A stretch of DNA of 64,000 nt from NCBI RefSeq assembly GCF_005049285.1, contig NZ_SOSC01000001.1, positions 248,001-312,000 on the forward strand, read 5' to 3'. Shown here piece by piece: positions 1 through 64,000 of the stretch. The position numbers were made by a program, and so were the translations under genes. The stretch comes from Halorientalis salina. Lineage in GTDB: Archaea; Halobacteriota; Halobacteria; Halobacteriales; Haloarculaceae. Below the pieces are notes generated by a model. That model ran no database searches, was not told where the DNA came from, and saw only the letters and a list, made by a program, of their open reading frames with translations. How positions within the stretch are numbered: the stretch's first letter is position 1; each line of letters opens with the position of its first letter.

Positions 1-57
1 CCGTCCCGCCGGGCGTTGCCGCTCGTCCGGGGACGGTCCTGGGAGTTTTCCTGTCAT
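1..57 (-). CDS. ilvN: Acetolactate synthase small (regulatory) subunit, 5' end only
   Basis: Only the first 19 codons lie in the window; the gene runs off the left edge. It starts with ATG at 57-55, four bases after the ilvB stop codon, and reads MTGKLPGPSPDERQRPAGR. This acidic, proline-rich N-terminus is, from memory, typical of haloarchaeal IlvN, where it precedes the ACT domain. The close tandem position behind ilvB supports the call. The product would be the valine-sensitive regulatory subunit of the enzyme encoded by ilvB. The ACT domain itself cannot be seen. Confidence 0.72.
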   Translation of the reverse strand, partial: MTGKLPGPSPDERQRPAGR

Positions 58-61
58 CGTT

Positions 62-1855
62 CTAGATGTCGTCCAGCATGTCCTCAGAGAGGGCGAACTG
101 CCCGTTGTCCCCACCGCTGGGGACCATCGGGTAGACGTTTTCCTCCGGATCGATCAGCACGTCGACGACCGAGGGCCCGTCGTACTCGATGGCCTCCTGG
201 ATGGTCTCCTCGACGTTCTCCTGGTCTTCGAGCCGCCAGCCGCGAGCCCCGTATGCCTCCGCGAGCTTGTCGAACTCCGGAATCCACGGGTACTGGGAGG
301 CCATGTGTCGACCGCCGTAGAAGCCGTCCTGCCACTGTCGGACCATGCCGATGGCCTCGTTGTTCAGGACGACGATGGTGATGTCCAAGTTCTCCCGGAC
401 CGCGACGGTCAGTTCCTGACTCGTCATCAGGAACGAGCCGTCGCCCTCGAAGGAAACGACTTCCTTGTCCGGCTCGGCGAGTTTGGCCCCGATCGACGCG
501 GGCACGCCGTAACCCATCGTTCCCAGGCCGTGCGAGGAGACCCACGTCCGAGGCTCCATGTACGTCCAGTACTGGCAGGCCCACATCTGGTGTTGGCCCA
601 CGCCCGTCGTGACGATGGCGTCGTCGTCGGTCGCCTCGTCGAACTGCTCGACGATGTACTGGGGTTTGAGCGGGCGGTCCTCCGGCATCTCGTAGTCCAG
701 CGGGTACTCGTCTTTCCAGGTCTGGCACTGCTCGCGCCACTCCTCGGCCTTCGGCGCGCGCGTCATGGCGTCGTCCAGCTGGTCGATGACCTCGCTGGCG
801 TCGCCCAGCAGCGGGTAGTCCGCTTCGACGTTCTTGCTGATTTCCGCGGGGTCGATGTCGACGTGGATGACCTCCGCGTCCGGGGCGAACGAGTCGAGGC
901 CGCCGGTCAGCCGGTCGTCGAAACGCGTCCCGATGCCCAGCAGGCAGTCGGTCATCGTGATGGCCATGTTGGCGTAGCCGGTGCCGTGCATGCCGGCCAT
1001 CTCCAGGCTGAGTTCGTGGTCCTCGGGGAACGCGCCGATGCCGGGCATCGTCGTGATGACCGGGATCTCGTACTCCGTGGCGAAGTCGTACAGTTCGTGC
1101 CAGGCCTCGCCCTTGATGACGCCACCGCCCGCCAGGATGACGGGTTTCTCGGCGTCCATCAGACAGTCCGCGGCCGCCTCGACGGCGTCCTCGTCGGCCT
1201 CTTCCGGCGGGTTGTACGTGTCCGGCGTCTTCGGCTTCGTCGGCTCCCGGGTAGTCTCGCCCTGGGTCACGTCCTTGGGCAGGTCGACTAGCGTCGGCCC
1301 CTGCCGGCCCTCGTCGGCCAGCGCGAACGCGGTCCCGACGTCGTCGCCCACCTCGTCGGGGCTCGACGAGAAGTAGTTGAACTTCGTGATCGGGGCGGTG
1401 ACGCCGATGGTGTCGGTCTCCTGGAAGGCGTCGTTGCCGACGAAGTTCGTCGGCACCTGCCCGGTCAGCGCGATCAGCGGGTCCGAGTCCATGCTGGCGT
1501 CGGCCAGCCCGGTCACGAGGTTGGTCGCGCCCGGCCCGGACGTAGCCATACAGACGCCCGGATCGCCGGAGACGATACCGAACGCGTCTGCGGCGTGTGC
1601 CGCGCCCTGTTCGTGGGCCATCGTGACGTGGTTCAGGTCCGATTCGCTGTACAGCGCGTCGTAGACGGGCATGATCGCCCCGCCCTGGACGCCGAAGAGG
1701 TACTCCGCGCCTGCGTTCTTCAGCGCCGCGACGACCGCGTCAGCACCCGTCTCGACGGGTTCGACGTGGGATTCGCCCTCCGGTTCGGTCGGCGGGCCGC
1801 CTTCGGCTTCCGATTCGACTTCGTCCGCGTGCGGTGTCTGCGCGCCTTCGCTCAT
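62..1855 (-). CDS. ilvB: Acetolactate synthase large (catalytic) subunit
   Basis: ThDP-dependent enzyme that condenses pyruvate to 2-acetolactate (valine/leucine), or pyruvate with 2-ketobutyrate (isoleucine). At 597 aa it has the usual length. The N-terminal PYR domain contains EYLFGVQGGAIMPVYDAL and the catalytic-glutamate segment AHEQGAAHAADAFG. A central Rossmann-like domain (AGGGVIKGEAWHEL; GIGTRFDDR) follows. The C-terminal PP domain has the ThDP/Mg site (GDGSFLMTSQEL ... LNNEAIGMVRQWQ). The first ~35 residues are an acidic Glu/Pro-rich extension, common in haloarchaeal homologues. It is tandem with leuA upstream and ilvN downstream, so probably one branched-chain amino-acid operon. Confidence 0.95.
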   Translation of the reverse strand: MSEGAQTPHADEVESEAEGGPPTEPEGESHVEPVETGADAVVAALKNAGAEYLFGVQGGAIMPVYDALYSESDLNHVTMAHEQGAAHAADAFGIVSGDPGVCMATSGPGATNLVTGLADASMDSDPLIALTGQVPTNFVGNDAFQETDTIGVTAPITKFNYFSSSPDEVGDDVGTAFALADEGRQGPTLVDLPKDVTQGETTREPTKPKTPDTYNPPEEADEDAVEAAADCLMDAEKPVILAGGGVIKGEAWHELYDFATEYEIPVITTMPGIGAFPEDHELSLEMAGMHGTGYANMAITMTDCLLGIGTRFDDRLTGGLDSFAPDAEVIHVDIDPAEISKNVEADYPLLGDASEVIDQLDDAMTRAPKAEEWREQCQTWKDEYPLDYEMPEDRPLKPQYIVEQFDEATDDDAIVTTGVGQHQMWACQYWTYMEPRTWVSSHGLGTMGYGVPASIGAKLAEPDKEVVSFEGDGSFLMTSQELTVAVRENLDITIVVLNNEAIGMVRQWQDGFYGGRHMASQYPWIPEFDKLAEAYGARGWRLEDQENVEETIQEAIEYDGPSVVDVLIDPEENVYPMVPSGGDNGQFALSEDMLDDI

Positions 1856-2154
1856 GTTCTGTCCTCCAGTGCGTGTGGTCGATAGTGCGTGTCGTGCATG
1901 TCTAGTACCCTCCGTTGCTCGTCGATTGACGATGCCTCAAAAGCCGAAATGTGTGTGGTATAGGGGCTAGTCGGCCCCTACAATGATCGGCAGAAGTGCG
2001 AGCGCGTCGCTGGCCGAGGAGTGAACCCGACTGCCAGCGCGCGATGTCATCGGTACGAAAGTACATCGTCCGAGCGGTATAATTCTTCCGAGTCGAGACG
2101 AACGGTCCGTTTAGCCGCCGCTCGGGACAGGTCGAAACCGGACGGGAGGTCATC
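1856..2154. other. Intergenic region between leuA and ilvB
   Basis: About 300 bases between two same-strand genes. No convincing coding frame was seen. Read on the minus strand it has A+T-richer stretches around 1935-1975 and 2060-2090 that could hold an internal ilvB promoter. The length suggests ilvB has its own promoter besides possible read-through from leuA. Confidence 0.4.
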
Positions 2155-3363
2155 TCAGATCCGGACCTCCTCTTCTTTGACGCCGACCTCGCGGGCGAAC
2201 TTCTCCAGAACGTCCATCGTGACCCGCTGTTTCTCGGCGCCGTAGTCCTTGACGCGTCGGGTGACCTCCCGAACTTCCTCTTCGGTCGGGTCGAACCCGG
2301 CGTCGCTCAACCGCTCGCGAACGGAGTGTTGGCCGGTGTGTTTCCCGAGGACGAGTTCGCGCTCGGCCCCCACCATCTCCGGCGTCATGACACCCGGCTC
2401 GAACGTGTCCGAGTTCTCGATGACGCCCGCGGCGTGGATGCCGCTCTCGTGGGAGAAGGCGTTCTCGCCGACGACCGGCTTGTTGGCCGGCACCGGAATC
2501 GACGACCGGTCCTCGACCAGCCGTGCCAGTTCCGTGATCCGCGTCGTGTCGATGTTGGTGTCGACGTCGTACAGGCTTTCGAGAGCCATCACGACCTCCT
2601 CGTAGGCCGCGTTGCCCGCCCGTTCGCCGATCCCGTTGACCGACACCTGCGACTGGCTCGCGCCAGCTTCGTAACCGGACAGCGCGTTCGCGCTTGCCAG
2701 TCCGAAGTCGTCGTGTGTGTGAACGTCCACGCGCGCGTCGATCGCATCGACGACGTTCTCGACCATGTCGTAGAGTCGCCGCGGTGTCGCGACACCGACG
2801 GTGTCCGGGAGATTCACCCAGTCAGCGCCGGCTTCGTCCGCGGCTTGCACCGCTTCGATCAAGAAGTCCTCGTCCGTACGCGTCGCGTCCATCGGCGAGA
2901 ACATGCACTCGACCCCGGCCTCCGTGACACGCTCGATCGACTCGACGGCGGCCTGCTTGGCCTCCTCCCGAGTCGCGTGCATGGAGTCCTGCAGTTGGAC
3001 GTCGCTGGTGGACACGAAGACGTGTACCAGGTCGACGCCCGAGTCGATTGCAGCCTCGACGTCTTTCTCGACCACGCGTGCCAGTCCACAGACCTCGCTC
3101 CGGGTGGTGGACTCGGCGATGTCGCGAACGGCCTCGAACTCCGCGTCCGAGTTGACCGGGAACCCTGCCTCGATGACGTGAGTGCCCATGTCGTCCAGTA
3201 CAGCCGCGATCTCGCGTTTGTCGTCGTAGGAGAACGACGTGCGAGGCGACTGTTCACCGTCGCGCAGCGTGGTGTCGAAAACTCGTGCTTCTGTTATCTC
3301 AGAAGTGGAATCCAGTGTGCCCTGGAAGAACTCGATCCGCCGGGGATCCCGACGTGCCCTCAT
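2155..3363 (-). CDS. leuA: 2-isopropylmalate synthase / citramalate synthase family (LeuA/CimA)
   Basis: Claisen-type condensing enzyme of the HMGL-like TIM-barrel family. Visible motifs are the N-terminal RVFDTTLRDGEQSPRTSF signature (metal and acyl-CoA site), the metal ligands in VHTHDDFGLASANAL, and GERAGNAAYEEVV. At ~402 aa it has the catalytic barrel and a short linker region but not the ~120-residue allosteric LeuA dimer domain of bacterial LeuA. Acetyl-CoA + 2-ketoisovalerate (leucine) or + pyruvate (citramalate, isoleucine) are both plausible reactions, and sequence alone does not decide. It lies ~300 bases upstream of ilvB on the same strand, consistent with a branched-chain amino-acid operon. 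ATG start at the 5' limit of the frame. Confidence 0.88.
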   Translation of the reverse strand: MRARRDPRRIEFFQGTLDSTSEITEARVFDTTLRDGEQSPRTSFSYDDKREIAAVLDDMGTHVIEAGFPVNSDAEFEAVRDIAESTTRSEVCGLARVVEKDVEAAIDSGVDLVHVFVSTSDVQLQDSMHATREEAKQAAVESIERVTEAGVECMFSPMDATRTDEDFLIEAVQAADEAGADWVNLPDTVGVATPRRLYDMVENVVDAIDARVDVHTHDDFGLASANALSGYEAGASQSQVSVNGIGERAGNAAYEEVVMALESLYDVDTNIDTTRITELARLVEDRSSIPVPANKPVVGENAFSHESGIHAAGVIENSDTFEPGVMTPEMVGAERELVLGKHTGQHSVRERLSDAGFDPTEEEVREVTRRVKDYGAEKQRVTMDVLEKFAREVGVKEEEVRI

Positions 3364-3534
3364 TGTTGGACATGATTACACCCAAACGAAGGTCATGCCT
3401 CCTATATAAACCTGTCCTTGCAACAATCCGACGTTCCTCGGTGAACACGGGGCGTCCACGTCGAGAGTGGTCGAGCAGTTGTCGGCCGTGGGGAAGTGGC
3501 GAGGCTTTTTGCCACCCGCACACCAGCAGGAGGT

Positions 3535-3825
3535 ATGAGCGACTTCGACCTCGACCTGCAGGCAGTCGAGGACCAGATGGAAGACGGTGAACGGGAGGGG
3601 AGCCACATCGTGCTCGGCATCCTCGACGGCTCGACGCCGGACGGGGAGTGGCTCGCCGAGATCGCAAGCGGCGCCGTACTCGTGCTGTCAGTCGACGGAG
3701 ACGTGAACGAACTGGCCTCCGGGTTCGCCCGCGACGTGAAAGCCGACGGCGGCGACCTCGTCCACTTCCGCGACTTCCTCATCGTCACACCGCCGGGCGT
3801 CGTCATCGACACCGAACGGCTCTGA
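3535..3825 (+). CDS. Small acidic haloarchaeal protein (DUF5779-like)
   Basis: Predicted 96 aa, acidic, no membrane segment. It starts MSDFDLDLQAVEDQMEDGE. The ATG at 3535 is preferred over an in-frame GTG at 3496 because codons before it look non-coding and the acidic body begins there. The C-terminal half has alternating hydrophobic strands (AEIASGAVLVLSVDGDVN; LVHFRDFLIVTPPGVVID), suggesting a compact alpha/beta fold. I believe it belongs to the uncharacterised haloarchaeal family DUF5779, from memory only. Divergent from leuA (171 bases between starts). No function assigned. Confidence 0.75.
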   Translation: MSDFDLDLQAVEDQMEDGEREGSHIVLGILDGSTPDGEWLAEIASGAVLVLSVDGDVNELASGFARDVKADGGDLVHFRDFLIVTPPGVVIDTERL

Positions 3826-6253
<2,428 letters not shown>

Positions 6254-6566
6254 TCCCGTCCGAGCCCCTTTTACAGTTTCTACGGCCGGACCGGTCCCGG
6301 CGAGCGGAGCCGGTGCCACCGAGCCTGCTCAGTCGTCGCTGCTCGCGACGGCGTCGGTGGTCCCGCCGAGGAGAACCAGATCAGGCGCGAAAAACCGTAT
6401 CCGATCGTCGTCGAGGGCAACGTCCGGTACTGGGTCATTTTGCTCAGTCGCCTGGTGCCGTCCCCGAACCGACCGTCAGTGAACCCGACGCGTATTGTCT
6501 CGGCGGTTTGCCCGCCGATGTCTCAGCCCGAATGTGGCGTTCACACGGAATGCAGGTCCCGAATTC
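6254..6566. other. Intergenic region after katG
   Basis: About 313 bases between the convergent katG and VOC genes. A CCCCTTTT run at ~6265-6272, right after katG, may serve as a T-rich terminator. I see no gene or repeat here. Confidence 0.35.
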
Positions 6567-7247
6567 CTATCGAAACGTGAGGTGGTGGCCGTCGGGGTCC
6601 ACGATGCGAGCCTCGTCGGGCAGACGTTCGACGCTGCAGGCGTCCGCTTCGACGGCATCGACTGCGGCGTCGGGGTCGTCCGTTTCGAACCCGACATCGA
6701 CGTGGACACCACCGCGACCGTCGGCGAGACCGAGCTGTGGTTCCCACAGTTCGAGGTCGAACGATCCGGCGGTCAGCCGAACGCGTCGGCGTTCGTCGCC
6801 GCGACCCATCACTTCCAGTCCGAGCGCGCGGTAGAACGCTTCGGCGCGGTCGAGATCGGCGACTTCCAGCACGATCTCGAAGACCCCCGTGATGCCGGCC
6901 CCCTCGTCGCTTCGCTGGCCGATCTCGACGCAGTTGCCGTCCACGTCGTAGAAGTACAGCGACTTCGCGTCGCCGAACTGGTGTTCGACGAGATCGAACG
7001 ACTCCGAGAGCCGGGCCTTCCAGGCGTCGTATTCCTCGTGTGGGGTCGAGAGCGCGAAGTGCGTGTGGAGCCCGCCGCGCGGGACGGCCTCAGGGCGGCG
7101 GAGGACGAGATCGGTGTCACCGGCCGCTAGCGCGACCTCCGTCTCGGTCTCTCGGACCGTCTGCAGGTCCAGAAACGATTCGTAGAACGACCGCGCTCGG
7201 TCGAGATATTTGACCTCGAGCGCGAGCCAGCCCAGGCCAGTGAGCAT
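6567..7247 (-). CDS. VOC-superfamily (glyoxalase/dioxygenase-like) protein
   Basis: 226 aa made of two vicinal-oxygen-chelate modules: residues ~1-110 (LTGLGWLALEVKYLDRARSFYESFL ... FALSTPHEEYDAW) and ~120-226 (ITGVFEIVLEVADLDRAEAFYRALGLEVM). The beta-alpha-beta-beta-beta pattern, DLDRAEAFYR helix and YFYDVDGNCVEIGQ / IVDPDGHHLTFR endings are typical of glyoxalase I or extradiol dioxygenase folds. The substrate cannot be inferred. Metal ligands (His/Glu) appear in places, but family members range from glyoxalases to antibiotic-binding proteins. ATG start; single gene convergent with katG. Confidence 0.85.
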   Translation of the reverse strand: MLTGLGWLALEVKYLDRARSFYESFLDLQTVRETETEVALAAGDTDLVLRRPEAVPRGGLHTHFALSTPHEEYDAWKARLSESFDLVEHQFGDAKSLYFYDVDGNCVEIGQRSDEGAGITGVFEIVLEVADLDRAEAFYRALGLEVMGRGDERRRVRLTAGSFDLELWEPQLGLADGRGGVHVDVGFETDDPDAAVDAVEADACSVERLPDEARIVDPDGHHLTFR

Positions 7248-7316
7248 AGCACACGTTCGCGCCCGACGGTCTTAACAGTGTACTGTCGGATTCGATCGGC
7301 GATCAAACCGTTTCGG

Positions 7317-7805
7317 TCAACGCAACAGTCGGGAGAGTCGGTCAGTGATACCGCCGCCGGACCCCAGTTTGAGGTAGAACGCGTCGCCGCCGTCCTCGTA
7401 GTAGTTCTCGATCCGGCGCTGTACCTCGAATCCCATGTGCTTGTAGAACCCGATGGCCGGTTCGTTGGTCGTCCTCGCGTGGCAGGTCACCGAGGAGTGA
7501 TTGTCGGCGACCCGGGCGATGAGTTGCTTGCCGAAGCCGTTACCGCGGTACTCCTCGCTGACGGCGAGAAACAGGATGTACCCGTCACGGCGGACGGCGG
7601 CGAAGCCGACGAGCCGTTCGGGTTCGAGTTGCCCCGTCTCCAGATAGCAGTAGACCGTCGACCGGCGATAGGCGTCCTTGAAGAAGCCGCGTCGCTGGCG
7701 GAGAACGCCGTCTTCGCGTCTGATCTGCTCTTTGAGAGCCCAAGCCTCGTCGACGTAGTCGTCGGCTCCCGACTCGACGACGCGGCTTTCGATCGTGGCA
7801 CTCAC
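7317..7805 (-). CDS. GNAT-family N-acetyltransferase
   Basis: 162 aa with a single GNAT fold. The acetyl-CoA pyrophosphate loop is visible in LAVSEEYRGNGFGKQLIARV (R-G-N-G-F-G), followed by the substrate-side helix and NEPAIGFYKHMGFEV, the standard C-terminal GNAT motif. It transfers an acetyl group from acetyl-CoA to an unknown amine (small molecule, protein N-terminus or side chain). Start is GTG, with no better ATG nearby. Monocistronic on the minus strand and divergent from the DUF502 gene (121 bases apart). Confidence 0.88.
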   Translation of the reverse strand: MSATIESRVVESGADDYVDEAWALKEQIRREDGVLRQRRGFFKDAYRRSTVYCYLETGQLEPERLVGFAAVRRDGYILFLAVSEEYRGNGFGKQLIARVADNHSSVTCHARTTNEPAIGFYKHMGFEVQRRIENYYEDGGDAFYLKLGSGGGITDRLSRLLR

Positions 7806-7926
7806 TACCCGGTACTAAGCGGATACGTTACTATAATTCCACCGGCGTCGGTAACAAACGACCGGACCGTCGTGGTCGCGTTCGCGGTCCACAATTCCTT
7901 TTTCCCTGTCAAGTGTCGGTTCTGCC

Positions 7927-8631
7927 ATGTCGAAACCGACAGCGACCGTCGACCGGGGCTCGAACAGGGACGTCGTCCGGAAGCGGTTCCGAAGCGCGAT
8001 GGTCACGGGCATCGCCGTGACAGTGCCGCTCATCGTGACGCTCCTGGTCCTCGGGTTCGTCGTCGACTTCGTGTCGAGAACGCTCAATCCGCTCGTCGTC
8101 GTGGCCGAATCCGCACCGGTCACGTCGGACGTCCCGAAACTGGCCGTGGAGCTCGTCGTCCTCGTCACGCTGCTCCTGGTGATCCTGCTCGTCGGACTCG
8201 TCGCCGACCGCCAGCCCGAGGAAAGCGCCATCGAGGACAGCTTCGACCGGATGATGGCCGGCATCCCCGGGATCGGGTCGATCTACACCAGTTTCAACGA
8301 GATGAGTCGGCTCCTCCTGGAGAGCGACACGGACAGCTTCCGGGACGTGAAACTGGTCGAGTTCCCCCGCGAGGGGTCCTACGCCATCGCCTTCCTCACG
8401 GCCCATACGCCCGCATCGATCGAGGACGCGACCGGACACGACGAGATGGAGACCCTCTTTCTCCCGATGGCCCCGAACCCCGTGATGGGTGGCCACGTCG
8501 TCAGCGTCGACGCGGACCGCGTCGTCGACGTCGATATGACCGTCTCGGAAGGCATCCGGACCATCGTCACGAGTGGCGTCGCCATCGAGGACAGGGACGA
8601 CATCGAGCATGCGACGCGCCAGTCACACTGA
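7927..8631 (+). CDS. DUF502-family membrane protein
   Basis: 234 aa with two hydrophobic segments near the N-terminus: residues ~22-48 (MVTGIAVTVPLIVTLLVLGFVVDFVS) and ~75-97 (ELVVLVTLLLVILLVGLVAD). A soluble C-terminal domain follows, containing the family hallmarks IPGIGSIYTSFNEMSRLL, VKLVEFPREGSYAIAFLT and LFLPMAPNPVMGGHVV. DUF502 proteins occur widely in bacteria and haloarchaea; their role is not established. The next gene is archease on the same strand, 47 bases downstream, so co-transcription is possible. Confidence 0.85.
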   Translation: MSKPTATVDRGSNRDVVRKRFRSAMVTGIAVTVPLIVTLLVLGFVVDFVSRTLNPLVVVAESAPVTSDVPKLAVELVVLVTLLLVILLVGLVADRQPEESAIEDSFDRMMAGIPGIGSIYTSFNEMSRLLLESDTDSFRDVKLVEFPREGSYAIAFLTAHTPASIEDATGHDEMETLFLPMAPNPVMGGHVVSVDADRVVDVDMTVSEGIRTIVTSGVAIEDRDDIEHATRQSH

Positions 8632-8678
8632 GCGCGGAGGGAAGCAGCAAAGGGGGCCGGCGTCGAACCGACCGAGCA

Positions 8679-9089
8679 ATGAGCTTCGACCTGCGCGAAC
8701 ACACGGCCGACGTGGCCGTCGAGGCGACCGGCCCGGACCTCGACGCCGCCTTCGCCGCCGTCGCCGACGGACTGGCCGCCGCGATGTGTGAGGACGTGCC
8801 CGACGACGGCGAGCGGTTCTCGCTGTCGGTCAGCGCCGAGAGCCGCGAGGCGCTGCTCTTCGATTACCTCGACGAACTCATTTACGAGCGCGACGTGCGC
8901 GGCGTGCTCCCCGTGGACAACGAGGCGACGGTGAGCCGGGACGGCGACGAGTGGACCTGCGAGGCGACTGCCCGCGGCGTCCCGCTGGACGCTATCACGG
9001 CCCGGGAGATCAAGGCCGTCACCTACTCCGAGATGGACCTCGCCGAGACCGACGAGGGATGGCACGCGTACGTCGTCTTCGACGTGTAA
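8679..9089 (+). CDS. Archease (RtcB activator)
   Basis: 136 aa. Archease is the cofactor that promotes guanylylation and multiple turnover of the RNA ligase RtcB. Diagnostic segments: the start SFDLREHTADVAVEATG (conserved H-T-A-D-V), FDYLDELIYERDV in the middle, and EIKAVTYSEMDL near the end, where the metal-binding acidic residues lie. ATG at 8679 is chosen because the conserved domain begins at the second residue. rtcB lies 1.2 kb downstream on the same strand with only a DoxX-like gene between them, supporting a functional pair in tRNA splicing or RNA repair. Confidence 0.93.
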   Translation: MSFDLREHTADVAVEATGPDLDAAFAAVADGLAAAMCEDVPDDGERFSLSVSAESREALLFDYLDELIYERDVRGVLPVDNEATVSRDGDEWTCEATARGVPLDAITAREIKAVTYSEMDLAETDEGWHAYVVFDV

Positions 9090-9158
9090 GACCCTCAAAT
9101 CGGGGGAAGCCCCGGCCGCGATGACGATGCTTACCCACGTCGAGTTCGTAGCGAACCC

Positions 9159-10256
9159 ATGGGTAATTCGTCCGCACGGTCCCCCGTGGCGTCGACGCTC
9201 GGTGCGGTGTTGTCGCTCGCGGCACTGGCCGTCATCGCGACCGATTCGGCGACGGCACACATCGATTACGTCACCGATGGGGCCGGAGAAACCGGTGACC
9301 CCATCGCGTTCGCCGTGGAAGTGCTCTCACAGCCCGAAAACGCCCTGCTGTTCGGTGGGACGGGACTCCTCGGTGGCGTCGCTCTGCTCGGGTATCTGTG
9401 GGTTCGACCGACGATTCCCGATATCGACGTTTTGCGGGCCACGCTCTCGGAGTACCGTGACCTCGTGCCGTGGATGCTCCGGCTCAGCATGGGCCTGCCG
9501 CTGATCGGTGCCGGCTTCGCCGGCTACTACTTCAGCCCGGCCGTCGAGACCGCGCCGCGATTGCTGATGATCGGTCTCGGATTCTTCCTGTTGTTCGGGC
9601 TGGCGACCCGGTTCGTGGCCGCCGTTGGCCTAGTCGCGTACCTGGTCGGTCTGGCATCCGACCTGCGACTCCTGCTCTCCATGGAGTACGTTCCGGGCTT
9701 GCTCGCTATCGTCCTCCTGGGCGGTGGCCGACCCAGCGCCGACCACATGCTCGGCGCGGTCGCGAACGCGGAGGGAACGTTGTACGGCCGCGTCGACCCG
9801 TTCCACCGCCTCGGCCACTGGTTCGCGGAACGAGTGGCACCGTTCGCCCGCTACGCGCCGTCGGTGATCCGCGTCGGACTCGGGGTGACCTTCGTCTACC
9901 TGGGCCTCGTCGAGAAAATCCTCCAGCCCGGGCGGGCGCTCCAGGTCGTCGAGCAGTACGACCTGACCGCGATCGTGCCGGTCGACCCCGGCGCGTGGGT
10001 CCTCGGTGCGGGCCTCGCCGAGATCGCGCTCGGCGTCCTGCTGATCGGGGGACTGCTCACGCGCGGCGTGGCCGCGGCCGCGTTCGTCGTGTTCACGCTG
10101 ACGATGTTCGGCCTCCCAGACGATCCCGTGCTCGCCCACGTCACGATGTTCGGCCTGGCGTCGGCCGTGTTCACCCTCGGGAGCGGACCACTGGCACTCG
10201 ACAACTTCGTGACGGACGCCGAACACCGGACGAATCATCCGACGCCCGCCGACTGA
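9159..10256 (+). CDS. DoxX-family integral membrane protein
   Basis: 365 aa, strongly hydrophobic with roughly eight to ten membrane segments. An N-terminal signal-like helix precedes SATAHIDYVTDG, so the first ~35 residues may be a cleaved or anchor segment. The second half (ARYAPSVIRVGLGVTFVYLGLVEKILQP ... VLGAGLAEIALGVLLIGGLLTRG) has the DoxX/DoxD four-helix pattern; the first half repeats it weakly (WMLRLSMGLPLIGAGFAGYYFSP), suggesting an internal duplication. DoxX-like proteins are linked to quinone/thiosulfate redox chemistry in some organisms, but the role here is unknown. It sits between archease and rtcB. Confidence 0.8.
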   Translation: MGNSSARSPVASTLGAVLSLAALAVIATDSATAHIDYVTDGAGETGDPIAFAVEVLSQPENALLFGGTGLLGGVALLGYLWVRPTIPDIDVLRATLSEYRDLVPWMLRLSMGLPLIGAGFAGYYFSPAVETAPRLLMIGLGFFLLFGLATRFVAAVGLVAYLVGLASDLRLLLSMEYVPGLLAIVLLGGGRPSADHMLGAVANAEGTLYGRVDPFHRLGHWFAERVAPFARYAPSVIRVGLGVTFVYLGLVEKILQPGRALQVVEQYDLTAIVPVDPGAWVLGAGLAEIALGVLLIGGLLTRGVAAAAFVVFTLTMFGLPDDPVLAHVTMFGLASAVFTLGSGPLALDNFVTDAEHRTNHPTPAD

Positions 10257-10285
10257 CAGGCTCCCCTCGGATCCCTGCCAGTCGT

Positions 10286-10293
10286 AATTTATA
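10286..10293 (+). promoter_or_regulatory. Putative TATA box of rtcB
   Basis: AATTTATA lies 27-34 bases upstream of the rtcB ATG, in a G+C-rich surrounding. The spacing predicts transcription starting at or just before the start codon (leaderless), as is common in haloarchaea. Confidence 0.5.
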
Positions 10294-10319
10294 CCCCCGT
10301 CCCCGCGGGAGTATCTCCT

Positions 10320-11783
10320 ATGACCACCTACGACGCGGACGGCATTACCCTGGAGAAGGTACGGGACTATGTCTGGGAGATTCCACAGGAGGGCGGGATG
10401 AACGCGCCCGCACGCGTGCTGGCGAGCGAGGCCCTTCTGGAGGAGATCGAACAGGACAAGACCCTCCAGCAGTTGAAGAACTCGGCGCATCTCCCCGGCG
10501 TCCGGAAACACGCCATCTGCATGCCCGACGGCCACCAGGGCTACGGCTTCCCGGTGGGTGGTGTCGCCGGTATCGACGCCGAGGACGGCTGTATATCGCC
10601 GGGAGCGGTCGGCTACGACGTGAATTGCGGAGTCAGAATGATGACAACTAATCTCTCTTATGATGATGTCCAGGGTCGTGAAGAGGAACTCGTCAACAAC
10701 TTATTTGAGAACATCCCGTCGGGTCTCGGCGGCGGCGGCGTCGTCGAGACGGGAATGGACACCATCGAGGCCATCCTGGAGCGAGGGATGGACTGGGCGC
10801 TCGAAGCAGGGTGGGCCGTCGAGGACGACCTGGCCCACTGCGAGGACGAGGGGTTCCGGCCGGAGGCCGACGCCGACAAGGTCTCGAAGAAGGCCAAGGA
10901 TCGCGGGAAGAACCAGGTCGGTAGTCTCGGCAGCGGTAACCACTTCCTCGAAGTCCAGCGTGTCACCGACGTCTACCGCGAGGACGTGGCCGACTCGTTC
11001 GGGCTCGAACCCGACCAGATCGTCGTGCTCATTCACTGCGGGTCCCGTGGGCTGGGTCACCAGGTCTGTACGGACTACCTCCGGGAGATCGAGCAGGCTC
11101 ATCAGGGGATGTTGAACCAGTTACCGGACAAGGAACTGGCCGCGGCACCCGCCGGTTCCCAGCTCGCCGAGGACTACTACGGGGCGATGTGTGCGGCGAT
11201 CAACTACGCCTGGGTCAACCGCCAGCTCATCATGCACCGGACGCGACAGGTGTTCGAGCGCGTCTTCGACCAATCTTGGCAGGAGATGGAGATGGACCTG
11301 CTGTACGACGTGGCACACAACATCGCCAAGAAGGAGGTTCATACCGTGGAAGGTGGCGAGGAGCGCGAACTGTTCGTCCACCGGAAGGGGGCGACGCGGG
11401 CGTTCCCGGCCGGTCGCGAGGAAGTCCCGCCGGCCTACAACGACGTGGGCCAACCGATCATCATCCCCGGTAGCATGGGGGCGGGCAGCTACGTGCTGCG
11501 GGGCGGCGAGAACTCCCTGGCGGAGACGTTCGGATCGACGGCCCACGGGGCCGGCCGGCTGATGTCCCGCACGCAGGCGAAAAACGAGTACTGGGGCGAG
11601 GACGTGAGAGACGAGTTGCGCGAACAGAACCAGATCTACGTCAAGGCCAACTCCGGGGCGACGGTCGCAGAGGAAGCCCCCGGCGTCTACAAGGACGTCG
11701 ACGAGGTGGTTCGCGTCTCCGACGCGCTCGGTATCGGCGACAAAGTGGCCCGAACCTTCCCGGTCTGTAACATCAAGGGGTAG
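10320..11783 (+). CDS. rtcB: RNA-splicing ligase RtcB
   Basis: GTP- and Mn-dependent 3'-phosphate RNA ligase that joins tRNA exon halves after intron removal and repairs broken RNA. 487 aa, full length without an intein. Metal-site motifs visible: MPDGHQGYGFPVGGVAG, GYDVNCGVRMM (conserved Cys metal ligand), GSLGSGNHFLEVQ, IHCGSRGLGHQV, and near the C-terminus GSMGAGSYVLRG followed by TAHGAGRLMSRTQA, holding the histidine that becomes guanylylated. ATG start follows a TATA-like box. The 3' end interlocks by 11 bases with the convergent sensor-kinase gene. Archease is encoded just upstream. Confidence 0.97.
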   Translation: MTTYDADGITLEKVRDYVWEIPQEGGMNAPARVLASEALLEEIEQDKTLQQLKNSAHLPGVRKHAICMPDGHQGYGFPVGGVAGIDAEDGCISPGAVGYDVNCGVRMMTTNLSYDDVQGREEELVNNLFENIPSGLGGGGVVETGMDTIEAILERGMDWALEAGWAVEDDLAHCEDEGFRPEADADKVSKKAKDRGKNQVGSLGSGNHFLEVQRVTDVYREDVADSFGLEPDQIVVLIHCGSRGLGHQVCTDYLREIEQAHQGMLNQLPDKELAAAPAGSQLAEDYYGAMCAAINYAWVNRQLIMHRTRQVFERVFDQSWQEMEMDLLYDVAHNIAKKEVHTVEGGEERELFVHRKGATRAFPAGREEVPPAYNDVGQPIIIPGSMGAGSYVLRGGENSLAETFGSTAHGAGRLMSRTQAKNEYWGEDVRDELREQNQIYVKANSGATVAEEAPGVYKDVDEVVRVSDALGIGDKVARTFPVCNIKG

Positions 11784-13224
11784 CGTCCCGGTCAGGGAAC
11801 TCACGCTCACACGCCCGGGGAGCCGCTTCGACGCCGGTCACCTCGAACCTGGCCCCGCCGTCGGTGGCGTCCGTCACTGTGACTGACCAGCCGTGAGCGT
11901 CGACGATGTTCTCGACGATGGCCAGTCCGAGACCGGTCCCGTCGTTGGCGGTCGTGAAGCCGGTTTCCAGAATCTCGGTCCGCTTGCCCTGAGGGATTCC
12001 GGGGCCGTCGTCCTCGACGTAGAACCCGGACTCGTCGTCCAGTGTCCCGACGGTGACGGTTACCTCCGGGCCGGCGTGTTCCACGGCATTGCGGAGCAGG
12101 TTCTCGAACACGCGCCGAAGGCTGTTGCGATCCCCGTGAATCGTCGTCGCCGTCGCGACTTCCAGGGTCAGATCGTCGCTGTCGACGACCTCCCGGCAAC
12201 GCTCCAGTAAGGGCTCGAGTTCGACTGGTTCGGTCTCCTCGATGATCAGTCCCTCACGGGCCAGATCGAGGATCTCGTCCACCATCTCGCTCATCCGACA
12301 GAGGGCCGCTTCCGCGGCCTCGAAGTGGCAGTCGTCGCCGGTTTCACGGGCCAGTTCGAGGCGGCCCGAGATGATGTTCATCGGGTTGCGGAGGTCGTGA
12401 GAAACGACGCTGGCGAACTGTTCGAGGCGGTCGTTCTGCTCGCGGAGTTCCCGCTCGCGTTCCTTCCGTTCGGTGATGTCCCGGATGTTGACGATGAACC
12501 CCTCGATCCGCGGGTTCGACAGCTGATTGTTGCCGATCGCTTCGAGCCACCGCCAGGACCCATCGGCGTCTTCGAACCGGAATTCGGCGGTCCGCGTCTC
12601 GTCGGGGTTCCTGACGGCCCCTTTGAACACGGTCCAGACCTCCGACACGTCCTCGGGGTGCATCGACTCGAAGGCGTTCCGTCCGACTAACTCCGACGGC
12701 TCGTAGCCCATGAGTCGCTGCCAGGACTGACTGACGTACGTGAAGGTCCCAGACCCGTCGACGACCACCATGAGATCGGTCGACTGTTCGAGGAAGGTTC
12801 GATACCGTTCGCGCTCCCGAACAAGCGTCTGCCGCGTCCGGTGGGACTCGACGGCGTTCCGGATGCGGTTGGCGAGCACCGTGCCGACCTCTCCGGCCCC
12901 CGACTTCTGAACGTAGTCGGTGACACCGTGTGAGAGCGCTTCGCTCGCCAGCGACTCGGACCCGTCCCCGGTAAAGAGAATAAACGGGAGGTTGGAGTCG
13001 TAGTCTCGGACGTCGTCCAGAAAGGCGATTCCGTCCGTCGACGCCAACTCGTAATCGCTGACGATACAGGCAACCGACTCCGTCCGAAGGGTATCGAGTG
13101 CGTCACAGGCCCGCCGCTCCCTGGACACCGAGAACTGCTCGCCCTCTCGCTCCAACCGTCGTGTAACCGTCTCGCTAAACTCGGCGTCGTCGTCAACGAT
13201 CACGACGTGGAGGGACTCCGTCAT
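11773..13224 (-). CDS. Hybrid sensor histidine kinase (REC-PAS-HisKA-HATPase)
   Basis: 483 aa, no membrane segment, so a cytoplasmic sensor. Domain order: receiver domain at ~1-125 (HVVIVDDDAEFSETV; phosphoacceptor Asp in CIVSDYEL; Lys in VQKSG), PAS at ~140-255 (RTFLEQSTDLMVVVDGSG ... GYEPSELVGRNAF, then PAC-like ERKERERELREQN), HisKA at ~265-330 (QFASVVSHDLRNPMNII, His phosphorylation site) and HATPase at ~360-470 (NLLRNAVEHA, DDGPGIP, GTGLGLAIV). The REC-first architecture is common in haloarchaea. The stimulus and any partner regulator are not evident from the neighbours. Confidence 0.93.
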   Translation of the reverse strand: MTESLHVVIVDDDAEFSETVTRRLEREGEQFSVSRERRACDALDTLRTESVACIVSDYELASTDGIAFLDDVRDYDSNLPFILFTGDGSESLASEALSHGVTDYVQKSGAGEVGTVLANRIRNAVESHRTRQTLVRERERYRTFLEQSTDLMVVVDGSGTFTYVSQSWQRLMGYEPSELVGRNAFESMHPEDVSEVWTVFKGAVRNPDETRTAEFRFEDADGSWRWLEAIGNNQLSNPRIEGFIVNIRDITERKERERELREQNDRLEQFASVVSHDLRNPMNIISGRLELARETGDDCHFEAAEAALCRMSEMVDEILDLAREGLIIEETEPVELEPLLERCREVVDSDDLTLEVATATTIHGDRNSLRRVFENLLRNAVEHAGPEVTVTVGTLDDESGFYVEDDGPGIPQGKRTEILETGFTTANDGTGLGLAIVENIVDAHGWSVTVTDATDGGARFEVTGVEAAPRACEREFPDRDATP

Positions 13225-13504
13225 TAATCAATGTCTGCGTTCCAATACTTCTTATATCCATGGTACCAATTCACCAGATCCCCCTCCGAAATTTATCAAT
13301 ATTGAAAATATAGTTGATTGTGAAAACGCTGGTAAGGTGCCCATTTAATCAGTTCATGACAATATAACCCATTCTGGTTTTTAGCTTCGATAATCAATGG
13401 CGGTTTAATACCGGTGTCTCGGAATACTACATGAATAGTTGATATATTAGATACTTCGCTCGTCGGACTGCGGACGACGGGAAGGCGTGGTGTTCGTGGA
13501 GACG
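13225..13504. other. A+T-rich intergenic region
   Basis: 280 bases with clearly lower G+C than the surrounding genes, especially 13240-13450. It probably carries the promoter of the sensor kinase: read on the minus strand, ATATAAGA around 13250 lies ~25 bases before its ATG. No coding frame with haloarchaeal character was found. The composition could mark regulatory DNA or decayed foreign sequence. Confidence 0.4.
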
Positions 13505-13663
13505 TTACCCGGGCCAGACCAGCGAGAGGACGGCAAGGACGATGAAGCCGATTATCAGCCACTTCGCGATGTCCATCGACAGTCCCGCGACCTCACCGGC
13601 ACCGAGGACGCCGGCGATGATGGCGAGGACGAAAAAGGCGATGGCGAGTTCAAGCAGTGCCAT
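13505..13663 (-). CDS. DUF1328-family small membrane protein
   Basis: 52 aa beginning [20 protein letters not shown] and ending [12 protein letters not shown]. It has two hydrophobic helices separated by the turn [15 protein letters not shown], the signature arrangement of the DUF1328/YtjA family of tiny membrane proteins (known from bacteria and haloarchaea; often stress-linked in bacteria, function unknown). ATG start, TAA stop. The reading frame is clean although the gene is short. Divergent from the next gene, with a 212-base spacer in which I see nothing definite. Confidence 0.85.
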
Positions 13664-13875
13664 CGTTCCACGCCCCAAGAACGGTAGTCGCTCGGTCGTG
13701 CTGGCTGTCGGAGACCCGCTCAGCGGTCGTTTGTTCGAACATGCTCAGGTACGACTTCGCCCCGGACGTGCGAGAAGCTACGGCCTGCAAACGCAGGGTC
13801 ACGGGCGGGCCCGGCGGTCGACCGGGGGGAACCGGAGAGTTGATATCAGACGGGCGAGCGGCGAGAGGCAAGCGC

Positions 13876-14343
13876 ATGAGCACGATCGAGTTGTTCACCG
13901 CCGGTTGCGTGTTGCTCGGAACGGTCGCCATCGGAACCGTGATCCACGAACTCTCCCACGCCGCCGCCCTCCGAGCGTTCGGGGTTCCCTACGCCATCAC
14001 GTGGCTCCCGGGTGAGAACGAGGGGTTTCACAACGGGTGGCCGTTCGGTGCGCTAGCGTCGGTCAGTCCCCTGCCGACGCGACGAGACATTTCCCCGTTT
14101 GCACTGCGGACCGCGGCAGTGATGCCCGTGCTCATGACGATACCGGTCGTCCTGGCTCTCCTCGGGATACTCCCGGACCCCGTGGCCAGCGGCAACGTGA
14201 CCGGGACCGCTGTCGTCGTCGGCTGGCTCGCCTGTGCACTGCCGAGCCCCCGGGATTTCTCGCTGGTCTGGCACGCCGAGAAAGCCGTCGAGGAAACGCG
14301 GAACGATCCGAACGGCGAGCGTGAGAAGGGGTGTCCGAAATAG
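13876..14343 (+). CDS. Membrane protein with HExxH motif (M50-like, putative)
   Basis: 155 aa with about four hydrophobic segments. The first ends in the motif HELSHAAALRAFG at residues ~25-37, an HExxH zinc-protease signature inside a predicted membrane helix, as in site-2 proteases. The remaining segments (ALRTAAVMPVLMTIPVVLALLGI; TAVVVGWLACALPSPRDFSLV) are short; PSPRDF could supply a third metal ligand like the LDG/PxD motif, but this is speculative. DUF3267-type putative zinc membrane proteins are another possible assignment. ATG at 13876 chosen because upstream codons look non-coding. Confidence 0.65.
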   Translation: MSTIELFTAGCVLLGTVAIGTVIHELSHAAALRAFGVPYAITWLPGENEGFHNGWPFGALASVSPLPTRRDISPFALRTAAVMPVLMTIPVVLALLGILPDPVASGNVTGTAVVVGWLACALPSPRDFSLVWHAEKAVEETRNDPNGEREKGCPK

Positions 14344-14346
14344 CGA

Positions 14347-14688
14347 TCACGGCCTGAAGTCGAACCGCGGCCGGTCGATGTCGGGCGTGCGGTGGTCGAC
14401 CGGTCGCCCGTCCTCGTACCGCAGGAAACTCAGGTAGAAGGTCCGTCCGCAGCCGTCTCTCGACGGGTCCGGGTCGTTCGCTCCGCCCTCGCCGATCGGT
14501 TCGCCGGAACCGGCGTCGCCGAGGCAGACGAATTCGACCCCGTCGGCGGCCTCGATATCACCGGTAGTCGAGGCGTACTCCCAGTCGGCGAGGGGTTCGC
14601 GAGTCACGCACTTGTCGTCGAGATACCCCTCGCGTTCGATGCCCGTCACCGCGCCGCAGTACGGGCAGTGATAGGTCACTTCGACCAT
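14347..14688 (-). CDS. Zinc-ribbon-containing small protein
   Basis: 113 aa, acidic, soluble. It begins MVEVTYHCPYCGAVTGIE, one half of a CxxC zinc ribbon. Further cysteines at DDKCVTREP, EFVCLGDAG and SRDGCGRTF could complete a metal site. No catalytic motif recognised. Start at 14688 is chosen because the CPYCG motif is close behind it and the upstream in-frame extension overlaps the divergent gene's promoter region. The 3' end lies three bases from the stop of the convergent HExxH gene. Function unknown. Confidence 0.72.
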   Translation of the reverse strand: MVEVTYHCPYCGAVTGIEREGYLDDKCVTREPLADWEYASTTGDIEAADGVEFVCLGDAGSGEPIGEGGANDPDPSRDGCGRTFYLSFLRYEDGRPVDHRTPDIDRPRFDFRP

Positions 14689-14818
14689 ACACACGGTAGG
14701 GGCGGGAGACGCTTCAGTGCAGCGTGGGGGCCGGTCACATCCCCGAACCCGGCAACGTCCGCCGGAAGCGGTCGCTGGGTCCAGAAGGTACTTCCCGCGA
14801 GGCACCGACCGTGAGCGT

Positions 14819-15670
14819 ATGATAGACGAGACGGTCGAGGAGATCGAGCAGATGCAGACTCACTCCTCGTCGGTCGTGGCAGTGAAGGCCGCCGACGCGC
14901 TCCGGGCGTTCACCGAGGGCGAGTACCCGACTGTCGAGGAGTTCCAGCGGACCCTGGAACGAAACAGCAGCGCGCTCCGCCGTGCGAACCCCTCGCACGC
15001 GTCGTTACAGAACGCCATGCTCGAAATCGTCGACACCGTCGACGACGCCGACACCGAGTCCGTGGCCGAGGCACAGGCCGTCCTGTCCGAGACCATCGAC
15101 GAGGTCGTCGACACCATCGAGCGCGGGAAGAGCCGGGCAGCCGAGAACGGCAAGGAACTGTTCGAGGACGGAATGACGATCCTCACACACGATTACTCCT
15201 CGACGGTGCTGGAAGCCATCGAAGCCGCGGCGCGGGACGGCATCCACATGGAGGTGTACGTCACGGAGGCCCGGCCCCGATACCTCGGTCGGAAGACTGC
15301 CCGGGTCCTCTCGGCCATCGACCGGATCGACACGCATCTCGTGGTCGACAGCGCCGCCGGGCACTTCCTCCCGGAGTGTGACCGCGTCGTCACTGGCATG
15401 AGCTGTATCGTCGAGGACACGCTGTACAACCGCGTCGGGACCTATCCGATCGCCGCCACGGCGGACGACCTCGGGGTTCCGATGACGGTCATCGGCTCCG
15501 GCGCGAAGATCATCGATGGCGGGTTCGCCTTCGAGAACGACATCCGGTCACCGAGTGAGGTGATGCGGGAACCTGCAGAAGGGTTCTCCGTCGAGAACCC
15601 GGCCTACGACGCGACGCCGACTCGATTGCTCGATTCCGTCGTCACCGACGACGGGATACAACAGTACTGA
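14819..15670 (+). CDS. eIF2B-subunit-like / ribose-1,5-bisphosphate isomerase-family protein
   Basis: 283 aa. The N-terminal ~110 residues form a helical domain (MIDETVEEIEQMQTHSSSVVA). The C-terminal Rossmann-like part has the IF-2B family hallmarks: ILTHDYSSTVLEAIEAA, VYVTEARPRYLGRKTA, CDRVVTGMSCIVEDTLYNRVGTYPIA. In the second the usual ExRP is retained; in the third the canonical GAD is changed to TGM. Family members include eIF2B alpha/beta/delta, methylthioribose-1-phosphate isomerase and the archaeal ribose-1,5-bisphosphate isomerase of AMP degradation. This one is shorter than the archaeal isomerase (~320 aa), so the exact reaction is uncertain. Single gene. Confidence 0.8.
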   Translation: MIDETVEEIEQMQTHSSSVVAVKAADALRAFTEGEYPTVEEFQRTLERNSSALRRANPSHASLQNAMLEIVDTVDDADTESVAEAQAVLSETIDEVVDTIERGKSRAAENGKELFEDGMTILTHDYSSTVLEAIEAAARDGIHMEVYVTEARPRYLGRKTARVLSAIDRIDTHLVVDSAAGHFLPECDRVVTGMSCIVEDTLYNRVGTYPIAATADDLGVPMTVIGSGAKIIDGGFAFENDIRSPSEVMREPAEGFSVENPAYDATPTRLLDSVVTDDGIQQY

Positions 15671-15676
15671 GCCGTA

Positions 15677-16045
15677 TCAGTTCGCTCGCTTAAGTACCTC
15701 GACCGGTTCCAGCGTGGTACTCCAGAACCGAAGCGTCGAAGCCCAGAGCGAACCCCAGAGCGAACCCCAGGTGTCGACCTGCTTCCGGAGACCGTTGTCA
15801 TCCGACGGCGTCGTCGCCTCGCTGTCCTCTGGCAGCGGGCGGCTAGTCACGGTCGCAGCACAGTTCGGGCAGTTGAGTTTGCGGACGCCCGCCGTCCGGT
15901 CGTCGCGTTCGACCCAGTCACCGTCTACCGGCGCATCGTACTCACAGTCCGGACAGAACAGGACGGCTTTTCGCTCGTTCGGGGGTGGGACGTTCTCGTC
16001 CTGGGCCGGGGGAGACGGAACCAGGAAACTATCGTGGGAATCCAT
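15677..16045 (-). CDS. Zinc-ribbon protein, unknown function
   Basis: 122 aa. A central zinc ribbon is clear: AVLFCPDCEYDAPVDG and RKLNCPNCAATVTSRP form two CxxC knuckles ~30 residues apart. A low-complexity linker (PLPEDSEATTPSDDN) follows, then an aromatic C-terminal stretch (WGSLWGSLWASTLRFWSTTL) that could be an amphipathic or membrane-binding helix. Start at 16045 (ATG) is preferred because upstream codons are atypical. Convergent with the eIF2B-like gene, six bases between stops. Confidence 0.7.
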   Translation of the reverse strand: MDSHDSFLVPSPPAQDENVPPPNERKAVLFCPDCEYDAPVDGDWVERDDRTAGVRKLNCPNCAATVTSRPLPEDSEATTPSDDNGLRKQVDTWGSLWGSLWASTLRFWSTTLEPVEVLKRAN

Positions 16046-16133
16046 CAACTGACAGTAGGGGCCCGAGCCCGAAAGACCTGTCGTCGTACTGTGTGGATAT
16101 GACCCAAATCCGACAGCAGTAGATAGTAAATAG

Positions 16134-16147
16134 CCGTCTATAGACGG
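16134..16147. promoter_or_regulatory. Perfect 14-bp palindrome, putative operator
   Basis: CCGTCTATAGACGG is a perfect palindrome, and its GTCTATAG half recurs at once in 16147-16154. It lies ~90 bases upstream of the zinc-ribbon gene start (minus strand) and ~155 bases upstream of the mscS start, i.e. in the divergent promoter region. Size and position fit a dimeric regulator site. No known consensus was recognised. Confidence 0.4.
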
Positions 16148-16301
16148 TCTATAGTGATTTTTCACGACGTTCCACCCGGCGTTCGAAGCCAGAATTGATT
16201 AAAATATTCCTGATGAATGTGGCCAGAACAGAGGGGGGCTGTGGCTCAAAAGCCGGTTGCACAACATATTTGCACTCGCCTCGCGAGAGTGTTCTCACGT
16301 A

Positions 16302-17324
16302 ATGACCGGGTCGCTATTGGACGGTGTCGTACGACTGCTCCAGGCGGGGAACGTCCCGTTTCGCGACGCCAGCGACACGGTCTCGAACTTCCAGTGGTTG
16401 CCGTTCCGGATTCCGGAGTGGATCGCCGACATCCTGGCGACGGTAATCGTGCTGTTCATCGCGTGGGCCGTCTCGCGGTTCATCATCAAACTCGTGGGAC
16501 GACGCGTCGCACGTCGGTTCCGCCGGCCGAGTCTCACGCGGACAGTGTTGCGCGGGATCAGAGTGGGCGTGTTCCTCTTCGCTCTCCTGACGATCATGCG
16601 CATCTACGGGCTGGACCTGGGCAACATCGCGCTGTCGGTGACGGTGTTTACGGCCGTGGTGGGTGTCGTGCTCGCGCCGATCGTCGGGAGCATCATCAGC
16701 GGGGTGTTCCTGCTGGCCGACCAGCCCTATGAGATCGGCGACATGATCGAGATCTCTGACAGCGGACAGCAGGGGTTCGTCGACGACATCACGCTCCGAT
16801 ACACCAGGATGTTCACGCTCGACAACACGTTCATCGTCATCCCGAACGGCGAGATGCGAAATCGGGACGTGATCAATTACTCCGCCGAGGACACGCGGAC
16901 CAGACTGGAACTAGATATTATCGTCACCTACGAGGGCGATCTGGCCGAAGCGCGGACACTCATCGAGAAGTCCGCTCGCGACGTGGACGGCGTCATCGAA
17001 GGCGGACCGGACATCCGCGTCGGGAGCGCGCGGTATCCGGCCGCGCCGACCTGTTACATCGATACGTTCGGCGACCACGGTGTCCACCTCCGGTTGCGGT
17101 ACTGGGCGAAGGAGCCGTACAAACTCCTGGCACTCCGCTCGAAGGTTCAGACCAACGTCTGGGAACGACTGGCCGACGCGGACGTGGAAATCGCCTACCC
17201 CCACCAGCACCACGTCTTCGACGATACCAGCGGGCGGATGGACGTCAGAATGGACAACTTATCGCGGCCGTCCGATCAGGGACACAGCGGCCCGACAGGC
17301 GCGAACGACGAACTGGATCGATGA
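16302..17324 (+). CDS. MscS-family mechanosensitive ion channel
   Basis: 340 aa. Three or four membrane helices (~residues 35-60, 78-102, 108-140) are followed by the MscS beta domain. The pore-lining helix is VTVFTAVVGVVLAPIVGSIISGVFLL. Next comes the conserved PYEIGDMIEISDSGQQGFVDDITLRYT with the MscS VxxIxLRxT pattern, then TFIVIPNGEMRNRDVINYS. It acts as a tension-gated or small-conductance channel protecting against hypo-osmotic shock. ATG at 16302 selected; an in-frame ATG at 16257 would add 15 residues. The C-terminal tail is polar and variable. Confidence 0.92.
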   Translation: MTGSLLDGVVRLLQAGNVPFRDASDTVSNFQWLPFRIPEWIADILATVIVLFIAWAVSRFIIKLVGRRVARRFRRPSLTRTVLRGIRVGVFLFALLTIMRIYGLDLGNIALSVTVFTAVVGVVLAPIVGSIISGVFLLADQPYEIGDMIEISDSGQQGFVDDITLRYTRMFTLDNTFIVIPNGEMRNRDVINYSAEDTRTRLELDIIVTYEGDLAEARTLIEKSARDVDGVIEGGPDIRVGSARYPAAPTCYIDTFGDHGVHLRLRYWAKEPYKLLALRSKVQTNVWERLADADVEIAYPHQHHVFDDTSGRMDVRMDNLSRPSDQGHSGPTGANDELDR

Positions 17325-17336
17325 CGACGGCCCGGG

Positions 17337-17741
17337 TCAGGACACCGACGCCGTGATGATCTTGGCGTCGACTTCCTTCTGGAGGAACTGCTCGATGTCC
17401 GGGTCGTCCATCAGGCGGCGAACCATCCTTCGCCACCGGCTAGCCTGTTTCTGTCCGATGACGACGATATCGGCCCGCTGTTGGGCGATCTCGTCGAGGA
17501 TCGTCTCCTCGACGAGGAGCCCCGTCCGCACGACGTACCGAACGGTGGGGAGGTCACCGAACTGCGATTCGACGGCCGATTTCAGTTCCGAGCGCGAGAC
17601 GCGATCGTTGTTGTGGTAGAGATTGACGTGAAGGACTGTTAGACTTCCGCCGGCTTCCTCGGCGACCTCGATTGCCCGCGAGAGCGTGGCTTTCGAGTGT
17701 GCGGTGAGAGGGTATCGAACTGGGACGACCACCTGTGTCAT
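17337..17741 (-). CDS. Universal stress protein (UspA family)
   Basis: 134 aa, single Usp domain. It begins VVVPVRYPLTAHSKATLSRAIEVAEE (strand-loop-helix typical of UspA; the usual D in VxVDxS is replaced) and ends with the variant nucleotide-binding loop IVVIGQKQASRWRRMVRRLMDDPDIEQFLQKEV. The canonical G-x2-G-x9-G(S/T) ATP-binding motif is absent, so it may be a non-ATP-binding Usp. Soluble. Convergent with mscS (12 bases between stops). Confidence 0.83.
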   Translation of the reverse strand: MTQVVVPVRYPLTAHSKATLSRAIEVAEEAGGSLTVLHVNLYHNNDRVSRSELKSAVESQFGDLPTVRYVVRTGLLVEETILDEIAQQRADIVVIGQKQASRWRRMVRRLMDDPDIEQFLQKEVDAKIITASVS

Positions 17742-17829
17742 TATTCACTGCCACGCTACCGGTCGGTGTCAAGTTTTTCCCTTCAGCCGCCGGTTGGCCG
17801 GTCTGGGCGAGACCGCGGTCGTGCGCTCG

Positions 17830-19215
17830 TCAGTCGACGGATTCGCCGACCGGTCGCTCCGGGCTCTCGGCGGCAACGCGGCGGATGCGACCCTCGATCT
17901 CGGGGTCGATTCCCCGCTCGCGGGCGTACTCGGCGATCACCTCGTACTGGGTGTCGAGCCGGTCGACGCGGTGGTGCTCGTCGAGAACGGGGAACTCGTG
18001 GTCGGTGTACAGGAGGTACTCCGAGGTGGCCAGCGTGTAGGTCTCCTCGTCCTCGATGGGCTGGCCGTCGACGGTGGCCGTGATGCGCCCGTCGCCGTCC
18101 TGTCGGATCGCGAGGCCGCTGACGTGGGCGTGCCAGCGGTCCGGGAGCGCCGAGAACCGCCAACCGTCGGCCTGTTCACAGAGGGTCCGCAGTTCCGCGC
18201 CGGTCAACTCGGTCACCGTCACCGGTTCGTCGAACGGAACGACGCTGACCAGGTCCGCAACGGTCACCGCACCGGACAGCGCCGCCCCTTCTCGGATCCC
18301 GCCGGAGTTCTGGAGACCCGCGTCGGCGTCCGCCGCCCAGCGGTAGGCGTCCGCGATGAAGTTCCCGATTCGACACTCGCCGCGCCCTTTCTGCTCCCGG
18401 TCGCGGACGAGGGGCGTCGCAACGTGGCCGACGACCTCCTCGAGGCCGGCGTCGTCGCGGCGAGCGACCAGCGATGCCTCGACCGCCTCGTCTTTCGGCC
18501 CGTCCGCGACGGCGTGGGCGTCGACCGTTCCCGAGCCGAGGTCGATTTCCAGGAGGGTGTGACCGTTGGCACCTGGACGCGTGAGTATCGTTCCGTCGAC
18601 GCGGTCGATCCGCTTCGAGTGGACGTGTCCGCCCAGGACCGCGTCGACGTCGGTCCGTCGTGCCAGTTCGTCGTCGCCGCTCCCGAGATGTGAGAGGACC
18701 ACGACGGCGTCGACGCCGCGTCGACGGAGTGCATCGGCCTCATCCGAGACCGCCGCGACCGGGTCGGTGAACGTCAGATCGCTCGCGCCGGGACACATCG
18801 ACGCGGTCTCGGGTTCGGTCACGCCGACGAGTCCCAGACTGGTTCCGTCCGCGTCGACGACCGTCGAGGGGACCACGCCCACGTCCGCCCCGAACGTGTC
18901 CCCGTCCAGTTCGACGTTGGCGCTCACCCAGGTCTGGGGCGACTCGGCGACGATGTCGCGAATCGCGTCCGGTCCGTAATCGAAGTCGTGGTTCCCGAAG
19001 GTGTCGGCGACAGGTTCGACCGCAGAGAAAAAATCCAGTGCCTGCCGTCCCTCGGAGACCATCGACAACACGCCCGGGGCCGTGTTGTCCCCGGTGCCGA
19101 CGACGACGGTCTCGGGCGTCCGGCGAGCGGCAATGAGTCCGGCCAGCCGACCCACCCGGTTCGGGTCGTCGTAGCCGTTCTCGAGATCGGAATAGTGGAG
19201 GAGACGAACAGACAT
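17830..19215 (-). CDS. 5'-nucleotidase / metallophosphatase family protein
   Basis: 461 aa, two-domain architecture. The N-terminal calcineurin-like metallophosphoesterase (~1-260) has RLLHYSDLENGYDD, VVGTGDNTAPG, FGNHDFDYGPD, VVVLSHLGSGDDE and DAVLGGHVHSK, which carry the dimetal ligands. The C-terminal 5'-nucleotidase substrate domain (~280-450) has CRIGNFIADAYRWAADADAGLQNSGGIREG. It probably removes phosphate from nucleotides or UDP-sugars. There is no signal peptide, unlike most secreted UshA-type enzymes, so it is probably cytoplasmic. The first metal motif is HYSDLE rather than the usual TxDxHG form. Confidence 0.9.
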   Translation of the reverse strand: MSVRLLHYSDLENGYDDPNRVGRLAGLIAARRTPETVVVGTGDNTAPGVLSMVSEGRQALDFFSAVEPVADTFGNHDFDYGPDAIRDIVAESPQTWVSANVELDGDTFGADVGVVPSTVVDADGTSLGLVGVTEPETASMCPGASDLTFTDPVAAVSDEADALRRRGVDAVVVLSHLGSGDDELARRTDVDAVLGGHVHSKRIDRVDGTILTRPGANGHTLLEIDLGSGTVDAHAVADGPKDEAVEASLVARRDDAGLEEVVGHVATPLVRDREQKGRGECRIGNFIADAYRWAADADAGLQNSGGIREGAALSGAVTVADLVSVVPFDEPVTVTELTGAELRTLCEQADGWRFSALPDRWHAHVSGLAIRQDGDGRITATVDGQPIEDEETYTLATSEYLLYTDHEFPVLDEHHRVDRLDTQYEVIAEYARERGIDPEIEGRIRRVAAESPERPVGESVD

Positions 19216-19322
19216 GCGGAGCCAGTAGGACGCCGGCGTTCAAGTCTCCTTTGGGTGTGAGCAGGACGGAGGGACCACAGCGGACAGCCAAGGCTTTAGG
19301 ACGCCGTCACCTACCGACGGGC

Positions 19323-19562
19323 ATGCAAGCGCGGACGACGGCGGACGGCGAGACGCTGTACGTGGACGAGCGGACGGTCGAACGAGGCTCGAAAGGCCCC
19401 TTCTACGCCGTCTACACCTCGGAAGCCGGCGAGACGAAGTGGGGCTACTTCTGTAGCAACTGCGAGTCGTTCGACACTGCAATGGACTCGATGGGTCGCA
19501 TCGAGTGCAACAACTGCCGCAACCTCCGGAAAGCCGACGAATGGGACGCCGCCCACGAGTGA
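19323..19562 (+). CDS. Small zinc-finger protein (DUF5816-like)
   Basis: 79 aa. The C-terminal half has a CxxC...CxxC zinc site (GYFCSNCESFDTA ... IECNNCRNLRKADEW). The N-terminal half is a beta-rich segment (GETLYVDERTVERGSKGPFYAVYTS). I believe it is one of the uncharacterised small haloarchaeal zinc proteins (DUF5816, from memory). ATG at 19323 follows a TATA-like CTTTAGG ~27 bases upstream. Function unknown. Confidence 0.75.
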   Translation: MQARTTADGETLYVDERTVERGSKGPFYAVYTSEAGETKWGYFCSNCESFDTAMDSMGRIECNNCRNLRKADEWDAAHE

Positions 19563-19646
19563 CCGTCGGACCGTCGACCGGACGGACGTTCAAATAAACT
19601 GTCAGGTAGATAGGCTTAAGACCAGGGGGATGGTAACGTCTACCAG

Positions 19647-19964
19647 ATGGCGACCGTTACCACGTCACTAGCCGAGAAGGCAGAGACCGTTTTCACCGAC
19701 CTGGGATACGTGGTTGACCGGGACGGACGCGAGCTTCGGGCACAGCGCAAGTGGCGCAACGTCCGGATCACACCGGTCGATACGCCGACCGAGGCCCCGG
19801 CGTCGGGGGACCTGCGCTGTTTCGTCACCTGGGAAGACCGGGCCGACGAACTCCGTGACCGTCTGGCCAGTTCCGAACCGGACTACGAGTGGGCCGTCAT
19901 CGGTATCGAAGAAAACGGCGGGTACGAGGTACACCACGCCCCGCAGACGCCGTTACCCGCGTAA
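19647..19964 (+). CDS. Conserved haloarchaeal hypothetical protein
   Basis: 105 aa, soluble alpha/beta protein starting MATVTTSLAEKAETVFTDLGYVV. Segments include RELRAQRKWRNVRITPVD and LRCFVTWEDRADELRDRL. No catalytic motif or metal site seen. A TATA-like TAGGCTTAAG ends ~27 bases before the ATG. The last 12 bases overlap the 3' end of the convergent aminotransferase gene. Codon usage matches neighbours, so I treat it as real; function not recognised. Confidence 0.72.
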   Translation: MATVTTSLAEKAETVFTDLGYVVDRDGRELRAQRKWRNVRITPVDTPTEAPASGDLRCFVTWEDRADELRDRLASSEPDYEWAVIGIEENGGYEVHHAPQTPLPA

Positions 19965-21137
19965 GGTCTCTCGGGTCGCCGCGAGGCCAGCTTCGACGTC
20001 GACGGCGGCATCCTGTGCTTCGAGCGCGTCGCCCAGCGCCGCGATAAGCGTCAGGACGTTCCCCCGCCGCGCGCTGTGGCCCATGCAGCCGATTCTGAGT
20101 ATTTCCCCAGAGAGGTCGCCGAGGCCGCCCGCCACCTCGATGCCGTACTCCCCCAGGAGGTGTGCGATGACCGCGTCGTCGTCGACGCCGTCCGGGAGCC
20201 GAACGGCGTTGAGGCTCGGCAACCACCAGTCGTCCGCGGGATTGAGTGCCATCCCCATCCCTTCGACGCCGGCTTTCAACGCGCCGGCCATCCGACGGTG
20301 ACGCTGCCAGCGGTTCTCGATGCCCTCCTCGGCGACCAGTCGCAGCGCCTCCCGAAGCGCGTAGACGTTCGTGATCGGTGCCGTGTGGTGGTAGGCTCGC
20401 TCGTCGCCCCAGTACTCCTGGAGCAAGGAGAGGTCCAGATACCACGACCGGACCGGCGTCTCGCGGTCGAGGATCTTTGCCATCGCCCGGTCGTTCAGGG
20501 TGAGCGGACTGGCACCCGGCGGACAGGACAGGCACTTCTGGGGCCCGGCGTAGGCCACGTCGATGCCCCACTCGTCGACGCGCAACTCGACGCCGCCCAG
20601 CGACGTGACGGTGTCGGCGATGACCAGCGCGTCGTGCTGGTGGGCGATGCGCGTGAGTTCCGAAACCTGTGGCTGTTTCGCGCCGGTGCTCGTCTCGGCG
20701 TGGACGAACCCGAACAGGTCCGGCTGGTGTTCGGCGAACGCGTCGGCGACGTCGGTCGGGTCGAGTGGCTCACCCCACGGCGCCTCGACGAAAACCGGGT
20801 CCCCGCCCGCGCGTTCGACCATCGCGGCCATCCGCTCGCCGAAGTAGCCGTTGCCCGGCACCAGCACGGTGTCACCGGGTTCGGTGAGGTTGCCGATGGC
20901 GGCCTCCATCGAGGCCGACCCGGTACCGCTGACTGGGATGGTCCACTGGTTGTCCGTCCTGAACGTGTACCGCAGCAGGTCCTGCACGTCGTCCATGATG
21001 TCGATGAACGCCGGATCCAGATGGCCCACGAGCGGCGTGCTCATCGCCTGCAGGACGCGCGGATGGACCTCGCTTGGACCGGGCCCCATCAGCAACCGGT
21101 CCGGCGGTGCTAATTCCCCTACCCTCGGTCGCTCCAT
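19953..21137 (-). CDS. Class V aminotransferase (alanine-glyoxylate / serine-pyruvate type)
   Basis: 394 aa PLP enzyme. Motifs: N-terminal LLMGPGPSEVHPRVLQAM (family opening), SGTGSASMEAAIGNL (phosphate pocket), FVHAETSTGAKQP, VIADTVTSLGGVELRVDEWGIDVAYAGPQKCLSCPPG (PLP-contacting Asp and Schiff-base Lys of the G-x-Q-K segment), and LRIGCMGHSARRGNVL near the C-terminus. It transfers amino groups between alanine or serine and glyoxylate, pyruvate or similar acceptors. ATG at 21137 is chosen because the family core starts ~12 residues later. The promoter region is shared with the divergent membrane-protein gene. Confidence 0.92.
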   Translation of the reverse strand: MERPRVGELAPPDRLLMGPGPSEVHPRVLQAMSTPLVGHLDPAFIDIMDDVQDLLRYTFRTDNQWTIPVSGTGSASMEAAIGNLTEPGDTVLVPGNGYFGERMAAMVERAGGDPVFVEAPWGEPLDPTDVADAFAEHQPDLFGFVHAETSTGAKQPQVSELTRIAHQHDALVIADTVTSLGGVELRVDEWGIDVAYAGPQKCLSCPPGASPLTLNDRAMAKILDRETPVRSWYLDLSLLQEYWGDERAYHHTAPITNVYALREALRLVAEEGIENRWQRHRRMAGALKAGVEGMGMALNPADDWWLPSLNAVRLPDGVDDDAVIAHLLGEYGIEVAGGLGDLSGEILRIGCMGHSARRGNVLTLIAALGDALEAQDAAVDVEAGLAATRETLRG

Positions 21138-21249
21138 ACAGGCACTAGCCACAGACTCCGTTAAAAGTGGTTCGAGACAACAGTTACCACGGATACTGTC
21201 ACTCGCTGCCACGAACAGCTTATATTGCGGGAAACCAAACAGAAAACGA

Positions 21250-22305
21250 ATGTTTATCGGCCACGGACTGCTCGCGTTCGCGGTGGTCGCCCTCCTCGGC
21301 CGACGTATCGGCTGGTCTCGCGAGGGGACGCTCTGGCTGGCAGTGCTTGCCGGCGGGTTCGCGACGCTTCCCGACGTGGACATGGTCTACGCGCCCGTGG
21401 GGCTGCTCGGCGGGGCGAGCGGGGCCTTCGGGGCCGCCGAGGCGTTCTGGCAGACCGGAAACGTCGTCCACCGGGTTCTCACCCACTCGCTCGTGGTCGG
21501 CCTCGTCGCGGCCGTCGCGTTCGGCGGCTGGACGGCGGCCCGTGACTGGGACGGCGCCGGGTTCCGCGGCCACTGGACCCGACGACAGGGCGTCCTGGCT
21601 GGGGCCGGGATCGCGTTGCTCGGTGGTCTCGTCGGGGGCGCTACGCTCGCCACCGGCGGCCTCGCGGGCGTCATCATGGCCGTCTTCGTCGCTGCCGGAC
21701 TGGGCCTCACGACCGTCGCCGCGAGGCGCGGGGTCACCTCGGGACAGATGGTCGGCATGGCGCTCGTGGGTCTGTTGAGCCACCCCTTCGGCGACATGGT
21801 CACCGGATCGCCGCCGGCCCTGCTGTATCCGTTCGATCTGACGCTCGTCGCCGACCGTTTCGTCCTCCATCCGGATCCAACGCTCCACCTGGTGGGGGCC
21901 TTCGTCGTCGAGTTGTCGACGTTCTGGCTGGCTGCGTACGCGTACTGTCGGCTTCGTGACGAACGCGTCCGCGAATACGTGTCGCCCCGTGCGGCGGTCG
22001 GCGTCGGCTACGCCGCGGCCGCGCTCCTCATTCCGGCACCGACGCTCGCAGCGTCCTCACACTTCGTCTTCAGCATCCTCGCCGTCGGCTTCGTCGGCTC
22101 CGTCGGCGTCAAGCGAGACAGCTTCCGAGGGGGAGCCGCCCCGTTCCGCACCGGCGACAGGGCCGTTCTCACGCGTGGATACGGGTGGTTGTTCTCCGAT
22201 CGGCGGCCGGTCGCGGTCGCGGACGTGCCGACAGCGCTCGTCACCGGACTCACGGCGGTAACGCTGGCTGTCACCGGGTACACGATCGCGTACCTGATAG
22301 TCTAA
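21250..22305 (+). CDS. Metal-dependent hydrolase-like membrane protein (YdjM/DUF457 type)
   Basis: 351 aa with about eight membrane segments. It starts FIGHGLLAFAVVALLG (His near the N-terminus), then FATLPDVDMVYAP and VVHRVLTHSLVVGLVAAVAF, and later LLSHPFGDMVTGS. The D-x-D, HRxxTHS and HxxxD motifs embedded in helices match the YdjM/DUF457 'membrane-bound metal-dependent hydrolase' family. True substrates are unknown (phospholipid or LPS metabolism has been proposed for relatives). ATG at 21250 has a TATA-like CTTATATT ~25 bases upstream. First of three consecutive membrane-protein genes. Confidence 0.83.
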   Translation: MFIGHGLLAFAVVALLGRRIGWSREGTLWLAVLAGGFATLPDVDMVYAPVGLLGGASGAFGAAEAFWQTGNVVHRVLTHSLVVGLVAAVAFGGWTAARDWDGAGFRGHWTRRQGVLAGAGIALLGGLVGGATLATGGLAGVIMAVFVAAGLGLTTVAARRGVTSGQMVGMALVGLLSHPFGDMVTGSPPALLYPFDLTLVADRFVLHPDPTLHLVGAFVVELSTFWLAAYAYCRLRDERVREYVSPRAAVGVGYAAAALLIPAPTLAASSHFVFSILAVGFVGSVGVKRDSFRGGAAPFRTGDRAVLTRGYGWLFSDRRPVAVADVPTALVTGLTAVTLAVTGYTIAYLIV

Positions 22306-22358
22306 CTACCCATTCCGTGGGCGATAGGATTTCAAGCCCACAGTCGAATGTTCGGGAT

Positions 22359-22958
22359 ATGGATACAGTCGGGCTGGCTCGAATCGTCAGGGACCAGCGA
22401 AACAACGCGATACTCGGCTGGATACTGGTCAGTCTCGTGGCCGTGGTCAGTGTCGGAAGCCTGATAACCGGGTACCTGCTCTGGGCGCTCTTTACGGCCG
22501 CAGTCGTGGCCATCGCCGTGTTCCCGGCGGTGAGCCTGCGTAACGTCTGGATGATGCCGCCCTGGGAGGTGCTCTTGCTGGCGACGCTGCCGACCATCGG
22601 ACGGCTGTTCGCGACGACGCTCGTGACTGGTCGGGTCGCGACGTACGTCTCGGTCGCGGCGCTCGCGTTGCTCGTCGCGGTCGATCTCAACGCCTTCACG
22701 CCGATCGAGATGAGCGACGGGTTCGCCGTGTTCTTCGTCGTCGTCACGACGATGGCCACGGCCGGTGTCTGGGCCGTGACGCGCTGGGGGTCCGACGTGC
22801 TCCTCGGGACCGGATTCCTGACGACCGAGCGGGCGTTGATGCTGGAGTTCGTCGCCTCGTCGGTCGCCGGCGTGTTCGCCGGTATCGTGTTCGTACTCTA
22901 CTTCCGTCGCCTCGCCGATCCCCGCGAGCGGCTCCCCGAGGAGGTGAGGCCCTCGTGA
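22359..22958 (+). CDS. Integral membrane protein, unknown function
   Basis: 199 aa with about six hydrophobic helices, starting MDTVGLARIVRDQRNNAILG. No recognisable catalytic motif. It ends with a charged tail (RRLADPRERLPEEVRPS). The stop codon overlaps the GTG of the next membrane-protein gene (GTGA), so the two are translationally coupled and their products probably form one complex or pathway. ATG at 22359 is supported by the onset of haloarchaeal coding pattern. Confidence 0.75.
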   Translation: MDTVGLARIVRDQRNNAILGWILVSLVAVVSVGSLITGYLLWALFTAAVVAIAVFPAVSLRNVWMMPPWEVLLLATLPTIGRLFATTLVTGRVATYVSVAALALLVAVDLNAFTPIEMSDGFAVFFVVVTTMATAGVWAVTRWGSDVLLGTGFLTTERALMLEFVASSVAGVFAGIVFVLYFRRLADPRERLPEEVRPS

Positions 22959-23626
22959 AGTTCAGGGACCGCCTGGGGATCTCGGTCGCCTGGCAGCACC
23001 GCCTGACGTGGCTGATGGAAACGGCGATGATCGGGATCTTCTTCGTCGGCCTCTACGAGCTACAGGTCGGAATCATGATCAACACGGGCGTCGGCATTCT
23101 GGCCACCCAGCTCCCGCCCATCCTCGAACGCGACTACGAGATCCCGATGGACCCGGCGCTGACCCTCTGGATCACGTCCGCCGTCTTCCTGCACGCCCTC
23201 GGCGTCATGGGTCTCCCAGGTGGCGCCGAGAACCTCTATCGGTCCGTTCCGTGGTGGGACCACATGACACACGCCTTCTCGGCGTCGGTCGTCGCCGCCG
23301 TCGGCTACGCGACCGCCCGCTCGTTCGACCTCCACGACGACGACGTGGACCTCCCACCGAAGTTCATGTTCGTCTTCATCCTCCTGTTCGTGCTGGCCTT
23401 CGGCGTCTTCTGGGAGGTCATCGAGTTCGCCCTCGGCGAGATCGCACGGCTCGCCGGCGGCCAACCGATCCTCGCCCAGCACGGGATCGAGGACACGATG
23501 AAAGACCTCATCTTCAACACCGTCGGCGCGATCATCGTCGCGACCTGGGGCACGGCCCACCTCACCGACGTCGTCGGTGCCGTCTCCGAGTACTTCGAGT
23601 CCGACCGACCCGCCAGGAGCGACTGA
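22955..23626 (+). CDS. Integral membrane protein (DUF2238/YjdF-like)
   Basis: 223 aa, five to six membrane segments, GTG start overlapping the preceding stop. It carries YRSVPWWDHMTHAFSASVVAAVGYA and, in a late helix, FGVFWEVIEFALGEIA, followed by GIEDTMKDLIFNTVGAIIVA. The D-H-x3-H, WE..E and D..D..N polar residues within helices resemble DUF2238/YjdF membrane proteins; the assignment is tentative. Co-transcribed with the upstream membrane gene. Confidence 0.75.
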   Translation: MKFRDRLGISVAWQHRLTWLMETAMIGIFFVGLYELQVGIMINTGVGILATQLPPILERDYEIPMDPALTLWITSAVFLHALGVMGLPGGAENLYRSVPWWDHMTHAFSASVVAAVGYATARSFDLHDDDVDLPPKFMFVFILLFVLAFGVFWEVIEFALGEIARLAGGQPILAQHGIEDTMKDLIFNTVGAIIVATWGTAHLTDVVGAVSEYFESDRPARSD

Positions 23627-23649
23627 CTCGATCCCGGTTCGGGAGGGGG

Positions 23650-23657
23650 TTTTATGA
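23650..23657 (+). promoter_or_regulatory. Putative TATA box of dodecin gene
   Basis: TTTTATGA lies 25-32 bases before the dodecin ATG, just after the stop of the upstream membrane gene. Spacing fits an archaeal core promoter and a leaderless mRNA. Confidence 0.45.
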
Positions 23658-23681
23658 CGCTATGCCAAGTATTGACACGCG

Positions 23682-23882
23682 ATGGTTTTCAAGAAAATCA
23701 CGTTGATCGGAACGAGCGAGGAGAGCTTCGACGAGGCGGTCGACGACGCGTGTGACCGCGCTGAGGCGACGCTGGACAACGTCTACTGGGTCGAAGTCGA
23801 GGAGATGGGCGTCGAAATCGCGAGCGCGCCGGAGCGACAGTATCAGGCGGAAGTCGAAGTCGCCTTCGAACTGGCAGAGTAA
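23682..23882 (+). CDS. Dodecin (flavin-binding protein)
   Basis: 66 aa, full length. Pattern [45 protein letters not shown], then a C-terminal strand. The tryptophan in YWVEVEE is the residue that sandwiches the flavin, and the acidic surface is typical of the haloarchaeal form. Dodecins assemble as hollow dodecamers that store riboflavin and related flavins and quench their photoreactivity. Own TATA-like box; convergent with the IscA-type gene. Confidence 0.93.
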
Positions 23883-23907
23883 CACCCTTCGGTTCGGGTT
23901 CCCGTCG

Positions 23908-24267
23908 TTACGTTCTGAAACTCTCTCCGCAGCCACATTCCGAGACCACGTTGGGGTTCTCCACGTGGAACCCCTCGCCCTGGAGCCCGTCCTCGAAGTC
24001 CAGTTGGCTCCCGCCGATGTAGTCCATGCTGGCGGGGTCGACGAAGACGCGCAGGCCGTGGTGTTCGAAGACGGTGTCGTCGTCCTCGGGTTCGTAGTCG
24101 AACCGCATCCCGTAGGAGAGCCCGGCACAGCCGCCCTGCTGAACGAACAGTCGCAGGCCGGCGACCGCCGTGTCCATGTCCTCGCTTTCGAGCAGGCGGA
24201 TCGCCTCCTCGGCGGCGGTCTCGCTGACCTCGATCTCGGTCTCGACAGCCGCAGTCGTTTCGCTCAT
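23908..24267 (-). CDS. IscA/ErpA/HesB-type iron-sulfur carrier protein
   Basis: 119 aa. After an N-terminal ~15-residue extension, the A-type carrier fold follows: VSETAAEEAIRLLESEDMDTAVAGLRLFVQQGGCAGLSYGMRFD, then VFVDPASMDYIGGSQLDFEDGLQGEGFHVENPN and the terminal CGCGESF. The three conserved cysteines (GGCAG and CGCG) bind an Fe-S cluster or iron for transfer to apo-proteins. ATG at 24267. Followed upstream by a ~290-base intergenic region with no clear extra features. Confidence 0.95.
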   Translation of the reverse strand: MSETTAAVETEIEVSETAAEEAIRLLESEDMDTAVAGLRLFVQQGGCAGLSYGMRFDYEPEDDDTVFEHHGLRVFVDPASMDYIGGSQLDFEDGLQGEGFHVENPNVVSECGCGESFRT

Positions 24268-24560
24268 GAGCCACTCTAGTTCAGGGAGCCTGTTAACTGT
24301 ATTGCCACACTCCACCAGTATCGAGGCCCGATTGGACGAGAATACGGAACTCGCGCAGAACCGACGGCCACGGGACAGTCGTTTTCGGTAAGAATCAGTT
24401 ACACGGACCGACCAGGGGACGAGTTTCAGAACGGTTCCCGTACCAGCGAGGAGAGCCGCTAATGCGGGCCCGAATGGCGGATTCGGCGGAGCTGTAGTTC
24501 GGCCGATCCTAATCGTTTTGGCGTCATCATCAAGCGACCGTACCACTGAGTAATGGATAC
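24268..24560. other. Intergenic region between divergent genes
   Basis: 293 bases separating the divergent iscA-like and winged-helix genes. It must hold both promoters; CCTAATCG at ~24508 is a weak TATA candidate for the rightward gene. No gene or repeat recognised. Confidence 0.35.
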
Positions 24561-25730
24561 ATGACTGCCGTTGCACCTGGAAACCAAACCACTGGTCCGA
24601 CACTGGATACGACTACCTGGTTCGACCTCCTCTCGAATCGACGAACCCGAAGCGTCCTGGCGACGTTGCGCGACCGACCGGACGGACTCGCGCCCCGGCA
24701 ACTCGCGGCCAGCATTGCCAGTGCTGAACACGACGTTCCGATTCGGGCCGTGACTGACGAACAGGTCGAAGGCGTACTGACGAGCCTCCGACACCACCAG
24801 CTCCCGAAGCTCGAATCTGTATCGCTCGTCACGACCGACGGTGGTCGAGTGATCCTGGCCGATTCACCGCCACCGCTGGAAAGCCCTCTCGCAGTCGCAC
24901 TCGATCTCCGAGGGACCGATGACGCGATCGATGCCACCTTCGATGCACTGGCCTCCGAAACGCGCCGGAAGCTCGTCGCACGGCTGAGAACCGAAGGCAC
25001 GATGAGTGTCACAGCGCTGACGACGCGTCTCGAAGAGACCAGCGAATCCGGCGCCGACGACCTGGCGATCGGACTCCACCACAGACACCTCCCGAAACTC
25101 GACGACGCGGGGATCGTCGACTACGACCCCGACGACGAGACAGTCAGCTACGAGGGCCTCCCCGTCGACGAGGAAACCTGGCTCGACCGGCTGCTGGGCG
25201 ACCAGACGCGACCGAGCCAATGGACCGACAACAGTGATCCGTCCGACATCTGGACGGTCCGCGGCCACGAGCACATCGTCGATCGCGGGCAGGAACTGTT
25301 CGACCGGGCTGATGAGGAACTGTTCCTGATGATAACGTCCGACGGGCTTCTGGAGCCGACGTGTATCGAAAAACTACACGACACCCTCGACCGCGGTGTC
25401 GACGTCTACCTCGGGTCACAGAACGAGGCGGTTCGTGATCTGGTTCGGGCGGAGGCTTCCCGGGTCATGATCTGGGAACCGCAACTGGACTGGCTGAACC
25501 TTCCCCTGACCGACGAGACAGTGAGCCGACTCGTGATGGCAGACCGCGAAGCGGTCATGCTCGGCCTGCTCGGTGACGAACTGGCGAACGGGAACTACAG
25601 CGAGCGGGCGCTCACCGGCGAGGGGCACACCAACCCGCTCGTCGTCCTCGTGCGGGAAACGTTCGGTGCCCGTCTGGACCATCTGAACGGGGAGAGCGCG
25701 GACGTGCTCTCGTATCTTCTCACTCGCTGA
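24561..25730 (+). CDS. Transcription regulator-like protein with tandem winged-helix domains and TrmB-like C-terminus
   Basis: 389 aa. Two similar N-terminal winged-helix-like repeats: ~20-100 (WFDLLSNRRTRSVLATLRDR ... LRHHQLPKLESV) and ~125-200 (FDALASETRRKLVARLRTEG ... LHHRHLPKLDDAG). Both end in the HH-x-LPKL signature of haloarchaeal DUF7344-type domains. The C-terminal half (~225-389) resembles the sugar-sensing or TrmB-like / DICT-like sensor region (RGHEHIVDRGQELFDRADEELFLMITSDGLLE). It is probably a DNA-binding regulator with an effector domain; the ligand is unknown. The 3' end interlocks 11 bases with hisD. Confidence 0.78.
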   Translation: MTAVAPGNQTTGPTLDTTTWFDLLSNRRTRSVLATLRDRPDGLAPRQLAASIASAEHDVPIRAVTDEQVEGVLTSLRHHQLPKLESVSLVTTDGGRVILADSPPPLESPLAVALDLRGTDDAIDATFDALASETRRKLVARLRTEGTMSVTALTTRLEETSESGADDLAIGLHHRHLPKLDDAGIVDYDPDDETVSYEGLPVDEETWLDRLLGDQTRPSQWTDNSDPSDIWTVRGHEHIVDRGQELFDRADEELFLMITSDGLLEPTCIEKLHDTLDRGVDVYLGSQNEAVRDLVRAEASRVMIWEPQLDWLNLPLTDETVSRLVMADREAVMLGLLGDELANGNYSERALTGEGHTNPLVVLVRETFGARLDHLNGESADVLSYLLTR

Positions 25731-26991
25731 ACCGTCGCCGAACGCTCTCGGCGTGTCCCTCCAGCCCCTCCGCATCGGCGAGGGTCGTGATCGTCTCCGA
25801 GATATCCGCGAGCGCGTCGCGGTCGAGTCGCTGGACCGTCGTCGCCCGGAGAAACGTCTCCACCGAGAGGCCGCCGTACCGGCGCGCACCGCCGCCCGTC
25901 GGTAGAACGTGGTTCGGTCCGCTCGCGTAATCGCCGGCGGCGACCGGCGAGTACGGGCCGAGGAAGACGCTCCCGGCGCTGTCGATGCGGTCGAGCAGTT
26001 GTTCGTCGTCGTCGGCGACGATAGTCAGGTGTTCGGCGGCGTACTCCTCCGTGAACAGAACCGCCTCGCTCATCGACCGGGCGAGCAACACCCCGCTCGC
26101 GTCGTTTTCCAGCGCGGCGCTGATCGTCTCCTCGCGCTCGCGTTCGCCGACCTGCGCGTCGATTTCCTCGGCGACCGCCTCGGCGAGGGTCTCGTCGTCG
26201 GTGACCGCGACCACGGACGAGTGAGCGTCGTGTTCGGCCTGGGCGACCACGTCCGCGGCGACGAGTTCCGGGTCGGCCGTCTCGTCGGCCAGGACGGCGA
26301 CCTCGCTCGGCCCCGCGAGGAAGTCGATCTCGACCTCGCCCCGGACCTCGGCCTTGGCGGCGGTGACCCAGCGGTTGCCCGGCCCGACGATCGTCTGGAC
26401 GCGATCGACCGTCTCGGTTCCGTACGCGAGCGCGGCGATGGCCTGTGCGCCGCCGACCTGGTAGACGGCGTCGGCACCCGCGATGTGGATGGCGGCCAGC
26501 GTCACCTGATTCAAGTCCTCGGCGGGCGGGGTCGTGACGACGACGTGGTCGACGCCGGCGACCTTCGCGGGGATGACGCCCATGAGGGCGCTGGATGGGT
26601 ACGCCGCGGTGCCCCCCGGGACGTACGCGCCGGCGCGTTCGACCGGCCGGTATCGCTTGCCCAGTTCCCGGCCGTCGAAGTCTTCGCGCCAGTCTTCGGG
26701 GACCTGGCGCTCGTGGAACGCCCTGATGTTCTCGGCCGCGGACTCGATGGCGGATCGGAGTTCCTCGTCGAGTTCCTCGGCCGCCCGTTCGGCCTCGTCG
26801 GTCACGTCCAGGTTGCCGACCGAAACGCCGTCGAACTCCTCGGTGAACTCCCGGACGGCCACGTCGCCTTCCTCGTGGACCCGGTCGACGATGTCGCGGA
26901 CGTCGTCCCGTACCTCCTCGATCCCGGCGTCCCGGTCGAAGAGTGCGGCCCGCTCGTCGGGTGCCAGGTCCGAAATCTCCCGTACGTTCAT
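25720..26991 (-). CDS. hisD: Histidinol dehydrogenase
   Basis: Catalyses the last two steps of histidine synthesis, L-histidinol to L-histidine, with NAD and zinc. 423 aa, normal length. Diagnostic motifs: [86 protein letters not shown] (zinc and catalytic residues) and [28 protein letters not shown] start. It stands alone here; no other his genes are in the window, consistent with scattered his genes in haloarchaea. Confidence 0.97.
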
Positions 26992-27037
26992 GTCACCCCG
27001 TTCGGGAGCGAGTTAAAAACGGTTGTCGAACTCGTCG

Positions 27038-27904
27038 TTATTCCCAGTTGCCCACGACATCGGGGATACAACCCACGTCGCGTTTGGGGTAGTCGTCGTG
27101 GCTCTCGACGTAGCTCACGTCGTACTCCTCGTAGTTGTGCGGGGCTTCGCCTTCGATTCCCTCGTGGCCGACTGCGGTGTCCCACATCGCGGCCCGGTAG
27201 TCGTATTTCAGCGACTCGTCGTCCGTTTTGTAGTAGTTGCGGAACTGCTCGCAGTGGTCGGCGATGGCCTGCCCGTACTCGCCGTCGGTGGCCACCTCGT
27301 CGTCGTCGATAGCGCCACCGAGCAGGTCGACCGACGTGACCGACGTGTCGTACCCGCGGTCCATGAAGAACTCCAGGCACTCGGCGATGGTCTTGGCACC
27401 GAGCGAGTGAGCGATGACGCGCACGTCGGTCTCAGGGCTAGCTGCCTGGAGGTCGCGGACGAACGTGCCGAGTTTGTCCGCGTTCCGGTCCGCGACATCG
27501 ACCTGATCCCACCACTCAAGCGTCTCGCCGTCAGAGTCCCAGGAGTACCCGACGACGGGTGCCGTCACGTCCGAGCCGCGGAGGGCCTCGGTGACCTGTC
27601 GGAACTTCTCGCGGGCCTGGACGGCGTCGTGTTTCCAGCCGTGGACGAACACGATCAGTTCCTCGGGCGATTCGTCGTTGGTCACGCCCGGAACCGTCCC
27701 CGTCGTCTCGTAGTTCGTCCGGTCGTTGCCGTCGGTCACGTACACGTCGCCGTACCACGTGGTATCGTAGTGCCCGCGCGTGGTCACGACGCCCGAGTAT
27801 TGTTCGAAAAAGGTCGATTCGGTCGCCGACGCCGTTCCCACCCCACTTGCGGCTACTGTTCCTGCCACTGCTGTCTTGCAAAACGTCCGTCTCGAAAGGT
27901 CCAT
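27038..27904 (-). CDS. Tat-exported alpha/beta hydrolase
   Basis: 288 aa. The N-terminus MDLSRRTFCKTAVAGTVAAS is a twin-arginine signal (SRRTFCK) with probable cleavage near ASA at ~27. The body is an alpha/beta hydrolase: oxyanion loop VFVHGWKHD at ~86-94 and nucleophile elbow AHSLGAKT with Ser167. It lies close to DUF900-like hydrolases. Tat export fits an enzyme acting outside the cell in high salt, an esterase or lipase by fold, substrate unknown. No lipobox, so probably secreted or loosely surface-bound. The promoter region upstream (27905-28064) is A+T-rich. Confidence 0.82.
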   Translation of the reverse strand: MDLSRRTFCKTAVAGTVAASGVGTASATESTFFEQYSGVVTTRGHYDTTWYGDVYVTDGNDRTNYETTGTVPGVTNDESPEELIVFVHGWKHDAVQAREKFRQVTEALRGSDVTAPVVGYSWDSDGETLEWWDQVDVADRNADKLGTFVRDLQAASPETDVRVIAHSLGAKTIAECLEFFMDRGYDTSVTSVDLLGGAIDDDEVATDGEYGQAIADHCEQFRNYYKTDDESLKYDYRAAMWDTAVGHEGIEGEAPHNYEEYDVSYVESHDDYPKRDVGCIPDVVGNWE

Positions 27905-28064
27905 CTGTACTCCCCCACGTCAAACCTGCACGAAACTCCGTATTAAATTTCGGAAATATTCGACAACGATTAAAACGTTGAACGCGTTTCCCCTAGCTCG
28001 CCGCACACAGCGTCAGACGCCCGTCTGCTGGGGAATTTAGCCGCTCCAGCCGGGACCCTCTGGT

Positions 28065-28265
28065 ATGAACTCCGACGTCGTCGGGAGCGTGACGAAGGTC
28101 TGGTACTGTACGTACTGCGAGGCCCGCAACGTAACCGCGGCGGCCGACGTGTTCTCGGACCAGTGTGAGAACTGCACGTGCTACAACGAAGTCGACTGGA
28201 CGGAGGCAGGGGACGTGACGTTCAGCGAGGCAAAAGCAGTCGCTGAGGGAACGGAAGCGAACTGA
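28065..28265 (+). CDS. Small zinc-ribbon protein
   Basis: 66 aa. KVWYCTYCEARNVTAAADVFSDQCENCTCYNEVDW contains two CxxC knuckles, a complete rubredoxin-like zinc ribbon, followed by a short acidic tail. No other domain. Such tiny zinc ribbons are abundant in haloarchaea and may bind nucleic acid or proteins; nothing more specific is visible. Convergent with the DnaJ-like gene (17 bases). Confidence 0.78.
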   Translation: MNSDVVGSVTKVWYCTYCEARNVTAAADVFSDQCENCTCYNEVDWTEAGDVTFSEAKAVAEGTEAN

Positions 28266-28282
28266 CGGCCTCGGGAGACGGT

Positions 28283-29200
28283 TCACGAGTAGATGCGTGA
28301 GACCATGTGGAGGACCGAGAAGAACACGGCCCCGCCGAGCAGGACGAGCGAAACGAACACCGTCGGGACCGAGGCCTCCCAGCGGATCAAAAGCAGGATC
28401 GTGACGAACGCGCTCATGAGAAACACGAAGTGAAAGATAAGCCAGGGGCCGATGTTCCGGAGTGCGAGTTTGACGCTTCCCACGTTGGACGGGCCGCCGG
28501 TCATCGGTCCAGTGGCGTCGTGACCCGATGGCCGATACCCGCTCGCCGTCGCGCGTGCGTTCTGCCAGCCGTCGGCCCGTGCCCCGTCGTCCGTGCCGGT
28601 GCCACCGGGATCAGCCGACGCGGTCGTGTCGCCGTCAGGGTCCCAGTCGAAGTCCTCGGTCCAGGATCGGTCCCGCCAGTCGTCGCTGTACTGCCGTGAG
28701 CCGTGGCCGTCGTCGGTCGAGTACTCGGAACGGTATCGGTCGTAGTTGTGAGCCGTTTCGGACGCGCCCGTCCGCCGGGACTGACGGGAGTTCCTGCGTG
28801 AGCCGGACGCCGTCGAACCGCCGGACTGGCGGCCGCGTTCGCCCGACGTGTCGGATCGGGCCCGCGACCGGTCGGCATCCGCCGCGTTCCCGGTGGTCGC
28901 GTTCCGGGACCGGCCGGCGTTGGCCGTTCCTGTACCGCCAGTGTGGTCGACGGTCCAGGCGTTCCCGTCCATGTACCGGCGGACGTAGGTGTTGTGGCCG
29001 ACCCGGTCGTACTGTTTGCGGCTTGCGTCGTCGACGAGCACCTCCCGCGCCTGCGTGATGCGTTTGAACTGGTCGACCGCGTCCTCGGCGTCGCTGACGT
29101 CCGGGTGGTGGGTCTTGACCAGTTCCCGGTAGGCCGCTTGAATCGTCTCCGTATCGGCCTCGGGGTCGACGCCGAGGACGCTATAGAACGTCTCTGCCAT
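28283..29200 (-). CDS. DnaJ-domain protein with C-terminal membrane helices
   Basis: 305 aa. The N-terminal J domain (~1-65) has TFYSVLGVDPEADTETIQAAYRELVKTHHPDVSDAEDA with the invariant HPD, which stimulates Hsp70 ATPase. A long low-complexity region rich in Ser, Gly, Arg, Thr and Asp (~80-240) follows, and two hydrophobic segments close the protein (WLIFHFVFLMSAFVTILLLI; TVFVSLVLLGGAVFFSVLHMV). This places the J domain at the inner face of the membrane. It is not canonical DnaJ (no zinc-finger or substrate domains). No dnaK nearby. Confidence 0.87.
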   Translation of the reverse strand: MAETFYSVLGVDPEADTETIQAAYRELVKTHHPDVSDAEDAVDQFKRITQAREVLVDDASRKQYDRVGHNTYVRRYMDGNAWTVDHTGGTGTANAGRSRNATTGNAADADRSRARSDTSGERGRQSGGSTASGSRRNSRQSRRTGASETAHNYDRYRSEYSTDDGHGSRQYSDDWRDRSWTEDFDWDPDGDTTASADPGGTGTDDGARADGWQNARATASGYRPSGHDATGPMTGGPSNVGSVKLALRNIGPWLIFHFVFLMSAFVTILLLIRWEASVPTVFVSLVLLGGAVFFSVLHMVSRIYS

Positions 29201-29374
29201 GCGCGGGGCTATTGCTCGACGGTTCGTACTCGGGGAGGTTAAATGTCACCCGCGTACCGACGTGCGAAACGCGGTCACAGGTCGGGCGGACGGATCGAAC
29301 CCCGACAGCGTCCTGCGTCTGCCCGACGGGTGTCTGACTCAGTTATTTACGTCCCTCGGCCCCCGGTACCACCG

Positions 29375-29539
29375 ATGGCAGAGAATTTCCTCGACATGGA
29401 CGAGGTGACGATCGAGTTAGATGAGGCGGAACTCGAGGAAATCGACCAAATCGCCTTCGAGAACCATCGGGAGAACCGCGACGCTGCGATACGCGACCTC
29501 CTCGACCAGTGGCTGAAAGAGCGCGACGGGGAGGAGTAA
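29375..29539 (+). CDS. Ribbon-helix-helix-like small protein (CopG/Arc type, putative)
   Basis: 54 aa: MAENFLDMDEVTIELDEAE, then LEEIDQIAFENHRENRDAAIRDLLDQWLKER. A beta strand followed by two helices, with the conserved NREAAIRDLL-like second helix, fits a ribbon-helix-helix DNA-binding fold, although the strand is unusually acidic for DNA contact. It may be a regulator or antitoxin-like protein, but no toxin gene is adjacent. ATG at 29375. Confidence 0.7.
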   Translation: MAENFLDMDEVTIELDEAELEEIDQIAFENHRENRDAAIRDLLDQWLKERDGEE

Positions 29540-29619
29540 CCGTCCCAGTCAGCCCGACCCAGGTCCGGCAGTCAGCGCGCAGCGGAGTGCTTATACGCCA
29601 CTCGTGACTACATAGAAGT

Positions 29620-30072
29620 ATGGGTGGAGAGTTGACGGTCGATTCCTGGGGAGAGGCGCTCGCCGCCGTCCACGGCGTCGATTTCGGAACGGACATCCGG
29701 GTGCCCAAGTCCTCGGAGCCGACGCTTCCCGGAACGGTCGATCTCCGGTCGTCGAACTTCCCCTGGTCGATCCACAAGGGCGCGATCCGGGTGTTCCGGG
29801 AAAACGAGGCCGGGGCGCACCTCCAGATCCGTGAGTTCCCCGACTACTGGACGGTCCAGCGCGACCGTTCGAACCCACACTATCGACCGGTGAGCCACGC
29901 GCGGACGGACGTCCCGGCGATGACGGCGGCGATGAGCGTCGCCAGTTTCCCGATCTTTACGTACCTGAGCGGCCTCAGACTCGCCGGGCACCTCTCCGCA
30001 CAGGCGGCCGACCTCTCCGTGACGGTCCTGGCCGACGGCGTCGTCCCGCTGGTCAACGCCGTGTTCAAGTAG
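29620..30072 (+). CDS. Conserved hypothetical protein
   Basis: 150 aa. N-terminal half: GEALAAVHGVDFGTDIRVPKSSEPTLPGTVDL, then WSIHKGAIRVFRENEAGAHLQIREFPDYWTVQRDRSNPHYRP; C-terminal stretch with hydrophobic segments (AAMSVASFPIFTYLSGL; LSVTVLADGVVPLVNAVF). No known motif. The last eight bases overlap the 3' end of the convergent membrane gene. Function not recognised. Confidence 0.68.
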   Translation: MGGELTVDSWGEALAAVHGVDFGTDIRVPKSSEPTLPGTVDLRSSNFPWSIHKGAIRVFRENEAGAHLQIREFPDYWTVQRDRSNPHYRPVSHARTDVPAMTAAMSVASFPIFTYLSGLRLAGHLSAQAADLSVTVLADGVVPLVNAVFK

Positions 30073-30346
30073 CGTACTCGTCCCGCGTTCGATGCCACCA
30101 GTAGATGCCGACGGTCAGCGCCAGCGCGATCACGCCGCCGACGAAGAGCGAGCCACCGATCGTCGATTGACCCTGGAAATAGACGAGCATGAGTCCGAGA
30201 CTCGCGGCGAAGAGTCCGACCTGGGCGAGGACGACGGCGGCGAGAAAGGCCCAGAAGGTGGCGCCGTCGGCCCGCTGAATCGTCCCCTGGAACTCGCCCG
30301 GGCGTTCGGACTCCTCCTCGATGATCGAAAACGGGTCAAGGAGCAT
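30065..30346 (-). CDS. Small two-helix membrane protein
   Basis: 93 aa: a polar N-terminus (LLDPFSIIEEESERPGEFQGTI) and two hydrophobic helices (FWAFLAAVVLAQVGLFAASLGLML; GGSLFVGGVIALALTVGIYW) with a charged C-terminus. This pattern is typical of haloarchaeal DUF-type small membrane proteins; no function assigned. ATG at 30346 is preferred over an upstream frame extension that overlaps the divergent Usp promoter. Confidence 0.7.
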   Translation of the reverse strand: MLLDPFSIIEEESERPGEFQGTIQRADGATFWAFLAAVVLAQVGLFAASLGLMLVYFQGQSTIGGSLFVGGVIALALTVGIYWWHRTRDEYAT

Positions 30347-30442
30347 TGGCTGACGTAGGTGCTGTACGGGGATAACGGCTCGGTCGGAGACGTAAGGTCC
30401 GGTACCGTGGGTATACTTGTGTGTCGGTCCACGAGTGAGGGT

Positions 30443-30874
30443 ATGGCTCCGTCGCACGTACTCGTCCCGCTGGACGGGTCACCGCTCGCCGAAGACGCGC
30501 TGGTTCACGCGCTCGACACCTTCGATTGTGCGGTGACGGTGTTGAACGTGGTGACACCCCTCGACAAGTCGATGAGCGAGGGCGGCGTACTGGAAGCTGA
30601 CGAGAAGCGCCAGGATCAAGGACGCGAGCGGGCGAACGCCGTCGTCGATCGCGCCAAGCACCGCGCGGCCGACCAGGACAGAACAGTGGAGACAGTCGTC
30701 GAGACCGGCGACCCGGCCGAGGCCATCCTGGCGTACGTCGACGACACAGACGTCGATCACGTTGTCATGGGCGGTCACGGCGGCGACCGACATCGACTCA
30801 CCCGTCGACTGCTGGGCACCGTCGCCACGGCCGTCGTCGGTGAGGCCCCCGTCACGGTCACAGTCGTCCGCTGA
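30443..30874 (+). CDS. Universal stress protein (UspA family)
   Basis: 143 aa, single Usp domain: SHVLVPLDGSPLAEDALVHALDTF (start), and the nucleotide loop VDHVVMGGHGGDRHRLTRRLLGTVATAVVGEAPVTVTVV, close to the G-x2-G-x9-G(S/T) ATP-binding motif. It therefore probably binds ATP, unlike the Usp at 17.5 kb. Soluble. Convergent with the PiT transporter gene. Confidence 0.9.
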   Translation: MAPSHVLVPLDGSPLAEDALVHALDTFDCAVTVLNVVTPLDKSMSEGGVLEADEKRQDQGRERANAVVDRAKHRAADQDRTVETVVETGDPAEAILAYVDDTDVDHVVMGGHGGDRHRLTRRLLGTVATAVVGEAPVTVTVVR

Positions 30875-30890
30875 CTCGGCGGGTCGGAGC

Positions 30891-32096
30891 TTAGCCACCG
30901 AGAACTGCAGCGAACACGCGATACAGCCCGAATCCGATGGCGATGGACGCGACGAGCGTGATGAGCCAGAAGGCGAGCGTGACGCCGATTTTCCGGCGCG
31001 AGACGCCCGCCGAGCCGCCGGCGAGTCCGCCGCCGATGACCCCGGAGATGATGATGTTGTTGAAGGAGATGGGGATGCCAAGCGCGATCGCCGCCTGTGC
31101 GATGATGAACCCGGGGACCAGCGCCGCGATGGACCGTCTGATCCCGAGTTGCGCGTACTCCCGAGAGGTCGCCTGAAGCAGCCGCGGAGCACCCATCCAC
31201 GCGCCGCCGAGGATGCCAGTGGCCCCGATCGCGAGGAGGACCAGCCCCGGCAACCCCAGTTCGGCCGTGTAGAGGTTCTCCAGCGGCCCCGTTGCGAGAC
31301 CGACCTGACTCCCGCCGCTGGAGAAGGCGACGACGCTCCCGAGAATGACGAGGAAGGTTTTCACGCCACGGTCGACCGAGTCCTGTGTCCGTCGACGGAT
31401 GAACACGAAACTCCCGATCGCGAAGAGCACCGTTACGACCCCGATCCCGACCGGTGCCCCACCCACTGCGGGGACGCCGACGAGTCGCGAGAGGAAACTC
31501 GCGAGCGAGGCCGTCGTCGCTCCGGCCGGTGACGGGATGATGCTCATCTGGATGTTGGCGATGATGCCACCGACGACGGCGGCAAGCAATGGAACGCCGA
31601 CGGTCTCGGGGATGTCCTCACGCCGCAACAGCGTCGCGGTCAGGTAGGCGAGGCCGCCCGATACCGGCGGGACGAGCAGCCAGAACGTCACGATTCGGCG
31701 GTAGGTGTCGAAGGCCGGCGACCCACCCAGCGAGAGGCCGACGCCGACCATCGCGCCCGTCGTCGCGAACGCGGCCGGAACCGGATACCCGGAGTAGACG
31801 CCGAAGATCATGAACCCCGTCGCGGTCAATAGGCCGGCGGTCGCGGCCAGCGAGGAGAAGGCGACACCGTTGATGAGGCCGGCACCGACCGTTTCGGAGA
31901 TGCTGCCACCCTGCGTGACCGCGCCCAGCGCCGCGAGGATACCGATGAGGAAGGCCGCACGCATCGTCGAGATGGCGTTGGCACCGATCGCGGGCGCGAA
32001 CGGCGGCGAGTTGCTGTTCGCCCCGAGCGCCCAGGCCGTGACCAATCCCGTGACCGTCGCGAGCGCGACCAGTGCCCAGAAAACGATGTCAACCAC
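30891..32096 (-). CDS. PiT-family inorganic phosphate (or sulfate) transporter
   Basis: 401 aa with ~10-11 membrane helices and internal pseudo-symmetry. The first repeat has the degenerate signature ALGANSNSPPFAPAIGANA (family GANDxANA...G), and the second has IPISFNNIIISGVIGGGLAGG, the partner motif. VFSSGGSQVGLATGPL-type segments lie between. PHO4/PiT proteins co-transport phosphate with Na+ or H+. GTG start at 32096; no better ATG fits the first helix. An A+T-poor 279-base region without a gene lies upstream (32097-32375), containing nothing I recognise. Confidence 0.88.
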   Translation of the reverse strand: MVDIVFWALVALATVTGLVTAWALGANSNSPPFAPAIGANAISTMRAAFLIGILAALGAVTQGGSISETVGAGLINGVAFSSLAATAGLLTATGFMIFGVYSGYPVPAAFATTGAMVGVGLSLGGSPAFDTYRRIVTFWLLVPPVSGGLAYLTATLLRREDIPETVGVPLLAAVVGGIIANIQMSIIPSPAGATTASLASFLSRLVGVPAVGGAPVGIGVVTVLFAIGSFVFIRRRTQDSVDRGVKTFLVILGSVVAFSSGGSQVGLATGPLENLYTAELGLPGLVLLAIGATGILGGAWMGAPRLLQATSREYAQLGIRRSIAALVPGFIIAQAAIALGIPISFNNIIISGVIGGGLAGGSAGVSRRKIGVTLAFWLITLVASIAIGFGLYRVFAAVLGG

Positions 32097-32375
32097 GATT
32101 CACCGTTGTACCGGAGTGACAACGCGAACACCTGTCGACGCTAACGACGGTTTGGCTCAAACCCATTCGTGGGGAGATTGACTTGGAGCGGGAAAAAGGG
32201 TTCGCGTGGCGTCTCCATCCGGGCGCTAAGAGCCGAATACCGAGCGAGGAGCGCCGGGAGAGACGTGCTGGGTTTCGGGGACGATATGCCGATTCTCGCG
32301 CGGCGGGATTAACTGCTCCCGCTGAGACAGGATCGATTCCCACACTTCACGTAGCTCCGGGCCGTATCGGATCCA

Positions 32376-33221
32376 ATGCCAACACTTGCGCTGGACGACG
32401 TCGATCTCCAGTACGAAGTCACGGGCGAGGGCCAGCCGCTGGTCTTCGTTCACGGCGGATGGATGAACGGCGACGCCTGGCGGACACAGGTCGAGCGGTT
32501 CGCAGCCGACTACCGGGTGATCACCGTCGACCTCCGTGGGCACGGTCGGACGGGCGCGACAGATACGCGGCAGTACTCGATCGAACTGTTCACCGACGAC
32601 CTCGAAGCGTTGTTGGCACACCTGGACGTCGAGCGGCCGATACTCTGTGGGCTCTCGCTGGGTGGAATGGTCGTCCAGGAGTACCTCGACCGGCACCCTG
32701 ACGGGGCGGCCGGTGCGATCGTCGCCGGCCCGGTCCGGTCGATGCCGCCGTTCGAGATTCCCAGCGGCTTCAAACCGTTCGTCTCGCCGCTCCCGATGCT
32801 CGCGACGACGCTGTCTGTCGCCGGGTCGGCGGCCACCTTCCAGTCGCTGTTGGCCTCCATCAGGCCCGTCAACGGTGGCCCCTGGCTCTCGGTCGACCCC
32901 TCGATCCACTCGTGGGCGAGAAGCGCCGTCGGCGACATCGACAGCAGCGAGTTCCGGAAGATCTTCAGAGCGCTCTACGAGTACGATCCGCCGACCCTCT
33001 CCCACGTCACCACGCCGACGCTCGTCGTGTACGGCGACCAGGAAGTGTCGCTGGTCAAAAACCAGGGCAAACGACTCGGGTCAGCCGTCCCCAATGGCAC
33101 GGTCCGGGAGATACCCGACGCCGGCCACCTGGTCAATCAGGACAATCCCGAGGCGTTCAACGCCGCCCTCGCCGAGTTCATGGCCGGCCTCTCGACCGAC
33201 GACCGACAACCGGCGGCCTGA
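32376..33221 (+). CDS. Alpha/beta hydrolase
   Basis: 281 aa, canonical fold: HGGW oxyanion loop (VFVHGGWMNGDAW), nucleophile elbow GLSLGGMVVQEY (Ser), acidic residue after VVYGDQE, and catalytic His in IPDAGHLVNQDNPEAFN. No signal peptide; cytoplasmic. Candidate reactions include esterase, epoxide hydrolase-like or C-C hydrolase; substrate unknown. ATG at 32376. Its TGA stop is also the first codon of the hairpin element that follows. Confidence 0.88.
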   Translation: MPTLALDDVDLQYEVTGEGQPLVFVHGGWMNGDAWRTQVERFAADYRVITVDLRGHGRTGATDTRQYSIELFTDDLEALLAHLDVERPILCGLSLGGMVVQEYLDRHPDGAAGAIVAGPVRSMPPFEIPSGFKPFVSPLPMLATTLSVAGSAATFQSLLASIRPVNGGPWLSVDPSIHSWARSAVGDIDSSEFRKIFRALYEYDPPTLSHVTTPTLVVYGDQEVSLVKNQGKRLGSAVPNGTVREIPDAGHLVNQDNPEAFNAALAEFMAGLSTDDRQPAA

Positions 33222-33304
33222 TACGGTTTGCTGTAGCTGTGTACCGCTACGATCGCCCGCAATTGGGCGATCGATGCGGAAATGATCTACAGCAGTCCGT
33301 ATGA
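33219..33304 (+). repeat. Imperfect hairpin element, copy 1
   Basis: An 86-base imperfect inverted repeat: two 40-base arms (30 of 40 paired) around a 6-base loop GCAATT, with a perfect inner stem GATCGCCC/GGGCGATC. It begins with TGATAC, whose TGA is the stop codon of the preceding hydrolase gene, and ends GTATGA. The same end sequences, spacing and GCTRTARCT box occur in a second copy at 41553-41636. It sits between convergent genes, so it could also end transcription. A small non-autonomous element (REP/MITE-like) is my preferred reading. Confidence 0.6.
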
Positions 33305-33311
33305 GGAACCC

Positions 33312-33773
33312 TCACACTGCGTCTTCGGGTTCGCTCTCGATGGCCAGATCGCGGAGGCGATTCCGCAACTCGCGTGCGTCCTCGGCCGTGAGACCGGGGA
33401 TCGAGACGTCCGCGCCGCGCGACCCGGCGGTGTAGACGACGACGCTCCCGAGTCCCAGCACGCGGTCCAGCGGGTCCCGCTGGGTGTCGACGTGTTGCAC
33501 CCTGACGTACGGCACTGCCGTCTCGACCTGGGTCACCACGCCGCGTTCGAGTTCGAGCGCGTCGGACTGGAGTTCGTAGCGCCACCGCCGGTACAGGGCC
33601 AGAACGTACAGCACGACGAGCGGAATCAGCACGAGCGCGAGTCCAACGCCGAGAAGCGGTGAGATCCCGAGCAGGAACCGGTCTACGACCGTCACCAGCC
33701 CACCGATGACAGCGAGCGCGACCAGCGCCAGGAGTCCCCATCGGAGTCGCACGCGAGGATGGAGGGCATTCAT
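33312..33773 (-). CDS. PH-domain (bPH2-type) membrane protein
   Basis: 153 aa: two N-terminal membrane helices (WGLLALVALAVIGGLVTVVDRFLL; LLGVGLALVLIPLVVLYVLAL) followed by a bacterial PH-like domain with the motif LQSDALELERGVVTQVETAVPYVRVQHVDTQRDPLDRVLGLGSVVVYTAG, typical of YdbS/DUF304 proteins. These are thought to act at the membrane, function unclear. Only one copy here (YdbS/YdbT usually come as pairs). ATG at 33773. Confidence 0.85.
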   Translation of the reverse strand: MNALHPRVRLRWGLLALVALAVIGGLVTVVDRFLLGISPLLGVGLALVLIPLVVLYVLALYRRWRYELQSDALELERGVVTQVETAVPYVRVQHVDTQRDPLDRVLGLGSVVVYTAGSRGADVSIPGLTAEDARELRNRLRDLAIESEPEDAV

Positions 33774-33847
33774 AATTCGACTGAACGGTCGAGGCGGTGA
33801 AAAAATACCGGAACGCGATTCCGGTGCCGGCGCGGAACTGTCGACCC

Positions 33848-34828
33848 TCAGGTCCAGTCGTCGAGTCCGGTCTGGACCGTCGCGTCCTCGATGCGCTCGA
33901 AGCCGCGTTCGACCTCGTCGGCCGCGACGCCCCACTCCTCGACGACGAACTCGCGGGCCGCGTCGATGTCCGGCGACACGTCGGTCTCGAACGTCACGTC
34001 CTCGGTCACCGGCGGGTTCAGGAACAGCTCGCGGATGCGGTCGGTGTGTTCGATGTGGACCGACCGGTCCTCGAAGACGCCCCAGATGTCGCCGTGTTCC
34101 TTGACCGCCTTCACTGCGGTTTTGGGACCGATACCCGAGATGCCCTCGTTGAAGTCCGTCCCGCAGAGAATGCCGATGTCGACCAGTTGCTCCCAGGTGA
34201 TGTCGTGGTTCGCGAGCGTCGCGTCGAGATCCATCAGTTCGGGGTCGCCGCTGGACGTGAGTTGGCGGAGCGTCAGCGGCGAGCCAAAGAGCAAGGCGTC
34301 GTAGTCCTCGGTGCCCGCGTAGTCGACCGTCCCCGTTCGAGCCATGTGTGCGGCCTGAGCCTCGCCCTCGGCGGGCGCGTCGACGACTGGCACGTCGAGC
34401 AAGGAGAGCAGTTCGCGGGTCGTCTCGATGATCGTCTCCGTGAGTCGCTGGGTCCGGGATTCGAGGGTCGCGACCATCTCGGAGTCGCCCTCCTCCCGGG
34501 CAGTTTCGAGTTGGGCTTCGTATTTCTCGCGTTGGTCCCTGCGCTTCTCGATCTCGTCGTCCTTGAGGTCGGTGACGCCGCCGTCGAAGACGAACACGGG
34601 CGTCACGTCGTGTTCGAGGAACTTCGGGAGCCCCTGGACGACGCCGATGAGGTTCGCTACCTCCGTCCCGTCGGCCGTGGTGTAGGCCGATTCACGGGTG
34701 AACCGGACCGTCGTCGTCAGGTAGCGGTAGAGCCAGTTGTGGGCGTCGACCGCCACGACCGACCCGGCCAGGTCGTCGTACGCGACGTCCTCGATGACCG
34801 CGACGTCCCGCAGATCTGCGTTTCCCAT
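33848..34828 (-). CDS. fen: Flap endonuclease FEN-1
   Basis: 326 aa structure-specific 5' nuclease of lagging-strand maturation and DNA repair. N-terminal XPG domain with [23 protein letters not shown], and the internal XPG domain [48 protein letters not shown] (helix-hairpin-helix). Metal ligands D/E are present in each block. The C-terminal QTGLDDWT resembles a degenerate PCNA-interacting (PIP) box. ATG at 34828. Convergent with nothing; the GNAT gene is 46 bases upstream on the same strand. Confidence 0.95.
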
Positions 34829-34874
34829 TGGACTCCCGTTGGGACGGCCATCGCTTGAATCCCCCGACAGTCGA

Positions 34875-35414
34875 CTACGACGGTGCGTCGACCACCGACG
34901 GCGGCATCGACTCCACCCGTTCCGACAGAAACGCCGCCTCCCCCTCCGAGAGGTCCCGTTCCCGGAACAGGTCCAGCCCCGACTGATAGGTCGCCGGGTC
35001 ACGCTCCCCCGGGGATTCCAGTACGAGCTCCGCCATCCCGGTCTGGTCGCCCGTGTAGCCGAACCCAGCGCGATACATCGCCTCGTAGGCGAAGGGGTTG
35101 TTCACTGCGATTCGAGCGGACTCGTACCCGCGCTCGTGGGCGCGCTCGGCGACGAATCGGGCGAGTTTCGGACCGATCCCCTCGCCGCGTCTGTCGCGCC
35201 GGACAGTAATGTAGCGGAGCCAAAGCGTACTGGCGTCAGTTCGGTCCTCGTTGAACGCGACGGCACCGACGATACGCTGGTCTCCCTCGACTGGCTCTCG
35301 GGCCACGGCCTTGCCGGTGTTCGTCATGACGAACTTCCCGGCGTAGCTGAACCGCTCGTGATCGAGCCGCAGCTTCGGCCCGTCCGGGGGCCAGCCACGG
35401 ACCACGTACTCCAT
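34875..35414 (-). CDS. GNAT-family N-acetyltransferase
   Basis: 179 aa. GNAT core: [58 protein letters not shown], with the R-R-G-E-G-I-G acetyl-CoA loop and an ENPFAxxAMYRAGF-type motif. The N-terminal portion ([29 protein letters not shown]) is unusual for the fold and may set the substrate. The target is unknown. Lies upstream of fen in the same direction (46 bases), so a common transcript is possible. Confidence 0.88.
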
Positions 35415-35487
35415 GGTCGACCTGGAACCCGCGAGCGCTTGAACGCTGTGCCCCAGTGCTCAAGGCCGTGGCCCGCTGTGCTCGGGT

Positions 35488-36096
35488 ATGGCCAAGCCCG
35501 ACCACGCCACCGACGGGACACGGACCGGCGATGTGTCCGTCTTCGACCGATTCTCGCCGCTGTACGACCGATTCAAGCCGGCCACGGACCGATCGAAACT
35601 CGACGCCGGCCTCGACCGTGCCGACCGGGAGATCGAGCGCGTCCTCGACGTTGGCGGCGGGTCCGGCCAGGGCGTACGCGCACTCGATGTGTCCGAGGGG
35701 ATCGTCGCCGACGCCGCACCCGGAATGCTCCGACGGGCGCGGCGACGCGGCCTCGACGCCGTCGGTGCCGACGCCGGTACTCTCCCCCTCACCGACGAGA
35801 GCGTCGACGCCGTGCTGATCCTCGACGCGCTCCACCACATGCGAGGGCCAGAGGCGGTCGTCGGGGAGGCCGCTCGGGTCCTTCGGCCCGGCGGCGTCCT
35901 CGTGATATTGGAGTTCGACCCGACGACGGTACTGGGACGAGCGCTCGTCGCTGGCGAGCATCTGGTCGGCATGGACTCGGCATTCTTCGCCCCCGGTGAC
36001 CTCGAAGCGATGGTTCGGGCCGCGGGCTTGGACGCGTCGGTCCCCCGAACGGGATTCGAGTACACGGTCGTCGGGCGCAAGCGACGCGGGGAGTGA
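35488..36096 (+). CDS. SAM-dependent methyltransferase (class I)
   Basis: 202 aa. SAM-binding motif I IERVLDVGGGSGQGVRAL (D-V-G-G-G-S-G), post-I DVSEGIVADAAPGMLRRA, motif II/III SVDAVLILDALHHMRGPEAVVGEAARVLRPGGVLVILEFDPT. The fold matches UbiE/menaquinone or generic class I methyltransferases (methyltransf_11). The substrate cannot be assigned. ATG at 35488; the following DUF3054 gene starts 48 bases downstream on the same strand. Confidence 0.9.
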   Translation: MAKPDHATDGTRTGDVSVFDRFSPLYDRFKPATDRSKLDAGLDRADREIERVLDVGGGSGQGVRALDVSEGIVADAAPGMLRRARRRGLDAVGADAGTLPLTDESVDAVLILDALHHMRGPEAVVGEAARVLRPGGVLVILEFDPTTVLGRALVAGEHLVGMDSAFFAPGDLEAMVRAAGLDASVPRTGFEYTVVGRKRRGE

Positions 36097-36144
36097 CACG
36101 TCGAAGGCGGGACACACAAGTTCCGGCAGTCCGAACCGGCGGGT

Positions 36145-36603
36145 ATGAACACGGTGACCGAGTGGCTCGGAGACCGCGTCGACGTGTCCCGGACGACGAT
36201 GGGACTGTTCGCGGGTGACCTCGCGTTGATAACGCTGTTCGTCGTCGTCGGCGAGATCAGCCACGGCGTCGACCCGATCGCCTTGGCCGGGTACGTGGTG
36301 ACGAACACGCTGGCACCGTTCGTCGTCGGCTGGCTGCTCGTTTCGATCCCGGTCGGGATGTACGGTGTGGCGACGCGTGAATCCGCGTCCAGGGTCGCAC
36401 TCAGGACCGCCGGCGCGTGGTTCGGTGCCGACGTGATCGCCCAGGCCATTCGGTCGACCTCCTATATTCAGGGTGGTGCGTCTCTCCAGGCGATTCTCGT
36501 CTTCGGGTTCATCTCGTTTGCAGTCGGTGGAACGCTGCTCGTGGCCTGGCGGGCGGGCACGACGCTGGTCAGGTCCCGACGGCGGTCGACGGCGCTCGCG
36601 TGA
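36145..36603 (+). CDS. DUF3054-family membrane protein
   Basis: 152 aa with four membrane helices: MGLFAGDLALITLFVVVGEISHG, AGYVVTNTLAPFVVGWLLVSIPVG, the central WFGADVIAQAIRSTS segment, and LQAILVFGFISFAVGGTLLVAW. The GDL..E.SHG and AP.V.GW patterns are characteristic of DUF3054, an uncharacterised family in haloarchaea and actinobacteria. The 3' end overlaps the convergent MFS gene by 35 bases. Confidence 0.85.
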   Translation: MNTVTEWLGDRVDVSRTTMGLFAGDLALITLFVVVGEISHGVDPIALAGYVVTNTLAPFVVGWLLVSIPVGMYGVATRESASRVALRTAGAWFGADVIAQAIRSTSYIQGGASLQAILVFGFISFAVGGTLLVAWRAGTTLVRSRRRSTALA

Positions 36604-37840
36604 CCAGGTAGGCACCCAGCCCGGACGCACACGCTGCCAGCGCCGCGAGGACGACGAACAACTGTTCTGCCGAGAAATACGTCAGCATCGTCCCGGCGAC
36701 GACGGCACCGAGCGCACCGACGCCGAACACGCCCAGATACGTGAAGCCGTAGGACAGTCCGCGGGCTTCAGACGGCGTGTACTCCGCGACGCTGGCCTGG
36801 TAGAACGGCTGGACGAAAAACAGGAAGAAGCCGAGCAGCGCGGCCGCCGGCAGCAACGCGACGAGGCCGATGGCCGCCGCCGGAAGGAAGAGGAGCGCGA
36901 CGACGACGAGCGCGCCGAAGCCGGCGAAGATGCCGATCTCGGGCCGGCCGCGGTCAGTGAGTTTGCCCCCGGCGTACTGTCCGAGGACGCCGACCATCAA
37001 CAGCCCGACGTAGAGGTAATCGCCCGGTTCGAACGTCTCCCCGCCGAATTCGACGGGCGTCAACGCCGGCACGTCGCGAAGTAGCTCGGGGAGGAAGGTG
37101 AGGGCACCCCGGTAGTAGAGCCCGGAGAAGAACGTGACGAGGAACACGACGACGAACGCGCTGGCGAACAGCGTCTTCGCGGTTGCGAGGAATTCACCGA
37201 GCGAATCGACCCCGGAGTCGGTGCGGTCGTCGCCGCCGTCGGCAGCGGCGACCGCCGCTCGCTCGTCGATGTCGACACGGATCGCGTACGTGGCCGCAAC
37301 GACTGCCGGGATCGTCAGGACTCCGGCGACGAGTCGCCAGTCGAAGGCGATGAGCAGCAGGATCGTCAAAAGTGGGCCGACGGCGATGCCGACGTTCCCG
37401 GCCATGCCGTGGTAGGCGAACCCACTGCCGCGTTCCTCGACGCCCCGGCTGATGAGGGAGAGCCCGGACGGGTGATAGACGCTGGCGGCGACGCCCCAGA
37501 TCGCCAGCGCGAGTCCGAGGAACGCCGGTGACGGGGCGACGGCGAGGACGAGGAACGACGTGCCCATCCCGACGAGACAGCCGGTGATGAGCAGCCGGGC
37601 GTCGAGTCGGTCGACGAGGACGCCACTGGGGAGCGCGCCGAGTCCGAACAACCCGTAGCCGATGGCGACGAGGGCACCGAGCGTCGCTTCGTTGACGGGG
37701 AACTGGAGGATACCGAGGTCGATGACCGAAAACTCCGAGAGCCAGATGGGCACCAGTATGGGAATCGACAGCTCGTAGGTGTGGACCATCGCGTGTGCAA
37801 CCATGACGAGTCCAACGATGGACCGGTCGTTGCTGTTCAC
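36569..37840 (-). CDS. Major facilitator superfamily (MFS) transporter
   Basis: 423 aa, 12 predicted helices in two halves. The loop 2-3 region contains PSGVLVDRLDARLLI (MFS motif A-like GxLaDrxGrr form), and the central loop at ~190-215 is acidic (AAADGGDDRTDSGVDSL). The second half has GQYAGGKLTDRGRPEIG, a second motif A. The substrate is unknown; the closest families are sugar, organic-acid or drug exporters (possibly fosmidomycin-resistance-like). GTG at 37840 is chosen as start because the first helix follows and the upstream extension is unlike protein. Confidence 0.88.
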   Translation of the reverse strand: MNSNDRSIVGLVMVAHAMVHTYELSIPILVPIWLSEFSVIDLGILQFPVNEATLGALVAIGYGLFGLGALPSGVLVDRLDARLLITGCLVGMGTSFLVLAVAPSPAFLGLALAIWGVAASVYHPSGLSLISRGVEERGSGFAYHGMAGNVGIAVGPLLTILLLIAFDWRLVAGVLTIPAVVAATYAIRVDIDERAAVAAADGGDDRTDSGVDSLGEFLATAKTLFASAFVVVFLVTFFSGLYYRGALTFLPELLRDVPALTPVEFGGETFEPGDYLYVGLLMVGVLGQYAGGKLTDRGRPEIGIFAGFGALVVVALLFLPAAAIGLVALLPAAALLGFFLFFVQPFYQASVAEYTPSEARGLSYGFTYLGVFGVGALGAVVAGTMLTYFSAEQLFVVLAALAACASGLGAYLVTRAPSTAVGT

Positions 37841-38003
37841 GCCCGAGTGTTCACTGCTGGAATGCTTGAACGCGTCGATTGGGAGAAAAGCCGCCGGACC
37901 GACCCAAACCTGACAGGAACCACGGGAGACAGTCGATCGGCGGAACTGTCGCCCGGGAACCGTCACTGCTCGGCTCGCTAATCACCGCCCACGACGGTCC
38001 CAC
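37841..38003. other. Short intergenic region
   Basis: 163 bases between two minus-strand genes, holding presumably the MFS promoter. No gene recognised. Confidence 0.35.
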
Positions 38004-38168
38004 TCAGCACTGCTCTGTAATCGAGACAGCGACGCTGGACTGAATCCACGCCTGGTGGTTCTCCCGGTCGTAGATGACGAACTCCTCCTCGCCGATGTTG
38101 AGCTCTGCGTATCGCCGCCCCGTGCTATCGCCTGCGGGCTCGTCCTGGTCCGTATTGTGGATGCTCAT
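38004..38168 (-). CDS. Small haloarchaeal protein (DUF7331-like)
   Basis: 54 aa: MSIHNTDQDEPAGDSTGRRY, then AELNIGEEEFVIYDRENHQAWIQSSVAVSITEQC. The central EEEFVIYDxENxxAWIQS motif recurs, as I remember it, in many small haloarchaeal proteins annotated DUF7331; no function is known. Acidic and soluble. ATG at 38168, the start codon that gives the family-like N-terminus. Monocistronic. Confidence 0.72.
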   Translation of the reverse strand: MSIHNTDQDEPAGDSTGRRYAELNIGEEEFVIYDRENHQAWIQSSVAVSITEQC

Positions 38169-38198
38169 GGGTGAACTCAGCGGGCTGCGTGCCGCCAC

Positions 38199-38537
38199 AC
38201 GTTATCTCCATGTGAACTTCACTCATGATAACGGATAAGTACTACCCCCCGATTATCACGGCCGAAAACCGACATATCCCGCATATTATTACTCTTCCTC
38301 TAGTTTCGATTCGTGATATTTGGCCCTCCAGTATCGGAATCGGATTCATCTGATCCGTAATCCGCCGTTCGCAGTACCGTACCGGTGCTGTCATCCGATT
38401 TCCGGCTTATAAGTTATGAGTAACCACTGAATTGGGTAGTAGAAAACCTCAGAGTAAATACTCGGTGCCTACAAGGAATATTATACAGCGCCTATGGGAA
38501 ACACTTATACCCCTACCTATCCTCTATTTATTCACTT
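38199..38537. other. A+T-rich intergenic region
   Basis: About 340 bases, distinctly A+T-richer than flanking genes, separating the divergent DUF7331-like and small membrane-protein genes. It contains several A/T runs (38220-38245, 38270-38320, 38400-38460) and the rightward core promoter near its end. No coding frame convinced me. Confidence 0.45.
38504..38510 (+). promoter_or_regulatory. Putative TATA box of small membrane-protein gene
   Basis: CTTATAC sits 28-34 bases upstream of the ATG at 38538, suggesting a leaderless transcript. Judged from spacing and composition. Confidence 0.45.
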
Positions 38538-38756
38538 ATGACGGGCTATTACGACCTTGTTCTCGGCCTCATCCCGCTCGCACTCGCTGGAATCACTGGC
38601 GCGCTCAGCGTAGCGGGCTTCGGCCTGACGACGGCAGTGCCGCTCGCCTCTGTCGTCGCGCTCGGCCTCGTCGGCCACGCGATGTTCGTCAGGGCTCCGG
38701 TCGATTCGCCGGCCGAATCGCCGAGCAGACAGGACTCGTCGTTCTCCGCTGACTAA
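38538..38756 (+). CDS. Small membrane protein, haloarchaeal
   Basis: 72 aa: MTGYYDLVLGLIPLALAGITGALSVAG, a second hydrophobic helix TTAVPLASVVALGLVGHAMFV, and a polar Ser-rich tail. Two-helix haloarchaeal proteins of this type are widespread and uncharacterised. The strong TATA-like signal and codon pattern support it as real. Confidence 0.72.
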   Translation: MTGYYDLVLGLIPLALAGITGALSVAGFGLTTAVPLASVVALGLVGHAMFVRAPVDSPAESPSRQDSSFSAD

Positions 38757-38867
38757 CTCCCGGCAAACTGACTCGATTCGCGTTCTTCGTTTCGATTTCT
38801 CGCAGCTCTCGCGATTCCCGTGCGAGACTCCCGCACTTCTAAGATACCCACCCACGAACAGGGGGAC

Positions 38868-39881
38868 ATGAGTGACGACGGAACAGTCGAGGCGCTGTTC
38901 TTCCAGAGCGACGAACTCGCGGACCTCGCGACGCCCCCGGAGTACGTCGAGGCCGTCCGTGACGGCTATCGACAACGCGGTGAGGGTGCGCCCGCCGAAC
39001 CGCGTACGAAACTACTGAACGGCGACCCACCTGGATTTTTCACGGGATACCTCGCCGTCCTGCCCGACACGGGTGCGATGGGCACGTACACCTACGGCGC
39101 TGGCTTCGGCGCTCAGGATGCACACTTCATGCTCTCGCTGTTCGACGCCGAGAGCGGCGAACCCCTGGCCCTGATGGACGGTGCGAGTATGAACCCGTTC
39201 AAGACGGGCGCTGCCGGTGCGGTCGGCGTCGACGCACTGGCACGACGCGACGCCTCGTCGCTCGCGCTGATCGGCAGCGGCGCGCAGGCCCGCGGCCAGC
39301 TCCGAGCGGCCGTCACCGTCCGTGATCTCGATCGGGTGGACGTGTACTCGCCGACGAAGGACAACCGCGAATCGTTCGCCGCCGAGATGAACGAACGACT
39401 CGACCCGACGGTCGCGGCCGTCGCGTCCAGTGCCGCTGCGATCGAAGGGGCAGACATCGTCATCACCGCGACCAAAGCGACGGAACCGGTGTTCGACGGC
39501 GACCTCCTGGAAGACGGGACCCACGTCACCGCGATGGGACAGTACGACCGCGACAAGCGCGAGGTCGACGCGACGACCGTCTCGCGTGCGAAATACGTCC
39601 CTGACCTCCGGGCGCGGACCGAGACGGACGCCGGCGCGTTCATCCAGGCTGTCGAGGACGGTGCCATCGGCGAGGATCACGTCCACGCCGAACTCGGCGA
39701 GGTCGTCGCCGGCGAAGCACCGGGCCGCGAGAGCCAGGACGACGTCACGCTGTTCGACAGCGGCGGCACCGCCATCGAGACGGTCGCGTCGGCGCACATG
39801 CTCTACGAGAAGGCAGTCGAGAAGGACCTGGGTGAGCCGCTCTCCTTCGCGCGGGCCAGCGAGGCGCTGACCGGGCGGTAA
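38868..39881 (+). CDS. Ornithine cyclodeaminase / mu-crystallin family protein
   Basis: 337 aa. N-terminal region with the substrate-binding arginines/lysine (AEPRTKLLNGDPPGFFTGYL; the family lysine), then the NAD(P) Rossmann domain SLALIGSGAQARGQLRAAVTVRDLDRVDVYSP (GxGxQA), DIVITATKATEPVFDGDLLEDGTHVTAMGQYDRDKREVD and VTLFDSGGTAIETVASAHMLYEKA (C-terminal family motif). Relatives include ornithine cyclodeaminase, alanine dehydrogenase of archaea, lysine cyclodeaminase and ketimine reductase; the reaction is undecided. ATG at 38868. Confidence 0.9.
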   Translation: MSDDGTVEALFFQSDELADLATPPEYVEAVRDGYRQRGEGAPAEPRTKLLNGDPPGFFTGYLAVLPDTGAMGTYTYGAGFGAQDAHFMLSLFDAESGEPLALMDGASMNPFKTGAAGAVGVDALARRDASSLALIGSGAQARGQLRAAVTVRDLDRVDVYSPTKDNRESFAAEMNERLDPTVAAVASSAAAIEGADIVITATKATEPVFDGDLLEDGTHVTAMGQYDRDKREVDATTVSRAKYVPDLRARTETDAGAFIQAVEDGAIGEDHVHAELGEVVAGEAPGRESQDDVTLFDSGGTAIETVASAHMLYEKAVEKDLGEPLSFARASEALTGR

Positions 39882-39883
39882 TC

Positions 39884-40930
39884 CTAGAGGTACGTCGCCA
39901 GCCCGATGGCTTCGAGTAGTGGGATACCGCTGGCGAGCGCACCGATGAGGTAGCCGGTGATCGCCCCGCCGTTGAGCAGGGGCAGTCCGGCGTGGGCGCG
40001 TCCTTTCAGCACCATCCGCAACAGGACGGCGAGTCCGACGAGCGTCCCGATCATGGCCATCAGTGCCGGCAGTGTCAGCGCAAGCCCGGGAACGCCCAGC
40101 GAGGGGACGCTCTCGGGCGAGAAGAAGGCAGCGCTGGCGACCAGAACGGTCGGAATGACGGCGTCACCGAGCCCGATGAACAGCGCGTCACGGTCCATCG
40201 GGTCGGCCTCGATGTCGTCGGCGGCGGATTCTTCGTCGGACTCGTCGTGCTCGTCGGTCTCTGCGAGGTCTTCCCCGCCGTTGGCGGCGGCCCCGTCGCC
40301 GTCGTCGGTCGGGTCGGGCGTGTCCGACGACAGGAACGAGTACGACAGCGTGAGCGGGACCACGAGGACGACCGGGACTTTGAGATCCATCACGCCGGAG
40401 GCGAGCGTGAGCATGTGTTCGGTCCCGTAGACGCTGATCGCGTCGTAGACGGCGAGGACGGTGAGGAGGATGAGTGCGGGCAGGAGCCCGAAGCTGATGC
40501 CGAACAGGCCGGCCGCGCCCGCACCCATGACGATCCCCGAGGCGTCGATGACGTACCACTCGGGGTAGGCGTAGAGGGCGATGCCGAGCGCGAGCGCAGC
40601 GGCGACTGCCAGCACGTTGACCCCCTGATAGGTCGCCACCGGCGGAACGACGACGCTGAAGACGTACCACGAGAGGTAGACGCTGGCGAAGACGATGAGC
40701 GCCCGGATGAGCAACTCGACGTCGTACCGGAAGACCAGCAGCATGAAGACCGTCATGACCAGGATGGCCGCGACGTAGACGAGGCTGTTCGTCGGGTCCT
40801 GGGGGTCCTCGACGGCCTGATAGCCGGCCTGCTGGAACGGTTCGACCAGCGCCAGCGAGCCCAGTTGGACGAGCAGGAAGATGACCCCGATAAAGCCCGA
40901 GGCCAGCAGTGCTCGCGTGCGTTGTTGCAT
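39884..40930 (-). CDS. Presenilin-type intramembrane aspartyl protease
   Basis: 348 aa, nine membrane helices. The paired catalytic aspartates are visible: AVYDAISVYGTEHM (D163 in the YD motif) and FIGLGDAVIPTVL (D256 in GLGD). A PALP-like segment GLPLLNGGAITGYL follows at ~315-328. A long acidic loop (~203-245: DPTDDGDGAAANGGEDLAE...) lies between the two motifs, as in other archaeal homologues (PSH). It cleaves membrane-spanning segments of unknown substrates. Three bases separate its stop from the convergent ornithine cyclodeaminase gene. Upstream gene is gar1. Confidence 0.92.
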   Translation of the reverse strand: MQQRTRALLASGFIGVIFLLVQLGSLALVEPFQQAGYQAVEDPQDPTNSLVYVAAILVMTVFMLLVFRYDVELLIRALIVFASVYLSWYVFSVVVPPVATYQGVNVLAVAAALALGIALYAYPEWYVIDASGIVMGAGAAGLFGISFGLLPALILLTVLAVYDAISVYGTEHMLTLASGVMDLKVPVVLVVPLTLSYSFLSSDTPDPTDDGDGAAANGGEDLAETDEHDESDEESAADDIEADPMDRDALFIGLGDAVIPTVLVASAAFFSPESVPSLGVPGLALTLPALMAMIGTLVGLAVLLRMVLKGRAHAGLPLLNGGAITGYLIGALASGIPLLEAIGLATYL

Positions 40931-40997
40931 GGCTCCACGTCCTCGGGGCAGTGGTTTCAGGATTGCGAACCGAACGCCACCCAGTTGCGCTGACAGG

Positions 40998-41225
40998 TCA
41001 CCGCGCGTACAGCGGTTGCCCGAGCAGCGTCGGCAGGCGCACGCCCTCGTCGGGCGAGACCGCGACGTACGGCCTGTCGACGGGGCCGAACACGTCGACG
41101 ACCCTGCCGATCTCCGTCAGGTTCTCGTCGACCACGTCCATCCCGAAATCGGGGTGGTCGTCGTCGGGGCAGCGCACCACCGCGAGGTTCTGGGCGGTCC
41201 GAACGACCTCACCGATGCGTTTCAT
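40998..41225 (-). CDS. gar1: H/ACA RNP protein Gar1
   Basis: 75 aa, beta-barrel core of Gar1: [19 protein letters not shown], followed by [34 protein letters not shown], the family hallmark (IGxVxDVFGPVxxPYVxV). It binds Cbf5 in H/ACA guide-RNA pseudouridylation complexes and tunes substrate release. Short and without the GAR repeats of eukaryotes, as in archaea. Start ATG overlaps the srp19 stop (ATGA). Confidence 0.95.
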
Positions 41226-41500
41226 GACCGAATGACGTCGAGGTAGGCCGCGACCGCGCCGAGCAGGTCGCTTTTGGTCGCGTCCTCGGCGTTCTTGACG
41301 AGGACGCGGCCGCGGGGCTCCCACTCGCGGGAGTACTGTTTGTCCCGTTCGATCTTCGAGTCGTAGCCGACCTGCTGGACGGCCTGGGCGATCTCGTCGA
41401 CTGTCGGGTCCGATACGGCGAGGTCCTCGCTGACCCGCCGCCCCTCCGCGCGGGTCAGGTCCGCGTCCAGAAACGCGGGCCAGATGACGTTTTCCACCAT
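41222..41500 (-). CDS. srp19: Signal recognition particle 19 kDa protein
   Basis: 92 aa: [39 protein letters not shown] (opening WPxxxD and RxEGRR SRP RNA contacts), then [28 protein letters not shown]19 binds helices of 7S RNA and promotes SRP54 loading for co-translational membrane targeting. Translationally coupled to gar1 by a four-base overlap, a common archaeal arrangement. ATG start. Confidence 0.96.
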
Positions 41501-41552
41501 GTGTACTCCAAAACTCCCCGTCGCTTAAGGGGTTTTCTGGTCTGACCGTGAC

Positions 41553-41636
41553 TCATACTACCGGCTATACTCACATGGAGAGTTTCGACACCTCGGGGTG
41601 TCGAAATCTGCCACGAAGTTATAGCCGGCAGTATCA
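41553..41636 (-). repeat. Imperfect hairpin element, copy 2
   Basis: Written on the minus strand it begins TGATAC at the btuF stop codon (TGA at 41636-41634) and ends GTATGA. Extended arms of 43 bases at 41550-41592 and 41597-41639 pair in 32 of 43 positions around a 4-base loop, with a 9-10 bp perfect inner stem (TTTCGACACC/GGTGTCGAAA). The outer 20 bp and the GCTRTARCT box match copy 1 at 33219. It lies between btuF and srp19, which are tandem, so a terminator-only role is less obvious here. Confidence 0.6.
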
Positions 41637-42728
41637 GTCCCTGCACGCGAGCAGCGCGGTCGCCAGCAGCGACGCCGCGGCGACGGCGAATCCGAACCCA
41701 GGACCGCTCGAACTGCTCCCCGTCGTCGTCGATTCGTTCGGCGTCGTCACGTTCGCCATCGTAACCGACTCGTTGGCCTGGGCTAACTCCTCGGAGTTCC
41801 ACTGTTTCGCCAGTTGCGTGAGTGGACCCGCGACACGCGGCCCGGGCTGGCTGATGAAGTCCTCGTTCAGTTCGACGGTCTGACCCTGCCGTATCGCCGT
41901 CGTCTCGTTGTACGCCGCGGTGTTCGGGGCCGAGGCGTGACCCGGGTAGAGGATCCAGTCGGGGTCCTGCTCGACGGCGACTTCGGGATTCAGTTCCGCG
42001 TATGACTCGATCCCGACCTCGGCAGCGACGTTGTCACCGCCTGCCGTCTCGATGACGTCGTGGATGTGCGTCTCGCTCCCTGCCGTATAGCCGAAGAAGT
42101 AGTACAGAACGCTGGGTCGCTCGTCCGCGAGTTCGGCGGCGCGTTCGACGGTCCGAACGTCGAGTCGGAACTCGTTTGCCTGCTCGGTCGCGGTCTCGCA
42201 CTCGCCGACGAGACTGCCCACGGTCTCGACGTTTCGCGCGATCTCGTCGAGCGAGGTGACCAGTCCGAAGTGATAGACGGTCAACCCAGCACGTCGGAGC
42301 TCCCGAACCGTCTCGGGATCCGTCGTGTTCGAGGCGATCACGAGGTCGGGCTGTTGGCCGATGACCTGCTCGATATTGACGGTCCCGTCGTCGTTTTTGA
42401 TGTTCGTCTTCCCGCTTCGCCCGTCGAGGTACGAGGTGTACTGAGTCCGGGCCATTCCGACGACGCGATCCTGTGCGCCGACTTCCCAGGCGAGCTGTGC
42501 GTCACTGGGCTGCAGGACGACGATGCGTTCGGGTTCGGAATCGATGCGCACCGTCTCGCCGGTCGCGTCAGTCCGTTCGACCGGGAACGAACACTCCGAC
42601 TGGGCGGCGTCCATCGATCCCGCCCCATCCGTTGCCGACGGAGCCGCTGCCGTTGCCGTTCCCACTCCGCCCACACAGAGACTCGCGAGTAACAGACAGA
42701 CCGTAAACAGCGTCGCGTGTGTTGTCAT
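41634..42728 (-). CDS. btuF: Vitamin B12 ABC transporter substrate-binding protein (BtuF-like)
   Basis: 364 aa. An N-terminal Sec-type signal (VCLLLASLCVGGVGTATA), then the periplasmic-binding fold of TroA/BtuF type: SEPERIVVLQPSDAQLAWEVGAQDRVVGMARTQYTS, QVIGQQPDLVIASNTTDPETVRELRRAGLTVYHFG. The C-terminus, after a Thr/Ser linker, has GPGFGFAVAAASLLATALL, a PGF-CTERM-like archaeosortase tail, so it is probably anchored on the S-layer side by lipid after processing. Divergent from btuC with 61 bases between. Corrinoid binding is inferred from the neighbours; a siderophore is the alternative. Confidence 0.85.
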   Translation of the reverse strand: MTTHATLFTVCLLLASLCVGGVGTATAAAPSATDGAGSMDAAQSECSFPVERTDATGETVRIDSEPERIVVLQPSDAQLAWEVGAQDRVVGMARTQYTSYLDGRSGKTNIKNDDGTVNIEQVIGQQPDLVIASNTTDPETVRELRRAGLTVYHFGLVTSLDEIARNVETVGSLVGECETATEQANEFRLDVRTVERAAELADERPSVLYYFFGYTAGSETHIHDVIETAGGDNVAAEVGIESYAELNPEVAVEQDPDWILYPGHASAPNTAAYNETTAIRQGQTVELNEDFISQPGPRVAGPLTQLAKQWNSEELAQANESVTMANVTTPNESTTTGSSSSGPGFGFAVAAASLLATALLACRD

Positions 42729-42789
42729 CGCTCAGTTGCTCGGCCCGTATCCAATAAATATTTGCATACTGCAACCAGGGTTGTAAGCC
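42729..42789. promoter_or_regulatory. Divergent btuF / btuCD promoter region with palindrome
   Basis: 61 bases shared by divergent start codons. AATAAATATTTGC at 42753-42765 could serve as TATA on both strands. CAACCAGGGTTG at 42772-42783 is an interrupted palindrome (caacc-ag-ggttg) right before the btuC ATG, suited to a regulator. Whether corrinoids control it cannot be told; no cobalamin riboswitch was seen in this short leader. Confidence 0.45.
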
Positions 42790-43890
42790 ATGCACAGGCG
42801 AGCCAGGACGGCCGGGCTATCGAGCGGCCTCCTCGTGCTGTTGATCGCCGTCACGCTCGCCAGCGCGACGATAGGGCCAGTCGACGTCGCCCCGCTCGTC
42901 GTCGCGAAAGCCGCGCTCAACGCCGTCGGCGTCCCGGCCGGCCTGGCCGTCTCCAGCGAGTCGACGCGGCTACTGTGGCTCTCCGCCCCGGTTCCGGTCC
43001 TCGATCTCACCTACGCCTATCCGTTCTCGTTTTCGGTGCCCCAGTCGAGCGAGATCATCGTCCGACAGGTCAGACTCCCGCGCATCGCGCTGGCGGCCGT
43101 CGTCGGCTTCGCGCTGGCGGGGGCCGGCGTCGTGATGCAGGGCTTCTTCCGCAATCCGATGGCTGACCCCTCCATCATCGGCGTCTCCTCGGGCGCGGCC
43201 GTCGGTGCCGTCGCCACCATCGCCTTCCCGCTCTTGCTCCCCTTCGGGCTGCAGACCGCCGCGTTCGCCGGCGCGCTCGCGGCCGCGTTCGGTGTCTACC
43301 TCATCGCGAGCGAGGGGGGCCGGACCCCAGTCGCGACCCTGCTGCTCGCGGGGGTCGCGGTCCAGACGCTCCTGGGGGCAATGGTTTCGTACATGCTGTT
43401 GCACGCCGGGGAAAGCCTCCGGCAAGCCGTCTACTGGCTGATGGGACACCTCCACGCTTCGACGTGGGCCGAAGTCGAACTCACGCTGCCGCTGGCTGTG
43501 CTCGCGTTCGCCGTCCTGCTGGCGTACGCGCGCGACCTCAACGTCCTCCTTTTGGGCGAAGTCGACGCCCGGACCCTCGGCATCGAAGTCGAGCGGACCA
43601 AGCGACTCCTCCTGGCGCTGTCGAGCGTCATGACCGCTGCCGCCGTCGCCGTGGCGGGCGTCATCGGGTTCGTCGGCCTCATCGTGCCCCACGTGATGCG
43701 CCTGCTGGTCGGTCCCGACCACCGCGTCCTGCTGCCGACGAGCGCGCTCGCGGGTGCCTCGTTCCTGGTCGCGACCGACACCCTCGCCCGCTCGGGGCCG
43801 GCCGAGGTACCGGTCGGCATCGTCACGGCCGCGCTGGGCGCGCCCTTCTTCCTCTATCTCCTCCGGACCCGGGAGGTGCACGCGCTGTGA
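42790..43890 (+). CDS. btuC: Vitamin B12 ABC transporter permease
   Basis: 366 aa, FecCD/BtuC-type permease with ~10 helices. Characteristic segments: [45 protein letters not shown] (R-P-R...G..Q...RNPLA.P), and in the C-terminal half [30 protein letters not shown] overlap couples it to btuD. Start ATG at 42790. Confidence 0.93.
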
Positions 43891-45125
43891 TCTCGCTCGA
43901 CGACGTAAGCGTGACGCGTGGCGACCAGTCCGTTCTGGAATCCGTCTCCGCGTCGGTTTCGGAGGGGGAGTTCGTCGGGTTGGTCGGCCCGAACGGCGCG
44001 GGGAAGACGACGCTCCTCCAGACGATAAACGGCGTGTTAGCTCCGGACTCCGGCACTGTCACTGTCGGCGGGCTGGACGTTCGTGACGCGTCGGCGCGAG
44101 AACTCAGCCGACGGGTCGCAACGGTCCCCCAGGAGGCCACCGTCGGCTTCGAGTTCGACGTGCGGGACATCGTCGAGATGGGCCGAACCCCGTACGCGTC
44201 CCGGCTGAGTCGGGGGGACTACCGCGAGGACCGTCGGCAGGTCGAGGCGGCGCTCGAACGCACCGAGACCGCGGCCTTCGCCGACCGCTCGATCCGAGCG
44301 ATCAGCGGCGGGGAACGACAGCGGGTACTACTGGCTCGCGCGCTCGCTCAGGACACGCCCGCGCTCGTGCTCGACGAGCCGACTGCCAGTCTGGACATCA
44401 ACCACCAGGTCCGGACCCTCTCGCTGGTCGCCGACCTGGTCGCCGAAGGGAAAACGGCCATCGCCGCCATCCACGACCTCGATCTGGCCGCCCGGTTCTG
44501 CGACCGGCTCTTTCTGCTCGCGAACGGGTCGGTCGCGGCCAGCGGCGACCCCGCGACCGTCCTCGACAGTCGCTATCTGGACGACGCGTTCGACACCGCG
44601 ACGGCCGTCGCCACCGACCCCGTGACGGGAACGCCGTCGGTCACCGCGATGACGGACCCACCCGACCGGGACCCTCGTGTCCACGTGATAGGGAGCGGTC
44701 CCGTGGCTGCGACTGTCCTGGCTCGCCTGCACGAAGCCGGACTGAGCGTAACTGTCGGCCCGCTTCCCGACGGGGACGTCGCGCTCGAAACCGCGCGCGG
44801 ACGGACCATCGAGGCGCTGTCCGTCCCGCCGTTCGGGACGGTCGACGCCGACACCGAGCGGCGACTGATCGACCATATCGAAGCCGCGGCCGCGACGGTT
44901 CTGGTCGACCCACCGCTGGACCCGGCGGGGACCGTGGCGGAGGCAGCGGCCGATACCGACCAGCTGATCGCGGTCGAGTCCGATCCCGCAACGGGCCGGG
45001 CGTCCGACAGGAGCTCGACGGCGTACGAACGGCTTCGGGACCGGGCAGTCGTGACACCTCCCACTTCCGTGCTGGAAACCGTGGTCTCGACCGCCCCGGA
45101 ACAGGAACTGTCGGCCGACGACTGA
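43887..45125 (+). CDS. btuD: Vitamin B12 ABC transporter ATPase with fused C-terminal Rossmann-like domain
   Basis: 412 aa, GTG start overlapping the btuC stop. Residues ~1-250 are an ABC ATPase: Walker [10 protein letters not shown] (34-42), signature [17 protein letters not shown], Walker [14 protein letters not shown]-loop [10 protein letters not shown]. Beyond the usual ~255 residues, a separate domain follows ([32 protein letters not shown] ... [18 protein letters not shown]) with a G-x-G-x2-A nucleotide-type fold. Extended BtuD proteins are, from memory, found in haloarchaea; the domain's role is unknown, perhaps sensing. Confidence 0.88.
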
Positions 45126-45254
45126 GGAGCGACGGGACAGGACTGACTGTGGTTCCGGGTTACCTCGGGGCTTGGACAGGTAAGGCGCGCTTACGGCCGA
45201 AAACGAACCTGAAGCGTCGAAGGTCGATTCCCCGTGGCCGTCGAACGTGAGCCG

Positions 45255-46253
45255 ATGCCCGGCAGTCACTTCAGGGAACTCCTGTCCGGCGACTCCGGAA
45301 CGCTCCTCGCAGCGGTCGTCGCGGTCCTCGCAGCGAGCGTCGTTCTCGTCGGCGCGGCGACGGCCATCGGCGTGTTCGGGATGCCGCAGGTGGTCGCCAT
45401 CGACAACCACCTCGTCGGCGCGAACGAGACGACGACGAAGGTCCAGTCCCAGCTAACGGTCACCAATCCGAACCCGTTCCCGATCACGTTGCGTCGGGCC
45501 GACGTAGCACACACCGTGTTCTTGAACGGGATTGCCGTCGGTGACGGCCAGCGGTCGGGCGTGTCGCTCGGCCCGGGGAACTCCTCGGTCGATGTCCGAA
45601 CCGGCCTCGAAAACGACCGTATCGACGAGTGGTGGGTCACACACGTTCGTCGGGGCGAACGGACGAACCTCACCGTCGACGCCACCGTCGAGTCGGGCCG
45701 CCTCGACCGGTCGGTGTCGCGCCGCGTGACCGACCGGACCGTTCGAACCGACATCATTTCCACGTTCAACCGGTCAGAGACCATCCCCGTCAACGCCAGC
45801 CGAGCCGTCGTCTCGGACCCGGTCCTGTACGTCAACGAAACCACGGCACGCTGGGGGAACGTCACGACGAACCGGACGGTGATCCACACCCGACTGCGCG
45901 TCTACAATCCGAAAACGTACGCCGTCCCGATCACGGGCGTCCGGTACGACGTCGGAATGAACGACGTCGCCGTCGCCAACGGATCGACGCGTGACCTCAG
46001 TGCCATCCCGCCCCGGTCACATCGCAACGTCACCGCCCGACTCGTCGTCGACAACGGCAGGCTCGACGAGTGGTGGGTCAGCCACGTCAGGCGCAACCAG
46101 ACCACGACCGTTCGCGTCGACTACGCCGTTAGCCTCGATCTCTCGGCCTACGGCGGGCAAAACCGCACGGTGTCCCCGGAACCCATCGAACGAACCATCC
46201 GGACTGACGTGTTCGGGGCGCATGGGGGCGAGACGAAGCTTCAGTTTTCCTGA
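45255..46253 (+). CDS. LEA2-type (WHy) domain protein with N-terminal membrane anchor
   Basis: 332 aa. An N-terminal helix (LLAAVVAVLAASVVLVGAATAIGVFGM) anchors the protein, with the rest outside. Two tandem LEA14-like beta domains follow: ~60-175 (KVQSQLTVTNPNPFPITLRRADVAHTVFLN) and ~195-320 (VIHTRLRVYNPKTYAVPITGVRYDVGMND). Each has the NPNPxxxxI motif and a later RIDEWWVTHVRRGERT / LDEWWVSHVRRNQTT repeat. Such proteins are linked to desiccation and stress in plants and bacteria. ATG at 45255; a GTG at 45234 is possible. Confidence 0.82.
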   Translation: MPGSHFRELLSGDSGTLLAAVVAVLAASVVLVGAATAIGVFGMPQVVAIDNHLVGANETTTKVQSQLTVTNPNPFPITLRRADVAHTVFLNGIAVGDGQRSGVSLGPGNSSVDVRTGLENDRIDEWWVTHVRRGERTNLTVDATVESGRLDRSVSRRVTDRTVRTDIISTFNRSETIPVNASRAVVSDPVLYVNETTARWGNVTTNRTVIHTRLRVYNPKTYAVPITGVRYDVGMNDVAVANGSTRDLSAIPPRSHRNVTARLVVDNGRLDEWWVSHVRRNQTTTVRVDYAVSLDLSAYGGQNRTVSPEPIERTIRTDVFGAHGGETKLQFS

Positions 46254-46263
46254 CTGCCCGTCG

Positions 46264-47142
46264 TCAGTCACTCAGCGCGGTTTCCAGTCGCTCGATGAGG
46301 TCGGCGTTGCCGATGTGGACCGGGACGCGCTGGTGGAGTTCGGTCGGCTCGACGTCCAGTAACGACTGGGACCCGTCCGAGGAGCGGCCACCAGCCGACT
46401 CGATGATGTATCCGATGGGGTTGCCCTCGAACTGGAGTCGGAGTTTGCCGTTCGTCGCGGATTCGAGCGCGGGATACGCGAAGACCCCGCCGTATTCGAG
46501 GACCTGGCTCACGTCCCCGATCATTGCGCCGCCGTAGCGGAGTTTGAGTTCCTGCTCGATGTCGCGAACGTAGGACGCGAAATCGTCGGGCCAGTCCGGG
46601 ACGCGCCCGCCGAAGCCGTACACGACCGGGTCCGAGGGGAGCGTCACGTCCCCGTCGACCGGCCGGCGTTCGATGCCAGTTCCCGGAGCGTTCTGCGTCT
46701 CGCAATCTATGACGTACTCCGTGACGGTGTCGTCCCGTGCCACGACCATGTTCGTGATGGGTCCGTACAGGACGTAGGCGGCGGCCCGGAGCGCCCGGCC
46801 TGGCGCCGGGAGGGGTTCGTCGTAGACGGCGACGATGGTCCCCATCACGTTGTTCGATTTGAGGTTCGACGACCCGTCGAGCGGGTCGCAGGCGACGTGG
46901 ATGTCGCCGTCTTCCTCGGCCTCTTGTATCTCGTCGCGCTCTTCGCTGGCGTAGCTTCCCACGCCGTCGACGGCGAGGATGCGCTCCTCCAAGAGCTGGT
47001 CGGCGTGAACGTCCGCCGCCAGCATCTGCTCGCCCGAGGGGTTCTCGTCGGCCTGGTACTCGCGGCGGCCGGTCAGCCCGGCCCGGATCTCCGGGGCCGT
47101 CTCGGTCACTTCGTCGAGGACCGCCGTGATGACGTCGCTCAT
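46264..47142 (-). CDS. fbp: Fructose-1,6-bisphosphatase, class I
   Basis: 292 aa. Mg-dependent removal of the C1 phosphate in gluconeogenesis. Motifs: [69 protein letters not shown] (the DPLDGSSN metal/phosphate site) and [38 protein letters not shown]. Starts by a four-base overlap (47139-47142) with the stop of the aldolase gene on the same strand, so the two are co-translated. Confidence 0.95.
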
Positions 47143-47954
47143 TCGGCTTCCGGCGCAGCGGCCTCGGCGGCGTCGAGCGCCGCTTCGACCGAGGTCTCCT
47201 CGAAGATGACCTTCTCGAGGGCGTCGAGGAGGCGTTCGGGGTTCTCACGCTGGAAGACGTTTCGACCGACGGCCAATCCGGCACCGCCGGCGTCGATGAC
47301 GGACTTGACGTTCGAGAGGAACTCCTCGTCGGACCGCTTGGAGCCGCCGGACATGACGACCTTCGTCTTGCCGGCCATTCGGACGGTCTCCTCCATGGCC
47401 GCCTGACTCCCCGGGTATTTGACCTTCGCCACGTCGGCCCCGAGTTCGAGCCCCAGGCGTGCGGAGTAGGCGATCGATTCGGGCGTCTTCGCGTTCCGGA
47501 GGCCCTGGCCGCGCGGATACGACCACATGACGGCGGGCATGTCGTACTCGCGCGCTTTCTCCTGGGCGTCGCGGAACTCCTCGACCATCTCGATCTCGTT
47601 GTTCGAGCCGCCGTAGACGGTGAAGCCGATGGAGTCGGCACCGACCTCGTGGGCGTAGTCGACCGACCAGTTGACCGCCGAGTCCGGTTCGCCCCGCCAG
47701 AGGTTCGACGTGCCGTTTAACTTCGCGAGCAGGTTCACGTCGTCCTCGTAGGAGGGATAGTAGGCCTCGGCGATGCCCTTCTGGACCGCGAGGGAGGTGA
47801 CGGCGTCGTGGGTCGCCACGTCGAAGACGCGCTCTGGGTTCGCGCTCTCGGGCACGTCCTCGAAGTCGACCGGGCCGTGTTCGAGCCCGTGGTCGTACGC
47901 CAGGATCAGCACCTTCCCGTCCCGGGTCAGCGGGCTGTCGTCGATAGGGATCAT
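47139..47954 (-). CDS. Fructose-bisphosphate aldolase, archaeal class I
   Basis: 271 aa DhnA/DeoC-like Schiff-base aldolase. N-terminal [25 protein letters not shown], the [19 protein letters not shown] segment, the Schiff-base lysine within [16 protein letters not shown], and [37 protein letters not shown], the phosphate-binding end. ATG at 47954 puts the core immediately at the start. Paired with fbp for gluconeogenesis. Upstream, GATAAATATC read on the minus strand (~48010-48020) is ~60 bases before the ATG and may be a promoter element. Confidence 0.95.
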
Positions 47955-48129
47955 TACACCAGTTGCTCCCCCACGTTCGCTAATAATCTTGTTGGACCCT
48001 CCTGGCCAGATATTTATCGAGATTCGAGTTTCGATTTCTGGGATGGAGCTCGGACGCTTCGAGCCACCGTCGACAGCACCGGCCAACCGTCGCTGACCAC
48101 TGCCGATTTTCGCCGGCTCGGTCGGGCAC

Positions 48130-48966
48130 TCAATCGTCAGTCGCGGTCGGGTCAGTCCCGGATCGAGCGGTCCGGGCGGCGACCGTCGACTCGTTCGCGG
48201 CGACCCATCGCAATAACAGGAACGCGAACACGTATTTCGCGAAGATGTCGAGAACGGAGTACCCCCACGAGGTGAGGCCGACCGACTCGACGAGCGCCAA
48301 CCCCTCGACACCGACGGCCCAGACGAGGGGATACCCGAGCCACAGGACGACGGTCAACGAACGGAGCGTCCCGAATATCTCGCCGGCTCCGGCGTCGGCC
48401 GCGGCCGCTGGCCATTCCGCCAGTAGCGCATAGAGAACGACGAGGAAGAACGCGGAGCTGATCGCGTAGAAGGCCCACCGGAACAGGTACGACGACGTGA
48501 CCAGCGCGGCCGCCAGTCCAGTCACACACATCGCGATGTCGGCGGCGATGACCGTAAAGAGGCTCCCGACATCGACGTCCGCAAGGAGGCCGAGCGCGAG
48601 CAGGATCATCGGCGTCGACAGCGTCCACGTGAGATACCGGCCCCACTGGCTGAGCACTTCCTCGCCCGCGAGCGCGTGACCCGGCGGGAGTTCGACGACG
48701 CCGACCGTCAGGCCCGAAAGCAGGCCGAGGTAGCTCGCGAGGGAGATGAGGGGGATCAGCAGCGTCGCCCCCCAGATGAAGCGAGCGCGCGGGGCCGAGA
48801 CACGGCGGCCCATGTACACGAACAGGAGGATCGAAACCCCGGCCAGCGCGATGTTGGCCCACAGCGAGGAACTCAGCACGACATCGTTCCGTATCTCGGA
48901 CAGAACGTCAGCCTGGGTCGTTTGGAGGGGCGTGGTGGTCGCGGCTGCAGACCCGATTGATGCCAT
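48130..48966 (-). CDS. hop: Halorhodopsin (light-driven chloride pump)
   Basis: 278 aa, seven-helix retinal protein. Helix C reads QWGRYLTWTLSTPMILLALGLLAD: R110, T113, S117 and A124 stand at the bacteriorhodopsin R82, D85, T89 and D96 positions, the TSA triad of chloride pumps. Helix G has SVLDIFAKYVFAFLLLRW with D240 and the Schiff-base K244 (D238/K242 in H. salinarum numbering). It pumps Cl- inward with light, giving membrane potential and osmotic balance. No bop, brp/blh or crtY partner in the window. ATG start; promoter probably in 48967-49000. Confidence 0.95.
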   Translation of the reverse strand: MASIGSAAATTTPLQTTQADVLSEIRNDVVLSSSLWANIALAGVSILLFVYMGRRVSAPRARFIWGATLLIPLISLASYLGLLSGLTVGVVELPPGHALAGEEVLSQWGRYLTWTLSTPMILLALGLLADVDVGSLFTVIAADIAMCVTGLAAALVTSSYLFRWAFYAISSAFFLVVLYALLAEWPAAAADAGAGEIFGTLRSLTVVLWLGYPLVWAVGVEGLALVESVGLTSWGYSVLDIFAKYVFAFLLLRWVAANESTVAARTARSGTDPTATDD

Positions 48967-49148
48967 GCTTGCAGTGGTCTGATTCTCGCTGCAAATAACC
49001 CCACAACCATTGAGCGCGGGATGGCTGTCACTAACTATAAGGCTGCTGTGGTCGCTGGAACCGCGACCACGGAGGATCGCTCGGGCACAGGTTCCAGCCG
49101 ACTCCGGTCGGCACCATACTTACACAGGACCGCGTGGAGAATCCAAGC
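48967..49148. promoter_or_regulatory. Divergent hop / 3-hydroxyacyl-CoA dehydrogenase promoter region with inverted repeat
   Basis: 182 bases between divergent genes. TTATTTGC at ~48990-48997 (minus strand) lies ~25-30 bases before the hop ATG, and ATACTTAC at 49116-49123 lies ~26-33 bases before the rightward ATG, both TATA-like. A perfect 9-bp inverted repeat GCTGGAACC/GGTTCCAGC (49054-49062, 49090-49098) is separated by 27 bases. It could be a paired regulator site; the light and oxygen control known for opsin genes would suit such a region, but no known motif was recognised. Confidence 0.42.
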
Positions 49149-50012
49149 ATGCACGGAGTCGACGACATCGACACGATCGGCGTGGTCGGTGCGGGAACGA
49201 TGGGCCACGGGATCTCGCAGGTCGCAGCAGTCAACGGCTACGAGGTCGTGATGCGCGACATCGAACAGGAACTGGTCGACGAGGGGATCGCCGGGATCGA
49301 GGACAGCCTCTCGCGGTTCGTCGAGAAAGACGAGATGGACCAACAAGCAGCCGATGCGGCCCGCGAGCGCATCACCGGCACGACCGACCTCGATGCCCTG
49401 GCCGACTGCGAGTTCGTCGTCGAGGCGGTCGTCGAGAACATGGACGTCAAGCAGGACGTCTTCGCCGACTTAGACGAGGTCACGCCGGCCGAGACCGTGC
49501 TGGCGACGAACACCAGCACGCTCTCGATCACGTCCATCGCCAGCGCCACCGACCGACCCGGTCGGGTCGTCGGGTTGCACTTCATGAACCCCGTCCCGCT
49601 GATGGAGGGCGTCGAACTCGTCGTCGGCGAGAAGACCGACCCCGAGGTCGTCGACCTGGCCCACGAACTCGCCGACTCGATGGGCAAGACAACCTGGGAG
49701 TCCGACGACAAACCCGGCTTCGTCACGAACCGCATCCTGATGCCCTGGCTCGCGGAGGGCATCCGGGCGTTCGACGAGGGCGTCGCCTCGAAGGCGGACA
49801 TCGACCAGGGGATGACGCTGGGTACCAACGTCCCGATGGGGCCACTCACGCTCGCCGACCACATCGGGCTGGACATCTGCCTCGACGCCATGGAGACGTT
49901 ACACACCGAACTCGGCGACCGCTACCAGCCGCCGTACCTGCTCAAACGGAAGGTCGAAGCCGGCGACCTGGGGAAAAAGTCCGGCCGCGGGTTCTACGAG
50001 TACGAGGAGTGA
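49149..50012 (+). CDS. 3-hydroxyacyl-CoA dehydrogenase
   Basis: 287 aa NAD-dependent enzyme of fatty-acid beta-oxidation or the reverse PHB/butyryl route. N-terminal Rossmann GVVGAGTMGHGISQVAAVNGYEV (GxGxxG), then ETVLATNTSTLSITSIA, VVGLHFMNPVPLMEGVELVVGEKT (catalytic His-Glu dyad region) and KPGFVTNRILMPWLAEGIRAFDEGVAS. C-terminal 3HCDH dimer domain ends LGKKSGRGFYEYE. ATG at 49149 is preferred over GTG at 49134. Together with acyl-CoA dehydrogenase and thiolase downstream, part of a lipid-oxidation neighbourhood. Confidence 0.94.
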   Translation: MHGVDDIDTIGVVGAGTMGHGISQVAAVNGYEVVMRDIEQELVDEGIAGIEDSLSRFVEKDEMDQQAADAARERITGTTDLDALADCEFVVEAVVENMDVKQDVFADLDEVTPAETVLATNTSTLSITSIASATDRPGRVVGLHFMNPVPLMEGVELVVGEKTDPEVVDLAHELADSMGKTTWESDDKPGFVTNRILMPWLAEGIRAFDEGVASKADIDQGMTLGTNVPMGPLTLADHIGLDICLDAMETLHTELGDRYQPPYLLKRKVEAGDLGKKSGRGFYEYEE

Positions 50013-50037
50013 CGGTCACGTCCCGACCGACCGACGA

Positions 50038-50487
50038 CTATTCGACCTGAATCTGGGTCCCATCGGTGTCGTCCCGCGGGAGCGTAACCTCGAGGACGCC
50101 GTTGTTGTACGTGGCTGTGGCGGCCCCTTCGTCGACCGCGGCCGGGAGTCGGATCCGCTCGTCGTACTCGCGGCGGTCACCCGATGCCGCGATCGACAGC
50201 ACGCGACCGTCGCATCGGACCTCGATGTCGGCTTCCACGACGCCGGGAAGGTCCGCGACGGCCCGAATCTCGTCGTCGTCCGCCTGTACGTCGACGTGAG
50301 TCTCCGTAGCTGATTCTCGGCGCTGGCCCCCACGTGGTGTCTCCCGCCGGTGCACGTCGAAATCGACGTGTCCGTACGGTCCCATCATCCGGTCGACGTT
50401 GTCGGTCATGTCCTCGATGATTCGTTCCATCAGCCGGAACACGTCCTCGAACGAGTCGTCGTCGCGGTCTCCTGGTCGGCGGCTCAT
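50038..50487 (-). CDS. Hsp20-family small heat-shock protein
   Basis: 149 aa. N-terminal variable region (DDSFEDVFRLMERIIEDMTDNVDRMM), then the alpha-crystallin domain ETHVDVQADDDEIRAVADLPGVVEADIEVRCDGRVLSIAASGDRREYDERIRLPAAVDEGAATATYNNGVLEVTLPRD. The conserved A/G-x-L near the end appears as GVLEVTL. ATP-independent holdase. ATG at 50487 chosen since upstream codons are poor. No IXI tail visible; ends GTQIQVE. Confidence 0.9.
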   Translation of the reverse strand: MSRRPGDRDDDSFEDVFRLMERIIEDMTDNVDRMMGPYGHVDFDVHRRETPRGGQRRESATETHVDVQADDDEIRAVADLPGVVEADIEVRCDGRVLSIAASGDRREYDERIRLPAAVDEGAATATYNNGVLEVTLPRDDTDGTQIQVE

Positions 50488-50550
50488 GAACGATCTTACG
50501 GTCGCCAGCAGGAAATAGCCCTCGCGTTTTCGCCACGCTGACACGAGCCG

Positions 50551-51036
50551 CTACGTCTCCGAGAGGGCGTCGGTGAGTCGATCGATGTCGGACTGGAGCG
50601 ATTCGAACTCCTCGGCCACGTCCTCCCGGTCGCCGAACTGTCGTTCGGCCCGCGTCCGGACCTCCTCGGCGTCGTCGCGCAGGGCATCGAGTTCCTCGGC
50701 CAGCGTGTCCCGTCGATCGAGCAGTTCCGCGACCTGCTCGGCGAGTTCGTCCAGATCGGCGTCGCCGACGAGGTCGTAGTCGTCGTACAGTCCCTCGCCG
50801 ATCGCGCCGTGTCCCACACCGGTGACGTCGTAGCACTCGCCCTCGCGCTCGTCGACCTCGGTGATCAACCCGAGCGTGTCGAGTTGTCGGATCCGGTTTT
50901 CGACGGGGTCCCGGTCGATGTCCGTGGCCGTCACGACGGTCTCGACCGTCGCACCGTCGCGGTCGTCGAGTGCCTGGAGGACGACGATCGCCTCCCAGTC
51001 GAGTACGTCCTGCAGTTCGGATAGCGTCGGAGACAT
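50551..51036 (-). CDS. Winged-helix and coiled-coil protein (putative regulator)
   Basis: 161 aa. N-terminal winged-helix-like region ~1-75 (LQDVLDWEAIVVLQALDDRDGATVETVVTATDIDRDPVENRIRQLDTLGLITEVD). A long, strongly charged heptad-rich segment follows (~95-155: LDELAEQVAELLDRRDTLAEELDALRDDAEEVRTRAERQFGDREDVAEEFESLQSD), likely a dimerising coiled coil. It sits 70 bases beyond the tungstate transporter genes on the same strand; a role in their control is possible but unproven. Confidence 0.75.
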   Translation of the reverse strand: MSPTLSELQDVLDWEAIVVLQALDDRDGATVETVVTATDIDRDPVENRIRQLDTLGLITEVDEREGECYDVTGVGHGAIGEGLYDDYDLVGDADLDELAEQVAELLDRRDTLAEELDALRDDAEEVRTRAERQFGDREDVAEEFESLQSDIDRLTDALSET

Positions 51037-51106
51037 TCGTACCGACGCCGAGGACTGCCGGGCGGGTAAGGGTTTCCGACTCGGTACCTCCGGCGAATCC
51101 CGACCG

Positions 51107-51913
51107 TCACGGGGACTGTGCGGCCATCGGCCGTCCCGAATCGGACTCGTACAGCAGTTCGCCGGCGACGAACGCCGCGGTCCGCCAGTCCTCCGGGTCC
51201 TCGAACACCTGCTCCGGCGGGCCGGATTCGACCACAGTCCCGTCGTAGAGGAAGGCCACGCGGTCGGAGAGACGCCGTGCCTGGTGCATGTCGTGGGTCG
51301 CGACGACGACGCCGACGCCCCGGTCGCGCGCTCGGTCGACCGCGTTCTCCAGAACGGCCGTGTTCCGCGGGTCGAGGTTCGACGTGGGTTCGTCGAGCAA
51401 CACGACGGTCGGGTCGACCGCCAGCGCCCGTGCGAACGCGACCCGCTGGGCCTCGCCGCCGGAGAGCGCCAGCGCGTTCTGCTCGGCCTTCTCGGTGAGT
51501 CCCACCGTTTCGAGCGAGTCGTGGACGGACTCGGGTACTGACGAGTTGCCGAGGAGGGTGCGGAGTCGCTCCCCGATCCGGTCGCGCCACGAGCGACGGA
51601 TCCGGAGCCCGTATCCCACGTTCTCGGCCACCCGCGCGTTGAACAGGCTCGGTTCCTGAAACACCATGCTCAGTCGCCGGCGGACGGCCAGTCGGTCCTC
51701 GTCGGGGAGCGCCCAGACGTCGTCGCCGGTCCACTCGACGGTCCCATCGTCCGGACGCTGGAACATGGCGAGCGCGCGCAGAAGCGTGGTTTTGCCGGTT
51801 CCGGAGGGGCCGACGACCGTGAGGACCTCACCCGGGTCGACGCCGAGCGTTACGTCTTCTAAAACTGACTGTCCGTCGAACGCGACCGACACGCCGCTCG
51901 CGCGCAGCGTCAC
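51107..51913 (-). CDS. tupC: Tungstate ABC transporter ATPase
   Basis: 268 aa. Walker [10 protein letters not shown] (35-43), Q-loop [20 protein letters not shown], signature [33 protein letters not shown] including Walker B, switch His in [11 protein letters not shown]. It powers oxyanion uptake with the permease next door. GTG start at 51913, chosen since it overlaps the permease stop (GTGA at 51910-51913) and the family opening [20 protein letters not shown] begins there. Earlier in-frame codons belong to the permease in another frame. Confidence 0.92.
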
Positions 51914-52608
51914 GACGCACCCCGTCCCCGGCCTTTGCTCCGGAGCCACGATCCGAGACCGTTGATTCCGAGGACCAGCACCAGGAGGATCGCCCCCAGG
52001 ACGAGCCCGATCTCGTAGCGGCCCTGGCGCGCTTCGACGGTTATCGCGGTCGTGAGCGTCCGGGTGTAGGACTGCCCGTCGCTGTAGACGATGTTCCCGC
52101 CGACGATGAGGATCGATCCGACCTCGCTGATGGCGCGGCCGAAGCCCGCCAGCACCGCGGTCACGATGCCGTACCGGGCCTCCTTGATGACGACGAGCCC
52201 CACGTCCGCCTTCGTCCCGCCCATGGCGTACGCGGCGTCGCGGACCGGCTGGCCGACGCCCTCGACCGCGGAGAGACTGATGCTCATGATGACCGGCGTC
52301 GCGAGCACGAACTGCGATGCGATCATGGCGGTCGGCGTGAACGCCAGGTCGAGCGACCCGAGCGGGCCGCTGTTCGAGATCGCCATCAGTACGACCAGCC
52401 CGACCACCACGCTCGGGAAGCCCATCCCGGTGTTGACGACGGCCGTCACCACCCGTTTGCCCGGAAAGTCGGTGAATCCGAGCACGAGCGCGACAGGGAG
52501 GCTGACCAGCGTACTCAGGCCGACGGCCGTGACGCTGACGTACAGCGAGACGATCACGACGCTCAAAACGTACGCCCAACCGCCGTCCGGCAGCACCTGC
52601 AGGAACAT
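51910..52608 (-). CDS. tupB: Tungstate ABC transporter permease
   Basis: 232 aa, five to six helices. The binding-protein-dependent transport signature is [56 protein letters not shown] (EAA-like loop). Helices include [29 protein letters not shown] and [17 protein letters not shown]. Partner of TupA/TupC. Starts six bases after the tupA stop; ATG start. Confidence 0.92.
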
Positions 52609-52614
52609 ATCTGT

Positions 52615-53601
52615 TCAGTAGTCCGCCGGCACCTGTTCGTCGACCCAGTAGAGGTACTGCCTGTCGGCCCGTGTGAGACTGTCCGCCTGCTGTGCGGAGT
52701 ACCCCTGCGGGACGTACTGCCCGAGGTTCGGCTCCTCCGAGATCGCGTTCGGGAAGAACAACTGCGAATTGTTCGCCGTGTAGTCCGCGATCATCGACTG
52801 GCCCCGCTGACTGGTCAGGAATCCGATGTACGCCATCGCGCCCTCGTAGTTCACGTCCTCGTACTGGCCGGGATTGACTGCCATCACGCCGTAGGGGTTC
52901 TTCAGGATGACCGGACCGTCCTGAAGCGGCCCCTGAACGTGGATCGTGAGGTCGATCTCGTCCTGCATCGAGAGGTACGTCCCGCGGTCGGCGATGGTAT
53001 ATGCGCTGCTCTGACTCGCCTGGACGAGCGTATCACCCATTCCCTTCCCGACGGCGCGGTACCACTGCCCGCTGGGCTCGACGCCGGCCTCGTCCCAGAC
53101 GATGCGTTCCTTCTTGTTCGTCCCGGAGTCGTCGCCGCGAGAGAGAAACGTCGCTTGCTCCTGGGAGATCGTCCGGAACGCCTCCGTGGCGCTTTCCATT
53201 CCGTCGATGCCCGCCGGGTCGGATTCGGGGCCGACGACGACGAAGTCGTTGAACATCACGTCCCGTCGGTTCACGCCGTACCCGTCCTGCATGAACTCGT
53301 CCTCGGCGTTGCGTGCGTGCACGAGGATGACGTCCGCGTCACCGTCCCGGGCCGTCCTGAGGCTCGCACCCGTACCCTTCGGAATCGTCTTCATCGTCAT
53401 CCCGTACGTGTCCTCGAAGGCGGGATTGAGTTCGCCGAGCAGTCCCGTATCGAACGTGCTCGTCGTCGTCGCGAGGACGAGTTCGCCGTCACCGACCGTC
53501 CCCGATTGCGACCCTCTGCTCCCCGGAAGCGAGCACCCAGCCAGTCCCGCGACCGCACCGACGCCTGCCGCCCGGAGGAACTGCCGTCGATGTATCGTCA
53601 T
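52615..53601 (-). CDS. tupA: Tungstate ABC transporter substrate-binding lipoprotein
   Basis: 328 aa. The signal MTIHRRQFLRAAGVGAVAGLAGC carries a twin-arginine motif and lipobox LAGC (lipid Cys23), a Tat-exported lipoprotein as usual for haloarchaeal binding proteins. The mature part starts with LVLATTTSTFDTGLLGELNPAFEDTYGMTMKTIPKGTGASLRTARDGDADVILVHARNAEDEFMQDGYGVNRRDVMFNDFVVVGPESDPAG, the TupA hallmark with ATTTST and GxNRRDVMFNDF. Binding of tungstate (or molybdate) supplies W/Mo enzymes. ATG at 53601. Confidence 0.93.
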   Translation of the reverse strand: MTIHRRQFLRAAGVGAVAGLAGCSLPGSRGSQSGTVGDGELVLATTTSTFDTGLLGELNPAFEDTYGMTMKTIPKGTGASLRTARDGDADVILVHARNAEDEFMQDGYGVNRRDVMFNDFVVVGPESDPAGIDGMESATEAFRTISQEQATFLSRGDDSGTNKKERIVWDEAGVEPSGQWYRAVGKGMGDTLVQASQSSAYTIADRGTYLSMQDEIDLTIHVQGPLQDGPVILKNPYGVMAVNPGQYEDVNYEGAMAYIGFLTSQRGQSMIADYTANNSQLFFPNAISEEPNLGQYVPQGYSAQQADSLTRADRQYLYWVDEQVPADY

Positions 53602-53815
53602 TGGAACAACGGTTGGAACACGGACGGTTAAACCTTCTCCCGCAGAGACGCCCGACGCCGACAGCGCGTCCCCAGGTCCGAGACGACTGTTTCCCTCTCG
53701 GTCGAATGGGCCACGGTGACGGTTCGGTGACTGCCCCCGGACGAGTCGGGACGGCGATTGCCTTCGAACGTCCCAATGCGAAAAGTAAAGGAACGACTGA
53801 CCGACACTAGCTGGT

Positions 53816-54958
53816 ATGGACCTATCGCTCACGCAGGAACAGCGCCAGATCAAGGACATGGTGTCCGACTTCGTCGACGACGAGGTCAAGCCGCGGGCCG
53901 CCGAGATCGACAAGAAAGACGAGTTCCCCTGGGACCTCGTCGACGAACTCGCCGAACTCGGCCTGATGGGGATGCCCTTCCCCGAGGAGTACGGCGGCGC
54001 GGGACTGGACTACCACGCCTATCCGATGGCGCTCGAAGAGATCTCCCGTGGCTCCGGGGGACTCGGCACCATCGTCGCCGCCCACATCAGCCTCGCGGGC
54101 AACATGGTCTACGAGTTCGGGGACCACGAGCAGAAAGAAGAGTACCTGACGCCGCTGGCCGAGGGCGAGGACATCGGGGCCTTCGCGCTTTCCGAGCCCG
54201 GTGCGGGCTCTGACGTGCCCGCCATGGAGACCACCGCCGAGAAGGACGGCGACGAGTACGTCGTCAACGGGAACAAGCTCTGGATCTCGAACGGTTCGGT
54301 CGCCGACACCGTCACGCTCTTCGCCAAGACCGACCCCGACGCCGGCAACAAGGGCATCTCCTCCTTTATCGTCCGGCCCGAGGAGGACGACGGCTTCATC
54401 GTCGAGGGCACCGAGGAGAAACTCGGTGACAAGGGCTGTCCCACCGCGGAACTGCGCTTCGACGAGATGCGGATCCCCGAGGACCGCCTGCTCGACGAGG
54501 AGGGCGCTGGCTTCGTCCACGCCCTGAAGACGCTCAACGGCGGTCGCATCACCATCGCTGCCCGATCGGTCGGGATCGCCCAGGCAGCCATCGACGAGGC
54601 CGCCAAGTACGCCGGCGACCGCGAGCAGTTCGGCCAGGCCATCGGCGAGTTCCAGGCCATCCAGCACAAACTCGCCGACATGGACACGAAGATCCGCGCG
54701 GCCCGTCTGCTCATGCACGACGCCGCCGACAAGAAGATCCGCGGCGAGAACTTCATCAAGGAGGCCGCACAGGCCAAGCTCTACGCCTCCGAGATCTCAC
54801 GGGAGGTCGCAAACGAGGGCATCCAGATCCACGGCGGCTACGGCTACACCAAGGACTTCCCCGCCGAACGGTTCTACAGGGACGCGAAGCTCAACGAGAT
54901 CTACGAGGGGACCAGCGAGGTCCTGCGGAACACGATCGGCCAGCAGCTCCTGGAGTGA
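53816..54958 (+). CDS. Acyl-CoA dehydrogenase
   Basis: 380 aa FAD enzyme catalysing the first oxidation of acyl-CoA. Motifs: DLSLTQEQRQIKDMVSDFVDDEV, FALSEPGAGSDVPAMETTAEKDGDEYVVNGNKLWISNGSVAD (FAD and substrate contacts), TLNGGRITIAARSVGIAQAAIDEAAKYAGDREQFGQ, and the catalytic-base region NEGIQIHGGYGYTKDFPAERFYRDAKLNEIYEGTSEVLRNTI, where E in EIYEGTSE is the expected catalytic Glu. Monocistronic; ATG at 53816. Confidence 0.95.
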   Translation: MDLSLTQEQRQIKDMVSDFVDDEVKPRAAEIDKKDEFPWDLVDELAELGLMGMPFPEEYGGAGLDYHAYPMALEEISRGSGGLGTIVAAHISLAGNMVYEFGDHEQKEEYLTPLAEGEDIGAFALSEPGAGSDVPAMETTAEKDGDEYVVNGNKLWISNGSVADTVTLFAKTDPDAGNKGISSFIVRPEEDDGFIVEGTEEKLGDKGCPTAELRFDEMRIPEDRLLDEEGAGFVHALKTLNGGRITIAARSVGIAQAAIDEAAKYAGDREQFGQAIGEFQAIQHKLADMDTKIRAARLLMHDAADKKIRGENFIKEAAQAKLYASEISREVANEGIQIHGGYGYTKDFPAERFYRDAKLNEIYEGTSEVLRNTIGQQLLE

Positions 54959-55021
54959 GCCCGCGACAGACGGCACTGTTATCTGACACGAGTCGGAACC
55001 AGTCGGACGGCGAGCGAGCAC

Positions 55022-55558
55022 ATGACTGGTCACTCGGACGTCGAGACGCGAGACTGCTGGGACTGTGACGCGACAGTGGGCTCCGACGATGCGTACTGCC
55101 CGGAGTGCGGGGCCGACCAGAACCGGGAACCGGACGGCTTCTTGGGGAACGGGCGGAGTTTCTACGCCGTCGTGGCCGGCGAAGCGCTGTTCGTGGCCAT
55201 GTTTTTGCTCCTCAGCCTGCCGGGATCGGTCGCGGGAGCGGTCGCGTTACTGTCGTTCGTCGTGATTCCGGTGGCGGTCCATTTCGATCTGCGATACGTC
55301 CGCCTGCGAACGTCCTGGCGACCGAACGCGGCCGGCTGGCGACTCGTCGTAGCGGTCCCGTTTCTCAACGGGTTCGCCGTACCCGCGTATCTCTGTTGTC
55401 GGTGGCTGGGCGGGCGAAAAAGCGCCCTTGTCAGCGGTCGGATACGCCGAGTACTCGTCGTCTCGGTCGTGACGGTCCTCTTTTTCAGTGCCCTTTTCAC
55501 CGCCGTCTGGATCGTCGAGTGTTTCACGGTCGGGTGCTCCTCGACGGCCCCGACGTGA
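55022..55558 (+). CDS. Zinc-ribbon membrane protein
   Basis: 178 aa. N-terminal zinc ribbon TRDCWDCDATVGSDDAYCPECGADQN (CxxC...CxxC), then three membrane helices (VAGEALFVAMFLLLSLPGSVAGAV; LSFVVIPVAVHF; VVSVVTVLFFSALFTAVWIV) with a basic loop between. This zinc-ribbon plus helices arrangement is common in haloarchaea; a role is not evident. No related neighbour. Confidence 0.75.
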   Translation: MTGHSDVETRDCWDCDATVGSDDAYCPECGADQNREPDGFLGNGRSFYAVVAGEALFVAMFLLLSLPGSVAGAVALLSFVVIPVAVHFDLRYVRLRTSWRPNAAGWRLVVAVPFLNGFAVPAYLCCRWLGGRKSALVSGRIRRVLVVSVVTVLFFSALFTAVWIVECFTVGCSSTAPT

Positions 55559-55584
55559 ACGTGCGTCGCGACGACCTTCGTGTT

Positions 55585-55869
55585 TCAGCCCTCTAACCGG
55601 TCTTGCAGCCACTCGTAGTGGTCTCGGAGCCGGCGCTGGCCGGCCTCGGTCAGCGAGTACACGTCGGTCAACCCCTCGGTTCTGGAGTCGAGGAACCCCT
55701 TCCGTTCGAGGTCCTCGATCGACCCGTAGAACCGCTTGGGTTCGATACGGGTGTCGTAGTGCCGTTCGAGTCGTGTCTTGAGTTTCTGTGCCGGGAGTTC
55801 CCCGTCGTCCGCGCCCGCAATGAGGACGCAGATGTCGCGACGAGTCCCGCTCTGGAGCCACCGGGTCAT
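55585..55869 (-). CDS. PadR-like winged-helix transcriptional regulator
   Basis: 94 aa from ATG at 55869: MTRWLQSGTRRDICVLIAGA, then LPAQKLKTRLERHYDTRIEPKRFYGSIEDLERKGFLDSRTEGLTDVYSLTEAGQRRLRDHYEWLQDRL. The winged helix and basic wing are typical of PadR DNA-binding domains, without the C-terminal effector helix. An ATG at 55908 would add 13 residues and is nearly adjoining the DICT gene upstream, so both may be co-transcribed. Confidence 0.83.
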   Translation of the reverse strand: MTRWLQSGTRRDICVLIAGADDGELPAQKLKTRLERHYDTRIEPKRFYGSIEDLERKGFLDSRTEGLTDVYSLTEAGQRRLRDHYEWLQDRLEG

Positions 55870-55924
55870 ATCGAACGAGCGGAACGCCGCCGATACGGGT
55901 CTTTCCATTCCGGTCGGTCGCGTG

Positions 55925-56650
55925 TCACTCCACGTGGTACGTCTCGGTGAGGTACGCCAGCATCTCGTCGACGAAATCGGCGCGATAGGTCCAGAAGCCG
56001 CTGTACACGTTCGGGCCGACCTCTTCGGCCAGCAGGCCGCACTTCTCGTCGTCGTCACCGTCGCCGTCGTACAGCACGAACCACGACCGGCCGATTTCCT
56101 CGTCGTCGATGCCGTGGACGTGTACGTCGACGCTGTCGGGAACGTCCGCGTTCGGCAGGCCGTAGACGTGGGTTTCGACCGGACTCTCGCCGAGTTTCCG
56201 GTAGATTCGCTCCTGGCTCGCGACGAGCGAGAGGCGCTGGAACCCGGTGTAAAGGGTTCCCCGGCCGGCATCCCAGGCCCGCTTTTCGATTTCACGGGAC
56301 GCGATGATCATCCGCCGTTTGCCGAACTCCGAGAACGTGGTGTTGTCGATGTGACCCAGTACCTCCGGGTACTCGAAGTCGAGGTCCTGCCTCCTGTGGA
56401 GCCCGCCCTCGATGTCGACGTGTTCGTACACGTCCGCGAAGTCGGAGGCCGCGACGAAGTCACCGTCATCGTGGAGGACCACGAAGTTCGCGGGCCGCCC
56501 CTTCTCGGATGTGTCCCGCGTAAATCGCACCTGCTGGGGCTCGAGATAGCTCGCGACCTGCTCGACGGCAGACGGCGGCGCGTCCAGGTTGAACAGCGTC
56601 ACGGTGGACCGCGAGCCGTTGACGGACTCGATGATCTCCCGGAAACTCAT
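55925..56650 (-). CDS. DICT-domain sensory protein
   Basis: 241 aa, no membrane segment. The sequence (MSFREIIESVNGSRSTVTLFNLDAPPSAVEQVASYLEPQQVRF ... GRPANFVVLHDDGDFVAASDFADVYEHVD) matches the DICT sensory domain found in haloarchaea and cyanobacteria near light- and redox-linked regulators. Later part: EIEKRAWDAGRGTLYTGFQRLSLVASQ ... VHVHGIDDEEIGRSWFVLYDGDGD. The ligand is unknown. The PadR-like regulator gene lies immediately downstream, forming a likely sensor-regulator pair. Confidence 0.85.
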   Translation of the reverse strand: MSFREIIESVNGSRSTVTLFNLDAPPSAVEQVASYLEPQQVRFTRDTSEKGRPANFVVLHDDGDFVAASDFADVYEHVDIEGGLHRRQDLDFEYPEVLGHIDNTTFSEFGKRRMIIASREIEKRAWDAGRGTLYTGFQRLSLVASQERIYRKLGESPVETHVYGLPNADVPDSVDVHVHGIDDEEIGRSWFVLYDGDGDDDEKCGLLAEEVGPNVYSGFWTYRADFVDEMLAYLTETYHVE

Positions 56651-56742
56651 CCTGGTTCGGATATGAGAGCTTGCGGTAATAAATTCGGCCCCGACTTCGT
56701 GGATCGTAGCTGCCGTCGAGACGCTGAGGGGACGAGTCTGTT

Positions 56743-57969
56743 TCAGGAGCGACCGGACACCACGTCCTCGTCGGAGGGACCCTGCCCGTCGAACTCCGCG
56801 ACGAACTCGTCGAGTCGGTCGGGGTCATCAGATCCCGGGAGTTGCTCGTCTGCGGTCCGGCAGACCGCATCCACGCCCAGGCGGTCGCACACGAGATCGG
56901 CCGTGGCTTCGGCCATCTGCCGGTACGTAGTCAGCTTCCCACCCACGATGGCCGCGGCGTTCTCGACGCCGTCCTCGGCGTGGTCGAGGAGGACGAAATC
57001 GCGCGAGATGGCGCGTTCCTCGCGGTCGACCTCGTCCGGTTCGTAGAGCGGCCTGACGCCCCACCAGGTCCGCCGCTGTGTCGCTTCTGCGACGGCGGGG
57101 AGCATCTCGGCACACTCGGCGACGACCCGCTCGATCTCCGCGTCAGTTTGGCTGTACTCGTCAGGATCGCCGACGGCCTCGCTGGTCGTTCCGAGGACGA
57201 CCTCGCCGTCGTGGGGCAGGACGATGTCGCCGTCGCTGGGCGGCCGACACCTGTTGAGAACGGGGTCGAGCCCGTCGTACTCGACGGAAACCATCACTCC
57301 CTTCGTGGGACACATCCGAACGTCCAGCCCGGCCATCGCCGCGATCTCTCCGGCCCACGCCCCCGCCGCGTTCACGACGCACGACGGTTCGATGGTGTCG
57401 TCGACGCGACCGCCGACCGTGACCGCCACAACGGACCCGCGTTCGACGCGTACTCCCTCGACCGGCGCGTGAGTCAGGACGTTCGCACCGTGGTCGCGTG
57501 CGTCCACGGCGTTGGCCGCGACCAGTCGGGACGGGTACACCACGGCGTCCGGCACTTCCATCACGCGCTCGACCGTGTCGGCCAGGTCCGGAACCAGTTC
57601 CCGGGCCGCCGCCCCGTCGATCACATCGGTCGGAATCCCCACGTCTTCACAGGCGCGGCGCTTGCGTTCGAAATATGCGGGGTCGTCGGCGTCCAGCTGG
57701 ACGAACAACCCACCAGTGTCCCGGATGGACGCGCCGGCGATGTCACGCAGGATTCGGTTCTCCTCGATGCACTCCGCCGCCCCCGATTGGTCGGACTCGG
57801 CATAGCGGGCACCACTGTGGAGCAGGCCGTGCGAGCGGCCGGACGTTCCGGCCGACAGCCCGCCGCGTTCGACGAGCGTGACGTCGACGTCACGAAGTGC
57901 GAGGTCGCGAACGATGCCGACGCCGGTCGCCCCGCCGCCGACGACGAGCACGTCAGTCTGTCTGGCCAT
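56743..57969 (-). CDS. FAD-dependent glycerol-3-phosphate dehydrogenase-like protein, lacking the BFD-like C-terminus
   Basis: 408 aa. N-terminal FAD motif TDVLVVGGGATGVGIVRDLALRDVDVTLVERG, then AGTSGRSHGLLHSGARYAESDQSGAAECIEENRIL, VVNAAGAWAGEIAAMAGLDVRMCPTKGVMVS and RTWWGVRPLYEPDEVDREERAISRDFVLLDH ... AAAIVGGKLTTYRQMAEATADLVCDRLGVDAVCRTADEQLPGSDDP. All of this mirrors haloarchaeal GlpA, but the ~150-residue C-terminal iron-sulfur BFD-like domain is missing; the frame stops 38 codons after CRTADEQ. No glpB/glpC/glpK nearby. ATG at 57969. Confidence 0.82.
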   Translation of the reverse strand: MARQTDVLVVGGGATGVGIVRDLALRDVDVTLVERGGLSAGTSGRSHGLLHSGARYAESDQSGAAECIEENRILRDIAGASIRDTGGLFVQLDADDPAYFERKRRACEDVGIPTDVIDGAAARELVPDLADTVERVMEVPDAVVYPSRLVAANAVDARDHGANVLTHAPVEGVRVERGSVVAVTVGGRVDDTIEPSCVVNAAGAWAGEIAAMAGLDVRMCPTKGVMVSVEYDGLDPVLNRCRPPSDGDIVLPHDGEVVLGTTSEAVGDPDEYSQTDAEIERVVAECAEMLPAVAEATQRRTWWGVRPLYEPDEVDREERAISRDFVLLDHAEDGVENAAAIVGGKLTTYRQMAEATADLVCDRLGVDAVCRTADEQLPGSDDPDRLDEFVAEFDGQGPSDEDVVSGRS

Positions 57970-58128
57970 GCATACAGTTGTGCGCTGACGCGAAAGGATA
58001 TGTCGGTCGGTGGCACGACACGGTCTCGAACGGTCACCCAGTGACGAGAGCCCGGGGCAGCAGTCAGGACGGGAGTGCGAATGGCGGAGACCGACAGGTA
58101 CGACCCGATTGGGTCCGTACCCCCGATA

Positions 58129-58404
58129 ATGACGGACGCCGAAGTGACCGACCAGGGCATCACCGCACGCTACTACGAGACCGAAACCGAGCGCCGACTC
58201 GACTTCGAGCGGGACGGTGCGACGGCCGCCATCGCCCAGAACGTCGAGGGGTACGCCATGCTCAAGGTTCGACCGTCGGCCGACGGCGACGAACTCGAAC
58301 GCTACTACGGGTTCGACATGGCGCTCGACCACGCGGCGGAACTGCTGGGCGTGTCACCGCACGACCTCCCAGTACCGGAACCGGCCGCCGACATGGGAAT
58401 GTGA
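58129..58404 (+). CDS. Small haloarchaeal protein (DUF7111-like)
   Basis: 91 aa from ATG at 58129 (MTDAEVTDQGITARYYETETER); ATG at 58081 would add 16. The body FERDGATAAIAQNVEGYAMLKVRPSADGDELERYYGFDMALDHAAELLGVSPHDLPVPEPAADMGM is compact and acidic. I associate it with the uncharacterised haloarchaeal family DUF7111 from memory. A 7-bp stem (58406-58412/58422-58428) directly follows the stop and could aid termination. Confidence 0.75.
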   Translation: MTDAEVTDQGITARYYETETERRLDFERDGATAAIAQNVEGYAMLKVRPSADGDELERYYGFDMALDHAAELLGVSPHDLPVPEPAADMGM

Positions 58405-58405
58405 G

Positions 58406-58428
58406 TCCACCGAACCCACGACGGTGGA
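58406..58428 (+). terminator. Possible hairpin terminator
   Basis: TCCACCG and CGGTGGA form a 7-bp perfect stem with a 9-base loop immediately after the stop codon of the small protein gene. There is no T-run after it, so its terminator role is uncertain. Confidence 0.3.
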
Positions 58429-58516
58429 TCCCAGTTCGTGACAGCTACGTACCACGTGAATAGACATCATGCGGCATCGGCAAGCCTATAAGGAGAACAA
58501 CCCCTACCGGTGAGTG

Positions 58517-59683
58517 ATGTCAGACCCACGTGTAGCCGGTATCGGCCTCACCCACTTCGGCAAACACCCCGAACGGACGGGGCGAGACATGTTCGCCGAA
58601 GCGGGCCTGGCCGCGCTCGACGACGCGGGCGCCGACCCCGACGACGTCGAAGCGCTCTACTACGGCAACTTCATGGGCGAACTGGCGGAACACCAGGGTC
58701 ACCAGGGCCCGCTGATGGCCGAAGCGGTCGGCCTCGACGTTCCCGCGACGCGCTACGAGTCCGCCTGTGCCTCCAGCGGTGTGGCCGTCCGCGAAGCCGT
58801 CAAGACGGTCCGCAACGGTGAGGCCGACCTCGTCCTCGTCGGTGGTGCCGAGCGGATGACCAACATCGGAACGGCCGGTGCGACCGACGCGCTCTCTATC
58901 GCTGCCGACGACCTCTACGAAATCCGTGCCGGGATGACGTTCCCCGGCGCGTACGCGCTCATGGCCCGCGCGTACTTCGAACAGCACGGCGGGTCCCGCG
59001 AGGACCTCGCGGAGATCGCCGTCAAGAACCACGAACACGCGCTGCCCAACGAACACGCACAGATGCGCCAGGAGATCACCGTCGAGGACGCCCTCGACGC
59101 GCCGATCATCGCCGACCCGCTCGGCCTCTACGACTCCTGTCCCATCACCGATGGCGCGAGCGCAGTGGTCGTCGCCAGCGAGGAGTACGCCGAGGAACAC
59201 GACCTCGACGCGCCGGTCGCCGTCACCGGCACCGGCCAGGGCGGCGACAAGATGGCGCTGCAGGACCGGCAGTACCACGCCCGCTCGCCAGCGACCGAGG
59301 ACGCCGGCGAGGAGGCCTACGCCGACGCCGGGATCGGCCCGGACGACGTCGACTTCCTGGAGGTCCACGACTGCTTTACCATCGCCGAGGTGCTGGCGCT
59401 GGAAGGCCTCGGCCTCTACGAGGTCGGCGAGGCCATCGGCGCGGCCGGACGCGGCGAGACGACACGTCACGGCGACCTCCCGGTGAACCTCTCGGGCGGC
59501 CTGAAGGCCAAGGGCCACCCCGTCGGCGCGACGGGGGCCGCACAGGTCGTCTCGATCACGAAACTGCTGGAGGGTCGCCACCAGCGGGCCGACGACGTGC
59601 CCGACGCGACGACGGCCCTGGCGCACAACGCCGGTGGCACCGTCGCGAGTGCGACCGTTCACGTCTTGGAGGTACAAGAATGA
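58517..59683 (+). CDS. Thiolase-family protein (acetyl-CoA acetyltransferase / SCP2-type)
   Basis: 388 aa. Nucleophilic Cys84 in RYESACASSGVAVREA, LVLVGGAERMTNIGTAGATDAL, then EVHDCFTIAEVLALEGL and the catalytic His in LKAKGHPVGATGAAQVVSI. The second Cys of canonical thiolases is replaced (AHNAGGTVAS), as in archaeal SCP2-type thiolases, which act with a DUF35 protein. The ATGA overlap with that partner downstream supports this. It forms acetoacetyl-CoA (mevalonate/isoprenoid) or cleaves 3-ketoacyl-CoA; no HMG-CoA synthase is next door. ATG at 58517 is the second codon of the open frame. Confidence 0.9.
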   Translation: MSDPRVAGIGLTHFGKHPERTGRDMFAEAGLAALDDAGADPDDVEALYYGNFMGELAEHQGHQGPLMAEAVGLDVPATRYESACASSGVAVREAVKTVRNGEADLVLVGGAERMTNIGTAGATDALSIAADDLYEIRAGMTFPGAYALMARAYFEQHGGSREDLAEIAVKNHEHALPNEHAQMRQEITVEDALDAPIIADPLGLYDSCPITDGASAVVVASEEYAEEHDLDAPVAVTGTGQGGDKMALQDRQYHARSPATEDAGEEAYADAGIGPDDVDFLEVHDCFTIAEVLALEGLGLYEVGEAIGAAGRGETTRHGDLPVNLSGGLKAKGHPVGATGAAQVVSITKLLEGRHQRADDVPDATTALAHNAGGTVASATVHVLEVQE

Positions 59684-60063
59684 CTGACGCACGTGACGAC
59701 AAGTACGACGACCTGCTGGACGCCATCGCCGAGGGCGAGGGCTACTACATCGAGTGTGACAACGGGCACGGCTCGCTCCCACCGCGACTGGCCTGCCCGC
59801 AGTGCGGTTCCCAGGACATCTCCGAGGAACCGCTCCCCGATTCCGGGGAGATCACGACCCACACGACGGTCACGGTCCCGACGCCGCAGTTCGAGGACGA
59901 CGCGCCCTACGTGACCGCGATCGCCGATTTCGGACCGGTATCGGTGACGGGTCAGATCAGGGACGCAGAGCCCGAGGACGTCGAAACAGGCGACGTCGTC
60001 GGAATCGGCGTCGGCGAGACAGTGACGAACGAGGAACGACTGATCGTCTTCGAGCCGCGTTAG
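59680..60063 (+). CDS. DUF35 OB-fold/zinc-ribbon partner of thiolase
   Basis: 127 aa. Rubredoxin-like zinc ribbon ECDNGHGSLPPRLACPQCGSQD (first pair degenerate, CDNGH, second pair CPQC), then an OB-fold (DSGEITTHTTVTVPTPQFEDDAPYVTAIADFG ... GDVVGIGVGE). DUF35 proteins bridge thiolase and HMG-CoA synthase in archaea and channel acetoacetyl-CoA. Start overlaps the thiolase stop. Convergent four-base overlap with the next gene. Confidence 0.9.
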   Translation: MTDARDDKYDDLLDAIAEGEGYYIECDNGHGSLPPRLACPQCGSQDISEEPLPDSGEITTHTTVTVPTPQFEDDAPYVTAIADFGPVSVTGQIRDAEPEDVETGDVVGIGVGETVTNEERLIVFEPR

Positions 60064-60440
60064 TCGGTGACCAGCGGCGTCGGCGCGTCATCGCCGGCGG
60101 CTTCCCTCGCCACGACGATTCCGAGGAGGAACGAGGCAAACGCGACGCCGCCGACCACCAGGCTGAGCGCGATTCCTGCTTCTATCGGCACTCCGATGCT
60201 GTCGTTCTGGACGGCGAACACGCCGGACACGATGACCAGCGTCCAGAGTGCGTTCCAGCGCTGGGTCGCCCACGAGTCGGTCTCGGGCACCAGAACGTGA
60301 TACCGGGCGAGCAGCCAGGCGGTGACCCCGAATATCGGGGAGAGGCCGATGGCGACCAGCGGCGTCCCGAGCGCGACGGGGACGGCGACGCCGGCACCGG
60401 CGGCCACGATGCCGACCAGGCGACTCCTCCAGCGGTTCAT
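60060..60440 (-). CDS. Four-helix membrane protein
   Basis: 126 aa with about four hydrophobic helices: LVGIVAAGAGVAVPVALGTPLVAIGLSPIFGVTAWLLARY, WNALWTLVIVSGVFAVQNDSI, AGIALSLVVGGVAFASFLLGIVV. A small acidic tail ends it. Its start codon overlaps the stop of the alpha/beta hydrolase gene by four bases, so the two are co-translated. No family recognised with confidence. Confidence 0.72.
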   Translation of the reverse strand: MNRWRSRLVGIVAAGAGVAVPVALGTPLVAIGLSPIFGVTAWLLARYHVLVPETDSWATQRWNALWTLVIVSGVFAVQNDSIGVPIEAGIALSLVVGGVAFASFLLGIVVAREAAGDDAPTPLVTD

Positions 60441-61423
60441 TCCTGCGTCGTGGCGTCCTCGCCGCCAACCGCTTCGATCTCGATCTCGGTCATCGACCCG
60501 AGTCCCTCGCCGCGGACGACCTGGCGAACGAACTGCGCGCCGTGTTCGGCGTGGGGAAGGAGGTCCGACTCGTCGAAGACGATGAGCCGCGCGTTTGCGT
60601 CCTTCGCCAGTTCCTTCCCGGATTCGACCGGCGTGATCTCGGCCTGCCGCCCCCAGACGATGGTGACGGGCGCGTCGACCGTCGACAGGACCGCTCCCAG
60701 GTCAACGTCGAGGTCGAGGAAGCCGCTGATAAAGGAGGCGACGGCGAACCGGCCGCCCGGTTGATGGGCTGTCCGCCACTGGAAGTCGACCAGTTCGTCC
60801 GTGATGTTGGCCTCGTCGTAGTAGCCGTGGTCGGCGTTGAAGTGTCGGATCGACGGCTTGCTGGCGACGGCGTTGAACAGCGCCTTCCCCACCAGCGGGG
60901 AGCGAAACAGCGACCGCAGCCACACCCGGCGACCGGGCATCGTCTCGGCGGTCGGACAGACGAGAACGAGTTCCCTGACGGGGACCGACTGGGCAGCGAC
61001 GCCGACGTAGGCTCCCGAGAGCGAGGAGGCGATGACCGTTGGCTCGTCGGCCATCGCAGAGAGGAAGTCCTCGACGAAGGTGGTGTACAGCGACCCGGAG
61101 TACATGAGCGGCGGCCGATCCGACCGGCCAAAACCGGGCAGGTCGGGAGCGATGACGTGGAAGTCCTCGGCGAGCGCGTCGAAGATCTCCCGGAACTCGT
61201 AGCTGCTCCCGGCGGCGTTGACGCCGTGGAACAAAACGAGGTCGTGGGCGTCGGGGTCGCCGGCCTCGGTGTAACTGACGTCGAACCCGCGCCAGCGGTA
61301 CTGGCCCTGCCTGCCGTCGAGCGGCCGCGGTGCGTCGCCGGCGCGGCGCGTCAGTAGCCTGTTCGCTCCCGCGGTGAGACCGATACCCCCAAGGGCTCCA
61401 GCAGCGAGCGTTCGGAGCTTCAT
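60437..61423 (-). CDS. Alpha/beta hydrolase with N-terminal membrane/signal segment
   Basis: 328 aa. An N-terminal hydrophobic stretch (KLRTLAAGALGGIGLTAGANRLL) could be a membrane anchor. Fold motifs: LVLFHGVNAAGSSYEFREIF (oxyanion), APDLPGFGRSDRPPLMYSG, nucleophile elbow ASSLSGAYVGVAA (Ser in S-L-S-G-A), and late acidic/His elements in VTIVWGRQAE ... LPHAEHGAQFV. Related to haloalkane-dehalogenase/epoxide-hydrolase-like esterases; substrate unknown. Translationally coupled to the small membrane gene downstream. Confidence 0.88.
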   Translation of the reverse strand: MKLRTLAAGALGGIGLTAGANRLLTRRAGDAPRPLDGRQGQYRWRGFDVSYTEAGDPDAHDLVLFHGVNAAGSSYEFREIFDALAEDFHVIAPDLPGFGRSDRPPLMYSGSLYTTFVEDFLSAMADEPTVIASSLSGAYVGVAAQSVPVRELVLVCPTAETMPGRRVWLRSLFRSPLVGKALFNAVASKPSIRHFNADHGYYDEANITDELVDFQWRTAHQPGGRFAVASFISGFLDLDVDLGAVLSTVDAPVTIVWGRQAEITPVESGKELAKDANARLIVFDESDLLPHAEHGAQFVRQVVRGEGLGSMTEIEIEAVGGEDATTQE

Positions 61424-61489
61424 ACACGTCCAATCGGCCGTCGGGCGCTTATATTCTGGTGTCGCCGGCCGGTCGTCCGCCGGGACGGC

Positions 61490-62308
61490 CTACGTCCGCC
61501 AGGCGGTTCGCATCGCGGCCGCCAGCGAAACGACGAACCAGGACGCGAGACCGATGCTATACGCGAGCGGTGAACCAGCCATCGCACCGCGCGTGTACAC
61601 GTCCCCCACGGCGACCGAGAGGACCAGCCCCCGGAACGCGCTGTTGGGACTGAATATTAGCAACGGTTCGACCTGTCCGGCCGAGATGATACCGCCGGAG
61701 AGTGCGGCGACGATCGTCGCGTCGAATCCGACGACCAGTGCGATAAAGAGGACGGTGACCAGCGCCAGCGCCTCGCGGGTGGACCGTGCGACCGCCGAGA
61801 CGGCCGTGGCGATGGCCAGCGTCACAAGCCCGAACACCGCGGTCAGTGTGACGAACCGGAGGTATATCGCCGGCGAGTCGACCGTCTCGTGGGCCGAGAT
61901 GACCGTCACCTGTTCGCTCGGACTGGTCGCGACGAGCACAGCGCCCACGAGCAGCGGTGCCAGCACGACCCAGAGAAACCCGGCGAGCCGGCCCAGATAG
62001 ACGCCGCCGACGAACGCGGTCCGCGAGACGGGATAGGTCCGTATCGTTTCGAGTTCGCCGCGCTGGGCGTCGGCGAATATCGCCCGATAGCCGAAGGCAA
62101 AGGCCAGCACCGGGACGAGCACCTCGACCGGTCGCAGCAGGTCGAGCGTGAGCGGAAGGTACCCGCCGGTCCCGGCGGCGACGACCAGGCCGACGATCAC
62201 CAGAAAATAGCCCGCTGCGAGCACCGCGATGGTCCGGGTCCGCAGGAGCGTGCGGAACTCCCGCTGGGCGAACACCAGCGCGGTCCGACCGGCCTCGCGC
62301 ACGGTCAC
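61490..62308 (-). CDS. nosY: NosY-type ABC transporter permease
   Basis: 272 aa, six helices: VLAAGYFLVIVGLVVAAGTGGYLP, LVPVLAFAFGYRAIFADAQRGELETIRTYPVSRTAFVGGVYLGRLAGFLWVVLAPLLVGAVLV, YLRFVTLTAVFGLVTLAIATAVSAVA, and more. The family of NosY/ABC-2 permeases in copper-site (nitrous oxide reductase) maturation fits through its partners NosF and NosD. GTG start overlaps nosF stop (GTGA at 62305-62308). Confidence 0.83.
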   Translation of the reverse strand: MTVREAGRTALVFAQREFRTLLRTRTIAVLAAGYFLVIVGLVVAAGTGGYLPLTLDLLRPVEVLVPVLAFAFGYRAIFADAQRGELETIRTYPVSRTAFVGGVYLGRLAGFLWVVLAPLLVGAVLVATSPSEQVTVISAHETVDSPAIYLRFVTLTAVFGLVTLAIATAVSAVARSTREALALVTVLFIALVVGFDATIVAALSGGIISAGQVEPLLIFSPNSAFRGLVLSVAVGDVYTRGAMAGSPLAYSIGLASWFVVSLAAAMRTAWRT

Positions 62309-63045
62309 GCTGACCCTCCCGTCCCGTCGACTCGCGTCGCCACCTCGCCGGATTCATGGCTCACGAGCGCTGACATGGCGTCTTCGAGGTCAGCCGCGCC
62401 CGTCTCCGCGAGCAACTCGTCGGGCGCGCCCGTCGCAGCGATCTGCCCGCGGTCGATCAGGACGGTGTCGTCGGCGATTCGCGAGACGGCCCCGAGGTCG
62501 TGGGTCGCGACGATGACGGCCGCGCCGTCGTCGGCGAGTTCGGAGATGGTCTCGGTGATGTGGTGACTCATCATCGGGTCCAGGCCGCTGGAGGGTTCGT
62601 CGAGGACCAGCAGTCCCGGATCGCCGATGGTCGCCTGTGCGATGCCGAGCAGGCGCGTCATACCGCCCGAGAGGGCTTCGACGCGCCGGTCCGGGACGCC
62701 ACTGAGTCCGACGCGGTCCATGGCCGATTCGGTGTCGACGGACTCGCCCACGAGGTCGCCGTAGAACGACAGCGTCTCGCGGACGGTAAACTGCGGGCGA
62801 AACGCCGGTGCCTGGGCGAGGTAGCCGACCGGACGCGTCCCGGTCGACGGTCGGTCGACGCTGCCGCTGTCGGGAACCAGCAGTCCCGCGACTGCGCGCA
62901 GCATCGTCGTCTTGCCCGAGCCGTTCGGGCCGATGAGACACGTCACGGTCCCGGGGTCGACGCCGAAGGTAACGTCCTCGATGACGGTGAGGTCGCCGAA
63001 ACTGACGGTGACTGCCTCGACGCTGAGTCCGACTGTCTCTGTCAT
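62305..63045 (-). CDS. nosF: NosF-type ABC transporter ATPase
   Basis: 246 aa. Walker A IGPNGSGKTTML (39-47), Q-loop GYLAQAPAFRPQFTVRETL, signature LSGGMTRLLGIAQATIGDPGLLVLDEPSSGLDP with Walker B, H-loop IVATHDLGAVSR. With NosD (periplasmic) and NosY (permease) it supplies sulfur or copper for the CuZ centre of N2O reductase in denitrifiers; here the target is unclear. ATG overlaps the nosD stop by four bases. Confidence 0.88.
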   Translation of the reverse strand: MTETVGLSVEAVTVSFGDLTVIEDVTFGVDPGTVTCLIGPNGSGKTTMLRAVAGLLVPDSGSVDRPSTGTRPVGYLAQAPAFRPQFTVRETLSFYGDLVGESVDTESAMDRVGLSGVPDRRVEALSGGMTRLLGIAQATIGDPGLLVLDEPSSGLDPMMSHHITETISELADDGAAVIVATHDLGAVSRIADDTVLIDRGQIAATGAPDELLAETGAADLEDAMSALVSHESGEVATRVDGTGGSA

Positions 63046-64000
63046 GGGTGTGTTGCGTTCAGTTTCGATAGTTGCTCCGGATTCACCGGTTGTGCCAGCG
63101 TTGCAGTGTCGACGATGCCGCTTTCGCGGAGCCCGGGGACGGCGCTCTGGACGTTCCGGATCATCCCGACCGCGGGCGACTCCCTGAGCGTGACCGTCCC
63201 GCTCGCGTTCAGGAGCGCCCCCTCGATGTCATCGGTCGGGTAGTAGGCCGCATCGAGGGTCCCGTCGCCGTCCGCGTCCCGGCCCGGAAGCGGCCCCCAG
63301 TAGTTACCGCGGTCCTCGGTCCACAGGCGAATCGGGCCGCGAAGGGGCTGCACCTGAACCTCGTTGTCGACGATGTCGTTCCGGGCCACCTCGTTGGAGG
63401 GCAACAGCGTGCTCGCCCGCAAGCCGAGGTCGTTCCCGGCGACGACGTTCCCCGTAATGACCGACCGGTCCGCGCCGAAGGTGATTCCAATGCCGTTGTC
63501 GACGACCACGTTGTCGGCGATGTAGGAGGCGGACCCGGACATCGAGAGTCCGATATCGTTCCGGCGCACGTCGTTCCCGAGGAGCACGTTCCCGCGGGGA
63601 CGCGTCATGACGATGACGCCCGCGTTCGTCCCCCGCATGGTGTTGTTCGCCACCACCGACCCGGAGGTGTACATCTCGTGGACGCCGTACCGCATGTCCA
63701 CCATACGGTTGTCCCTGACGACGATGCCCGGCGTGCGGTGGGTGTAGACGCCGTCTCGACCGCCCTGAACCGAGATGTTCTGGACCACGATGGGATCGTA
63801 CATCGCGACCACGCCCATGAAGCCCTCGACCCACTCCTCACTGCCGCGCACGGTACTGTCGCGAACCACCGTCCCGGAACTGTTGTGGACGATGAGCCCC
63901 GTGGCCGGCGTGTCGACGTGGACGCCCGAGACGAGCGACCCGGATGCGTTCTCGAACCTGATGGCCGAGTCGCCGCGGCCGTAGGCGACCCGGATGCGTT
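63042..64000 (-). CDS. nosD: NosD-type right-handed beta-helix protein, 3' part (5' end beyond window)
   Basis: About 319 codons up to the right edge, open throughout (last in-window residues read ...RIRVAYGRGDSAIRFENA). The chain consists of parallel-beta-helix (carbohydrate-binding/CASH) turns: VVRDNRMVDMRYGVHEMYTSGSVVANNTMRGTNAGVIVMTRPRGNVLLGNDVRRNDIGLSMSG ..., with repeated N/D-x-V-x-x-N patterns. The C-terminus (NPEQLSKLNATHP) shows no anchor. NosD proteins act outside the cytoplasm in copper-centre assembly; the missing N-terminus should hold a signal peptide. Same operon as nosF and nosY. Confidence 0.82.
   Translation of the reverse strand, partial: RIRVAYGRGDSAIRFENASGSLVSGVHVDTPATGLIVHNSSGTVVRDSTVRGSEEWVEGFMGVVAMYDPIVVQNISVQGGRDGVYTHRTPGIVVRDNRMVDMRYGVHEMYTSGSVVANNTMRGTNAGVIVMTRPRGNVLLGNDVRRNDIGLSMSGSASYIADNVVVDNGIGITFGADRSVITGNVVAGNDLGLRASTLLPSNEVARNDIVDNEVQVQPLRGPIRLWTEDRGNYWGPLPGRDADGDGTLDAAYYPTDDIEGALLNASGTVTLRESPAVGMIRNVQSAVPGLRESGIVDTATLAQPVNPEQLSKLNATHP

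Follow-up and report, generated by a model that had tools for sequence, protein, structure and literature searches.

The 84-bp hairpin at positions 41553-41636 (minus strand) of the window, a 64,000-nucleotide stretch of a 3.66-Mb haloarchaeal draft genome, is probably a non-autonomous, palindromic, MITE-like mobile element that was moved in trans, with duplication of a TNA target and restoration of the stop codon in which it landed.

Anatomy and distribution of the element

On the minus strand, the hairpin reads TGATAC...GTATGA and is made of a 78-bp palindrome (TAC...GTA) held between two direct copies of TGA, in the order TGA, TACTGCCGGCTATA...TATAGCCGGTAGTA, TGA (Table 1). The outer TGA on either side stems from the target, where it forms a direct repeat, and lies outside the palindrome, whose terminal inverted repeats measure 14 bp. 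The first-pass annotation of the window had already placed a hairpin with TGATAC...GTATGA ends and an inner stem with a 4-base loop at these coordinates, and all of this was confirmed, the stem being 10 bp long. The letters of the ends are thus correct, but they do not form a single unit, as a TNA target duplication is joined to TAC/GTA inverted ends. Similarly, the hairpin does start at the btuF TGA, but what had been treated as an anatomical detail is a systematic target of insertion. The RNA of the minus strand has a predicted fold of -51.4 kcal/mol, with z = -10 against dinucleotide shuffles, and the hairpin is thus not a product of chance. Once the element is taken out, 52 bp separate the stop codon of the btuF-like gene from srp19.

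Table 1. Features of the element, of the neighbouring genes and of the other copy in the window
Feature	Position	Strand	Remarks
btuF-like periplasmic binding protein gene (Peripla_BP_2)	41634..42614	-	Insertion host
First TGA	41634..41636	-	Ends the btuF-like gene as its stop codon; also the left copy of the 3-bp target repeat
Element proper	41556..41633	-	78-bp palindrome, sub-family B
Terminal inverted repeat, stop-codon side	41620..41633	-	TACTGCCGGCTATA
Inner hairpin	41583..41606 (arms 41583-41592 / 41597-41606)	-	10-bp stem and 4-base loop; copies differ by compensatory changes
Terminal inverted repeat, far side	41556..41569	-	TACTACCGGCTATA when read inward along the plus strand
Second TGA	41553..41555	-	Right copy of the target repeat
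srp19 (PF01922)	41222..41500	-	Tandem gene downstream
Alpha/beta hydrolase gene	32376-33221	+	Stop codon is the first TGA of window copy 1
Window copy 1	33219..33304	+	Sub-family A; palindrome of 80 bp (33222-33301) with a TGA on either side

A genome-wide scan gave many dispersed hairpin copies rather than none beyond the two in the window, and the repeated family that had been proposed for this genome is therefore real. In the window genome, where 51 copies were examined, elements built like this hairpin form three sub-families. According to DNA searches, sub-family A comprises about 38 copies, including window copy 1; sub-family B the element at 41553-41636 and about four relatives; and sub-family C copies of about 108 bp with the ends TACTGCCGGACAGAA. 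The two window copies had been taken as members of one family. Indeed, their build is alike, but their arms are different, so that one belongs to sub-family A and the other to sub-family B.

Relatives of sub-family B are also present in five other genomes of the family (66, 54, 48, 42 and 27 matches, with some copies counted twice as they match both strands), in Haloarcula, Halomicrobium, Haloplanus and Natribaculum plasmids, and in many other haloarchaeal genomes, which agrees with the earlier mention of similar repeats in Haloarcula/Halomicrobium-like genomes. Overall, the elements are non-coding, measure either 78-80 bp or about 108 bp and reach dozens of copies in other genera, and 78 bp is the modal length among the haloarchaea outside the window genome (71 of some 100 short pairs). 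The end pattern of sub-family B is matched exactly by 22 IMG/VR viral contigs, a match of the ends alone that may reflect either whole elements on haloarchaeal viruses or chance.

Target-site duplication and insertion at stop codons

In 107 of 123 full-length copies, the two flanking 3-mers form an identical direct repeat, mostly TGA or TCA and, in a minority, TTA/TTA or TAA/TAA. Copies with TAA or TTA on both sides were also found in other haloarchaea (12 of 97), where the search pattern itself demanded matching sides; the two-sided match is a measured quantity in the 123-copy set and in the stop-codon sets of the window genome and other genomes. The flanking repeat is a TNA target-site duplication, and the element thus behaves like a MITE. 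Since the interior of the element occurs in both orientations relative to TGA, the TGA is part of the target rather than of the element.

Empty counterparts of occupied sites provide further evidence of mobility. On plasmid pLC1Hm-01 of Halomicrobium sp. LC1Hm, the end of an ABC-transporter gene reads CTTCTGA[78-bp element]TGAGCGTACTC, and the corresponding site on the H. mukohataei plasmid is ATCACTGAGCGTACTC, with a single TGA. An M48 protease gene has an element in its stop codon in H. hispanica, and this stop is empty in H. marismortui and H. sinaiiensis. The same stop codon carries strongly diverged B elements in Haloarcula CBA1115 (540-905 of the locus) and in H. hispanica (1440-1740 of the locus), in flanking DNA that is about 95% identical, and these may represent either two insertions or one insertion that has diverged. 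As for the junction in the window, the stop codon of btuF and the start of srp19 are separated by only a short spacer, free of any element, in six genomes of the same genus. Conservation of the arms together with the flanking genes across species had been named as the finding that would point to a gene-specific structure, and what these junctions show is instead the absence of the element.

Stop codons are strongly over-represented among the insertion sites. Genes were called with a home-made codon-usage caller, on which the stop assignments mainly rest, run on flanks joined as empty sites with one codon model per group, and background rates were taken from 464 kb of the window genome and 400 kb of a second genome (G010). 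Although copies share ancestry, insertion sites are separate events. Of the 41 copies with matching flanks in the window genome, 36 coincide exactly with a gene's stop codon, while stops account for 15% of TGA/TCA sites outside coding sequence, or 30% when the preferred C before TGA is considered. A 12-position preference model, trained on 89 non-stop insertions from other genomes, predicts 36% against the 88% seen (p = 8e-12). The copies found on stops were 11/38 in G010, where the copies are the best of longer sets of matches, and 9/18 and 15/26 in two further genomes; in stretches from other haloarchaeal genomes they were 43/87, against 12% expected (p = 1e-17). NCBI annotation also places the end of several genes on the TGA of an element, namely the CPBP and M48 genes of H. 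hispanica, the CPBP gene of CBA1115, HMUK_RS15770 of H. mukohataei and a stress-protein gene of H. urmianum; for a third H. hispanica copy, the annotated gene does not end there. Our search of the open-access literature gave no account of haloarchaeal elements targeted to stop codons, and the habit looks undescribed in that literature.

Two copies with other surroundings were also observed. An element of the window genome that lies away from protein stop codons (C19) has a right flank that resembles the T-arm of a tRNA gene (GGTTCGAACCCC). In another genome (G131), a C-type end stands directly at a TAA stop codon (1486-1520 of the locus) with no recognisable second end.

Selection and RNA function as alternative explanations

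The stop-codon copies of the window genome are found between convergent genes (16) as well as between tandem genes (20), which bears out the earlier remark that a role limited to ending convergent transcription does not fit. None of the 20 tandem copies occupies a gap shorter than 30 bp, although such gaps separate 82 of 204 tandem pairs in the background (p = 1e-4); 13 of the 16 convergent copies, in contrast, do lie in gaps of this size. Thus, the elements avoid operon-like junctions and persist at the ends of transcription units.

Such a distribution could be generated by selection alone, if insertion were random at any TNA and the excess at stop codons were simply what selection leaves. 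We regard this as rather unlikely, although genes are closely packed and offer few harmless sites, insertions at operon-like junctions are missing, and G010, with its near-identical and thus probably young sampled copies, shows a smaller excess than the window genome with its more diverged ones. A comparison with the sites next to stop codons speaks against it. In the window genome, a single insertion lies within 50 nt downstream of stops against 36 on stops, even though the eligible non-coding TSA sites are 286 in this 3' zone and 308 at stops. Of these 37 insertions, 19 to 25 should have fallen on stops, against the 36 that did (p between 8e-6 and 1e-9). As neighbouring sites would be expected to fare alike under selection, selection alone looks insufficient. 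In addition, one orthologous GH2 stop codon has been hit by two sub-families: it holds a B element in LC1Hm and one of A-like type in H. mukohataei.

An RNA function was also considered, namely that the hairpin is a domesticated element of the mRNA 3' end, kept for ending transcription or protecting the transcript, with mobility merely as its origin. The hairpin is very stable, compensatory changes keep the inner stem paired, and copies stand at the ends of transcription units, away from operon-like junctions. However, upkeep of the palindrome may serve transposition instead, and orthologous loci exist without the element. A bacterial-type intrinsic terminator, that is, a GC-rich hairpin followed by a T-run, was rejected, as the T-run is absent and 0 terminator-like sites were found at 41400-41800; the hairpin also matches no Rfam family. 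In other genomes, the TGA-sense RNA folds better than the antisense, but the same difference is seen in non-stop copies and is not significant in the window genome, so that the folding bias was dropped as proof of RNA function. Taken with the evidence on both sides, we hold that maintenance for the sake of the transcript is unlikely. A stop-codon element would also account for a class of haloarchaeal post-stop hairpins that might otherwise be mistaken for terminators or regulatory RNAs.

Mobilisation and relation to known systems

Under the favoured reading, that of a mobile MITE-like element, a transposase acting in trans would open a TNA site, mostly C-TGA, with a cut staggered by 3 bp, and the 78-bp hairpin would be inserted with duplication of the TNA. 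In a TGA or TAA stop codon, this duplication would rebuild the stop, and the host protein would thus be left unchanged. The concentration on stop codons may then have two sources, namely a target preference that stop codons meet unusually well and the loss of insertions from coding DNA, promoters and operon junctions. Dispersal, the TNA repeat, empty sites, the target motif, the concentration on stop codons and the avoidance of operon-like junctions were all observed here, while a DDE-type transposase acting in trans and the respective shares of target preference and insertion loss are inferred. An element that lands in a stop codon and rebuilds it represents a solution to the harm that insertion does in a dense genome. 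Should the preference stem from the transposition machinery, it would provide a gene-end-targeting system open to direct study. It is doubtful that the machinery recognises stop codons or transcription-unit ends as such, for instance via the terminating ribosome or the 3' end of the transcript; if it did, the elements would have a built-in safe harbour, with a target duplication that restores the stop, and a minimal mobile element would display a translation- or transcription-coupled mode of targeting.

The orientation of the elements bears on the type of transposase. In LC1Hm, 13 of 14 informative copies have their TACTGCC end towards the TGA and their TACTACC end away from it, so that insertion is oriented relative to the target strand. 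Family A of the window genome shows a weaker bias, with both orientations occurring. An orientation bias relative to TGA would be unusual for a DDE transposase and counts against one. A single-strand HUH/Y1 transposase of the IS200/IS605, PATE or REP type, with TGA as the cleavage motif at both ends, would fit this bias, the whole-element hairpin with its compensatory changes and the precise empty site, but it is very unlikely, since both flanks change together (TTA/TTA, TAA/TAA), unlike an element-encoded right end, and family A is found in both orientations.

Among known systems, the MITEs and the small mobile repeats (SMR) of Haloquadratum walsbyi come nearest, and the MITEs share their ends with known transposons (PMC3119063). 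According to the excerpted part of that report, they resemble the elements described here in being short and mostly non-coding, with terminal inverted repeats, target duplications, many copies and mobilisation in trans; they differ in that no end-sharing transposon was found here among the loci searched, and that stop-codon insertion goes unmentioned for them in the same excerpt (PMC3119063). The excerpt also describes the Haloquadratum repeats SMR-A and SMR-B, which make no target duplication and insert into other mobile elements (PMC3119063). These are of similar size (80-110 bp) and, as here, have prominent inverted ends, a high copy number and no known parent transposon; a strong target preference is common to SMR-A and the present elements, which in contrast make a TNA duplication and insert mainly in the stop codons of ordinary genes. 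REP elements are given as 20-40 bp in the consulted part of another report (PMC3733652). REP/REPIN sequences with RAYT transposases are likewise extragenic palindromes in many copies, often 3' of genes, but the present elements are 78-80 bp, nearly fixed in length and bounded by TNA repeats. The IS200/IS605-derived PATE have neither inverted terminal repeats nor target duplication, whereas the elements here have both. Short non-coding repeats, terminal inverted repeats and target-site duplication were all found here, and we rate the element as a further form of the MITE or small mobile repeat kind.

The search for an autonomous partner covered several sources. To our knowledge, the TAC...GTA ends match no IS end. 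IS5-family transposons of the IS1031 type make a 3-bp TNA target duplication, as do the present elements, but no transposase with these ends was found, and no IS5-family transposon matched them among the transposase loci examined. A transposon sharing the ends was not found in the PF01609 loci of 4 genomes, PF13359 was absent from the 5 genomes examined for a partner, and a non-exhaustive search of 2 Mb of sequence and of GTDB genome stretches gave no partner with matching ends. A scan of 116 genomes of the family for family C ends returned short copies only. A literature search with the exact end sequences retrieved no relevant paper, and the matches in unrelated studies look like chance. Long end pairs in the GTDB stretches were rejected as they mix different sub-families or have poorly matching ends, and the genes between neighbouring elements at two loci have reading frames that are not transposase-like. 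The sole long TCA-to-TCA pair, found in G010, was also set aside, as it results from the insertion of an unrelated insertion sequence into a B element. This insertion sequence is 1.4 kb long (1004-2498 of the locus), contains a 458-aa DDE transposase frame and is present in five copies there.
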